Below, piece after piece: positions 1 through 43,162 of a DNA stretch of 43,162 nucleotides. The notes beneath the pieces are model-generated. The model did not search any database. It saw only the letters and a list, made by a program, of their open reading frames with translations, and was not told the origin of the DNA. A program made the translations under genes and the position numbers. Source of the stretch: Acidimicrobiales bacterium. GTDB lineage: Bacteria; Actinomycetota; Acidimicrobiia; Acidimicrobiales; UBA8190. How positions within the stretch are numbered: position 1 is the stretch's first letter; each line of letters begins with the position of its first letter. Location of the stretch: the NCBI GenBank assembly GCA_035531755.1, contig DATKSK010000076.1:1-43162 (forward strand). The letters run 5' to 3'.

Positions 1-63
1 CACGAGTCGATGATCACGACGGGAGGCGCCGGGGACGACAGGGCTTGCAGCTGGAACAGTCGT

Positions 64-71
64 GATATATC
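64..71. promoter_or_regulatory. Candidate PadR operator/promoter palindrome
   Basis: GATATATC is a perfect 8-base palindrome and the only AT-rich patch in the 160 bases before the PadR gene. PadR regulators often repress their own gene through AT-rich dyads, so this could be an operator or part of the -10 region. The flanking bases (CGT before, GTG after) do not extend the dyad. Nothing else is recognisable in bases 1-160. Confidence 0.3.
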
Positions 72-160
72 GTGAACGTACGAGAACAGTTCTCCGGCAG
101 GATTCCGGGCGGAGTCCGCCCGAGAGAACCGAGAGTCGAAACGACGAGGAGGAGTCAGTG

Positions 161-709
161 ATGAACCACCACATGAAGATGAAGGGACCCCGAGGCCGAC
201 ACGGCGGACCGCCGTGGCGCGGTGCTGACTGGGGCGGCGACTGGGGCGGGTGGCGAGGTGGCGGACGGCGCATGCGCCGTGGAGACATTCGCACCGCGTT
301 GCTCTCTGCACTCACCGACGGTCCCGCGCACGGCTACGAGATCATCGGGCGGCTCGAGGAGAAGAGCGGCGGCACCTGGCGGCCCAGCCCCGGCTCGGTA
401 TACCCGACGCTGCAGTTGTTCGAGGACGAGGGGCTCGTGCTCTCGGAGCAACGCGACGGCAAGCGGGTCTACGAACTCACCGACGCCGGCCGTACCGAGG
501 CCGCGGCGCGCGCCGAGCGGCAGGGGACCGCACCCTGGGACGCCGACGACGACGCCAACGAGTTCCACGGGCTCATCAGGGCCGCCGCCCAGATGTTCGT
601 CGCCGCCAAGCAGATCGCACGGCTCGGCGACACGTCGCAGATGGAACGGGCCACGACCGCCATCCGCGCCACGAGCAAGGAGCTCTACAAGATCCTGTCG
701 GAAGACTGA
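161..709 (+). CDS. PadR-family transcriptional regulator
   Basis: A 182-residue predicted DNA-binding repressor. Residues 1-38 are a disordered Gly/Trp/Arg/His-rich leader. The winged-helix PadR domain follows, with the family hallmarks RRGDIRTALLSAL, GPAHGYEII, SPGSVYPTLQLFEDEGLV and the wing residues KRVYELTDAG. A C-terminal helical region (about 120-182) would form the dimer arm. The ATG at 161 is chosen because a strong GGAGGAG-type ribosome site lies 7-14 bases upstream; the frame is open further upstream but has no such site. No transporter or detoxification gene, the usual PadR targets, is visible next to it, so its target may lie left of the window. The next gene is convergent, 50 bases away. 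The effector is unknown. Confidence 0.88.
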   Translation: MNHHMKMKGPRGRHGGPPWRGADWGGDWGGWRGGGRRMRRGDIRTALLSALTDGPAHGYEIIGRLEEKSGGTWRPSPGSVYPTLQLFEDEGLVLSEQRDGKRVYELTDAGRTEAAARAERQGTAPWDADDDANEFHGLIRAAAQMFVAAKQIARLGDTSQMERATTAIRATSKELYKILSED

Positions 710-759
710 GCCGGAGGACCGAGCCGGAGGACCGAGCCGACGCCCGGCGGCCGGCGGCG

Positions 760-1545
760 CTAAGCGCCCATGGCGTGGACGCCCCCGTCGACGTGCACCA
801 TCTCGCCCGTCGTCATCGGGAACCAGTCCGACAGCAGTGCCACGCACGCCCGCGCCACGGGCTCGGCGTCGTTGACGTCCCACCCGAGCGGTGCCCGGCC
901 CCCCCAGGTGTCCTCGAACGCCTTGAAGCTCGGGATGGACTTGGCCGCCATCGTCCGTATCGGCCCGGCGGCCACCAGATTGACGCGCACCCCCTCGGGG
1001 CCCAGGTCCCGCGCCAGGTAGCGCGACAACGACTCGAGGGCGGCCTTGGCGACACCCATCCAGTCGTAGGCGGGCCACGCCACCCGGGCGTCGAAGTCGA
1101 GGGCCACCACCGACGACCGCCCGGCCGCGCTGAGCAGCGGCCGCATCGCACCGACGAGCGCCTTCAACGAGTACGCCGAGACCTCGAGGGCCACCGCCAC
1201 CTCGGCCCACCCGGCCCGCAGGATGTCCCCCCCGAGGCATTCCTGGGGCGCGAAGCCGATGGCGTGCAGGATCCCGTCGACCCGTCCCCAGCGCGCCGCG
1301 AGGTCGTCGGCCGCGGCCTGCAGGTGGTCGGCATTGGTGACGTCGATCTCGATGACGTCCACCGCGGTGTCGAGCTTGCGCGCCGTGCGCCGCGTGAGCG
1401 ACAGGCCCCGCCCCGCGCCCGACAGGACGATCTCGGCTCCCTCCGCCTGGGCCAGCCGGGCGACGCCGAAGGCGAGTGAGGCGTCGGTGAGGACGCCGGT
1501 CACGAGGATCCGCTTCCCCTGGAGAAGGCCGCCGTGGGATGACAC
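760..1545 (-). CDS. fabI: Enoyl-[acyl-carrier-protein] reductase (NADH), InhA/FabI type
   Basis: A 261-residue short-chain dehydrogenase that reduces the enoyl-ACP double bond, the last step of each FAS II elongation cycle. The FabI variant of the Rossmann glycine motif (TGVLTDASLAFG) is near residues 16-27. The catalytic pattern YxxMxxxK is present as Tyr160, Met163 and Lys167, followed by LVAAGPIRTMAAKSI, the substrate-loop region typical of FabI. The ALDFDARVAWPAYDWM and CVALLSDWFPMTTGE segments resemble mycobacterial InhA as I recall it more than E. coli FabI. The start is a GTG at 1545, giving VSSHGGLLQGKRILVTG. Length is normal for the family. It lies alone on the minus strand, divergent from the NpdG-type gene and without the fabG partner often found in mycobacteria. 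Confidence 0.93.
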   Translation of the reverse strand: MSSHGGLLQGKRILVTGVLTDASLAFGVARLAQAEGAEIVLSGAGRGLSLTRRTARKLDTAVDVIEIDVTNADHLQAAADDLAARWGRVDGILHAIGFAPQECLGGDILRAGWAEVAVALEVSAYSLKALVGAMRPLLSAAGRSSVVALDFDARVAWPAYDWMGVAKAALESLSRYLARDLGPEGVRVNLVAAGPIRTMAAKSIPSFKAFEDTWGGRAPLGWDVNDAEPVARACVALLSDWFPMTTGEMVHVDGGVHAMGA

Positions 1546-1629
1546 CGTCGGGGACCCTACCCGAGGCCGCGGACCGAGCCGGGGGCGAGGCTGAATCAGC
1601 CGCGGGAGCCGGTGTGCCAGTGTGTTCCG

Positions 1630-2298
1630 ATGCACGTCGGGATCCTCGGGGGAACCGGTCCCCTCGGTCGGGGGCTGGGGCTGCGGTTGGCCGCGGCCGG
1701 GGCGTCGGTGACCATCGGGTCGCGCGATGCCGAGCGGGCCGCGACCGTGGTCGGCGAGCTGCACGACCGCTGGGCCGACCGGGACCTCGCCCTCGACGGG
1801 GCGGGCAACGACGCTGCCGCGGCAGGCGAGGTGGTCGTGGTGGCCACCCCGTGGGACGCCGCCGCCCCGACGATCCGTCCGCTGGCCGGCCAGCTGGCCG
1901 GGAAGGTCGTGGTCTCGGTGGCCAACGCCCTCGTCAAGCAGGGTCGGGAACTGCACCCCCTGATCCCCCCGCGCGGGTCGATCGCCGCCGCCGTGCAGGC
2001 CGGGCTCCCCGGCTCCCTGGTGGTCGCCGCCGGCCACCACCTGCCGGCCTCGGAGCTCGAGGACCTCGACCGTTCCCTCGGCGCCGACGTGCTCGTCTGC
2101 TCCGACCATGCGGAGGCCACCGAGGCGGCCATGGCCCTGATGCGCTCGATCGAGGGCCTGCGCCCGCTCGACGCCGGGAGCCTGGCGGCCGCCTCCGCCA
2201 TCGAGTCCTTCACCGCCGTTCTCGTCAACCTGAACGTCCGCTACAGGGCCCACAGCTCGCTGCGCCTGGCGGGCCTGGACCACGTCGGAGCCGGGTGA
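1630..2298 (+). CDS. npdG: F420-dependent NADP reductase (NpdG family)
   Basis: A 222-residue cytosolic oxidoreductase expected to transfer hydride between coenzyme F420 and NADP. An N-terminal Rossmann fold starts at once with VGILGGTGPLGRGLGLRLA and is followed by IGSRDAERA, where Ser-Arg contacts the NADP 2'-phosphate. VVVVATPWDAA and VVVSVANAL match the F420-dependent NADP oxidoreductase family. The ATG at 1630 puts the first strand directly at the N-terminus as in homologues; a GTG at 1612 in frame, just after GGGAG, would add six residues and is a real alternative. Only 10 bases separate it from mshC. It implies that the organism makes F420. A plain NADP-binding protein of unknown substrate is the alternative. 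Confidence 0.82.
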   Translation: MHVGILGGTGPLGRGLGLRLAAAGASVTIGSRDAERAATVVGELHDRWADRDLALDGAGNDAAAAGEVVVVATPWDAAAPTIRPLAGQLAGKVVVSVANALVKQGRELHPLIPPRGSIAAAVQAGLPGSLVVAAGHHLPASELEDLDRSLGADVLVCSDHAEATEAAMALMRSIEGLRPLDAGSLAAASAIESFTAVLVNLNVRYRAHSSLRLAGLDHVGAG

Positions 2299-2308
2299 CG
2301 GCCCGGTG

Positions 2309-3535
2309 ATGTACCTCCACGACACGCCGCGCGGCGAGATCGTCGCGTTCGACCCCGACCGCACCGTGACCATGTACTCGTGCGGCATCACCCCCTACGA
2401 CGCCGCGCACGTCGGGCACGCGCAGGTGTACCTCACCTTCGACATCCTGCAGCGGCGCCTGATCGACCTGGGGCACGAGCCCAGGCTCGTCCGCAACGTC
2501 ACCGACGTCGACGACGACATCCTGCGCAAGGCGCGCGAGCTCGGCGTCCACTATCTCGACCTCGCGGCCGAGGAGATGGCCCGCTTCGACGCCAACATGC
2601 AGGCGCTCGGCCTCCTGCCCGTCTTCCGTGAGCCGCGCGCCACGTCCGCCATCCCGGAGATCCTCTCCCTCATCGGCGCCGTGCTCGACACGGGGCACGC
2701 GTACAGCTCGGGCGGCGCGGTGTACTTCGACATATCGACGTTCCCCCGGTTCGGCCAGGTGAGCCACCTGTCGCGCCCGGAGATGCTGGTCCTGGCGGCC
2801 GAACGGGGCGGCAACCCCGACGACCCCAACAAGCGCGACCCCCTTGACTTCGTCCTGTGGCAGCCCTCGGCACCCGACGAGCCGTCGTGGGAGTCACGTT
2901 GGGGCCCGGGCCGTCCCGGGTGGCACATCGAGTGCTCGGCGCTCGCCATGCGCGACCTCGGTGACACCGTCGACCTCCACGGCGGGGGCAGCGACCTCGT
3001 CTATCCGCACCACGAGTGCGAGACGGCACAGTCCGAGTCCGTCACGGGGAAGACGTTCTCGCGCCACTGGCTCCACGTCGGGATGGTCGGGCTGGACGGG
3101 ATCAAGATGTCCAAGTCCCTGGGCAATCTCGTCTTCGTGGGGGACCTCCTGAAGGATTGGGAACCGATGGTCGTGCGCCTCGCGCTCCTGGGGCACCACT
3201 ACCGCACCGACTGGAACTGGGAGCGCGGCGACCTCGAGCGGGCCGCCGACCGGCTGGACCGGTGGCGGACGGCGAGCGGCGTCGGTGGCGGTGGCGGTGG
3301 CGTCGTCGGGGGTGGTGGTGGCGTCGGTGGGGGTGGCGGTGGCGTCGGCGGCGTCGTGACGGCGAGCGGGGGCGTCGGTGGGGGTGCGGCCGGGGCGACG
3401 CCGGCGCTCGACGCCGTCCGGAGCTGCCTCGACGCCGACCTGAACGCCCCGGGCGCGCTGGCGGTGCTCGACGAGGAAGCCGGCGCGGGCCGGGACGTGC
3501 GCGACGGCGCCGCGCTGCTCGGGGTGTCGCTGTGA
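2309..3535 (+). CDS. mshC: MshC-type cysteine ligase (mycothiol synthesis), class I aminoacyl-tRNA-synthetase fold
   Basis: A 408-residue protein of the CysRS/MshC family. MshC joins cysteine, through cysteinyl-AMP, to glucosaminyl-inositol in mycothiol synthesis. The zinc-site and nucleotide-binding signature is CGITPYDAAHVGHA (Cys25, HVGH 34-37); CGITPYD is the MshC form, where CysRS usually has CGPTVYD. The other zinc-site segments GWHIECSA and YPHHECE are present, and KMSKS is intact at 266-270. The length matches MshC and the C-terminus ends in ALLGVSL, without a CysRS anticodon-binding domain. Residues about 325-365 are an unusual Gly/Val tract from GGTGGC-type repeats at about 3277-3395. 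The start could be GTG 2306 or ATG 2309. The stop overlaps the thrS start by 4 bases. A shortened CysRS is the alternative. Confidence 0.77.
   Translation: MYLHDTPRGEIVAFDPDRTVTMYSCGITPYDAAHVGHAQVYLTFDILQRRLIDLGHEPRLVRNVTDVDDDILRKARELGVHYLDLAAEEMARFDANMQALGLLPVFREPRATSAIPEILSLIGAVLDTGHAYSSGGAVYFDISTFPRFGQVSHLSRPEMLVLAAERGGNPDDPNKRDPLDFVLWQPSAPDEPSWESRWGPGRPGWHIECSALAMRDLGDTVDLHGGGSDLVYPHHECETAQSESVTGKTFSRHWLHVGMVGLDGIKMSKSLGNLVFVGDLLKDWEPMVVRLALLGHHYRTDWNWERGDLERAADRLDRWRTASGVGGGGGGVVGGGGGVGGGGGGVGGVVTASGGVGGGAAGATPALDAVRSCLDADLNAPGALAVLDEEAGAGRDVRDGAALLGVSL
3277..3395 (+). repeat. Gly/Val-coding low-complexity tract in mshC
   Basis: Imperfect GGTGGC/GGGGGT trinucleotide runs punctuated by GTC codons encode a roughly 40-residue glycine-rich insert after the RWRTASG segment of MshC and before the conserved C-terminal helices. 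Confidence 0.85.
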
Positions 3536-5643
3536 CCGGCGTCCGGCTCCCCGACGGCTCGAGCAAGGAGCTGCCCGACGGCTCCTCGGCGCACGACCTG
3601 GCCGAATCCATCGGCCGGCGGCTGGCGAAGGCGGCGGTCGCCGCCACCGTCGACGGCGACCCGGTGGACCTGGGGGCGCCGCTCCCCGAGGGCGCCGAGG
3701 TGGCGATCATCACGGAGGACAGCGACGCCGGGCGCGCCGTGCTGCGCCACTCCACCGCCCACGTGCTCGCCCAGGCCGTGCTGGCCCTGTGGCCCGGCGC
3801 CCGCTACGCCATCGGCCCGGCCATCGCCGACGGCTTCTACTACGACTTCGAGCTCCCGGGCGGGGCGACCTTCAGCGACGACGACCTGGATCGCATCGCG
3901 GAGAAGATGCGCGCCATCATCGCGCAGGACCAGCCCTTCGTGCGCGAGGAGCACACCATCGACGAGGGGCTCGCCCTCTTCGCCGACCAGCCCTTCAAGC
4001 GCGAGATCATCGAAGGAGTGCGGGGCGGGGCGGCGGACGCCGAGCTGTCGGCCGAGGCCGCCGCCGACATCGCCCCCGACGCGGCCGCGGTGAGCGCCTA
4101 CCGCAACCCTGCCGGCGCGGGTGCCGGCGCGGGTGCCGGCGCGGGTGCCGGCGCGGGTGCCGGCGCGGGTGCCGGCGCGGGTCCTGCGCCCGGGGCCGGC
4201 TTCGTCGACCTGTGCCGGGGGCCGCACGTCCCCTCCACGGGCCGGCTGGGGCACTTCACGCTGCTGCGGGTGGCCGGCGCCTACTGGCGCGGCGACGAGA
4301 AGCGTCCCCAGCTGCAACGCATCTACGGCACCGCCTGGGAGTCCGACAAGGCGTTGGCCGCGTACCTGCACCGGGTGGAGGAGGCCGAGCGGCGCGACCA
4401 CCGGCGCATCGGGGCGGAGCTCGATCTCTTCTCGTTCCCGACCGAGATCGGCTCGGGGCTCGCCGTCTTCCACCCCAAGGGGGCCACGATCCGGCGCCTG
4501 ATGGAGGAGTACTCGCGCCAGCGCCACATCGACGGCGGCTACGACTTCGTGTACACGCCGCACATCACCAAGTCGGAGCTCTTCGAGATCTCGGGGCACC
4601 TCGACTGGTTCGCGGAGGGAATGTTCCCGCCCATGGAGCTGGAGGAGGGCCAGACCTACCACCTCAAGCCCATGAACTGCCCGTTCCACATCCTGGTCTT
4701 CCGGAGCCGGCAGCGGTCGTACCGCGAGCTCCCTCTGCGCCTGTTCGAGTTCGGGACCGTCTACCGCTACGAGAAGTCGGGCGTGGTGCACGGCCTCACC
4801 CGAGTGCGCGGCATGACCCAGGACGACGCCCACATCTTCTGCACCCGGGAGCAGATGGCCGACGAGCTGCGGTCTGTCCTTCACTTCGTCCTCGACCTGC
4901 TGCGCGACTTCGGCCTCGACGACTTCTACCTGGAGCTGTCGACCAAGCCAGCGGGGAAGGCCGTCGGCACGGACGACGAGTGGGACGAGGCCACCGAGAC
5001 GCTGCGCTCGGTCGGCGAGAGCGCCGGCCTGGACTTCGTGATGGACCCGGGAGGTGGCGCCTTCTACGGCCCGAAGATCTCGGTACAGGCGCGTGACGCC
5101 ATCGGGCGGACGTGGCAGGTGTCCACCATCCAGCTCGACTTCCAGCTCCCGCAGCGCTTCGAGATGGAGTACGTGGGGGCCGACAACGGCCGGCACCGCC
5201 CGATCATGATCCACCGCGCCTTGTTCGGGTCCGTGGAGCGGTTCTTCGCCATCCTGCTGGAGCACTACGCGGGCGCGCTGCCCACGTGGCTGATGCCGGT
5301 ACAGGTGGTGGTGCTGCCCGTGCGCGACGACCACGACGGCTACGCCCGCGAGGTGGCGGCAGCCTGCCGCGCGGCCGGCATGCGGGTCGAGGTCGACGCC
5401 GCCGACGAGCCGCTCAACGGCCGCATCCGGCGGTGGAAGCTCGAGAAGGTCCCCTACGTGCTGGTCGTCGGTGACGACGACACGGCAGGGGGGACGGTGG
5501 GGGTGAACGCCCGGGGCTCGGGTCGGCCCGACCGCGGTGTGCGACTCGACGACTTCCTCGCGGCGGTCTCGGCCGAAATCGAGGCCAAGGGGCTGCCCGA
5601 GCAGCGGGCCGAGCCGGTGCAGGACGCCGAGCCCGGTCGGTGA
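3532..5643 (+). CDS. thrS: Threonine--tRNA ligase
   Basis: A 703-residue class II synthetase that charges tRNA-Thr. A TGS domain (1-60) is followed by the editing domain with HSTAHVLAQAV and GFYYDFEL. The segment DLCRGPHVPSTG and the conserved AGAYWRGDEKRPQLQRIYGTAW lead into the catalytic core. There MNCPFH carries zinc ligand Cys383, YRYEKSGVVHGLTRVRGMTQDD forms motif 2, and IMIHRALFGSVERF forms motif 3. The C-terminal anticodon domain ends in VPYVLVVGDDD. The GTG start overlaps the mshC stop as GTGA, implying translational coupling. Residues 194-217 are six copies of Ala-Gly-Ala-Gly, just before FVDLCRGPHV, where E. coli ThrRS has no such tract. Otherwise the length and motifs are normal. 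Confidence 0.97.
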   Translation: MTGVRLPDGSSKELPDGSSAHDLAESIGRRLAKAAVAATVDGDPVDLGAPLPEGAEVAIITEDSDAGRAVLRHSTAHVLAQAVLALWPGARYAIGPAIADGFYYDFELPGGATFSDDDLDRIAEKMRAIIAQDQPFVREEHTIDEGLALFADQPFKREIIEGVRGGAADAELSAEAAADIAPDAAAVSAYRNPAGAGAGAGAGAGAGAGAGAGAGAGPAPGAGFVDLCRGPHVPSTGRLGHFTLLRVAGAYWRGDEKRPQLQRIYGTAWESDKALAAYLHRVEEAERRDHRRIGAELDLFSFPTEIGSGLAVFHPKGATIRRLMEEYSRQRHIDGGYDFVYTPHITKSELFEISGHLDWFAEGMFPPMELEEGQTYHLKPMNCPFHILVFRSRQRSYRELPLRLFEFGTVYRYEKSGVVHGLTRVRGMTQDDAHIFCTREQMADELRSVLHFVLDLLRDFGLDDFYLELSTKPAGKAVGTDDEWDEATETLRSVGESAGLDFVMDPGGGAFYGPKISVQARDAIGRTWQVSTIQLDFQLPQRFEMEYVGADNGRHRPIMIHRALFGSVERFFAILLEHYAGALPTWLMPVQVVVLPVRDDHDGYAREVAAACRAAGMRVEVDAADEPLNGRIRRWKLEKVPYVLVVGDDDTAGGTVGVNARGSGRPDRGVRLDDFLAAVSAEIEAKGLPEQRAEPVQDAEPGR
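4111..4182 (+). repeat. 12-base tandem repeat x6 inside thrS
   Basis: Six perfect copies of GCCGGCGCGGGT, in frame, encode (Ala-Gly-Ala-Gly)6 in the editing-domain region. The unit length is a multiple of three, so copy-number change would preserve the reading frame. Confidence 0.97.
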
Positions 5644-5655
5644 GCGTGCGCCGCC

Positions 5656-6177
5656 GTGGGTGAGTCGAGCCTCGAGCAGCTGTGGGCGGGGTGGCGCCAC
5701 GGGTACGTGTCGTCGGCCACCGAGGCGGAGCGACGGGGGGACGACGGCGCCTGCGTGTTCTGCCGCATCGCGGCGTCGGGGCCGCCGAGCGCGGAGAACT
5801 TCGTGGTGTGGCGAGGTGCGCTGAGCTACGCCGTCATGAACGCCTACCCGTACGCCAGCGGCCATCTCCTCGTGATGCCCGTGCGCCATGTGGGCCAGCT
5901 CGACGAGCTCACCTCCGCGGAATCGGCGGACCTGTGGGACGCGACCCGCAAGGCGGCGTCGGCGATCACGGCCGCCTACGACCCCGACGGCATCAACATG
6001 GGGGCGAACCTCGGCCGGGCCGCGGGTGCGGGCATCCCCGCCCACCTCCACCTGCACGTCCTGCCCCGGTGGTCGGGGGATACCAACTTCATGACGTCGG
6101 TGGCGGGTGTCCGGGTGATGCCGGAGTCACTGGCGACCGGCTGGGAGCGCCTGCACGACCGCTGGCCCGCCGGCTGA
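5656..6177 (+). CDS. HIT-family nucleotide hydrolase/phosphorylase
   Basis: A 173-residue histidine-triad protein. CVFCRIAAS has the CxxC arrangement of the zinc-binding HIT branch, FVVWRGALSYAVMNAYPYASGHLLVMP is the core fold (residues about 48-75, split here only for description), and HLHLHVLPRW is the catalytic triad motif. In mycobacteria the gene in the same place, between thrS and pgsA, is the diadenosine-tetraphosphate phosphorylase (Rv2613c, from memory), so hydrolysis or phosphorolysis of Ap4A, a by-product of aminoacyl-tRNA synthetases, is the likely role. It starts at GTG 5656, 12 bases after thrS, and is probably in the same operon. Its 3' end faces the EF-G-like gene. Confidence 0.88.
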   Translation: MGESSLEQLWAGWRHGYVSSATEAERRGDDGACVFCRIAASGPPSAENFVVWRGALSYAVMNAYPYASGHLLVMPVRHVGQLDELTSAESADLWDATRKAASAITAAYDPDGINMGANLGRAAGAGIPAHLHLHVLPRWSGDTNFMTSVAGVRVMPESLATGWERLHDRWPAG

Positions 6178-6182
6178 GTCGC

Positions 6183-6201
6183 GCCCGGCCGGACCCCGGG
6201 C
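6183..6201. terminator. Candidate bidirectional hairpin between convergent genes
   Basis: GCCCGG (6183-6188) can pair with CCGGGC (6196-6201) across a 7-base loop, in the 28-base gap between the HIT gene and the convergent EF-G-like gene. There is no U-tract, and in such GC-rich DNA a 6-bp stem may occur by chance. Confidence 0.4.
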
Positions 6202-6205
6202 CCCG

Positions 6206-8266
6206 TCACTCGGCCTTCGCCTTCATCATCCGCTCGACCAGGTTGGCCGGCATCACGTCGTAGTGGTCGTGCTCGGCGCGGAACCGCCCCCGCCCACCGG
6301 TGAGGGAGCGGAGGTCGACGGCGTAGCGCTGGATCTCGGCGGTCGGCACCAGCGCGGTGATGACCTGCACGCCCGCGCCCAGGGTGTCGGTGCCCTGCAC
6401 GCGCCCCCGCCGCGAGTTGAGGTCCCCGAGGACGTCGCCCTGCATGGCCGCGGGCACGGTCACCTCGATCACCGAGACGGGCTCGAGGATCACCGGGCCG
6501 GCCTTGGCCATGGCCTCCTTGAAGGCCATCGACCCGGCCATCTTGAAGCTCATCTCGGACGAGTCGACGGGGTGGTACTTGCCGTCGAAGCAGGTCACCT
6601 GCACGTCGACGACGGGGTAGCCGTGCACACCGCCCTGTCCCATGGCCTCGATGACGCCCTTCTCGACGGCCGGGATGTACTGCTTCGGGATGGCGCCGCC
6701 CACGACCTGGTCGACGAAGTGGAAGCCCTCCCCGCGCTCGAGGGGCTCGATCCTGATCGACGCCACCCCGAACTGCCCGTGGCCGCCCGTCTGCTTCTTG
6801 TACCGGCCCTCTGCCTCCGATTGTTGGGTGATGCTCTCCCGGAAGGGCACGAGCACGTCCTCGGTGGCGACCTCGACGCCGAACTTGCGGGCCAGGCGCT
6901 CGGCGGCCACGGCGAGGTGGGTCTCACCGGTGCCCCGGAGGATCGTCTGGTGCGTCTCGTCGACGCGCTCGACGACCAGTGCGGGGTCCTCCTCCTGGAG
7001 CCGGTGCAGCCCGGTCATGAGCTTGTCCTCGTCACCCTTGGACTTGGGCCGGATGGCGATCGACAGTGCAACGGGCTCCGGGGGTGTGGCCGGCACCACC
7101 ACGGGGGTGCCCTTCGGTGCCAGCGTGTCGCCGGTCGCCGTGTCCGACAGCTTGGGGACCGCCACGATGTCGCCGGCCTGGGCCTCGGACGCCGGCTGGG
7201 CCTCCTTGCCCCGCAACAGCTGCAGGACATGGAGCCGCTCGTCGGCGTGCGTGCGCGAATTGGCGAGCACGCTGTCGGGCCTGATCGTCCCGGACAGGAC
7301 GCGCAGGAGGGAGATCTTGCCCACGTAGGGGTCGGAGATCGTCTTGAACACGCGGGCCAGGGGCTGGCCCCCGGGGTCGCACGCCACCTCGTGCACCGAA
7401 TCGCCGCCGCGGACCTCGACGGGCGGGCGTGAGTCGGGCGTCGGCGCGATCTCGGACAGCAGCGACGCCAGGCGGTCGATCCCGACGCCGGTAGCCGCCG
7501 ACCCGCACACCACCGGGAAGACGAGGCCCTGGGCCACGCCGGCGGCGAGAGTGGCCTCGAGCTCGGCCCCCGAGGGCACGTCGCCGTCCAGGTAGCGCTC
7601 CATCAGGGCGTCGTCACCCACGACGATGCCCTCGACGAGGTGCTCGCGCACCTCGTGCTCGGTGGCGGCGAGGTCGTCGGGGATGGGCCCCGACTCGGAC
7701 GTGCCACCCTCGTAGATGATTGCGGTGTCGGTGAGGAGGTCGGCAATCCCGCGAAAGCCCGACTCCTCGCCCACGGGGAGCTCGAGGGGCGCGATGCCGG
7801 CGCCGAAGCGTTCGCGGAGCGCGCCGAGCGTCCGGTCGAAGCTGGCCCGCTCCCGGTCGAGCTTGTTGATGAACACCAGACGGGGGAGCCCCAGCTCGGC
7901 GGCGAGGTCCCACGCCGCCTCGGTCTGCGCCTCGATGCCTTCCACCGCACTCACGACGAGGACCACGAGGTCGACGACCGAGCACGCCGAGCGCACCTCG
8001 CCGAAGAAGTCCGCGTACCCCGGGGTGTCGATGATGTTCAGCTTCACGTCGTCCAGCACACACGGCACGAGGGCCAGCGACAGCGACATGTGGCGCTTGA
8101 CCTCTTCGGGCTCGAAGTCGCTGACCGTGGAGCCGTCGTCGACCCTGCCCTGACGGTTGACCGCGCCGGTGGTGAAGAGCAGGGCCTCCGCCAGCGTGGT
8201 CTTCCCCGAACCGTTGTGTCCGACCAGGGCGACGTTTCGGATGCGGGACGGTGGGTAGCTCGGCAC
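6206..8266 (-). CDS. Elongation factor G-like translational GTPase (FusA2 type)
   Basis: A 686-residue protein with all EF-G domains. G1 is GHNGSGKTT (residues 16-24), G3 is DTPGYADF (80-87) and G4 is INKLD. Domains III-V follow, including the EF-G-like HGQFGVASI and AMAKAGPVILEPV segments. Two features separate it from canonical EF-G: the catalytic His of DTPGH is Tyr84, and the switch I RGITI motif is replaced by VKRHMSL. Both are found, as I recall, in the actinobacterial FusA2 paralogue, so this is a family trait and not decay. Its role is unsettled. Start: GTG at 8266 lies 8 bases after GGGAGG; a GTG at 8275 would overlap that site. It is alone on the minus strand. Confidence 0.88.
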   Translation of the reverse strand: MPSYPPSRIRNVALVGHNGSGKTTLAEALLFTTGAVNRQGRVDDGSTVSDFEPEEVKRHMSLSLALVPCVLDDVKLNIIDTPGYADFFGEVRSACSVVDLVVLVVSAVEGIEAQTEAAWDLAAELGLPRLVFINKLDRERASFDRTLGALRERFGAGIAPLELPVGEESGFRGIADLLTDTAIIYEGGTSESGPIPDDLAATEHEVREHLVEGIVVGDDALMERYLDGDVPSGAELEATLAAGVAQGLVFPVVCGSAATGVGIDRLASLLSEIAPTPDSRPPVEVRGGDSVHEVACDPGGQPLARVFKTISDPYVGKISLLRVLSGTIRPDSVLANSRTHADERLHVLQLLRGKEAQPASEAQAGDIVAVPKLSDTATGDTLAPKGTPVVVPATPPEPVALSIAIRPKSKGDEDKLMTGLHRLQEEDPALVVERVDETHQTILRGTGETHLAVAAERLARKFGVEVATEDVLVPFRESITQQSEAEGRYKKQTGGHGQFGVASIRIEPLERGEGFHFVDQVVGGAIPKQYIPAVEKGVIEAMGQGGVHGYPVVDVQVTCFDGKYHPVDSSEMSFKMAGSMAFKEAMAKAGPVILEPVSVIEVTVPAAMQGDVLGDLNSRRGRVQGTDTLGAGVQVITALVPTAEIQRYAVDLRSLTGGRGRFRAEHDHYDVMPANLVERMMKAKAE

Positions 8267-8384
8267 CGCTCGCACCTCCCTCCCTCGAGATACTCCCGGC
8301 GTGTGGCCGCTGTGGTGCGCAGCCTAATGGCGGTCGGTGCGGTCAGCCCGTCCGGTCGATGTGAGGGCGAGGGCCTCCTCGGGG

Positions 8385-8437
8385 GCGGCGACGTGGGCTC
8401 TCGAGGCGGCGAGATGGGCTCTCGAGGGCGGCGACAT
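8385..8437. repeat. About 21-base imperfect direct repeat, x2.5
   Basis: GGCGGCGACGTGGGCTCTCG, then GGCGGCGAGATGGGCTCTCG, then a partial GGCGGCGACATGGGCC, one after another with 1-2 base length differences. Confidence 0.8.
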
Positions 8438-8470
8438 GGGCCGAAATCGAGGCGACCGGGTCGGTCGGGG

Positions 8471-8538
8471 CGGTCGGGGGCGACCGGGCGGTCGGGGCGG
8501 TCGGGGGCGACCGGGGCGGTCGGGGCGGTCGGGGGCGG
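8471..8538. repeat. 27/28-base tandem repeat, x2.5
   Basis: The unit begins CGGTCGGGGGCGACCGGG and ends CGGTCGGGG; copies lie at 8471-8497 (27 bases), 8498-8525 (28 bases) and a partial at 8526-8538. CGGTC and GACCG within the unit are complementary, so each copy could fold into a small hairpin. Confidence 0.88.
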
Positions 8539-8717
8539 CATGCTGGCTCCTTCCGGCAGCCCTACCCGCGGCGCTGCCCGGCTCCCGACCGACCGAACCC
8601 CGAGCCGGGTGTCCCCGACCGAACCCCCGGGCCGGGTGACGTGCTCCGCCGGGGAGCCCACGGAGGACCCGGGGACGGCGACCGGAGGGGATCACCCGGG
8701 ATCGCCCCGCGGTCGAC

Positions 8718-8879
8718 GATGACCAGGGCGATGACCAGGGCGATGACCGGGGAGATCAACCAGGGCGATGAACGGGGAGATCAACCAGGGCGATGACCGG
8801 GGAGATCAACCAGGGCGATGACCAGGGCGATGACCGGGGCGATCAACCGGAGAGATCAACCGGGGAGATCAACCGGGAA
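8718..8879. repeat. 12/13-base tandem array, 13 units
   Basis: Thirteen consecutive units of two kinds, GATGACCRGGGM (12 bases) and GATCAACCRGGGM (13 bases), with a few single-base variants. Three consecutive 25-base pairs (8742-8766, 8767-8791, 8792-8816) form a higher-order repeat. It ends 36 bases before the pgsA -10 hexamer. There are no spacers, so it is not a CRISPR. Confidence 0.95.
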
Positions 8880-8915
8880 TGACCCGAGGTCAGAGGAGCG
8901 ACCGAGGGCCGATGG

Positions 8916-8921
8916 TACGAT
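8916..8921 (+). promoter_or_regulatory. -10 hexamer of pgsA operon
   Basis: TACGAT fits the actinobacterial TANNNT -10 element. Transcription would begin near 8928 and give a short leader with a strong GGAGGAAG ribosome site (8938-8945) 10 bases before the ATG at 8956. Confidence 0.6.
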
Positions 8922-8955
8922 AGAGGTGAACTCCCGCGGAGGAAGAACCCACCCC

Positions 8956-9861
8956 ATGTTCGACGGTCGTTGGCGCGACGCTGTGGACCGCACGACGAAA
9001 CCAGTTGGCACGGCGCTGGTGCGTGCGGGGATAAACGCTGACGTTCTCACCATCTTCGGCTTGGCCATGTCGGTCGTCGCCGCCATCGTGGTCGGTTCGG
9101 GCCATCTCCTTCCCGGCATCGGGCTGCTCTTCGCCGTCGGGCTCCCCGACCTCTTCGACGGGCCGGTGGCCAAGGCGGCGGGACGCGCCTCGGTACGCGG
9201 CGCGTTCTTCGACTCCGTGGCCGACCGCATTTCCGACGCCTTCCTGTTCGGCGGCGTGGCCTGGTACCTCGCAGCGCACCACCACGGCGAGATGGTGCTC
9301 CTGCCCTTCGCCGTCCTGGCGGTCACGTCGCTCATCTCGTACCAACGGGCCAAGGCCGAGTTGCTCGGGCTGTCGGCCAAGGGCGGCCTCATGGAACGCG
9401 CCGAGCGCTTCATCCTCCTGGGCCTCTGCTTCATCGCCGGCTCGGTCTCGACGGCGGCCTTCGTTCCCGCGCTGTGGGTGTTCTTCGCTCTGCTCACGGC
9501 CACCGCCGTCGGCCGCTTCGTGAACGTGTGGAAGGAAGCCGAGGGCCCGCCGCCCTTCGTGGTGGCCGGTGTCGGGCTGGCCGACGCCGATGCCGACGCC
9601 GACGTCACGCGCCGGGCCCTCGCCCGCTGGCGCGAAGGCCGGGTCGACTCCCGCTGGCGCACGTGGCGCGAGGCCCGTGCCCACCGCGACGGCGTCGGTG
9701 TCCGCACCACGCCCCAGCGCCGGGCGGCCCAGCCGTCGGGCCGGTGGCGGGCGCGCCGGGCGGCCGTCCCGTCGAGCCGTTCGGGTCGGATCTGGCGGGC
9801 GCGGCGGGCGGCGCGGCCCGCGGCGCGCGCCGGCCGCCGGCCGGTGTCGCGCGGCTTCTGA
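8956..9861 (+). CDS. pgsA: CDP-alcohol phosphatidyltransferase, likely phosphatidylinositol-phosphate synthase
   Basis: A 301-residue membrane enzyme expected to join CDP-diacylglycerol to inositol phosphate, giving the precursor of phosphatidylinositol and PIMs. The signature DxxDGxxAR-x8-GxxxDxxxD appears as Asp65, Asp68, Gly69, Ala72, Lys73, Gly82, Asp86 and Asp90; all four catalytic Asp are present and the spacing is exact, but the usual Arg is Lys73. About six membrane segments lie between residues 25 and 200. Beyond about residue 205 there is an extension of some 95 residues that is extremely Arg-rich, preceded by an ADADAD run. The pathway assignment rests on the patA and pimA genes that follow; phosphatidylglycerophosphate synthase is less likely. 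Confidence 0.88.
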   Translation: MFDGRWRDAVDRTTKPVGTALVRAGINADVLTIFGLAMSVVAAIVVGSGHLLPGIGLLFAVGLPDLFDGPVAKAAGRASVRGAFFDSVADRISDAFLFGGVAWYLAAHHHGEMVLLPFAVLAVTSLISYQRAKAELLGLSAKGGLMERAERFILLGLCFIAGSVSTAAFVPALWVFFALLTATAVGRFVNVWKEAEGPPPFVVAGVGLADADADADVTRRALARWREGRVDSRWRTWREARAHRDGVGVRTTPQRRAAQPSGRWRARRAAVPSSRSGRIWRARRAARPAARAGRRPVSRGF

Positions 9862-9882
9862 GCCATCGACGCGACCGCGGCG

Positions 9883-10944
9883 GTGCCTGACGCGTCACAG
9901 CCCGAGGGCGCCGGTGCCGACGACGCCTCGATCCCCGGCGCCGACGCGACCACGGGCCCCGGTGCCGGGAGAGCGGGCCCCGGTGCCGACGGGGACCAGG
10001 GCTCCGGCTCCCGGACCGCGTACCTGGTGTACCGGTCGCTCGGCACGGCGATGCAGAAGCTGCCCGAGCCGGTGGCCGCCGGTGCCGCCGCCGCGGTCGC
10101 CGTGGCGCTCTCCGCGACGCGCAGCGGGGCCCGCGCCATGTACGAGCGGCACATCCGCCGCGTGGTGGGGCCGGGGCTCAGCGAGGCCGAGGTGACCGCC
10201 TACACGCGACGCGCCTTCCTCTCCTACGCGCGCTACTGGCTCGAAGGCGCGCGCCTCCCCGTGCTCAGCGCCGACGTCGTCGCCGACCGCATGCTGATCG
10301 AGAGCGGGTGGGAACACCTCGTGACGGGCATGGAGGCCGGCAACGGCGTGATCATGGCCCTCCCGCACATCGGGAGCTGGGAGTGGGGAGGCTCCTGGCT
10401 GGCACTGCAGGGCTACCCGATGACGAGCGTGGCCGAACCGCTCGAACCGCCCGAGATGTACGAGTGGTTCGTGGCGCAGCGAGAGGCGATGGGGCTCACG
10501 ATCGTGCCCCTCGGGTCCGGCGCCAGCGGAGTGCTCCTACGCACCTTGCGGGCGGGGAAGCTGGTTGGACTGCTGTGCGACCGTGACATCGGCGGCAACG
10601 GCGTCGAGGTGGAGTTCTTCGGTGAGCGGACGACGATGCCCGGTGGCCCCGCCATGCTCGCCCTGCGTACGGGCGCGGTCGTCCTGCCGACCGCCGTGTA
10701 CAGCGGACCGGGACGGGAGCACACCGCCGTGATCATGGACCCGGTCCCCATCGAACGCACGACCTCGTTGCGCGACGACGTGAGTCGCGTCACGCAGCAG
10801 ATCGCCCGCGATCTGGAGGAGCTCATCCGGCGTGCCCCGGAGCAGTGGCACGTCTTCCAGCCCAACTGGCCGAGCGACCTCACGGGGCCGGACGTCGGGG
10901 AGCCCGGGACGGCGGGCGGCACCCTCGGCGGCTCCGCCGCCTGA
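9883..10944 (+). CDS. patA: Phosphatidylinositol mannoside acyltransferase (LpxL/PatA family)
   Basis: A 353-residue membrane-associated acyltransferase that would move an acyl chain from acyl-CoA to the mannose of PIM. The catalytic HX4E motif is HIGSWE (His162, Glu167), followed by WEWGGSWLALQG. LCDRDIGGNGVEVEFFGE and GGPAMLALRTGAVVLP are typical LpxL-family blocks, and QPNWPSD closes the domain. Residues 1-45 are a low-complexity Gly/Ala/Asp leader. It starts at GTG 9883, 21 bases after pgsA. Its place between pgsA and pimA matches the mycobacterial PIM cluster (Rv2611c, from memory). Confidence 0.9.
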   Translation: MPDASQPEGAGADDASIPGADATTGPGAGRAGPGADGDQGSGSRTAYLVYRSLGTAMQKLPEPVAAGAAAAVAVALSATRSGARAMYERHIRRVVGPGLSEAEVTAYTRRAFLSYARYWLEGARLPVLSADVVADRMLIESGWEHLVTGMEAGNGVIMALPHIGSWEWGGSWLALQGYPMTSVAEPLEPPEMYEWFVAQREAMGLTIVPLGSGASGVLLRTLRAGKLVGLLCDRDIGGNGVEVEFFGERTTMPGGPAMLALRTGAVVLPTAVYSGPGREHTAVIMDPVPIERTTSLRDDVSRVTQQIARDLEELIRRAPEQWHVFQPNWPSDLTGPDVGEPGTAGGTLGGSAA

Positions 10945-10958
10945 CCATCGGGGCGGCC

Positions 10959-12074
10959 GTGCGCGTCGCCATGCTGTGCCCGTACAGCCTGAGCCGTCCC
11001 GGCGGCGTCCAGGGGCAGGTGATCGGGCTGGCCCGGGCGTTGACCGCGGCCGGGCACGACACGGTGGTGCTGGCCCCCGCGGACGGCGATGTCGACGTCC
11101 CCGGTCTCACCCCCGCCGCCGTGGTGCGGCTGGGAGGATCCGTCGCGCTCCCCGCCAACGGGTCGGTCGCCCCCGTGTCGCTCTCGCCGGCGGCAGCCGT
11201 GCGCGCCGTGCGCGCCGTGCGCGGCGGCGGCTTCGACGTGCTGCACCTGCACGAACCGCTGGCGCCGGGCCCCGGCTACGGCTGCCTGGTGGCTTGCGCC
11301 CTCCCCAAGATCGGGACGTTCCACCGGGCGGGCGCCAGCACCGCCTACCGGTTGCTGCGACCGCTCGCCCGCCTGGCGGCGAACCGCCTGGCGGTGCGCT
11401 GCGCCGTGTCGGCCGAGGCCGAGTCCACGGCCCGGGACGCACTCGGCGGGTCCTACGAGATCGTGGGCAACGGCATCGACATGGAGCGGTTCGCGCGCGC
11501 CTCACCGTGGACCACCGACGGCCCGACCATCCTGTTCGTCGGGCGCCACGAGGAGCGCAAGGGCCTCGGGGTGCTGCTCGACGCGGTGGGCGGGCTCGAT
11601 GCGGCGCACGCGCCGACGGTGTGGGTGGCGGGCCAGGGCCCCGATACCGAGCGCCTGCAGCGACGTCATCCACCGAGCCCCCGGCTGGTCTGGCTCGGCC
11701 GGGTCGGCGATGACGAGCTGGCGGCGCGCCTGGCGGGCGCCCACGTGCTGTGCGCGCCGTCGTTGGGGGGCGAGTCCTTCGGGGTCGTGCTGCTCGAGGC
11801 GATGGCGGCGCGCACCGCGGTCGTGGCGAGTGGCCTTCCCGGGTATGCGTCGGTCGTGGGCGACCACGCCGTGCTCGTCCCGCCGGGCGACGTCGAGGCT
11901 CTCCGCCTCGCCCTGGCGGCCGTGACCGCCGATGCCGCCGCCGGGACCGGGCGGTGCGCGCCCGCGGCGCTCGACGCCGCCTTCGAGCACGCCTCACAGT
12001 GGGCCATGCCCACCGTGGCCGCCCGGTACGTGCAGATCTACGAGCAGGCCGTCGCCGGGGCCCACCGACGCTGA
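10959..12074 (+). CDS. pimA: Phosphatidylinositol alpha-mannosyltransferase
   Basis: A 371-residue GT4-family (GT-B fold, retaining) glycosyltransferase that uses GDP-mannose to put the first mannose on phosphatidylinositol at the cytoplasmic face of the membrane. The N-terminus VRVAMLCPYSLSRPGGVQ matches PimA, with GGVQ forming the donor-side loop. FDVLHLHEPLAP and GTFHRAGAS follow. The C-terminal Rossmann domain has ILFVGRHEERKG and the EX7E motif in LGGESFGVVLLEAMAA. GTG 10959 aligns with the start of known PimA; ATG 10971 would cut into the first strand. It is 14 bases from patA and ends the operon. Confidence 0.93.
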   Translation: MRVAMLCPYSLSRPGGVQGQVIGLARALTAAGHDTVVLAPADGDVDVPGLTPAAVVRLGGSVALPANGSVAPVSLSPAAAVRAVRAVRGGGFDVLHLHEPLAPGPGYGCLVACALPKIGTFHRAGASTAYRLLRPLARLAANRLAVRCAVSAEAESTARDALGGSYEIVGNGIDMERFARASPWTTDGPTILFVGRHEERKGLGVLLDAVGGLDAAHAPTVWVAGQGPDTERLQRRHPPSPRLVWLGRVGDDELAARLAGAHVLCAPSLGGESFGVVLLEAMAARTAVVASGLPGYASVVGDHAVLVPPGDVEALRLALAAVTADAAAGTGRCAPAALDAAFEHASQWAMPTVAARYVQIYEQAVAGAHRR

Positions 12075-12108
12075 CCGGGACCGGCATCGAGGCGCCGGCC
12101 CCGGGCCG

Positions 12109-12114
12109 TACACT
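12109..12114 (+). promoter_or_regulatory. -10 hexamer of the M48 protease gene
   Basis: TACACT ends 9 bases before the ATG at 12124. This predicts a leaderless or nearly leaderless transcript and there is no obvious ribosome site. Confidence 0.55.
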
Positions 12115-12123
12115 TCGAGGGCT

Positions 12124-13554
12124 ATGACCGTCGAAGGCGCACCAGGTCCGTCGCCCCGACGGCGCTCGCGGTCCCGCCGCCGCCCGTCGGGGCAGGGTGG
12201 CGCCGCCAACGCCAACGCCAACGCCGCCGCCAACGCCGCCGGCGGCGGCGCTTCGGCGGGCGGACGGGCCGGCGGCCCGGGCGGCTCGGGATCGCAGGGT
12301 GCCCGGGCAGGAACGGGCACCGGAGGCTCCGGCGGTAGAGCCGGCTCGGGCTCCGGGGGATCCGGCGGCGGCCGGGGCGGCGGCGGTCGGGGCGGCGGCG
12401 GTCGGGGCCGAGGAGGCGGCGGCGGCAACGGCAACGGCGGGGGTGGCTCGGGTAGCGGTGGTCGCTCCGGAGGCGGGCGGTCCCGGAACCGGGGCTCGGG
12501 CGGCGGATCGAACCGCAGTCGCAGCGGGGGCTCGGGTCGAGGTCCCGGGGGTGGTGGTGGCCGCGGCCGCGGCGGGAGTGGCGGTGGCGCGGGCAGCGGT
12601 GGGCGCGGTGGCGGCGGAGGTGGGCGTGGCCACGGCGGGCGCGACTCCGCAGGGCGATCCGGCGGCCCAGGAGGCGACCGGTCGAGAGAGACGGTCGCCG
12701 TCGTCACGGCCACGAGCGACACGGCGTCGCCGGCGGTGCTCCCGGGGACCAGGCGAGACGTCGCCGAGGCCCGCCACAATCGGAGGCGGGCGCTGCTCAT
12801 CGTCGGCGTACCCGCCGCTGTCGTTTTCGCGATCGTCACCCTGGCGTGCGTCGCCGCCGGGCTGGGCGTCGTCGGTGCGGTTGCCGGTGTGGCCGTGGGC
12901 GCCGTCGTGTGGGTGTGGTTGTGGCGGGGCGCCACGAGGTTGGTCCTGCGCGCCCTCGGCGTGCGCGACGGGGGAGACGTCGAGCTCGCCCGGGCGGAGA
13001 ACATCGTGGACGGGCTCTGCGCCACCATGGGCGTCGACGCGCCCGACATCGTCGTCGTGGACGACACGGCCCGGCGGGCACTGGCGGTCGGCCGCAACAG
13101 CGGTGCCGCGGTGCTGGTCGTGACGTCGGGGCTACTGCACGCACTCGACCCCGTGGCCCTCGAAGGTGTGCTCGCCCACGAGCTCGTGCACGTGAAGCGG
13201 GGCGACATCGCGCCGGCGACCATGGCGGCAGCGTTGCTCCTGCCGTGGGCCTCGTTCCTGCCCGTCGCCGGCCTGGTGCACGCCCTCGCCGGCCGAGGCC
13301 GGGAATTCCGCACCGACCGATTGGCCGTGGCCGTGACCCGCTTTCCCCCGGGGCTCCGGGACGCGCTCGTGGTCATGGTCGACGGCCCCGCGCCCGTCCC
13401 CCCCTCGCGCCTGGCCGAGCGGGGCGTGGCCGCGGCCACGCGCTGGCTCTGGACCGTGCCGCTACCCGGGGCCCCGGGCGAGGCGAGGGACGAAGACGGC
13501 GTCGGTGAGCTCGACGCACCCGCCGTCCGCATCGCCGCGCTCGACGAGTGGTGA
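12124..13554 (+). CDS. Membrane M48-family metallopeptidase with Gly/Arg-rich N-terminal region
   Basis: 476 residues. Residues 1-40 are basic (SPRRRSRSRRRP) with an Ala/Asn run, and about 50-195 are almost entirely Gly, Arg and Ser with many RGG/GRG triplets. Two adjacent membrane segments lie near 218-265. The catalytic zinc motif is HELVH (His352, Glu353, His356) and the third ligand is probably Glu394 in GREFRTDRLA, as in HtpX/M48 enzymes. Such proteases degrade membrane or misfolded proteins with the active site on the cytoplasmic side, so the Gly/Arg region is probably cytoplasmic too. The ATG is supported by the -10 element just before it, but a later start leaving only the peptidase cannot be excluded. 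Substrate unknown. Confidence 0.78.
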   Translation: MTVEGAPGPSPRRRSRSRRRPSGQGGAANANANAAANAAGGGASAGGRAGGPGGSGSQGARAGTGTGGSGGRAGSGSGGSGGGRGGGGRGGGGRGRGGGGGNGNGGGGSGSGGRSGGGRSRNRGSGGGSNRSRSGGSGRGPGGGGGRGRGGSGGGAGSGGRGGGGGGRGHGGRDSAGRSGGPGGDRSRETVAVVTATSDTASPAVLPGTRRDVAEARHNRRRALLIVGVPAAVVFAIVTLACVAAGLGVVGAVAGVAVGAVVWVWLWRGATRLVLRALGVRDGGDVELARAENIVDGLCATMGVDAPDIVVVDDTARRALAVGRNSGAAVLVVTSGLLHALDPVALEGVLAHELVHVKRGDIAPATMAAALLLPWASFLPVAGLVHALAGRGREFRTDRLAVAVTRFPPGLRDALVVMVDGPAPVPPSRLAERGVAAATRWLWTVPLPGAPGEARDEDGVGELDAPAVRIAALDEW

Positions 13555-13607
13555 GCAGGCGCCCGCCAGGCACGATCCTCGTCGGGAGGGCGCGGACCCC
13601 CCGGGAG

Positions 13608-13613
13608 TAGACT
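13608..13613 (+). promoter_or_regulatory. -10 hexamer of pdxS (leaderless)
   Basis: TAGACT is followed by exactly 6 bases and then the ATG at 13620. Transcription should begin at the A of the start codon. Confidence 0.65.
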
Positions 13614-13619
13614 GGCTAT

Positions 13620-14597
<978 letters not shown>

Positions 14598-14634
14598 GGA
14601 TCGATGGCGTCACGCGCCGGCGAGGTGCCTCCAG

Positions 14635-15315
14635 GTGGACATCGGCGTCCTCGCCCTCCAAGGAGACGTCGCTGAGCACCGCGCCGCACTGAGCGAGCTC
14701 GGGGTCGTCGCCCGTCCGGTGCGCCGGCCCGAGGACCTCGCCGGCATCGACGGGATCGTCCTCCCCGGGGGCGAGTCGACCACGATGTCGATGCTCCTCG
14801 AGTCGTCCGGTCTCGCCGAGCCGCTGGGCAAGGAGCTCGACGCCGGGCTGCCGGCCTTGGGGACGTGCGCCGGGATGATCCTCCTCGGCACCGCCATCGC
14901 CGACGGTCGCGCCGACCAGCGGTGCTTCGGCGTCATCGACATCGCCGTGCGCCGCAACGGGTTCGGCCGCCAGCTCGAGTCGTTCGAATGCGACCTCGCG
15001 GCCCCCGCACTGCCCGGACCGCCGCTCCACGCCGTGTTCATCCGGGCACCTGTGGTCGAGACGGTCGGACCGGGAGTCGAGGTGCTCGCCCGCCTGGGAC
15101 CGCCTGCCGACGACGCGTTCGCGGGGGGCGACGACGTCGTTCGCGGGTCGGCTCGGCCAGGGGGGTCGCCCGGATCACCCGTGCTGTGCCGCCAGGGCAC
15201 CGTGCTCGTGGCCGCGTTCCACCCGGAGCTCACGCCGGACCGGAGGGTCCACGAGCTGTTCGTGGCGATGGTGGGCGACGACAGGACCAGAGGAACCGAA
15301 GGACAAGGACGGTAG
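14635..15315 (+). CDS. pdxT: Pyridoxal 5'-phosphate synthase glutaminase subunit PdxT
   Basis: A 226-residue class I glutaminase that releases ammonia from glutamine for PdxS. The triad is Cys78 in LGTCAGMILL, His196 and Glu198 in AAFHPEL. VLALQGDVAEHR, LPGGESTTMSMLL and RRNGFGRQLESFE are the usual family blocks. It is about 30 residues longer than typical because of a Gly/Asp-rich insert at about 158-182 before the last strand. GTG 14635 gives the standard VDIGVLALQGD N-terminus, with GAGGTG just upstream. Only 3 bases separate it from yebC. Confidence 0.95.
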   Translation: MDIGVLALQGDVAEHRAALSELGVVARPVRRPEDLAGIDGIVLPGGESTTMSMLLESSGLAEPLGKELDAGLPALGTCAGMILLGTAIADGRADQRCFGVIDIAVRRNGFGRQLESFECDLAAPALPGPPLHAVFIRAPVVETVGPGVEVLARLGPPADDAFAGGDDVVRGSARPGGSPGSPVLCRQGTVLVAAFHPELTPDRRVHELFVAMVGDDRTRGTEGQGR

Positions 15316-15318
15316 GGA

Positions 15319-16071
15319 ATGTCAGGCCATTCGAAGTGGGCGACCACGAAGCACCGCAAGGCGGCGGTGGACAAGGTGCGGGCGAAGGTCTTCGCCAAGG
15401 CGATCAGGCAGCTCGAGGTGGCTGCACGCGAGGGCGGGGGCGACATCAACACCAACGCCACCCTGCGCACCATGTTCGAGAAGGCGCGCGCCGCGTCGGT
15501 GCCCCTCGACACGATCGAGCGTGCCATCAAGCGGGGGACGGGCGAACTCGAGGGGGTGCAATACGAGGAGGTGTCGTACGAGGGGTACGCCCCGGGCGGC
15601 GTGGCGATCATGGTGGAGTGCCTGACCGACAATCGCAACCGGACCGGCGCGGAGATCCGCAACGTCTTCTCGCGCAGCGGCGGCTCCATGGCCGAGCCGG
15701 GTGCGGTCGGCTGGCAGTTCGCGCGCAAGGGTGTGATCGCCCTGCCCCGCTCCCTCGACGAGGACCAGATCATGGAGGTCGCCCTCGACGCCGGAGCCGA
15801 GGACCTCACCGACGACGGCGACCAGTGGATCCTGACGTCCGCCCCCCACGACCTGGCGGCTGTGCGCGACGCGCTCGACGCGGCCGGGATGAAGTCGGAC
15901 TCGGCCGAGCTGGCCATGGTCCCGTCGACGACGGTGCCCGTGACCCAGGAAGGCGAGGTCCGCAAGGTGCTCCGCCTCCTCGAGGCGCTCGACGACCACG
16001 ACGACGTCCAGAACGTCTGGTCCAACTTCGACACGACCGACGAGGTGCTGGCGGCGGCCTCGTCCGACTGA
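15319..16071 (+). CDS. yebC: YebC/PmpR-family protein
   Basis: A 250-residue cytoplasmic protein of the TACO1/YebC family. The N-terminus SGHSKWATTKHRKAAVDKVR is diagnostic, with GGGDINTNATLRTMFEKARA, IERAIKRGTGE and YEGYAPGGVAIMVECLTDN following. YebC proteins were described as transcription regulators and more recently linked to translation of difficult (for example polyproline) sequences. The ATG follows pdxT by 3 bases. In mycobacteria it also sits near pdxT and upstream of ruvC. Confidence 0.95.
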   Translation: MSGHSKWATTKHRKAAVDKVRAKVFAKAIRQLEVAAREGGGDINTNATLRTMFEKARAASVPLDTIERAIKRGTGELEGVQYEEVSYEGYAPGGVAIMVECLTDNRNRTGAEIRNVFSRSGGSMAEPGAVGWQFARKGVIALPRSLDEDQIMEVALDAGAEDLTDDGDQWILTSAPHDLAAVRDALDAAGMKSDSAELAMVPSTTVPVTQEGEVRKVLRLLEALDDHDDVQNVWSNFDTTDEVLAAASSD

Positions 16072-16080
16072 GGGCGCCCC

Positions 16081-16216
16081 GACCGAGGGCGCCACCGACC
16101 GAGGGTGCCACCGACCGAGGGTGCCACCGACCGAGGGCGCCCACCACGGCGGGCGCCCACCACGGCTGGCGCCGGTCCACCACGGCTCGCGCCGGTCCAC
16201 CACGGCTGGCGCCGAT
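16081..16216. repeat. 16-base and 20-base tandem repeats upstream of ruvC
   Basis: Four copies of a 16-base unit, GACCGAGGGYGCCACC (16081-16144, the last one diverged), run into a second family: one short copy and three 20-base copies of CCACCACGGCTGGCGCCGGT (16141-16216). They fill the 213 bases between yebC and ruvC. No gene or hairpin terminator is convincing there. Confidence 0.92.
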
Positions 16217-16271
16217 CCACCGCCGCCCGCTGGCGTCCGGACGGGTCCACCGCCCCCCGACACCCCCTTGC

Positions 16272-16277
16272 TAGAGT
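16272..16277 (+). promoter_or_regulatory. -10 hexamer of ruvCAB (leaderless)
   Basis: TAGAGT ends 7 bases before the GTG at 16285, so the ruvCAB transcript is predicted to be leaderless. Confidence 0.6.
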
Positions 16278-16284
16278 CGAACGC

Positions 16285-16797
16285 GTGTTCGTCCTGGGCA
16301 TCGACCCCGGCTTGTCGCGCTGCGGATACGGCGTCGTGCGACGTTACGGGAGCGACCTGGCCGCCACGGCCGGGGGCGTCGTGACCACCGAGCCGACCCT
16401 GCCGCTCCAGGAGCGTCTGCGCGTCCTGTACTCGGAGCTGCGTTCGCTCGTGGCCGAGGTGCGGCCCGACGCCGTCGTGGTCGAGCGCGTCTTCTTCCAG
16501 ACCAACGTGCGCACCGCCATGGCCACCGGGCAGGCGGGCGGCGTCGCCCTGCTGGCGGCGGCCGAGGCCGGGTGCGAGGTCGCCCAGTACAGCGCCAACG
16601 AGGTGAAGATGGCCGTGGTCGGATTCGGCGGTGCCACCAAGGACCAGGTCCAACGGATGGTGGCCGCACTCCTGGGGCTGGCCCAGACGCCCAAGCCGCC
16701 CGACGTCGCCGACGCGCTGGCGCTGGCCGTCTGCCACCTGACCGCTCAACCCCTGCGCCGTGCCATCGAGGCGGCAGGCTCCGGGGGCCAACGGTGA
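16285..16797 (+). CDS. ruvC: Crossover junction endodeoxyribonuclease RuvC
   Basis: A 170-residue Holliday-junction resolvase. The four acidic catalytic residues are Asp7 (GIDPGLSRCGYG), Glu67 (VVVERVF), Asp140 and Asp143 (PPDVADALALAVCH). FFQTNVRTAMATGQAGG is the conserved DNA-contact region. The GTG start is set by the motif position and by the -10 element 7 bases upstream. The stop overlaps the ruvA start as GTGA. It works with RuvAB in recombination and repair. Confidence 0.97.
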   Translation: MFVLGIDPGLSRCGYGVVRRYGSDLAATAGGVVTTEPTLPLQERLRVLYSELRSLVAEVRPDAVVVERVFFQTNVRTAMATGQAGGVALLAAAEAGCEVAQYSANEVKMAVVGFGGATKDQVQRMVAALLGLAQTPKPPDVADALALAVCHLTAQPLRRAIEAAGSGGQR

Positions 16798-17393
16798 TCG
16801 GCTGGCTCCGGGGCGAGGTCCTGGCCCGCACCGCCGAGGGCGAGGTCCTCCTCGACGTGGGCGGCGTGGGGTACCGCCTGACCGTGTCGCCCGCCCTGCT
16901 CGCCGCGGTGGGCGACCGTGGCGCTCCGGTCGAGTTGCACGTGCACACGCACGTGCGCGAGGACGCCATCGTGCTCTACGGGTTCGCCACGGCCGAGGAG
17001 CGCCGCTGCTTCGAGGCGTTGCTCGGTGCCCACGGCGTCGGTCCCGCCCTCGCACTCTCCGTCCTGAGCGCGTTGCGTCCACCGGACCTGGTGCGGGCCG
17101 TCCTGGACGAGGACCTCGGTGCTCTGTGTGCCGTGCCGGGCGTCGGGCGCAAGACCGCGGCGCGGCTGGTCCTCGACCTCCGGTCCCGACTCGAGCTGCC
17201 CGAGTTCTCCGGCGACGGGGTGCCGGGGGGGAGCGGGGCGCCCTCCGAGGCCCGCAGTGAGGTTCGGGCCGCCCTGGCCGAGCTCGGGTACGGCCCCGAC
17301 GAGATCCGCCGGGCCCTCGACGGCGTCCCCGACGAGGGGGCCGTCGAGGAACTGCTCCGGCAGGCGCTGCGGGAGCTGGCGGGCGCCCGGTGA
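16794..17393 (+). CDS. ruvA: Holliday junction branch-migration protein RuvA
   Basis: A 199-residue DNA-binding subunit that forms tetramers on four-way junctions and loads Ruv[21 protein letters not shown] and GVGYRLTVS form the OB-fold (1-62). The two helix-hairpin-helix motifs are in [17 protein letters not shown] and [20 protein letters not shown], and the RuvB-binding domain III (about 150-199) ends in [15 protein letters not shown] 16794 overlaps the ruvC stop by 4 bases, and its own stop overlaps ruvB the same way. Confidence 0.96.
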
Positions 17394-18598
17394 GCGGCCG
17401 TCGTGAGGTCGTGGCCGGTGCTGCCGGTGCTGCCGGTGCTGCCGGTGCTGCCGGTGCTGCCGGTGCTGCCGGGGGGCCCGGAGCCGACGCGCCGAGCTCC
17501 GACCCGTTCGGCATGGACCCGCTGGGCCCGCTGGACCCCTTGAGCACCGAGCCGTTGGGTGAGGACGGCATGCCCCGCCCCGTCAACCCGCTGCCCGACC
17601 CGACCGAGTTCGCCGAAGAGGTCCGGCTGCGGCCCCGGCGCCTCGAGGAGTTCCTGGGCCAGCCACAGCTGACCGAGCACCTCGAGATCGTGCTCGAGGC
17701 CGCCCGACGCCGGGACCAGCCGGTCGACCATCTGCTGTTCGCAGGCCCACCGGGTCTCGGCAAGACGTCGCTCGCCGGCATCGTTGCCGCCGAGATGGGC
17801 GTGGGCCTGCGCATCACGTCGGGCCCGGCGCTCGCCCGGGCGGGCGACCTCGCTGCGCTGCTCACCGACCTCCAGCACGGTGACGTCCTGTTCATCGACG
17901 AGATCCACCGCCTGCCGCGGCCGGTGGAGGAAGTCCTCTATCCGGCGATGGAGGACTTCAAGCTCGACATCCTCATCGGCAAGGGGCCGACGGCCCGTTC
18001 GATCCGGTTGGACCTGCCCCGGTTCACCCTGGTGGGGGCGACCACGCGCACCGGGCTGTTGACAGGCCCGCTGCGCGACCGGTTCGGCTTCGTGGGGCGC
18101 CTCGACCTGTACTCGCCCGACGACCTGCAGGGGATCGTGGTGCGTTCGGCGGGGATCCTGGGTGTGGAGGTGGAGCTCGAAGGCGCGTGGAAGATCGCAT
18201 CGCGCGCTCGGGGGACGCCCCGGATCGCCAACCGCCTCCTGCGCCGGGTGCGCGACTTCGTGGAAGTGCGCGCCCAGGGCGCCATCACGGCGTCGCTGGC
18301 GGCCGAGGGGCTCGAGCTGTTCGGCGTCGACGAACTGGGCCTGGACAAGGTGGACCGGGCCATTCTCGATACCCTGTGCCGCCGGTTCGACGGTCGGCCC
18401 GTCGGGCTCGTGACGCTGGCGCACTGTGTGGGGGAGGAGCCCGACACCGTCGAGGACGCCTACGAGCCCTACCTCCTCCAGCAGGGCCTGCTCCAACGGA
18501 CCCCGCGTGGGCGGGTGGCCACCCCCCGGGCGTTCGCTCACCTGGGCGAGGTGGCCCCAAGCCACCAGCTGCAGGCGGCGTCGCCCACCCTGTGGTGA
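17390..18598 (+). CDS. ruvB: Holliday junction ATP-dependent helicase RuvB
   Basis: A 402-residue AAA+ motor for branch migration. Walker A is GPPGLGKT, Walker B is LFIDEIHRL, sensor 1 is LVGATTRTG, and the arginine finger region is GPLRDRFGF. The C-terminal winged helix includes [23 protein letters not shown] and ends near [15 protein letters not shown]. It is about 55 residues longer than usual because of a low-complexity N-terminus, including a (Gly-Ala-Ala) tract from nine-base repeats, before the conserved [14 protein letters not shown] 17390 overlaps the ruvA stop; a start nearer the conserved region is possible but lacks the coupling. Confidence 0.96.
17414..17467 (+). repeat. 9-base tandem repeat x6 in ruvB
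   Basis: Six perfect copies of GCCGGTGCT encode (Ala-Gly-Ala)6 near the RuvB N-terminus, in frame. Confidence 0.95.
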
Positions 18599-18677
18599 CG
18601 ACGAGGGGGGACGCTTCGTCGGCGTCCTGATGGTGGTGCCGGGGACGGCCTGCTGAGGCCCCGAGGCGCCCCTGGAG

Positions 18678-18683
18678 TAACAT
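18678..18683 (+). promoter_or_regulatory. Candidate -10 hexamer for yajC-secD-secF
   Basis: TAACAT lies in the 127-base gap after ruvB and 42 bases before the yajC ATG. A CCGGAGACC sequence about 14 bases before the ATG could be the ribosome site. The rest of the gap shows no other signal. Confidence 0.4.
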
Positions 18684-18725
18684 CGGCCGTTCCGAAAATC
18701 CCCGGAGACCGCCATCCCACTCCCC

Positions 18726-19430
18726 ATGCACAGCGCGCCCGCCGTCCTCGCCTCCTTGTGGGCGGCATCGAGCTCGACCACCAAGACGACGCAGGGCAAC
18801 GCCTTCGTCTCGATCCTGCCACTCCTTGTCATCTTCGGGCTGGCCTACTTCTTCTTCCTGCGGCCGCGGGCGCAGGCGGCGCGCCGCCAGCGCGACACGC
18901 TCATGGAGCTCTCCGCCGGTGACGAGGTCCTGACCGGCGCCGGGATCTTCGGAACGGTCCTCGACGTCGAGGCCGACCGCGTCACCCTGGAGACGGCCCC
19001 CGGCACCCGTATCACCGTGCTGCGCTCGACCATCGCCCGGAGGCTCACGGAGCCCATCGACAACGAGCCGGGCTGGGACGATCGCGACGAGAACGAGGCG
19101 CATGACGCCTACCACGAATACGAGCACGGCCACGAGCACGACGCCGACCACGAGCACGACGCCGACCACGAGCACGACGCCGACCACGAGCACGACGCCG
19201 ACCACGAGCATGACGCCGACCACGAGCATGACGCCGACCACGAGGCGGTGCAGGGTCACGAGGTGAACGGCGTTGCCGGCCACGACGAGCACGACGCGGA
19301 CGCGCCGACGGACGTCGGCAGTGGCGCGCAGGGGGACCACGGGACCTCCGGCGCGCCCGGGGACGCATCGGGCCCGGCCCACGGGGACGAGGACGACCAC
19401 GACGGTTCCGGGGAGAAGCGCACGCGGTGA
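18726..19430 (+). CDS. yajC: Preprotein translocase subunit YajC with His/Asp-rich tail
   Basis: A 234-residue protein. Residues 27-47 form the single membrane segment (ILPLLVIFGLAYFFFLRPRA), followed by the YajC domain GDEVLTGAGIFGTVLDVEADRVTLE and an RSTIARRL stretch, so about the first 110 residues match ordinary YajC. The rest is a tail made of six EHDADH repeats and more His, Asp, Glu and Gly, with over 20 histidines, resembling metal-binding tails. In YajC the C-terminus is cytoplasmic. YajC associates with SecDF, whose genes follow directly: the stop overlaps the secD start as GTGA. Confidence 0.9.
   Translation: MHSAPAVLASLWAASSSTTKTTQGNAFVSILPLLVIFGLAYFFFLRPRAQAARRQRDTLMELSAGDEVLTGAGIFGTVLDVEADRVTLETAPGTRITVLRSTIARRLTEPIDNEPGWDDRDENEAHDAYHEYEHGHEHDADHEHDADHEHDADHEHDADHEHDADHEHDADHEAVQGHEVNGVAGHDEHDADAPTDVGSGAQGDHGTSGAPGDASGPAHGDEDDHDGSGEKRTR
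19134..19241 (+). repeat. 18-base tandem repeat x6 in yajC
   Basis: Six copies of GAGCACGACGCCGACCAC (the last two with CAT for CAC) encode Glu-His-Asp-Ala-Asp-His in frame. The two variant copies adjoin, which suggests growth by slippage or unequal exchange. Confidence 0.96.
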
Positions 19431-20953
19431 AGCGCTCGCTCGTCGTCAGCCTGGCCACCACGATCGTCATCGCGGTGGCCGTCTTCGGCGCCACGCTCGG
19501 TGCCGGGTGGGCGCCCAAGCTGGGGCTCGACCTGGCCGGCGGGTCCGAGGTCGTCTACAAGCCGGCCCACGCGATCCCGAGCGGCGAGATGGACACGACG
19601 GTCAACATCATCCGGAACCGTGTCGACGCCGCCGGCGTGTCGGGGGCCGAGGTGAGCTCCCAGGGGGGCAACGTCGTCGTGCAGTTCCCGGGCATCAGCA
19701 ACCCCCAGGCGCTGATCGACCTCATCGGCCAGACGGCCCAGCTCTACTTCCGCCCCGTCCTGTGCGGAGCCGCCCCCTACAACGCCCCGGCCAAGGGCAA
19801 GGCCCCGACGGGCGCGCTGCCGGCGTGCCAGCCCACCTACGCCACGACCCAGGCCAACCTGGCGGTGACCCCGAACTCGAGCTCCCCGAACGGCTACACC
19901 GCCAACTCGGTGCCTCCCGACCCGACCTTCACCCCGTACGCCTCGACCACCGCCGCCCAGGACGACCCCAACAAGGTGGTCCTCTTGAAGGCTGACCCGT
20001 TGGCGGGCGCGCAGCAGTACTCCCGCTTCGTGCTCGGGCCGTCTCCGCTGCACGGAAACGCCATCGCCTCGGCGTCGGCGGTGTTCGACACGACCATCAA
20101 CGCCTGGGCGGTGAGCTACACCCTGACCTCGAAGGGCTCGCCTGCCTGGGACCAGGTGGCCCAGCAGAGCTTCCACCAGTACGTCGCCATCGACCTCGAC
20201 GGCCTCGTCGAGTCGGCACCGATCATCCAGCCCGACGTGACGGCGTTCTCGTCGTTCCAGGGGAAGGGTGAGATCAGCGGGAACTTCACCCAGGCGACGG
20301 CCAAGAACCTCGCCCTGGAGCTCAACTACGGTGCCCTGCCCGTCCGCCTGAACATCCTCACCCGTGAGAGCGTCTCGCCGACCCTCGGGAAGTCCTCGCT
20401 GAAGGCCGGCCTGCTGGCCGGCATCGGCGGCCTGGCCCTGGTGCTCATCTACACGATCCTCTACTACCGCGTGCTCGGGATCGTCGTGGTGGCCGGCCTC
20501 CTGACCACGGCCGGGTTGCTGTGGGCGATCGTCTCCGCCCTCGGGCACTCGGCGATGAACCTGACCCTCGACCTGGCCGGCGTGACGGGCGTCATCGTCT
20601 CGGTCGGGATCACGGTGGATTCCTACATCGTCTACTTCGAACGACTCAAAGACGAGGCGCGCTCGGGGAGATCCGTGCGCACCAGTGTCGACCGTAGTTT
20701 CCGGGGCGCCTTCCGGACCGTGCTGGCGGCCGACGCCGTGTCCCTCGCCGCCGCCATCGTGCTGTACATCTTCGCCGTGGGGTCGGTCCGTGGCTTCGCC
20801 TTCTTCCTGGGACTGTCCACCCTCCTCGACGTCTTCACCACCTTCTTCTTCACCCGCCCGCTCGTGATCCTGCTCGGGCGGAGCCGGTGGATCACCGAGG
20901 CCCGCGGCTTCGGCGTGGCGCGGGGGCTGGCCATGGAGAGCGAGGCGGCATGA
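19427..20953 (+). CDS. secD: Protein translocase subunit SecD
   Basis: A 508-residue RND-type membrane protein that uses the proton gradient to help pull proteins through SecYEG. After the first membrane helix comes the D1 motif LGLDLAGGSEVVY, then a large periplasmic domain (about 45-315). FDTTINAWAVSYTLTSKGS and GKGEISGNFTQATAKNLALELNYGALP lead to five further membrane helices (about 325-495). VGITVDSYIVYFERLKDEA carries the proton-relay Asp. It has a periplasmic insert rich in Pro/Thr/Ser (about 115-185), usual in actinobacteria as far as I recall. GTG 19427 overlaps yajC and the stop overlaps secF. Confidence 0.95.
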   Translation: MKRSLVVSLATTIVIAVAVFGATLGAGWAPKLGLDLAGGSEVVYKPAHAIPSGEMDTTVNIIRNRVDAAGVSGAEVSSQGGNVVVQFPGISNPQALIDLIGQTAQLYFRPVLCGAAPYNAPAKGKAPTGALPACQPTYATTQANLAVTPNSSSPNGYTANSVPPDPTFTPYASTTAAQDDPNKVVLLKADPLAGAQQYSRFVLGPSPLHGNAIASASAVFDTTINAWAVSYTLTSKGSPAWDQVAQQSFHQYVAIDLDGLVESAPIIQPDVTAFSSFQGKGEISGNFTQATAKNLALELNYGALPVRLNILTRESVSPTLGKSSLKAGLLAGIGGLALVLIYTILYYRVLGIVVVAGLLTTAGLLWAIVSALGHSAMNLTLDLAGVTGVIVSVGITVDSYIVYFERLKDEARSGRSVRTSVDRSFRGAFRTVLAADAVSLAAAIVLYIFAVGSVRGFAFFLGLSTLLDVFTTFFFTRPLVILLGRSRWITEARGFGVARGLAMESEAA

Positions 20954-22335
20954 GCGTGATCGACGAGGACGTCGAGCAGGAAGCGGCGACGAAGCGCCCG
21001 AACGCCTTCGTCCGCCTGTACCGGGGCGACACGTCGTTCGACTTCGTCGGCCGCCGTCGGTGGTGGTACGCGCTGTCCGCCGTCATCATCGTCGCCGGCT
21101 TGGCGTCGTTCGCGGTGAGAGGCTTCAACTGGGGTATCGAGTTCAAGGGCGGGACCTCGTGGGAGGTCCCGGCCAACGGGCACACCGTGAGCGACGTGCA
21201 GACCGCCGTCACCCGTGCCGGGCTCACCGGCGCCACCGTCCAGGTCCTGGGCCGCGGGGCCGACGCCCACGTCCAGGTCCAGGCCGACCTCAACAAGCAG
21301 GCGAGCAGCCAACAGACGAGGATCAAGCAGGCCGTGACCGAGGCCCTGGCGAGCATCGGCCACGTTCCCGCCCCCCTGGTGTCGGTCACCGACATCGGTC
21401 CCACGTGGGGGAGCCAGATCAGCCAGAAAGCCGTCATCGCCGTTCTCGTCTTCTTCGTGGTGGTGGTCGTCTACATCTCGTTCCGGTTCGAGTGGAAGAT
21501 GGCCATGGCGGCGCTCATCGCGGTGATCCACGACCTCGCCGTGACGGCCGGGGTCTACTCGTTGGCGGGCTTCCAGGTCACCCCGGACACGGTGATCGCC
21601 CTGCTGACCATTCTCGGGTACTCGCTCTACGACACGGTGGTGGTGTTCGACCGCGTCAAGGAGAACAGCAAGGGCCTCACGGCGTCGGGCCGCATGACGT
21701 ACGAGGACATCGTCAACCTGTCGATGAACCAGACCCTCGCCCGGTCGATCAACACCTCGCTGGTGGCCATCCTGCCGGTGCTGGCCGTGCTCGTCATCGG
21801 TGCCCAGCTGCTCGGTGCCACGACCCTGCAGTACTTCGGGCTCGCCCTCGTCATCGGTCTCACCTCAGGGGCCTATTCGTCGATCTTCATCGCATCGCCC
21901 GTCCTGGCGTCGCTGAAGGAGCGCGAGCCGCGCTACATCAGCATCCGCAACAAGCTCGCCAACCGCTCGGACCGGGCCGGGCTCCTCACGCCGAGGCAGG
22001 CCGCCACGCTGGCCCTGGCGGGCGGCGCCGGCGGGACGAGGGGCGGCGGGTCACAGGGCACGAACGCCCGGCGCCGGGCGCAGGCCGCCCAGGGCGCGCC
22101 CGGCGTGCTGCGTCCGGGCTCAGCGACGCGACGCCCGCCCGCGGCCGACGCCGGGGCGGATCTCGACGACGCCCCCGGTACGGACGAGGACGTGGCCACC
22201 CCGGCGCGCGCCGGTGCCGGGAGCAGATCGAACGGCTCGGGCCGTGGTGCTCGCCCGGCCGCGTCCGGCCAGGCTCGCCCCGCGCCCCGGCCCCGCAAGG
22301 GCAAGGGTGGCAAGAAGGGCGGCCGTCGCCGCTAG
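20950..22335 (+). CDS. secF: Protein translocase subunit SecF
   Basis: A 461-residue partner of SecD with six membrane helices. A cytoplasmic N-terminus includes YRGDTSFDFVGRRRWWYALS, and the first helix is followed by NWGIEFKGGTSWEV, the SecF form of D1. The central membrane block has FRFEWKMAMAALIAVIHDLA and ILGYSLYDTVVVFDRVKEN with the conserved Asp. From about residue 335 there is a cytoplasmic tail of some 125 residues, first Ala/Gly/Arg-rich and ending in a Lys/Arg-rich stretch (KGKGGKKGGRRR), much longer than in E. coli. ATG 20950 overlaps the secD stop as ATGA. Confidence 0.95.
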   Translation: MSVIDEDVEQEAATKRPNAFVRLYRGDTSFDFVGRRRWWYALSAVIIVAGLASFAVRGFNWGIEFKGGTSWEVPANGHTVSDVQTAVTRAGLTGATVQVLGRGADAHVQVQADLNKQASSQQTRIKQAVTEALASIGHVPAPLVSVTDIGPTWGSQISQKAVIAVLVFFVVVVVYISFRFEWKMAMAALIAVIHDLAVTAGVYSLAGFQVTPDTVIALLTILGYSLYDTVVVFDRVKENSKGLTASGRMTYEDIVNLSMNQTLARSINTSLVAILPVLAVLVIGAQLLGATTLQYFGLALVIGLTSGAYSSIFIASPVLASLKEREPRYISIRNKLANRSDRAGLLTPRQAATLALAGGAGGTRGGGSQGTNARRRAQAAQGAPGVLRPGSATRRPPAADAGADLDDAPGTDEDVATPARAGAGSRSNGSGRGARPAASGQARPAPRPRKGKGGKKGGRRR

Positions 22336-22405
22336 CCGTTCCTGGGCTTCTGGCGTTCGGGCTCGCGAGAGGTCGGGGTCAGACCGCTCGGGCCGGTGGG
22401 GCGGG

Positions 22406-22411
22406 TACGGT
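22406..22411 (+). promoter_or_regulatory. -10 hexamer of rel (leaderless)
   Basis: TACGGT is followed by 6 bases and the GTG start at 22418. A leaderless transcript starting at the start codon is predicted. Confidence 0.6.
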
Positions 22412-22417
22412 GAGTGG

Positions 22418-24661
22418 GTGGTCACCGTCGAGCGCCTGGCTGCACCGTTCCGCCGCCCGACGATGCTCGACGACCTGGTGGGGGGCGTGCTGGCGGCCTA
22501 CGACGCCCGCCGGCCGCGGTCCCCGGCCGCCGACGCGAAGCTGATCGCCCGGGCCGGCCAGCTCGCCGAGGAGTCCCACCGGGGCCAGTTGCGCCAGACC
22601 GGCGAGCCCTACATCACCCACCCCGTGGCGGTGGCCACGATCGTGGCCGACCTCGGCCTCGATGCCCGTTCGGTGGCGGCCGCCCTCCTGCACGACGCCG
22701 TCGAGGACACCGGGCTCACCCTCGAAAAGGTCACCGAGGAGTTCGGGCCCGAGGTGGCCGTCATCGTCGACGGGGTGACGAAGCTCGACCGCCTGCAGTT
22801 CGACTCCAAGGAGGCGCAGCAGGCCGCCACCGTCCGCAAGATGCTCGTGGCCATGGCCAACGACTGGCGCGTGCTCGTCATCAAGCTGGCCGACCGCCTC
22901 CACAACATGCGCACCGTCGCCGTGATGCCGGAGTGGAAGCAGCGCCGCACCGCCCAGGAGACCCTCGACATCTACGCGCCGCTGGCGCACCGCCTCGGGA
23001 TCCAGGAGCTGAAGTGGCAGCTCGAGGACCTGGCCTTCGCCACCTTGCACCCCAAGCGCTACGCGGAGATCGAGCAGATGGTGGCCACCCGGGCCCCCGA
23101 GCGCGACGAGTACCTGGCCAACGTCCTGGTGGCCGTGCGCGAGCGGCTCAACGCCTCGGGGGTCAAGGCCGACGTCACCGGGCGGCCGAAGCACCTGTGG
23201 AGCATCTACGAGAAGATGGTGGTGCGCGGCAAGGAGTTCGCCGAGATCCACGACCTGGTCGGCATCCGCGTCATCGTGGAGTCCGAAAAGGACTGCTGGG
23301 CCGCCCTCGGCTCGATCCACGCCATCTGGAGCCCGGTGCAGGGCCGCTTCAAGGACTACATCAACAGCCCGAAGTTCAACCTCTACCAGTCGCTGCACAC
23401 CACCGTGATCGGGCTCGAGGGCAAGCCCATCGAGGTGCAGATCCGGACCCAGGAGATGCACCGGCGCGCCGAGTACGGGATCGCCGCGCACTGGGGCTAC
23501 AAGGAGCAGTCCAAGGACGGGGCGGCCGCCACCACGGCCGAGATGGCCTGGCTGCAGCGGATCGTCGACTGGCAGCAGGACACCATCGACCCCTTCGAGT
23601 TCCTCGAGACGCTCAAGCTCGACCTCGAGCAGGACGAGGTCTACGTCTTCACGCCCAAGGGCAAGGTCATCGCCCTGGCCGCGGGGTCGACGCCCATCGA
23701 CTTCGCCTACTCGATCCACACCGAGGTCGGGCACCGCTGCATCGGGGCGAAGGTGAACGGCCGGCTGGTCCCCCTGGACACGCCGATGCAGTCGGCCGAC
23801 ACCATCGAGATCATCACCTCGAAGGTCCCCTCCGCCGGCCCGTCGCGCGATTGGCTCCAGATCGTGGCGTCGCCGCGGGCGCGCAACAAGATCCGACAGT
23901 GGTTCTCGCGCGAGCGGCGCGAGGACGCCATGGACACCGGCCGCGAGGAGCTGATCAAGGCGTTGCGCCGCGAGGGCCTGCCGGTGCAGAAGCTGGCCGC
24001 CTCGAACGCCCTGGAGCGCCTGGCCGGGGACATGAACTACCTCGACCTCGACGCCCTGCACGCCGCCATCGGCGACGGCCACGTGTCGGCGCGCTCGGTC
24101 GCCCAGCGCCTGGCGCGCGACCTGCGCGGGGGCGGGGGCGAGGAGCAGTTGCCGACCGCGGTGGGCCCGGGCCTGAGCACGCGTACGCGGCGCGGCTCGC
24201 CCGTCGGCGTCTACGTCGAGGGGCTCGACGACGTCATGGTGCGGCTGTCGCGCTGCTGCACCCCGGTCCCGGGCGACCAGATCGTGGGCTTCGTCACCCG
24301 CGGGCGCGGGGTGAGCGTGCACCGGGCGGACTGCGCCAACGCCTCCGCCCTGGCGGCCGGGGGCCAGGAGCGCATGATCGAGGTGGAATGGGACCGCGAG
24401 GGGACCACGGTGTTCGTGGCGTCCATCGAGGTGCTGGCCTTCGACCGCTCACGCCTGCTGGCGGACGTCACCCGGGTGGTGTCCGAGCACCACCTCAACA
24501 TCGTGTCGTCGTCCTCGCAGACCGCCCCCGACCGCGTCAGCCGCATGCACTTCGACGTGGAGCTGGCCGACCCCGGGCACCTCGAGTCGCTCCTCAGCTC
24601 GCTCAAGCACCTCGACGGCGTGTTCGACGCCTTCCGCACGCTGCCCGGCCGGAAGGGCTGA
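22418..24661 (+). CDS. rel: Bifunctional (p)ppGpp synthase/hydrolase
   Basis: A 747-residue long RSH protein that makes and degrades the alarmone (p)ppGpp. The hydrolase domain has the intact HDxxED motif (LLHDAVEDT, His92-Asp93) with THPVAVATIVADLGLD and DRLHNMRT, so hydrolysis should be active. The synthetase domain carries RFKDYI at 310-315; the RFKD form is that of bifunctional enzymes, as opposed to the acidic form of monofunctional RelA. YQSLHTTVIGLEGKPIEVQI follows. TGS (about 400-460: VFTPKGKVIALAAGSTPIDF), a helical/zinc-finger region with RCCTPVPGD, and a C-terminal ACT domain complete it. It starts a unit that probably includes hisS. Confidence 0.96.
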   Translation: MVTVERLAAPFRRPTMLDDLVGGVLAAYDARRPRSPAADAKLIARAGQLAEESHRGQLRQTGEPYITHPVAVATIVADLGLDARSVAAALLHDAVEDTGLTLEKVTEEFGPEVAVIVDGVTKLDRLQFDSKEAQQAATVRKMLVAMANDWRVLVIKLADRLHNMRTVAVMPEWKQRRTAQETLDIYAPLAHRLGIQELKWQLEDLAFATLHPKRYAEIEQMVATRAPERDEYLANVLVAVRERLNASGVKADVTGRPKHLWSIYEKMVVRGKEFAEIHDLVGIRVIVESEKDCWAALGSIHAIWSPVQGRFKDYINSPKFNLYQSLHTTVIGLEGKPIEVQIRTQEMHRRAEYGIAAHWGYKEQSKDGAAATTAEMAWLQRIVDWQQDTIDPFEFLETLKLDLEQDEVYVFTPKGKVIALAAGSTPIDFAYSIHTEVGHRCIGAKVNGRLVPLDTPMQSADTIEIITSKVPSAGPSRDWLQIVASPRARNKIRQWFSRERREDAMDTGREELIKALRREGLPVQKLAASNALERLAGDMNYLDLDALHAAIGDGHVSARSVAQRLARDLRGGGGEEQLPTAVGPGLSTRTRRGSPVGVYVEGLDDVMVRLSRCCTPVPGDQIVGFVTRGRGVSVHRADCANASALAAGGQERMIEVEWDREGTTVFVASIEVLAFDRSRLLADVTRVVSEHHLNIVSSSSQTAPDRVSRMHFDVELADPGHLESLLSSLKHLDGVFDAFRTLPGRKG

Positions 24662-24668
24662 GCCACAG

Positions 24669-25943
24669 GTGGGCGAGCACCAGGCGCCGCTGCGCGCCCC
24701 CGCGGGAACCCACGACGTGCTGTGGCCGGACTCGGCGCGCTGGGAGCGGCTGGTGGGCGAGTTCGCCCGCCGGGCGCGCCTGGCGGGGTTCGGGCTCGTG
24801 CTCAGCCCCATGTTCGAGGACGCCGCCCTCTTCCGCCGCGGCATCGGCGACGAGAGCGACGTGGTGCGCAAGGAGATGTACGAGTTCGCCGATCGGGGCG
24901 GGCGCGACGTGGCGCTGCGCCCCGAGGGCACGGCGTCGGTGGTGCGGGCCTTCGTACAGCACCACCCGCCGGTGCCGTGGAAGGCGTGGTACGTCACGCC
25001 GGCGTTCCGCTACGAGCGGCCCCAGGCGGGCCGCTACAAGCAGCACCATCAGCTCGGGGTGGAGGTGCTCGGTACCGACGACGCCGACGTCGACGTCGAG
25101 GTGATCGCGCTGGCCGCCGGCCTGTACGCCTGGCTCGGCCTCGAGCGGGTGGACCTGGCTGTGAATTCCATGGGCTGCGCCGAGTGCAGGCCGGCGTACC
25201 TCGACGCGCTGCGGGCCTATCTGGACGAGCACCGCGACGAGCTGTGCGACGAGCACCGTGAGCGGTACCGGGTGAACCCGCTTCGGGTCCTCGACTGCAA
25301 GCGCCCGGCGTGCCGCGCCGCCACCGAGAGCGCGCCCCGCATCACCGATTACCTCGACGAGGCGTGCGCCGCCCACCTGGCCCGCGTGCGGGAGGGCCTG
25401 GGCGCCCTCGGCGTCGCCCACCGGCTGGAGCCGCGGCTGGTGCGGGGGCTCGACTACTACACCCGCACGACGTTCGAGTTCTCGGCGCTGGCGCTCACGT
25501 CCGCCCAGAACGCCGTGGGCGGCGGGGGCCGCTACGACGGCCTGGCCGAGGCCATCGGGGGTGAGCCCACGCCCGGCATCGGCTTCGGCATCGGCATCGA
25601 GAGGCTCCTCATGGCCTGCGACGCCGAGGGTGTGTTCCCGGTCGCACCGCCATCGCCGGACGCCTTCGTGGTCGATGTGACGGGCGGCGAGGTGGCGCGC
25701 GACCTCACCGCCGAGCTGCGGGCGGCGGGCCTGGCGGCGGTGCGCGCCTACGATGGGCGGTCGCTGAAGTCCCAGCTCAAGCAGGCTGATCGCTCGGGCG
25801 CCCGCTACGCGCTGATCGTGGGGCCCGACGAGCTCGAGCGCCACGTGGTGACGGTGCGTCCCCTGCGTGCCGAGGGGGCCCAGGAGCCGGTGGGGCGGGA
25901 CGAGGTGGTGGCCTGGCTGACGGACGCGGGGAGCGAGCGGTGA
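24669..25943 (+). CDS. hisS: Histidine--tRNA ligase
   Basis: A 424-residue class II synthetase. APAGTHDVLWPDSARWERL is the usual N-terminal block. DVALRPEGTASVVRAF and FRYERPQAGRYKQHHQLGVE include motif 2, LVRGLDYYTRTTFEF is the histidine-binding loop, GGGGRYDGL and GIGFGIGIERLL (motif 3) follow, and the anticodon-binding domain occupies about 325-424. GTG 24669 lies 7 bases after rel, with CCACAGGTGG around it. Its stop overlaps aspS as GTGA. Confidence 0.96.
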   Translation: MGEHQAPLRAPAGTHDVLWPDSARWERLVGEFARRARLAGFGLVLSPMFEDAALFRRGIGDESDVVRKEMYEFADRGGRDVALRPEGTASVVRAFVQHHPPVPWKAWYVTPAFRYERPQAGRYKQHHQLGVEVLGTDDADVDVEVIALAAGLYAWLGLERVDLAVNSMGCAECRPAYLDALRAYLDEHRDELCDEHRERYRVNPLRVLDCKRPACRAATESAPRITDYLDEACAAHLARVREGLGALGVAHRLEPRLVRGLDYYTRTTFEFSALALTSAQNAVGGGGRYDGLAEAIGGEPTPGIGFGIGIERLLMACDAEGVFPVAPPSPDAFVVDVTGGEVARDLTAELRAAGLAAVRAYDGRSLKSQLKQADRSGARYALIVGPDELERHVVTVRPLRAEGAQEPVGRDEVVAWLTDAGSER

Positions 25944-27718
25944 CGGCGACGGGGATGCGGACCCATGTGTGCGGCGAGCTGCGCCCCGAGCACGCCGGGG
26001 AGCGCGTGACGCTGTGCGGGTGGGTGGGGCGGCGCCGCGAGCACGGTGAGCACCTCGCCTTCGTGGACCTGCGCGACTTCAGCGGCATCGTGCAGTGCGT
26101 CGTGGACGGCACGGTGGACGTCCGCAGCGAGTGGGTGGTGCGCGTGGAGGGGACGGTCCGCCGCCGCCCGGAGGGCACCGTCAACGCCGAGCTGCCCACG
26201 GGTGAGGTCGAGCTCACCGACTGCGCGGTGGAGGTGTTGGCCTCGGCGGAACCCCCGCCGTTCCCGGTCGACGACCGGGCCGAGACCGACGAGGCCGTGC
26301 GCCTGCGCTACCGCTTCGTGGACCTGCGCCGGCCGCGCATGCAGCGGAACCTCCGCCTGCGCGGGCGTGTGCTGGGCGCCATGCGGGCCGCCATGGTGCG
26401 CCAGGGGTTCTGCGAGGTGGAGACGCCACTGCTGTGGACGCCCACGCCCGAGGGCGCCCGGGAGTTCGCCGTCCCCTCGCGGCTCAACCGGGGCAAGTTC
26501 TACGTGCTGCCGCAGAGCCCGCAGATCGCCAAGCAGCTGCTCATGGTGGCGGGCGTCGACCGCTACTTCCAGGTGGCGCGGTGCCTGCGCGACGAGGACC
26601 TGCGCGCCGACCGGCAGTTCGAGTTCACCCAGCTCGACATCGAGGCGTCCTTCGTGACCGAGCGCGACGTGCGCGACGCCGTCACCGTGGCGGTGGTCGA
26701 CGCCACCGAGGCGGCCGTAGGGGAGCCCCCCGGGACCATCGAGCGCATGACGTGGCACGAGGCCATGGACCGATTCGGCGTGGACAAGCCGGACCTGCGC
26801 TTCGGGATGGAGCTCGTCGACCTGGGCGAGGTCTTCGCCGGGACGCAGGTGCGGGCCTTGGCGGCGCCGTGCGTGAAGGCGGTGCGCGTCCCCGACGGGG
26901 CCTCGTTGGGCCGCAACCGGCTCGACGCCCTGGTGGAGCGGGCCAAGGCGCTCGGGGCCAAGGGCCTGGCGTGGTTCCGGGTCGCCACGGCCGACGCCAC
27001 GGCCGACGCCACGGCCGACGCTGCGGGCGGCGGGCCGGTGACGCTGCAGTCCCCGCTCGACAAAGTGCTGTCGGACGCCGAGCGGTCCGGCATCGTGACG
27101 CGCACCGGGGCCGTGGCGGGGGACCTGGTCCTGGTGGTGGCCGACGAGTGGCGCCGCGCCTGTGAGGTGCTCGGCCAGGTGCGCCTCGACCTCGGCCGCC
27201 CCCCGGTGTCCGAGGGCGAGCGGCGCTTCCTGTGGGTGACGGAGTTCCCCCTCTTCGACGGCACCGACGACGACGGCAACCCCCAGGCCGCCCACCACCC
27301 GTTCACCATGCCGCACCCCGACGACATCGAGCTGCTCGGGTCCGACCCGCTGCGGGTGCGCTCCCAGGCCTACGACCTCGTCCTGAACGGCTGGGAGCTC
27401 GGGTCGGGCTCCATCCGTATCCACCGCGAGGACATCCAGCGCTCGGTGTTCGACGCGCTCGGCATCCCGCCCGAGGAGGCCGAGGCCCGCTTCGGCTTCC
27501 TCCTCGGTGCCTTCCGTTACGGCGCCCCGCCCCACGGGGGCTTCGCCGTCGGCATCGACCGCCTGTGCGCCATCTTGTCGGGCGAGGAGAACCTGCGCGA
27601 GGTGATCGCCTTCCCGAAGACGCAGTCGGGGACCGACCCCATGACCGGGGCGCCCAAGGCCCTCCCGCCCGACGCCCTGCGCGACCTGGGCCTGCGCGTC
27701 ATCCCTCCGGGCGACTGA
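25940..27718 (+). CDS. aspS: Aspartate--tRNA ligase (possibly Asp/Asn non-discriminating)
   Basis: A 592-residue bacterial-type synthetase. The N-terminal OB anticodon domain has VTLCGWVGRRREHGEHLAFVD (His35-Gly36 given as residues 23-43), then the catalytic domain with FCEVETPLLWTPTPEGAREF, LPQSPQIAKQLLMVAG, FQVARCLRDEDLRADRQFEF (motif 2) and the GAD insertion (about 280-410). FAVGIDRLCAILSGEENLRE is motif 3. The His35 position is Leu in the discriminating E. coli enzyme and His in non-discriminating ones, hinting that it also charges tRNA-Asn for GatCAB. Residues 349-360 are a three-copy Ala-Thr-Ala-Asp repeat in the GAD region. GTG 25940 overlaps hisS. Confidence 0.96.
   Translation: MTATGMRTHVCGELRPEHAGERVTLCGWVGRRREHGEHLAFVDLRDFSGIVQCVVDGTVDVRSEWVVRVEGTVRRRPEGTVNAELPTGEVELTDCAVEVLASAEPPPFPVDDRAETDEAVRLRYRFVDLRRPRMQRNLRLRGRVLGAMRAAMVRQGFCEVETPLLWTPTPEGAREFAVPSRLNRGKFYVLPQSPQIAKQLLMVAGVDRYFQVARCLRDEDLRADRQFEFTQLDIEASFVTERDVRDAVTVAVVDATEAAVGEPPGTIERMTWHEAMDRFGVDKPDLRFGMELVDLGEVFAGTQVRALAAPCVKAVRVPDGASLGRNRLDALVERAKALGAKGLAWFRVATADATADATADAAGGGPVTLQSPLDKVLSDAERSGIVTRTGAVAGDLVLVVADEWRRACEVLGQVRLDLGRPPVSEGERRFLWVTEFPLFDGTDDDGNPQAAHHPFTMPHPDDIELLGSDPLRVRSQAYDLVLNGWELGSGSIRIHREDIQRSVFDALGIPPEEAEARFGFLLGAFRYGAPPHGGFAVGIDRLCAILSGEENLREVIAFPKTQSGTDPMTGAPKALPPDALRDLGLRVIPPGD
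26984..27019 (+). repeat. 12-base tandem repeat x3 in aspS
   Basis: Three perfect copies of GCCACGGCCGAC encode (Ala-Thr-Ala-Asp)3 in the GAD-domain region. Confidence 0.92.
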
Positions 27719-27739
27719 GCACGGCGGGGAGGACGGACC

Positions 27740-29083
27740 GTGGCGAACCGGCCGGTGCGCCGGCCCGACGGTGATGCCCCGGACCTCTTCGCCCAGGCGG
27801 CGACGGAGCGTCTGCGTGACCGTGCCCCCCTGGCGGCGCGGCTGCGCCCGCGCACCCTCGACGACATCGTGGGCCAGCGCCACCTGGTGGCGCCCGATGC
27901 GCCCCTTCGGGTCCTGATCGAGGCGGACCGCCTCACCTCGGCCATCCTGTGGGGCCCCGCCGGCACGGGGAAGACGACCCTCGCCCAGGTGGTGGCGGCC
28001 ACCACCGCCAAGACCTTCGTCCCCCTGTCGGCGGTCAACGCCGGCGTCGCCGACGTGCGCCAGGCCATCGAGGGGGCGCGGCGGCGCCTCGGCGAGCAGG
28101 GCCGCGGCACCATCCTCTTCGTCGACGAGGTGCACCGCTTCAACAAGGCCCAGCAGGACGCCCTGCTGCCCGCGGTCGAGGAGGGCCTGGTGGTCCTCAT
28201 CGGCGCCACCACCGAGAACCCCTTCTTCTCGGTGAACTCGCCGCTGCTCAGCCGGGCGACGCTGTGGCGCCTCGAGCCGCTCGCCGACGAGGACATCGCC
28301 GAGGTGGTCCGCCGCGGTCTCGCCGCCGAGGACGCCCGGGCCGACGCCGCCGCCGTGGCCGCCGTCGTGTCGCTGGCCGACGGCGACGCCCGCGCCGCCC
28401 TGGGCACGCTCGAGGTGGCCGTCGCCCTGGCCCGCGGTGAGGTGATCACCACCGCCGTCATCGAGCGCGCCCGGGCGGGGCGCCTGCTGCACCAGGGCCA
28501 GGACGCCCACTACGACCAGGTGAGCGCGCTCATCAAGTCGATCCGGGGGTCGGACCCCGATGCCGGGCTGTACTGGCTGGCCCGCATGCTCGAGGGGGGA
28601 GAGGACGCCCGCTTCATCGCCCGGCGCCTCGTGATCCTGGCCAGCGAGGACGTGGGCCTGGCCGACCCCATGGCCCTGGTCGTGTCGGACGCCGCGGCGC
28701 GTGCCGTCGAGTTCGTGGGCCTGCCCGAGGCCCAGCTCTCGCTGGCCGAGGCGGTCGTCTACCTGGCGTGCGCCCCGAAGTCGAACCGGGTGACCACGGC
28801 GCTCGGACGGGCCCGGGCCGACGCCCGCGAGGGCCCGCGCGCCGACGTCCCCACCCACCTGCGTGACGCCCACTACTGGTCGGCCAAGGGCATCGGCCAC
28901 GGCGAGGGCTACCGATACCCCCACGACGATCCCCGGGGCTGGGTGGAGCAGGACTACCGGCCCCCACAGGTGGCGGGGCACGTCTACTACGAGCCCAGCG
29001 AGCACGGCGCCGAGGAGGCGATCGCCGAGCGCATGCGCGGACGCCGGCGCGACACCGGTGGACCGGCGGACCGAGCAGACTGA
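27740..29083 (+). CDS. rarA: Replication-associated recombination protein A (RarA/MgsA)
   Basis: A 447-residue AAA+ ATPase of the clamp-loader clade acting at stalled forks. LAARLRPRTLDDIVGQRHL starts the ATPase domain; Walker A is GPAGTGKTT, Walker B is LFVDEVHRFNKAQQDALLP, and sensor 1 is IGATTENPFFSVN. The C-terminal tetramerisation part has QVSALIKSIRGSDPDAGLYW, RLVILASEDVGLADP and DYRPPQVAGHVYYEPSEHG, as in RarA. Start GTG 27740 has GGGGAGGA 7 bases upstream. The gene lies 21 bases after aspS, an order (aspS, rarA, alaS) conserved in many actinobacteria. Confidence 0.95.
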   Translation: MANRPVRRPDGDAPDLFAQAATERLRDRAPLAARLRPRTLDDIVGQRHLVAPDAPLRVLIEADRLTSAILWGPAGTGKTTLAQVVAATTAKTFVPLSAVNAGVADVRQAIEGARRRLGEQGRGTILFVDEVHRFNKAQQDALLPAVEEGLVVLIGATTENPFFSVNSPLLSRATLWRLEPLADEDIAEVVRRGLAAEDARADAAAVAAVVSLADGDARAALGTLEVAVALARGEVITTAVIERARAGRLLHQGQDAHYDQVSALIKSIRGSDPDAGLYWLARMLEGGEDARFIARRLVILASEDVGLADPMALVVSDAAARAVEFVGLPEAQLSLAEAVVYLACAPKSNRVTTALGRARADAREGPRADVPTHLRDAHYWSAKGIGHGEGYRYPHDDPRGWVEQDYRPPQVAGHVYYEPSEHGAEEAIAERMRGRRRDTGGPADRAD

Positions 29084-29155
29084 GCCGGTGACAGTCGGAT
29101 GCCGGGGGCCCGGCGGGAGTGCCGGGACGACCGTTCCCCGGCGCGCGGTGCGGGG

Positions 29156-32100
29156 ATGACACGCCCGTCCGGGCACCGGCGACGGGTGGCGACGGCCGTG
29201 CTGGCGGCCCTGGTCGTGCCCGGCACCCTGACGCTGGTGACGGGGGGCGGCGTGGCCGGCGCGGTGTCCGGCGGCATGCACCCGGCCGCGTGGGTGCGGT
29301 CGGCGGCGAGCGTGCCGACCCTGCCGACCGGCAGCCGGGCGGAGGGGGCGCTCCCGGCATCGACCGCCCTTCACGCCGACGTGGTGCTCGACCCGCGCCA
29401 CCCGGCCGCCCTGGAGGCCTTCGACACGGCGGTGTCGACACCGGGGTCGGCGTCGTTCCGTCACTACCTCGCCCCCGGGGCGTTCGGGGGAGTCTTCGGG
29501 GCGACACCGGCGACCATCTCGTCGGTGCGGGCGTGGCTCGCCGGCCGCGGCCTGGTCGTGGGCGCGACGGCGAGCGACGGCCTCGTCGTGCCGGTATCGG
29601 GCACCGCCGCCCAGATGGGCCGGGCCTTCGGCGTGGGGCTCGAGCAGTACCGCCTGCCCACGGGCCGCACGGCCCATGCACCGACGGCGGGGCCCCTGGT
29701 GCCCGCCCACCTGGCGGGTGTGGTGGCCGGCGTCGTCGGGCTCGACGACCTGGCCGTGCCCACCCCCGAGCTGGTCCGGCCCGAAGCGGCGAGCGCCAGC
29801 CCGGCCGTGAGCGCCAGCCCGGCCGTGAGCGCCAGCCCGGCCGTGAGCGCCAGCCCGGCCGTGAGCGCCAGCCCGGCCGTGAGCGCCAGCCCGGCCGCGA
29901 GCGCCAGCCCGGCCGTGAGCGCCAGCCGGCCCGAAGCCGCGAGCGCCAACCCGGCCGCGGGCACGGGGACCCGGACCGGCCCGGCCGCCGGCCAGGCTGC
30001 GACGAACGGCGCGCCCCGTACGTCCGGCCCCGCCCCGCGCCTCACCGGCCCGACCCCGACCGTGGGGTGCCAGGCGGCGATCTCCGCCAACCCCCAGAGC
30101 TCGGGTGGCCTGACGGTCGACAAACTGGCCCAGGCCTACTCGTTCGCAAGCCTGTACACCGGCGGGACGGAGGGGAGCGGCGTCACCGTCGGCGTGTACG
30201 AGCTCGAGCCCTTCACCCCGACGGACATCGCCCATTACGAGGGCTGCTTCACGCCGGCCATCACGGCCCCGGTCACGGGGGTGTCGGTGGACAGCGCCGA
30301 CCCCAACGTGGGCCCCGAGGGAGGCGAAGCCGCCCTCGACATCGAGATGGTGGTGGGCATGGCCCCACAGTCCAGCGTCCGGGTCTATGTCGGGCCGAAC
30401 GGGGGGAGCGGTCCCCTCGACACGTACATCGCCATGGTCGACGACTCGACGCTGCCGCAGGTGATCTCCACCAGCTGGGGCCAGTGCGAGGCCCAGACGG
30501 CTCCCGTCGTGCGGCAGATCGAGTCGGCCATCTTCCAGCAGGCCGTGGCCCAGGGACAGACGGTGACGACGGCGGCAGGTGACGAGGGATCCGAGGACTG
30601 CTTCTTCTTCCCGAGCTCGAGCGACACCCGGCTCCAGGACGACGACCCGGCCAGCCAACCATGGGTGACGAGCGTGGGCGGGACGACCCTGAGCGCCCTC
30701 GGCCCCGCGCCCACGGAGTCGGTGTGGAACTCGGGGCTCTTCGCCGGCACCGGCGGCGGGGGCGTGTCGACGACCTGGACCATGCCGGCATGGCAGCAGG
30801 GCCCCGGCGTCCAGAACGCGTACACCGCCTCCCCGAACACCTTCACCGGGGTGCAGCCCTGCGCGGTGAGCTCGGGGGCGGGCACGGCATCGTGCCGGCA
30901 GGTCCCCGACGTGGCCGCCGACGCCGACCCCCGCACCGGGCTCGCCGTCTACTGTTCGTGCTTCTCGGGGTGGGCGAGGATCGGCGGCACGAGCATGTCG
31001 TCGCCGATGTGGGCGGCGCTGACCGCGCTCGCCGACCAGGGACTGTCGCAGCCGGTCGGCTTCGTGAACCCCGTCCTGTACCAGTCGCGCTGCGCGGGCA
31101 GGGCCACGTTCAACGACGTGACGGTGGGCAACAACCAGCCCAACGGGTCCCAGCCGAGCGACGCGCCCCACGTCCCGGGCGGGCCCTACTACCCGGCGAC
31201 GCCGGGGTACGACCTCGCCACGGGCCTCGGGACCCCGATCGCCGCGACGGTCGTGAGCACCCTGCAATCGCCGCCGCCGGACCTGTGCCCGTCGGCGAGC
31301 GGCATCTCGGAGACGTCGGGCCCCGCCGCCGGCGGCACGGTCGTGACCATCTCGGGGTCGAACCTCGGGGGCGTGACCGAGGTCGACGCCGGCAACGGCA
31401 ACCCCGCCGACATCCTGGCGCAGTCGGGCAGCTCGATCACGGTGCAGATGCCGCCGTCGCCCACCGGTGGGTGGGCCACGGTGAAGGTGCTCGTGAAGAC
31501 GACCGACGACGCGCTCGGCGAGGACGGCTCCCTGCCGTTCACCTACGTCGGCCCTGCGGGCTACTGGGAGGTCGCCTCCGACGGCGGGATCTTCTCCTTC
31601 GGGCAACTCGGGTTCCACGGCTCCATGGGGGGCATGGCACTCAATCGACCGATCGTCGGCATGGCGTCGACACCGTCCGCTGCCGGCTACTGGCTCGTGG
31701 CCTCCGACGGCGGCATCTTCGCCTTCGGCGACGCCGGCTTCTACGGCTCCACCGGCGGCACGCGCCTCAACAAACCGGTCGTGGGCATGGCGGCCACGCC
31801 CGACGGCGCCGGCTACTGGCTCGTGGCCTCCGACGGCGGCATCTTCGCCTTCGGCGACGCCGCCTTCCAGGGCTCGATGGGCGGCACGCGCCTCAACCAA
31901 CCGGTCGTGGGCATGGCGGCCACGCCCGACGGCGGCGGCTACTGGGAGGTCGCCTCCGACGGCGGCATCTTCTCCTTCGGAGACGCCGCCTTCCACGGGT
32001 CGACGGGCGACATCCACCTCAACCAACCCGTCGTCGGCATGGCGGCCACGCCCGACGGGCACGGCTACTGGCTCGTGGCCTCGGACGGCGGCATCTTCGC

Positions 32101-32206
32101 TTTCGGCGGGCGCTACGGCGGGTTCTTCGGCTCCATGGGGGGCTCCCCGCTCAACAGGCCCATGGTGGGCATGGGTGCGCCCCCCGACATCGGCACCGTA
32201 GGATGA
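29156..32206 (+). CDS. Secreted S53 (sedolisin/kumamolisin) protease with IPT/TIG domain and five 42-residue repeats
   Basis: A 1016-residue exported serine-carboxyl protease, a class active at low pH. A signal peptide (1-40) precedes the pro-kumamolisin activation domain (about 65-205). A low-complexity Ala/Ser/Pro-Val linker (212-259) comes next, then the catalytic domain (about 300-700). The catalytic residues are Glu391 and Asp395 (GEAALDIE), oxyanion Asp476 (AAGDEGSED) and Ser613 ([13 protein letters not shown]); the calcium site is in [10 protein letters not shown]. An IPT/TIG domain (about 712-798: [19 protein letters not shown]) and five [15 protein letters not shown] repeats (802-1016) follow. 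ATG 29156 is preferred because the signal peptide starts there; ATG 29099 would add 19 residues. It appears monocistronic. Confidence 0.9.
29789..29932 (+). repeat. 18-base tandem repeat x8 in the protease linker
   Basis: Eight in-frame copies of GTGAGCGCCAGCCCGGCC (first and seventh start GCG; the eighth diverges at the end) encode Val/Ala-Ser-Ala-Ser-Pro-Ala between the pro-domain and the catalytic domain. Confidence 0.95.
31559..32188 (+). repeat. 126-base (42-residue) tandem repeat x5
   Basis: Units start at 31559, 31685, 31811, 31937 and 32063, exactly 126 bases apart. Each encodes [17 protein letters not shown], a variable AxFxGS segment, and LN[12 protein letters not shown]. Copies 2 and 3 are nearly identical; copies 1 and 5 diverge most. 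The pattern (Gly-Tyr-Trp and Asp-Gly-Gly turns) suggests beta-propeller blades or cell-wall-binding repeats. Confidence 0.95.
32199..32204 (+). promoter_or_regulatory. -10 hexamer of the DUF948-like gene
   Basis: TAGGAT ends 9 bases before the ATG at 32214 and overlaps the end of the protease gene (stop at 32204-32206). A leaderless or nearly leaderless transcript is predicted; GAGGCGACC between them could serve weakly as a ribosome site. Confidence 0.5.
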
Positions 32207-32213
32207 GGCGACC

Positions 32214-32702
32214 ATGACCGCCGACCACGTCGCCGTGCTGGTCGCCGGCATCGCCGCCGGTATCACCTCGCTCGTGCTGGTGGTGATCACCGTCGTGCTC
32301 AGCCGGCGTGTGCGCGAGCTCGGGCAGGCGGTGGAGGAGCTGCGTCGGGAGACGGTCCCACTCGTCCGAGACGCCCGCGTCGTGGTCGACCAGGCCGCCA
32401 CCGAGATGGTGCGGGTGGGCGATGTCCTCGACTCGGCGGAGGCCGTCTCGGCCACCGTGGACTCGGCGTCGCGCCTGGCCTACCGGGCCCTGTCGAACCC
32501 CGTCGTGAAGATCCTCGCCTACGGCACCGGCATGGGCAGCGCCGTGCGGCGTTTCTTCGGCCGCGGCCCGTCCCCCGACGCCGTGCGGGCCGCGGCGGCG
32601 ACCAACGGGCACGCGTCCGTGCCCGGCACACGCCGCGACCGGTCGTCGCACACGGCGCCGACGCGGCGACGCCGCCGGCGGACGACGGGGATGCGGTCGT
32701 GA
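32214..32702 (+). CDS. Small membrane protein, DUF948-like
   Basis: 162 residues. A single membrane helix (about 6-29, AGIAAGITSLVLVVITVVLS) precedes a helical segment (VRELGQAVEELRRETVPLVRD and VVDQAATEMVRVGDVLDSAE) that resembles DUF948 proteins, then a hydrophobic patch (NPVVKILAYGTGMGS) and an Arg-rich tail. Proteins of this kind commonly lie just upstream of alaS in actinobacteria; function unknown. The last codons fall in a sequence that is repeated before the next gene. Confidence 0.72.
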   Translation: MTADHVAVLVAGIAAGITSLVLVVITVVLSRRVRELGQAVEELRRETVPLVRDARVVVDQAATEMVRVGDVLDSAEAVSATVDSASRLAYRALSNPVVKILAYGTGMGSAVRRFFGRGPSPDAVRAAAATNGHASVPGTRRDRSSHTAPTRRRRRRTTGMRS

Positions 32703-32767
32703 CCGGTCCGCCGACCACGGGCGCCGTCGTGACACCTCGCCGGCGGACGCCGGGGGTGCGGTCGTGA
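32673..32767. repeat. 30-base direct repeat flanking a gene boundary
   Basis: Bases 32673-32702 and 32738-32767 match at 28 of 30 positions (core CGCCGGCGGACG and GTGCGGTCGTGA or ATGCGGTCGTGA). The first copy contains the stop of the DUF948-like gene; the second ends at the start codon of the next gene. It looks like a 65-base duplication of the junction. Confidence 0.85.
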
Positions 32768-33054
32768 TGCGCCGGCCCTTGTGGCTGGCGGCCGGGGCGG
32801 CGCTGGGCGCCGGGGGCACGCTGTGGACACGCCGGCGCCTCGAGCGCCTGTCGAAGCGCGTCAGGCCGGGTGCTGTCGCCGGTGACCTCGCGGCGGCGGT
32901 GGACCGCACGACGAAGGGTGCCGCCGACCGGGTGCGCAGTGCGCTGGACGCCGGGCGCGACGGCGCCCGACGGCGCGAGGACGACCTGTGGCGCGACATC
33001 GCCGCCCGGGAGCGGCCCGCCCCCGGCGCCACCCGGAACCACCTGCCGCACTGA
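32767..33054 (+). CDS. Small hypothetical protein upstream of alaS
   Basis: 95 residues. A hydrophobic N-terminus (MRRPLWLAAGAALGAGGTLW) forms one membrane segment or signal anchor, followed by RRRLERLSKRV and a charged amphipathic helix (AAVDRTTKGAADRVRSALDAGR). It resembles short proteins (DUF6167-like) often placed between a DUF948 gene and alaS in actinobacteria, judged by position and shape only. Start ATG 32767 or GTG 32764. Function unknown. The 142 bases after it up to alaS hold only the alaS promoter that I can see. Confidence 0.65.
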   Translation: MRRPLWLAAGAALGAGGTLWTRRRLERLSKRVRPGAVAGDLAAAVDRTTKGAADRVRSALDAGRDGARRREDDLWRDIAARERPAPGATRNHLPH

Positions 33055-33183
33055 ACCGCACCTCCGGGCCCACCCGCACCGGCCGGGGCGGGGACGCACG
33101 CAGGGGGCTGCGCCGCGCTGAAATCGCTGGCCGGAGGCCCAATCCCGGCCGCGCCGGCGCACCGGGCGCCGCTGGGCGGCCGG

Positions 33184-33189
33184 TAGGAT
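33184..33189 (+). promoter_or_regulatory. -10 hexamer of alaS (leaderless)
   Basis: TAGGAT ends 7 bases before the ATG at 33197. The predicted leaderless start excludes a T-box or attenuator leader for this promoter. Confidence 0.6.
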
Positions 33190-33196
33190 CGGGCCG

Positions 33197-35758
33197 ATGA
33201 TGGACGCCAACCAGCTCCGCTCGACGTTCACCGGCTTCTACGCGGCGCGCGGGCACCAGGTCGTCCCCTCGGCGAGCCTCATCCCGCACGACCCCACCGT
33301 GCTGTTCACCATCGCCGGCATGGTGCCGTTCAAGCCCTACTTCCTCGGAGAGGAGCGTCCCCCCTGGCCGCGGGCGACGTCGGTGCAGAAGTGCTTCCGC
33401 ACCGTGGACATCGACATCATCGGCACCACGGCCCGGCACTGCACGTTCTTCGAGATGCTCGGGAACTTCAGCTTCGGTGACTACTTCAAGGCCGACGCCA
33501 TCCCGCTCGCCTGGGAGCTGTTCACCGAGGTCCTCGGGGCCGACGCGGATCGCTTGTGGGTGACGGTCCACGAGACCGACGACGAGGCTCGGGAGATCTG
33601 GCTCGACGCCACCGCCATCCCGGCCGAGCGCGTCCAGCGGCTGGGCGAGGACAACTTCTGGAAGATGGGCGACACCGGCCCGTGCGGCCCGTCCTCGGAG
33701 CTGTTCTTCGACCGCGGCCCCGCCTTCGGCGCCGAGGGCGGCCCCGCCCACGGCGGCGAGGACCGCTACGTCGAGATGTACAACCTCGTCTTCATGCAGT
33801 ACGACCGGTCCGCCGACGGGTCGCTCGCCGACCTGCCGCGCAAGAGCATCGACACCGGTGCCGGGCTCGAGCGCAACCTCGCCATGCTCCAGGGCGTGGA
33901 CACGGTCTTCGACACCGACGTGTTCCGTCCCGTCCTGGCCGTGGCCGAGGAGGTCACCGGCGCCCGCTACGGCGCCGACGAGCACGCCGACGTGTCGCTC
34001 CGCATCCTCGCCGACCACGCCCGGGCCATGGCCATGGTGGTGGCCGACGGGGTCATGCCCGCCAACGAGGGCCGGGGTTACGTCCTGCGCCGCGTCATCC
34101 GCCGGGCGGTGCGCCGCGCCTTCCAGTTCGGTGTGCTCGAGCCCATCACGCCGCGGCTCGTGGCCGCCGTGGCCGACGTGCTCGGCGCCGCCCACCCGAC
34201 GCTGCGCGACGAGCTCGACCGCATCCAGGAGACGGTGGAGCGTGAGGAGGGCGCCTTCCGGCGCACCCTCGACGCCGGGTCGGTCATCCTCGAGGAGGCG
34301 CTGCGCACCGGGAGCGGCCGCGTGCCCGGCGACGTCGCCTTCCGGCTGCACGACACCCACGGCTTCCCCATCGAGCTCACCATGGAGATGGCCGCCGAGG
34401 CCGGCGTCGAGGTCGACACCGAGGGCTTCGAGCGGGAGATGGCCGCGCAACGGGAGATGGCGAAGGCCGACGCCCGGCGCCGGCGCCAGTCCGTCGGCGA
34501 GGAGTCCACCTACCGCGAGCTGCTCGACGCCTCGGGCCCGACGCGCTTCACCGGCTACCAGCACTACGAGGAGCCCGCCAGCGTGGTGGCGGTGCTCGCC
34601 GGCCCCGAGCCCGGCACCGCCGAGATCGTCCTCGACCAGACCCCGTTCTACGCCGAGTCCGGCGGCCAGGTCGGCGACACGGGCGTGATCACGACCGAGA
34701 CGGGGCGGGCCACGGTGGTGGACACGCAGAGCGTGCTCCCGGGCCTGGTGGTGCACCGGGCCACGGTGGAGGGGGAGCTCTTCCCCGGGCAGGACGCCCT
34801 GGCGGTCATCGACGCGTCGCGCCGGGAGGCCACGCGCCGCCACCACACCGGCACGCACCTGCTGCACAGCGCGCTGCGCCAGGTGCTCGGCGACCACGTC
34901 CGCCAGCAGGGCTCCCTGGTGGCCCCGGACCGCCTGCGCTTCGACTTCTCGCATCCGAAGGGGCTGAAGCCCGAGGAGCTGCGGGAGGTGGCCGGCGCCG
35001 CCAACGCCGACGTCCTCACCGACGCTCCCGTCGAGGTCATCGAGACGTCGAAGGCCGAAGCCGAGGCGCTCGGCGCGCTGGCGTTCTTCGGCGACAAGTA
35101 CGGCGAACGGGTGCGCGTCGTGCGCGCCGGCACCCACTCCACCGAGCTGTGCGGCGGGACACACGTCGACGCCCTGGGCATGATCGGCCCCATCACCATC
35201 GTGTCGGAGGGGTCGATCGGGTCCAACACCCGGCGCATCGAGGCCGTCACCGGGGCGGCGTCGCTGGCCCTCATGGGGGAGAGCCGGCGCACCCTCGACG
35301 AGGCGGCGCGCCTGCTGCGGGTCGAGCCTCAGGGCGTGCTCGACGCGCTCCAGAAGGTGCTCGACCGCCAGCGCCAGGCCGACAAGGAGCTGCAGCGCCT
35401 GCGGGGCGCGCGCCTGCAGGAGGACGCCGCGCGCCTCGCCGGGCTGGCCGAGAACGGCGTCGCCGTGCACCGCCAGGACGGCCTGTCCGCCGACCAGCTG
35501 CGCGACCTGGCCCAGGCGGTACGCGGCCGGGGCGCCCGGGTCGTGGTGGTGGCGGGCTCCCCCGACGGCGCCAGAGCGGCGGTGGCGGTGGCGTCGGGCG
35601 ACGGGGCCGTGGACGCCGGCGTCACGGTCAAGGAGCTCGCCCAGGTCGTCGGCGGCGGGGGCGGGGGCTCGGCCGAGCTGGCCACCGCCGCTGGGCCCGA
35701 CGCCTCGAAGATCGACGACCTGCTGGCGCAGGCGCGGCGTCGGCTCGGCGGCGCCTGA
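33197..35758 (+). CDS. alaS: Alanine--tRNA ligase
   Basis: An 853-residue synthetase. The catalytic domain begins LRSTFTGFYAARGHQVVPSA, with FTIAGMVPFKPYFLGEE, RHCTFFEMLGNFSFGDYFK (motif 2 region) and MGDTGPCGPSSELFFDRG. The editing domain has the zinc ligands HHTGTH (His550, His554) and CGGTH (Cys652, His656), and a C-Ala domain with VVGGGGGGSAELATAAG ends the protein. It is complete, slightly shorter than E. coli AlaRS. ATG 33197 or the adjacent ATG 33200 is the start. ruvX follows after 4 bases. Confidence 0.97.
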   Translation: MMDANQLRSTFTGFYAARGHQVVPSASLIPHDPTVLFTIAGMVPFKPYFLGEERPPWPRATSVQKCFRTVDIDIIGTTARHCTFFEMLGNFSFGDYFKADAIPLAWELFTEVLGADADRLWVTVHETDDEAREIWLDATAIPAERVQRLGEDNFWKMGDTGPCGPSSELFFDRGPAFGAEGGPAHGGEDRYVEMYNLVFMQYDRSADGSLADLPRKSIDTGAGLERNLAMLQGVDTVFDTDVFRPVLAVAEEVTGARYGADEHADVSLRILADHARAMAMVVADGVMPANEGRGYVLRRVIRRAVRRAFQFGVLEPITPRLVAAVADVLGAAHPTLRDELDRIQETVEREEGAFRRTLDAGSVILEEALRTGSGRVPGDVAFRLHDTHGFPIELTMEMAAEAGVEVDTEGFEREMAAQREMAKADARRRRQSVGEESTYRELLDASGPTRFTGYQHYEEPASVVAVLAGPEPGTAEIVLDQTPFYAESGGQVGDTGVITTETGRATVVDTQSVLPGLVVHRATVEGELFPGQDALAVIDASRREATRRHHTGTHLLHSALRQVLGDHVRQQGSLVAPDRLRFDFSHPKGLKPEELREVAGAANADVLTDAPVEVIETSKAEAEALGALAFFGDKYGERVRVVRAGTHSTELCGGTHVDALGMIGPITIVSEGSIGSNTRRIEAVTGAASLALMGESRRTLDEAARLLRVEPQGVLDALQKVLDRQRQADKELQRLRGARLQEDAARLAGLAENGVAVHRQDGLSADQLRDLAQAVRGRGARVVVVAGSPDGARAAVAVASGDGAVDAGVTVKELAQVVGGGGGGSAELATAAGPDASKIDDLLAQARRRLGGA

Positions 35759-35762
35759 GCCG

Positions 35763-36200
35763 GTGCGCGTGGTCGGGGTCGATCTCGGCCAACGCCGCGT
35801 CGGGGTCGCCGTGTCGGACGGCCGGGGCACCCTGGCCTCGCCGTGGTGCACGATCGAGCGCCGCGGCGACGCCCAGACGGTGTGGGAGGCCCTCGCGGGT
35901 GTGGTGGACGAGGTCGAGGCCGGGCTGGTGGTGGTGGGCCTGCCCCTCAGCCTCGACGGGCGCGTGGGCCCCGCCGCCCGGGCGGCCCAGGCCGAGGCGG
36001 CGTCCCTGGCGGAGGCACTGGCGTCTCGGGGGGTCCCCGTGGAGACGTTCGACGAGCGCCTGACGACCGTCAGCGCGGCCCGGTCGCTGGCTGCCGCCGG
36101 GCACCGGGGACCGCGCCAGCGCGCGAAGATCGACCAGGCGGCGGCGACGGTCATGCTCCAGGCGTGGCTCGACAACCACCGGGGGTCGGGGGATGCCTGA
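35763..36200 (+). CDS. ruvX: RuvX/YqgF-family RNase H-fold nuclease
   Basis: 145 residues. RVVGVDLGQRRVGVAVSDG holds the first catalytic Asp, VVVGLPLSLDGRVGPAA the central block, and ETFDERLTTVSA the second acidic cluster; AKIDQAAATVMLQAWLD closes the fold. The family is linked to 16S rRNA 5'-end processing and possibly to recombination. GTG 35763 is 4 bases after alaS. The gene overlaps mltG by 8 bases. Confidence 0.93.
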   Translation: MRVVGVDLGQRRVGVAVSDGRGTLASPWCTIERRGDAQTVWEALAGVVDEVEAGLVVVGLPLSLDGRVGPAARAAQAEAASLAEALASRGVPVETFDERLTTVSAARSLAAAGHRGPRQRAKIDQAAATVMLQAWLDNHRGSGDA

Positions 36201-37503
36201 CGGCCCGCCGCGTCCGGCCCCGGCCGCAACGGCCGCAACGGCCGCAACGGCCGCAACGGCCGCAACGGCCGCGACCACGGGCACGCTGCCCGGCGACCAC
36301 GCGCTGCCCGGGGGCGCTGTGCCTGCGGACGACGGGGTGCCCGCCGCCGGGCCGGGGCCGGGGGGAGCGGGGACGCCTGGGGAGGTGTCGGAGCCCGGGG
36401 CCGGAGGGACGCCCGCCGGGGCCGGGGCCGGAGGGCCGCCCGGCGGGGCCGGTGGTGGGAGGCCCCCCGGCGGGGGCACATGGGGTGCCGCCCGGCGCCA
36501 CCCGGTACGGACCGCCGTGGCCGTGCTCGCCCTGGTGGTGCTCGGGCTGCTCGCCGGCGCCGTGGTCTGGTACGAGGGTGCCGCCAACCCGGGGACCCCG
36601 GGCCCGAAGACCGTGGTCACCATCGACGCGGGGTCGTCGCTCAGCGCGGTGACCGCAACCCTGGTCCGCCAGCACGTCGTGGGCAGCTCGCTCGCCTTCC
36701 GGGTGTTCCTGGTGCTCCACGGCACACCTGTCGTGCAGCCGGGCCGCTACGTGCTGTACCGCAACGACAGCTTCTCCGACGTGCGCGCCCGGCTCGCCGA
36801 CGGTCCCAACGTCTACGCGGTGACGGTGCTCTCCGGGTTCACCGTCGACGAGGTGGCGGGCCGGGTGGGGCAGGTCCCGGGCCACGACGGCGCCCACTTC
36901 CTGTCGCTCGTGACGTCGGGCGCGCTGCGCTCGCCCTACCAGCCGGCGGGCTCGACCGTCATGGACGGGCTGCTCGGCACGGGGACCTATACGGTGCTGC
37001 CGGGGGAGAGCGACGCCACGTTGCTCGCGGAGATGATCGACCGCTTCGACGCCACGGCGGCGGCCGTCGGGCTGGCCCCGGGGGCGTCGGCGCTCGGCGT
37101 GACGCCGTACCAGGCCATCACCGTGGCGTCGATCGTGCAGAAGGAAGGCGTGTACCCGGCCAACCTCGGCAAGGTGGCGCGCGTCATCTACAACCGGTTG
37201 GCCCTCGGCAAGGCGCTGCAGATGGACTCGACGGTGCTGTACTCCGAGCACCGCGACGGCGGGCAGGTGACGGCCGCCGACCTGGCGCTCGACACCCCGT
37301 ACAACACGTACCTGCACAAGGGCCTGACCCCGACGCCGATCTGCTTCCCGTCGAAGGCGTCGCTGCAGGCCGCGCTGGCGCCCACGCCGGGGAACTGGCT
37401 CTACTTCGTGGTGGTGTCCAAGGACGGGACCGAGGCCTTCGCCGACACCTTCGCCGGGCAGCAGGCGAACGAGCAGCTGGCGAAGAGCCGGGGCCTCGGA
37501 TAG
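36193..37503 (+). CDS. mltG: Endolytic peptidoglycan transglycosylase MltG
   Basis: A 436-residue membrane-anchored lytic transglycosylase thought to cut and end nascent glycan strands. A low-complexity cytoplasmic N-terminus of about 100 residues (Ala-Thr repeats, then Gly/Pro-rich) precedes one membrane helix (about 108-128, VAVLALVVLGLLAGAVVWY). A LysM-like region follows, then the YceG domain with GLLGTGTYTVLPGE, the catalytic Glu in ITVASIVQKEGVYPANLGKV and NRLALGKALQMDSTVLYS. PTPICFPSKASLQAALAP and NWLYFVVVSKDG are standard. ATG 36193 overlaps ruvX by 8 bases; a later start in the low-complexity region is possible. Confidence 0.94.
   Translation: MPDGPPRPAPAATAATAATAATAATAATTGTLPGDHALPGGAVPADDGVPAAGPGPGGAGTPGEVSEPGAGGTPAGAGAGGPPGGAGGGRPPGGGTWGAARRHPVRTAVAVLALVVLGLLAGAVVWYEGAANPGTPGPKTVVTIDAGSSLSAVTATLVRQHVVGSSLAFRVFLVLHGTPVVQPGRYVLYRNDSFSDVRARLADGPNVYAVTVLSGFTVDEVAGRVGQVPGHDGAHFLSLVTSGALRSPYQPAGSTVMDGLLGTGTYTVLPGESDATLLAEMIDRFDATAAAVGLAPGASALGVTPYQAITVASIVQKEGVYPANLGKVARVIYNRLALGKALQMDSTVLYSEHRDGGQVTAADLALDTPYNTYLHKGLTPTPICFPSKASLQAALAPTPGNWLYFVVVSKDGTEAFADTFAGQQANEQLAKSRGLG
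36226..36270 (+). repeat. 9-base tandem repeat x5 in mltG
   Basis: Five perfect copies of GCAACGGCC encode an Ala-Thr-Ala repeat in the cytoplasmic N-terminus of MltG. Confidence 0.94.
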
Positions 37504-37517
37504 CGGCGGGAGCGCGC

Positions 37518-38480
37518 ATGCACGACGACGCCCGGCAGTCGCCGACGTGGCCGACGGGAGCATCGAGGGTGGTGGGTGTCATCGGCGACCCCGTCAGCCA
37601 CTCGATGTCACCGTTGCTGCACAACGCCGCCTTCGACGCCCTGGGGCTCGACTGGGTGTCGGTGGCGTTCGCGGTGCGGGCCGGCGCGGCGGCCGACGCC
37701 CTGACCGGGATGCGGGCCCTGGGACTGGCCGGGCTGTCGGTGACGATGCCCCACAAGCAGGACGCCTTCCGGTGCGTGGACACCGCCAGTGACGTGGCCC
37801 GGCGCCTCGGGGCCGTCAATTGCGTGACCCTGCGCGACGGCGAGCTGCTGGGGGACTCCACCGACGGCGAGGGTTTCCTGACGGCCCTGCGGCGCGCCGT
37901 GGGGTTCGAGCCGAGTGGTCGGCGCTGCCTGGTGATCGGGGCCGGCGGCGCGGCGCGGGCCGTCGTCCTGGCGCTATCGGAGGCGGGGGCGTCCGACGTG
38001 GCGGTCGTCAACCGGACGGCGTCACGTGCCGAGGCGGCGGCGGCGCTCGCCGGCCGGGTGGGACGGGTGGGAACCCATGCGGACGTGGCGGACGCCGAGC
38101 TGGTGGTGCAGGCCACGCCGGTAGGGATGGCGGCGCGGGCGGGCGCCGACGGTGACGCGCTGCCAGTGGACCCCGGCGCACTGCACCCCGGCCAGGTGGT
38201 CGCCGACCTCGTCTACCTGCCGGCCGAGACGCCGATCCTGCGGGAAGCCGCGGCGCGCGGGGCCACACCCGTCGGCGGCCTCGGGATGCTGGTCCATCAG
38301 GCGGCGCTGGCGCTCGAGCTGTGGACCGGGCGCGCCGTGCCGGTCGACGCCATGTGGTCGGTGGCCGAGGCGCGGCTGTCCGGGGACGACAGCGGTCTGG
38401 GCGAGGGCTTCGTGAGGCCACGACGGCCGAGCGCTCCGCGGGGGGCGTCCCCCGTGGAGCGCCCCGTCAGGGACCCGTGA
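37518..38480 (+). CDS. aroE: Shikimate dehydrogenase (NADP+)
   Basis: A 320-residue enzyme that reduces 3-dehydroshikimate in aromatic amino-acid synthesis. Substrate and catalytic residues: GDPVSHSMSPLLHNAAF, Lys80 in SVTMPHK, Asn101 in GAVNCVTL and Asp116 in DSTDGEGF (usually NTDG). The NADP domain has VIGAGGAARAVVLALSEAG and VVNRTASRAEA, and GGLGMLVHQAALALELWTG ends the fold. GGGAG 6 bases before ATG 37518 is a good ribosome site. The last 25 or so residues (from FVRPRRPSAPRG) are beyond the conserved fold and are encoded by a hairpin; the 3' end overlaps the convergent gene by 14 bases. Confidence 0.94.
   Translation: MHDDARQSPTWPTGASRVVGVIGDPVSHSMSPLLHNAAFDALGLDWVSVAFAVRAGAAADALTGMRALGLAGLSVTMPHKQDAFRCVDTASDVARRLGAVNCVTLRDGELLGDSTDGEGFLTALRRAVGFEPSGRRCLVIGAGGAARAVVLALSEAGASDVAVVNRTASRAEAAAALAGRVGRVGTHADVADAELVVQATPVGMAARAGADGDALPVDPGALHPGQVVADLVYLPAETPILREAAARGATPVGGLGMLVHQAALALELWTGRAVPVDAMWSVAEARLSGDDSGLGEGFVRPRRPSAPRGASPVERPVRDP
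38431..38462. terminator. Strong hairpin, terminator of the minus-strand gene, inside aroE
   Basis: GCGCTCCGCGGGG (38431-38443) pairs with CCCCGTGGAGCGC (38450-38462) over 13 positions with one G-U, plus a further G-C (38444-38449) closing a four-base loop. On the minus strand it starts 4 bases after the stop codon of the gene ending at 38467. On the plus strand it lies within the last codons of aroE. There is no clear U-tract, common in GC-rich actinobacteria. Confidence 0.7.
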
Positions 38481-39285
38481 CGGTGATGGCACTCACCTCG
38501 ACGTGAGCCGTGAAGGCGGGGTACGTCCCGGGACCGGTCTGCAGGTCGTTGCTGGCGCGCACGCCGATGGGCCCGGGCACCTGGGGACCGAGGTTGCCGG
38601 GGTCGCTGCCCGTCAGCATCCACGAGCTCGGTTCGGGCGAGCCCACCTTCCACACCTTGGAGGCGAATGTCGTCGGGAAGGCGCCGGCGACGTGCACCAT
38701 CACGTGGTACGCGTAGGGCCCGCCACCGGGATAGTCCTGCACGGGGTCGATCCCGGTGTTCTGCTCGATGGTCCAGTTGGACGGTGCACCCTTGCCCGCG
38801 GCGTTCTGCGTGCGCAGCCACAGCCGGCGCGTGCCGGCGTCCCACACGATGCCTATCCGGTAGTAGCCCGTCGCCGACGAGTTCTGGTACCGGGCCACGA
38901 GGTACGCCACCACCCCGCCGTACTTCGGGCCGATGGTGCTGATGTTCTCCATGAAGGTGACGTCGAAGCTCCCGGTGTAGTCGCGCACCGACGTCTGGGG
39001 GAGCGTGAGGATCTGCTCGGCGCTCAGGTAGTTCCCGGCCGGGATGGCGAAGACCCCCGCCGAGCCGTTGACCGACAGCTCGCTCGGCGTCCCCTTCACC
39101 TCGGTCCATGGGCCGCCGATCAGGGCGCTGCCCCAGCCGCCGCTCACCGTGCGCCCGAAGTAGTCGGAGGCGTACGGGACGGTGCAGGCCGCCGTCAGCA
39201 GGGCGACGGACGCCAGCACGGCGCCGAGGGCTGCGACCCCGGAAAGCCGCCGTCGGCGCTCCCGCCCACGCAGATCGCGGCCCAT
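38467..39285 (-). CDS. Exported protein with predicted concanavalin-like (laminin-G-type) fold
   Basis: 272 residues. An Arg-rich n-region and hydrophobic helix (LSGVAALGAVLASVALLTA) end in AAC, so it is secreted or, less certainly, a lipoprotein (LTAAC is an imperfect lipobox). The mature part begins DYFGRTVSGGWGSALIGGPW, a motif common in actinobacterial surface proteins with a beta-sandwich LamG/ConA-like domain, and continues with alternating strands (YRIGIVWDAGTRRLWLRT, GPYAYHVMVHVAG). No catalytic motif is visible. ATG 39285 gives the best signal peptide; ATG 39333 would add 16 residues. It may bind carbohydrate. It is convergent with aroE. Confidence 0.75.
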   Translation of the reverse strand: MGRDLRGRERRRRLSGVAALGAVLASVALLTAACTVPYASDYFGRTVSGGWGSALIGGPWTEVKGTPSELSVNGSAGVFAIPAGNYLSAEQILTLPQTSVRDYTGSFDVTFMENISTIGPKYGGVVAYLVARYQNSSATGYYRIGIVWDAGTRRLWLRTQNAAGKGAPSNWTIEQNTGIDPVQDYPGGGPYAYHVMVHVAGAFPTTFASKVWKVGSPEPSSWMLTGSDPGNLGPQVPGPIGVRASNDLQTGPGTYPAFTAHVEVSAITVTGP

Positions 39286-39408
39286 GCACCCCCTGGTACC
39301 CACGGCAGCCCCCCCCGAGAACCCCCCTGACAACAGCCCGAATCTACAGGCACCGGCGGTCCTAGGCGGCGCGCCCCCCGGTCGGGCCGGGAATCCGGTC
39401 GGCGGAGG

Positions 39409-40254
39409 TCAGCGTGCCCACAACGTGCGCCCCAACAGCTCGAAGAGGTCGTCGTTGAAGGGCGAGAAGTGCGCTCGCAGCATGTCGACCACGGGCGTGT
39501 CGTCGGCGGACCTCGGGGCTTCGTTGGTCGCCGGGAAGCCGGCGTGCTGCGGCGGCAGTCCCAACCACTGGAGCACCCGGGCCGGGCCCGGCGCGCTCCA
39601 CAGCTCCTCGCTCGCCATGACCAGGATGCGCTCCCGGTCGACGACGGCGAACCACCGCCGGAGCTGCTCGGCGTAGTGGCCCCGGGTCTTGTAGGAGAAA
39701 TTGCGGTAGGCGGCGCTCTCCCGGCCGGCGAGCACGAGCGCTTCCTGGCCGGCGAGGCGCTCGTCCTCGAGCGCCAGGGCGACGTCGAGGGGCTCGGTCT
39801 CGGCATGGATGCGCCGGGAGTGCCAGTAGTGCGAGATGGCCCGCTGGACCGGGTCGCGCAGGAGGGCGACGAAGCGCGTCGACTCGGGGAGGTCCGCGGC
39901 GGCGCGTGCCGGGGCGAGGGGGTGCAACAGCAGGTACGGCGTGGCTTCGAGGGACAGGCGCCCCCGGCCGGTGATGGGGAAATGCGCGCGGTACCAGCGC
40001 TCGCCGTTGTCGTAGAAGCGGTCGAAGTAGTGCACCTCCTTGGTGGTGGCGGGCGCCACCGACGGGTGGTCCGCCAGCCAGGTGAACAGCGAGGTCGTCC
40101 CGCCCCGCTGCGTGCCGATGATCACGACGTCGGGAAGGGGCCGGAGTGAGGCGGTGGCGAGGCGCCATGCCGCGACGGCGCGTCCGCGCACCGGGCTCCT
40201 CGGCAGGCCTCGCACCTCACGCCGCGCCGGGCCCGGCGCTCCTCGGTCCGCCAT
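39409..40254 (-). CDS. PAPS-dependent sulfotransferase
   Basis: A 281-residue enzyme expected to move sulfate from PAPS to a hydroxyl or amine. The 5'-phosphosulfate loop is IGTQRGGTTSLFTWL and the 3'-phosphate motif is RFVALLRDPVQRAISHYWH, with the conserved Arg and Ser; KEVHYFDRFYDNGERWYRAHF and the YKTRGHYAEQLRRWF segment resemble the heparan-sulfate-type/Sulfotransfer family. ERILVMASEEL is also typical. The acceptor is unknown; a surface glycan or lipid is plausible given its neighbour, an exported beta-sandwich protein. It starts at ATG 40254, and 123 bases of no clear content separate it from that gene. Confidence 0.9.
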   Translation of the reverse strand: MADRGAPGPARREVRGLPRSPVRGRAVAAWRLATASLRPLPDVVIIGTQRGGTTSLFTWLADHPSVAPATTKEVHYFDRFYDNGERWYRAHFPITGRGRLSLEATPYLLLHPLAPARAAADLPESTRFVALLRDPVQRAISHYWHSRRIHAETEPLDVALALEDERLAGQEALVLAGRESAAYRNFSYKTRGHYAEQLRRWFAVVDRERILVMASEELWSAPGPARVLQWLGLPPQHAGFPATNEAPRSADDTPVVDMLRAHFSPFNDDLFELLGRTLWAR

Positions 40255-40269
40255 CGAGGCCCGGGGCGC

Positions 40270-41220
40270 CTACGTGTCCGCCGGGTCGGGCCCGTCGCCG
40301 GTCGTCGTGATGGGCGCGGCGGCGCCCACGGCACCGGCGTCGGCGTAGACCCCGGCGTCGTGCAGGCGTTGCACGATCATCTCGCGCAGGGCCCGGGCGA
40401 CGCCGTCGCGCTGGGACGTGGGGGTGCGCACCGACACCCGGCAGGTGAAGGTGTCCGCATCGGCGGCGACCACACCCCACAGCCGGGGCGTCTCGAGGCA
40501 CGACGCCGCGAAGCGGGGGTCACCCGCCACCGCCTCGGCGGCGGCGCGCACGGTGCCGAGCACCTCCTCGGCGTCGGCACGGGCGTGCACCGGGACGTCC
40601 ACGGTGGCCAGCGCCCAGCCGCGCGAGGAGTTGGCCAGCTTGCGGATCTCGCCGTTCGGCACGAACCACACGGTGCCGTCGTAGGAGCGCAGGCGCGTGA
40701 CGCGCAGCGTGAGGTCTTCGACGGTCCCCGTCGTGTCGCCCACCATGACGGTGTCGCCGATGTCGAACTGGCCCTCCACGGTCAGGAGGAACCCGGCCAG
40801 CAGGTCCCGCACCATGCTCTGGGCACCGAACCCCAGCGTGGCGCCGATCACCGTGGCCCCCGCCAGCAGGGGTGCCAGGTTGAGCCCGATCGTCCCGAGA
40901 GCGACGAAGAACGCCACGGCGCCGATCACCCCGCGCCAGACGTTGGCGACCAGCCCGGTGAGCGTGGCGGCGCGGGCCTCGGCCCGGGGCGAGTCGGACC
41001 GGGAGACGGCCTTGCGGGCGGCCGCGCCGATCCAGCGCCGGATCACCCGGTTGCCGAACCAGCCGACGAGCGAGGCCACCAGGACGATCACGACCACGGT
41101 GACGGGCTTGATCACCACCCCCTGCCAGTGGGACGCCGTCGTGGGGTCCACGCCCGCCCAGCGCAGGACCTGGTACAGCCAGCCCTGGTCGACCGCCGGC
41201 GATGTGGCGCCACTGAGCAC
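40270..41220 (-). CDS. MscS-family mechanosensitive channel
   Basis: A 316-residue small-conductance channel that would release solutes on hypo-osmotic shock. A first membrane segment (VVIKPVTVVVIVLVASLVGWF) is followed by a second and by the pore helix with ATVIGATLGFGAQSMVRDLL. The beta domain includes GQFDIGDTVMVGDTTGTVEDLTLRVTRLR (residues about 175-203) and VPNGEIRKLANSSRGWA, as in MscS. A soluble C-terminal domain follows. The GTG at 41220 avoids overlap with the divergent gene; an ATG at 41268 would add 16 residues and overlap the rodA start by 16 bases. It ends 15 bases before the sulfotransferase start. Confidence 0.9.
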   Translation of the reverse strand: MLSGATSPAVDQGWLYQVLRWAGVDPTTASHWQGVVIKPVTVVVIVLVASLVGWFGNRVIRRWIGAAARKAVSRSDSPRAEARAATLTGLVANVWRGVIGAVAFFVALGTIGLNLAPLLAGATVIGATLGFGAQSMVRDLLAGFLLTVEGQFDIGDTVMVGDTTGTVEDLTLRVTRLRSYDGTVWFVPNGEIRKLANSSRGWALATVDVPVHARADAEEVLGTVRAAAEAVAGDPRFAASCLETPRLWGVVAADADTFTCRVSVRTPTSQRDGVARALREMIVQRLHDAGVYADAGAVGAAAPITTTGDGPDPADT

Positions 41221-41252
41221 GACCGGTATTCTGGTCCGTCGGAGCCACCTGG

Positions 41253-42392
41253 TTGAGCACCTCTGCATCCCACAGCCCCAATGCCGGTCGGCCGCTGGCC
41301 CTGCGGGTCGACGTCGCGCTCATCCTGACCACCCTGCTCGTGGCGTGCCTGGGCGTCGTGCTCGTGTACTCGGCCACCCGGTCCAAGCTGGCGCTGGCGG
41401 GGATCAACCCCCACTACTTCCTCACCCGGCAGGCCGCCTACGTGGTGGTGGGCGGCGCGGTGATGATCGTCCTGGCGGTGCTCGACTACCGCTGGCTGGA
41501 GCACGCCAGCGCCGTGCTGTACGTCGTCATGATCCTCGCCCTGCTGGCCATGTTCGCCGGGATCGGGACGAGCGCCCTCGGCGCCACCCGCTGGGTGCAG
41601 CTGGGGCCGATCCAGATCCAGCCGTCGGCGTTCGCCACCCTGGTGCTCATCGTGACCGTCGCCACGTTCTGCGCGCGACGACCCGACGGCCTGGACCGCA
41701 CCGACCTGCTGAAGGTCCTGGCGCTCGCCGCGCTCCCCATCCTGCTGGTCGTGAAGCAGCCGGACCTCGGCAGCGGCATCGTCATGTGCGTCGTGCTGCT
41801 CGTGATGCTCGTGATCGCCGGCATCCCCAACCGCTACCTGATGTTGCTCGTCCTGCTCGTGGTGGTGGGGGCGTTCGCGGTGGTGCACTTCAAGCTTCTG
41901 AAGAGCTACCAGCTCGGCCGCCTCACCGCCTTGTTCCAGCACGGCCAGAACCTCCAGAGCACGGGCTACAACGTGAGCCAGTCCGTGGCCGCCATCGGCT
42001 CGGGGGGCCTGTTCGGCACGGGGCTGTTCCACGGATCGCAGACCAACCTGGCGTACGTCCCCGAGCAGCAGACCGACTTCATCTTCTCGGCCGTGGGCGA
42101 ACAGCTCGGATTCGTGGGGGCGGCGGGCGTGCTGGCGCTCCTGGGCGTCCTGTCGTGGCGGGTCCTGCGCAGCGCGCAGCTGGCGCGCGACCCCTTCGGT
42201 CGCCTGCTGGCCACGGGATGCTTCACGCTCATCGCCTTCAGCGTCTTCGAGAACGCCGGGATGGCCATGCAGATCATGCCGGTCGCCGGGATCCCGCTCC
42301 CGTTCCTGTCGTACGGGGGATCGGCCACCGTGGCCTTCTTCTCGGCGGTGGGCATCGCGCTGTCGGTACAGCTGCGAGCGTCGTCACGATGA
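41253..42392 (+). CDS. rodA: FtsW/RodA-family peptidoglycan polymerase (RodA type)
   Basis: A 379-residue SEDS protein with about ten membrane helices. Diagnostic blocks are NPHYFLTRQAAYVVVGG, GATRWVQLGPIQIQPSAFA, VKQPDLGSGIV (with the catalytic-type Asp), SVAAIGSGGLFGTGLFHG, VPEQQTDFIFSAVGEQLGFVG, and PVAGIPLPFLSYGGSAT. It polymerises lipid II glycan chains with a partner class B PBP. No FtsZ/division gene is nearby, so RodA is favoured. The start is a TTG at 41253 with GGAG 8 bases upstream; TATTCT at 41227-41232 could be its -10 element. Its stop overlaps the next gene as ATGA. Confidence 0.93.
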   Translation: MSTSASHSPNAGRPLALRVDVALILTTLLVACLGVVLVYSATRSKLALAGINPHYFLTRQAAYVVVGGAVMIVLAVLDYRWLEHASAVLYVVMILALLAMFAGIGTSALGATRWVQLGPIQIQPSAFATLVLIVTVATFCARRPDGLDRTDLLKVLALAALPILLVVKQPDLGSGIVMCVVLLVMLVIAGIPNRYLMLLVLLVVVGAFAVVHFKLLKSYQLGRLTALFQHGQNLQSTGYNVSQSVAAIGSGGLFGTGLFHGSQTNLAYVPEQQTDFIFSAVGEQLGFVGAAGVLALLGVLSWRVLRSAQLARDPFGRLLATGCFTLIAFSVFENAGMAMQIMPVAGIPLPFLSYGGSATVAFFSAVGIALSVQLRASSR

Positions 42393-43069
42393 CCGACCTC
42401 GGGCCCGGCGCGGGCCGGGTGGAGACGCAGCCGGTGGAGACGCAGCCGGTGGAGACGGTCGTCGCCCCGGAGGTGGTGGTTCCCGACACGAGCGCTCCCG
42501 GCGACGTCGAACGTGCCCCCTTCGATCCATTCGCGGACCCGCGGCCCCGGGCCGCCTCTGCCGACGAGGGCGGCGCCGCAGGGTCCCCGGACGCGCCGAC
42601 GTACCCTCCCGAGGTGTGGCGGATCGTGGCGGTGGCCGGCGTCGCCATGGAACTGCCGAACGCCAATCCCGAGGTGATCCTGCACGAGGCCCAGGACCCG
42701 TGGCGTGAGGTGCGCATCCCCGTGGGCCTGGCCGAGGGCACCGCCATCGCCTACGCCTACCGGAGCATCGACACCCCCCGTCCCCTCACCCATGCGCTGT
42801 TTGCCGAGATCCTCGAGCGTCACGACGTGACCATCGAGGCGGTGCGTATCACCGTGCGCCGGGGGCAGGTGTTCTTCGCCGAGGTCGACACGTCGAGCCC
42901 GCGGGGCCGCAAGGTCGTGCCGTGCCGGCCGTCCGACGCCATCGCTCTGGCCCTGCGCCAGCGCATGCCGACGCCGGTGCTCGTGGCCGACTGGGTGTTC
43001 ACCGGCGCCGCCGCACCGCCGGGGGTCGGCGCGGACGGGACGGTCGCGCCGACAGCGCCGCCGGTCTGA
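42389..43069 (+). CDS. Bifunctional nuclease-domain protein (BFN/DUF151)
   Basis: 226 residues. The first 75 are low-complexity (including a VETQP repeat) and Pro/Asp-rich. The conserved domain follows, with VAGVAMELPNANPEVILHE, REVRIPVGLAEGTAIAYAY, PRPLTHALFAEILERHDV, VRITVRRGQVFFAEV and VPCRPSDAIALALRQRMP, matching the BFN family. In plants and some bacteria this domain has nuclease activity; in actinobacteria it is mostly uncharacterised. ATG 42389 overlaps rodA by 4 bases, indicating coupling. The window ends soon after. Confidence 0.88.
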   Translation: MTDLGPGAGRVETQPVETQPVETVVAPEVVVPDTSAPGDVERAPFDPFADPRPRAASADEGGAAGSPDAPTYPPEVWRIVAVAGVAMELPNANPEVILHEAQDPWREVRIPVGLAEGTAIAYAYRSIDTPRPLTHALFAEILERHDVTIEAVRITVRRGQVFFAEVDTSSPRGRKVVPCRPSDAIALALRQRMPTPVLVADWVFTGAAAPPGVGADGTVAPTAPPV

Positions 43070-43086
43070 GCTCGTCGGTCGCCGCG

Positions 43087-43162
43087 ATCAGCGGCCGACG
43101 GTCAGCGGCCGACGGTCAGCAGTTGACGGTCAGCAGTTGACGGTCAGTGGCCGACAGTCAGC
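43087..43162. repeat. 14-base tandem repeat, at least 5.4 units, running off the window
   Basis: Units of GTCAGCGGCCGACG or GTCAGCAGTTGACG, exactly 14 bases apart (43087, 43101, 43115, 43129, 43143, partial at 43157). Several units contain a short inverted repeat (GTCA...TGAC in the AGTTGACG units). The array continues beyond the end of the window. Confidence 0.95.

Follow-up and report, generated by a model that had tools for sequence, protein, structure and literature searches.

The window analysed here is a stretch of 43,162 nt that makes up an entire contig (C76) of the genome of an Acidimicrobiales bacterium. Its plus strand carries the gene of an HtpX-type M48 metalloprotease of 476 amino acids (12124..13554), which was identified from the translation, from Pfam and NCBIfam matches, and from an AlphaFold model. 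The upstream neighbour on the same strand (10845..12074) is a glycosyltransferase by Pfam, and the name PimA that is given to it comes from gene order. The downstream neighbour, also on the plus strand, is pdxS (SOR/SNZ; 13620..14597; Pfam E 3.9e-103). Across the order the protease gene is placed between a PimA-like glycosyltransferase gene and pdxS, and among same-family relatives whose flanking sequence is long enough, most have pdxS close to the protease orthologue. In some families of the order this pimA-pdxS slot is occupied by a canonical HtpX with a short N-terminus, and in two of the loci with canonical HtpX in the slot (L047 and L048) pdxS is nearby. Two M48-like genes found beside pdxS in other genomes feature a degraded HExxH motif, which reads HQLSH in G137 (L044, 418-1182) and RELAR in G104 (L045, 1504-2232), and judged from these motifs both are likely inactive pseudo-proteases of the slot. 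Loci L067, L071, L091, and L122 likewise have no HExxH in the frame that was read.

The protein features the hallmarks of peptidase family M48. The zinc-binding motif HELVH is located at residues 352-356 (13177..13191, plus strand), and REFRTD at residues 393-398 (13300..13317, plus strand) supplies Glu394 as the third zinc ligand, so that E394-D398 forms the ExxxD motif that follows HExxH in this family. HELxH is invariant in an alignment of the 13 closest relatives. The protein matches Pfam M48 (PF01435) with an E value of 2.3e-9 and a score above the gathering threshold, and M48/M56-type peptidase domains were the only domains found in the protein by Pfam and NCBIfam, with no RNA-binding domain among them. 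A transmembrane hairpin is predicted from hydropathy and from the structure model at residues 220-268 (12781..12927, plus strand), where the model shows two long helices (model residues 2-29 and 33-63). The AlphaFold model of residues 216-476 has a pLDDT of 92.7, and its best structural matches are BepA, ZMPSTE24/Ste24p, and the HtpX domain 3cqb. The initial annotation of this gene as an M48 protease with a membrane pair, an intact HELVH motif, and Glu394 is borne out by these results.

In HtpX the active site is on the cytosolic side, and the enzyme takes part in the quality control of membrane proteins (PMC8831704 with its references, PMC9263693). The window protein shares with HtpX the N-terminal membrane hairpin, the HExxH...ExxxD motifs, the M48 fold, and the pimA-pdxS slot. 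The NCBIfam HtpX models match it, the best over residues 217-371 with an E value of 3e-23; however, the equivalog cut-offs of all eight models are missed, and the best score is 82 bits, where that model requires 355. By this measure on sequence the protein is a relative of HtpX (M48B) and not a member. There are three further differences. In the window protein, as in its close relatives, the loop between HExxH and Glu is ~41 residues long, whereas it is ~80 residues long in canonical HtpX, and the second hydrophobic hairpin that canonical HtpX features between HExxH and Glu is lost or reduced, as judged from the one weak hydrophobic segment that is left in its place. The C-terminus of HtpX reads THPPLxERIxxLREL, whereas this group of proteins has GELDAPxVRIAALDEW in that place; the motif of the window protein, located by family alignment, is VGELDAPAVRIAALDEW (13501..13551, plus strand), and the family consensus is VGELDAPxVRIAALDEW. 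Finally, the window protein has a long Gly/Arg/Ser-rich tail, which HtpX does not have. The same genome holds two other HtpX-like genes (L002 and L003) with longer loops, and the window gene thus adds a derived copy to them. Where the window protein matches L003, the Gly-rich part was considered as a tail and rejected, and L003 is an ordinary HtpX-like protein. Among other genomes, HtpX-like genes of G041 (L025) and G018 (L027) have short HExxH-to-Glu loops of 34-36 residues by pattern, and L047, a family relative of G018, has a long one; more than one loss of the second hairpin is possible.

The N-terminal tail comprises residues 1-209 (12124..12750, plus strand), features a net charge of ~+25, and has no Lys. 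Its composition predicts that it is disordered. The densest part, residues 41-185 (12244..12678, plus strand), consists of 86% Gly, Arg, and Ser (58% Gly, 14% Arg, and 14% Ser), which agrees with the ~150 residues of this kind that had been described ahead of the membrane pair, and Phe, Tyr, and Trp are absent from the tail. The most extreme window of 80 residues in the tail reaches a fraction of 0.99 for Gly plus Arg/Lys plus Ser/Asn/Gln. When 53% of the genome was scanned in six frames, the next-highest window of this length, among the windows listed, had a fraction of 0.86, and its frame looks off-frame by codon-position GC. Off-frame Gly/Arg stretches dominate such a scan; reading was therefore confined to frames whose codon-position GC looks coding-like, and some stretches may have escaped it. 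A search of the genome with the tail alone gave no further strong match. A DNA pattern of paired CGN-GGN-GGN codons was also tried and set aside as too unspecific (305+368 matches, compared to 225+254 in the control).

The presence of this tail in the protein depends on the start site. TACACT, the -10 box of a leaderless-type promoter, lies 9 nt 5' of ATG 12124 (12109..12114, plus strand), and pdxS features a second leaderless-type start at the same locus, with a TAGACT -10 box 6 nt 5' of its ATG (13608..13613, plus strand). Mycobacteria are well documented to produce leaderless transcripts (PMC3898074). TACACT, TAGACT, or TAGAAT is found shortly 5' of the ATG that opens the tail in G005, G002, G009, G014, G016, G059, G103, and G096, and the same type of hexamer precedes this ATG in L052, L053, L054, and L056; in G003 the hexamer precedes a GTG rather than an ATG. 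In 443 kb of the window's own genome TA[CG][AC][AC]T occurs at 70 sites, with 31 ATG or GTG codons 6-9 nt downstream, compared to 24 such codons for the 188 sites of a reversed-letter control. Because the arrangement of hexamer and start codon recurs in about a dozen relatives and is enriched in its own genome, the long form that starts at ATG 12124 is very likely on comparison of these sequences, as had been argued from the promoter of the single gene. Alternatively, the protein could begin near residue 195, which would leave the Gly/Arg stretch untranslated or read in another frame. Long open frames are numerous in high-GC DNA, and an antisense ORF (11994-13532) also covers the stretch, but the shared promoter-start arrangement and the coding-frame composition that is kept in the tailed relatives make a misplaced start very improbable.

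The tail is recurrent. It is found in 12 of the 13 same-family genomes that are readable at least in part, and in these genomes it contains Arg, is mostly Gly/Ser-rich, is poor in hydrophobic residues, and is net-positive; contig ends truncate the sequences of G011, G001, and G013. The protein from G007, a member of the same family, has no tail, and its gene uses a GTG start with a -10 box of its own. Tails were also found in families f44 and f40 and in named Acidimicrobiales MAGs (L052-L054 and L056), and G117 (f9) features a basic tail. Across the tails Arg makes up 12-17% of the residues while Gly spans 7-41%. Their net charge is +7 to +25, the length is ~70-280 residues, and the order of residues is weakly kept. 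A further 72 related M48 loci, drawn from many phyla, were screened as well, and no such tail was flagged in any of them; 53 have an open frame of less than 40 residues available for a tail, and 4, in which the frame that was read lacks an HExxH, were left unscored. In a tree of 39 sequences the tail falls in several positions, with a minimum of 5 changes and weak key branches.

The initial annotation described the tail by its repeated RGG/GRG triplets and proposed that it could tie the protease to RNA, ribosomes, or condensates. The triplets are present in the window copy, where residues 1-190 contain 5 RGG, 9 GRG, and 11 GGR, and three of the RGG triplets are closely spaced (at 84, 89, and 96). 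This longest run of 3 is, however, reached by 8% of shuffles of the same residues. The longest run in G009 is also 3 and the other relatives have less; most relatives feature 0-2 RGG and almost no aromatic residues. The check that had been suggested, whether homologues keep the Gly/Arg region, thus has a divided outcome: the tail itself is kept in nearly all same-family genomes, with G007 as the homologue that lacks it, and the RGG triplets are not kept. RGG/RG-box proteins, which include FUS, fibrillarin, and LAF-1, are marked by clustered RGG triplets (tri-RGG spacing). The window protein resembles them in having a Gly/Arg-rich, putatively disordered stretch with three close RGG in its own copy. 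It differs in that its tail has neither interspersed aromatic residues nor an adjoining RNA-binding domain, in that RGG is not conserved, and in that the tail is joined to a membrane protease. No paper on an RGG-bearing membrane protease was found in a search of the accessible literature. The charged disordered region of Bacteroides Rho, whose KE-rich subdomain drives RNA-dependent condensation, offers an analogy only: it too is charged and belongs to a bacterial protein, in this case one that interacts with RNA (PMC13269538). Rho is a transcription terminator, whereas the protease tail contains Arg as its only basic residue and is predicted to be tethered to the membrane. Since RGG is unconserved and no commoner than the composition predicts, and aromatic residues are nearly absent, the label of an RGG RNA-binding region is too specific, and a true RGG-type tail is unlikely. 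Among the relatives the conserved property is the charge and the lack of hydrophobic residues and not the RGG triplet.

The main alternative to a functional tail is that slippage of GC-rich repeats has lengthened a tolerated N-terminus, which would be translated and have no specific job. The wide variation in length and the poorly kept order of residues (z 0.3 for L010 compared to L016, which is not above shuffles) are consistent with this possibility, as are the absence of the tail from G007 and the 44 rows of tandem repeats in the window. A conserved N-terminal Arg cluster was considered and rejected, since a few tails exceed shuffles (fraction ~0.01-0.03) and most do not. On the other hand, most of the closer pairs do feature an order of residues above shuffles, with z of 3.6-15.9. 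In several families the tail occurs at the same place, with the same charge and hardly any hydrophobic residues. In f40 the make-up of the tail is kept at a locus GC of 57%, and in G101 of this family 5 of the 12 Arg residues of the tail are encoded by AGR codons; GC content alone is therefore a poor explanation. Additionally, the choice of Gly codons is mostly alike in tail and domain, the longer tails have a Gly/Arg/Ser/Asn/Gln fraction of 0.50-0.86 in the coding frame, which is higher than in both other forward frames, and the other M48 loci that were scored do not show such tails.

Gly/Arg-rich stretches elsewhere in the same genome are also in line with a neutral origin. The clearest look-alike in a coding frame, in the first 443 kb of the genome that were scanned, is an ORF named IF-2 by eye (L139, from 2654 on the plus strand of G000:C3), whose Gly/Arg/Pro-rich region consists of RPGGG/GRGG repeats and ends in the Arg cluster RRPRRRRRN. 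Actinobacterial IF-2 resembles the window protein in this Gly/Arg-rich region; it differs in being a soluble translation factor with much more Pro and a Gly/Arg/Ser content of 0.70, compared to 0.99 in the protease tail. That the look-alike is a ribosome-associated protein is a point in favour of the RNA-binding proposal. The second example is a multi-helix ORF, named MurJ-like by eye (L230, minus strand from 7149 on G000:C15), which features acidic repeats in its N-terminal region and, in its C-terminal part, a Gly/Arg-rich stretch that could be a frame artefact. In view of the points on both sides, a neutral tail is a possible but somewhat doubtful explanation.

The orientation of the protein in the membrane was deduced from its charges. 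NRRR precedes helix 1 and Arg follows helix 2, a pattern that makes an N-in topology likely, with the tail and the active site on the same side of the membrane. The earlier premise that both are cytoplasmic is thus probably correct, based on the positive-inside pattern and on analogy with HtpX. We infer that the two N-terminal helices would anchor the protease in the cytoplasmic membrane with the active site facing the cytoplasm; by analogy with HtpX, the substrates that it clips there are probably membrane proteins that are damaged or misassembled. The translated tail of ~200 residues, Gly/Ser-rich, strongly positive, and predicted to be disordered, precedes the first helix and would most likely act by charge, reaching over the inner face of the membrane. 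Its predicted partners are anionic lipid in cis and RNA, ribosomes, or acidic clients in trans, and binding of such a partner would concentrate the protease at its clients. The neighbouring genes appear to encode steps of phosphatidylinositol-type lipid metabolism, with names taken from gene order and Pfam; no more than a hint at a lipid partner follows from them, because tail-less canonical HtpX adjoins pdxS in other families.

A derived HtpX-type quality-control protease of the membrane, whose disordered cationic cytosolic tail binds anionic partners by charge, is the reading that we favour, with confidence that is evenly balanced. It is weakened by the variable length and weakly kept order of the tail, by the tail-less G007, by Arg clusters that rarely exceed shuffles, by the preference of high-GC genomes for Gly/Arg codons, and by the MurJ-like membrane protein of the same genome, which may also carry a Gly/Arg tail. 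The more specific version, in which a pared-down HtpX with a quality-control role was joined in a lineage of Acidimicrobiales to an RNA- or ribosome-binding Gly/Arg tail and, at the membrane, patrols RNA condensates or ribosomes that are translating, is improbable. The protein is a derived HtpX-type protease with a real and recurrent tail. If the tail is functional, it would be a natural example of a membrane protease with a strongly cationic disordered arm, and a simple system for studying how charge alone targets bacterial proteolysis and for asking whether the arm replaces the lost second hairpin. Families with and without the tail can be compared, which makes selection and drift separable.

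Tandem repeats are also found in other parts of the window. Dense short repeats with units of 9-37 bases occupy 8366-8878 and run up to and into the start of a CDP-alcohol phosphatidyltransferase ORF (8818-9861), and a 126-base repeat with 4.4 copies is located at 31559-32108 within a long ORF (29099-32206).
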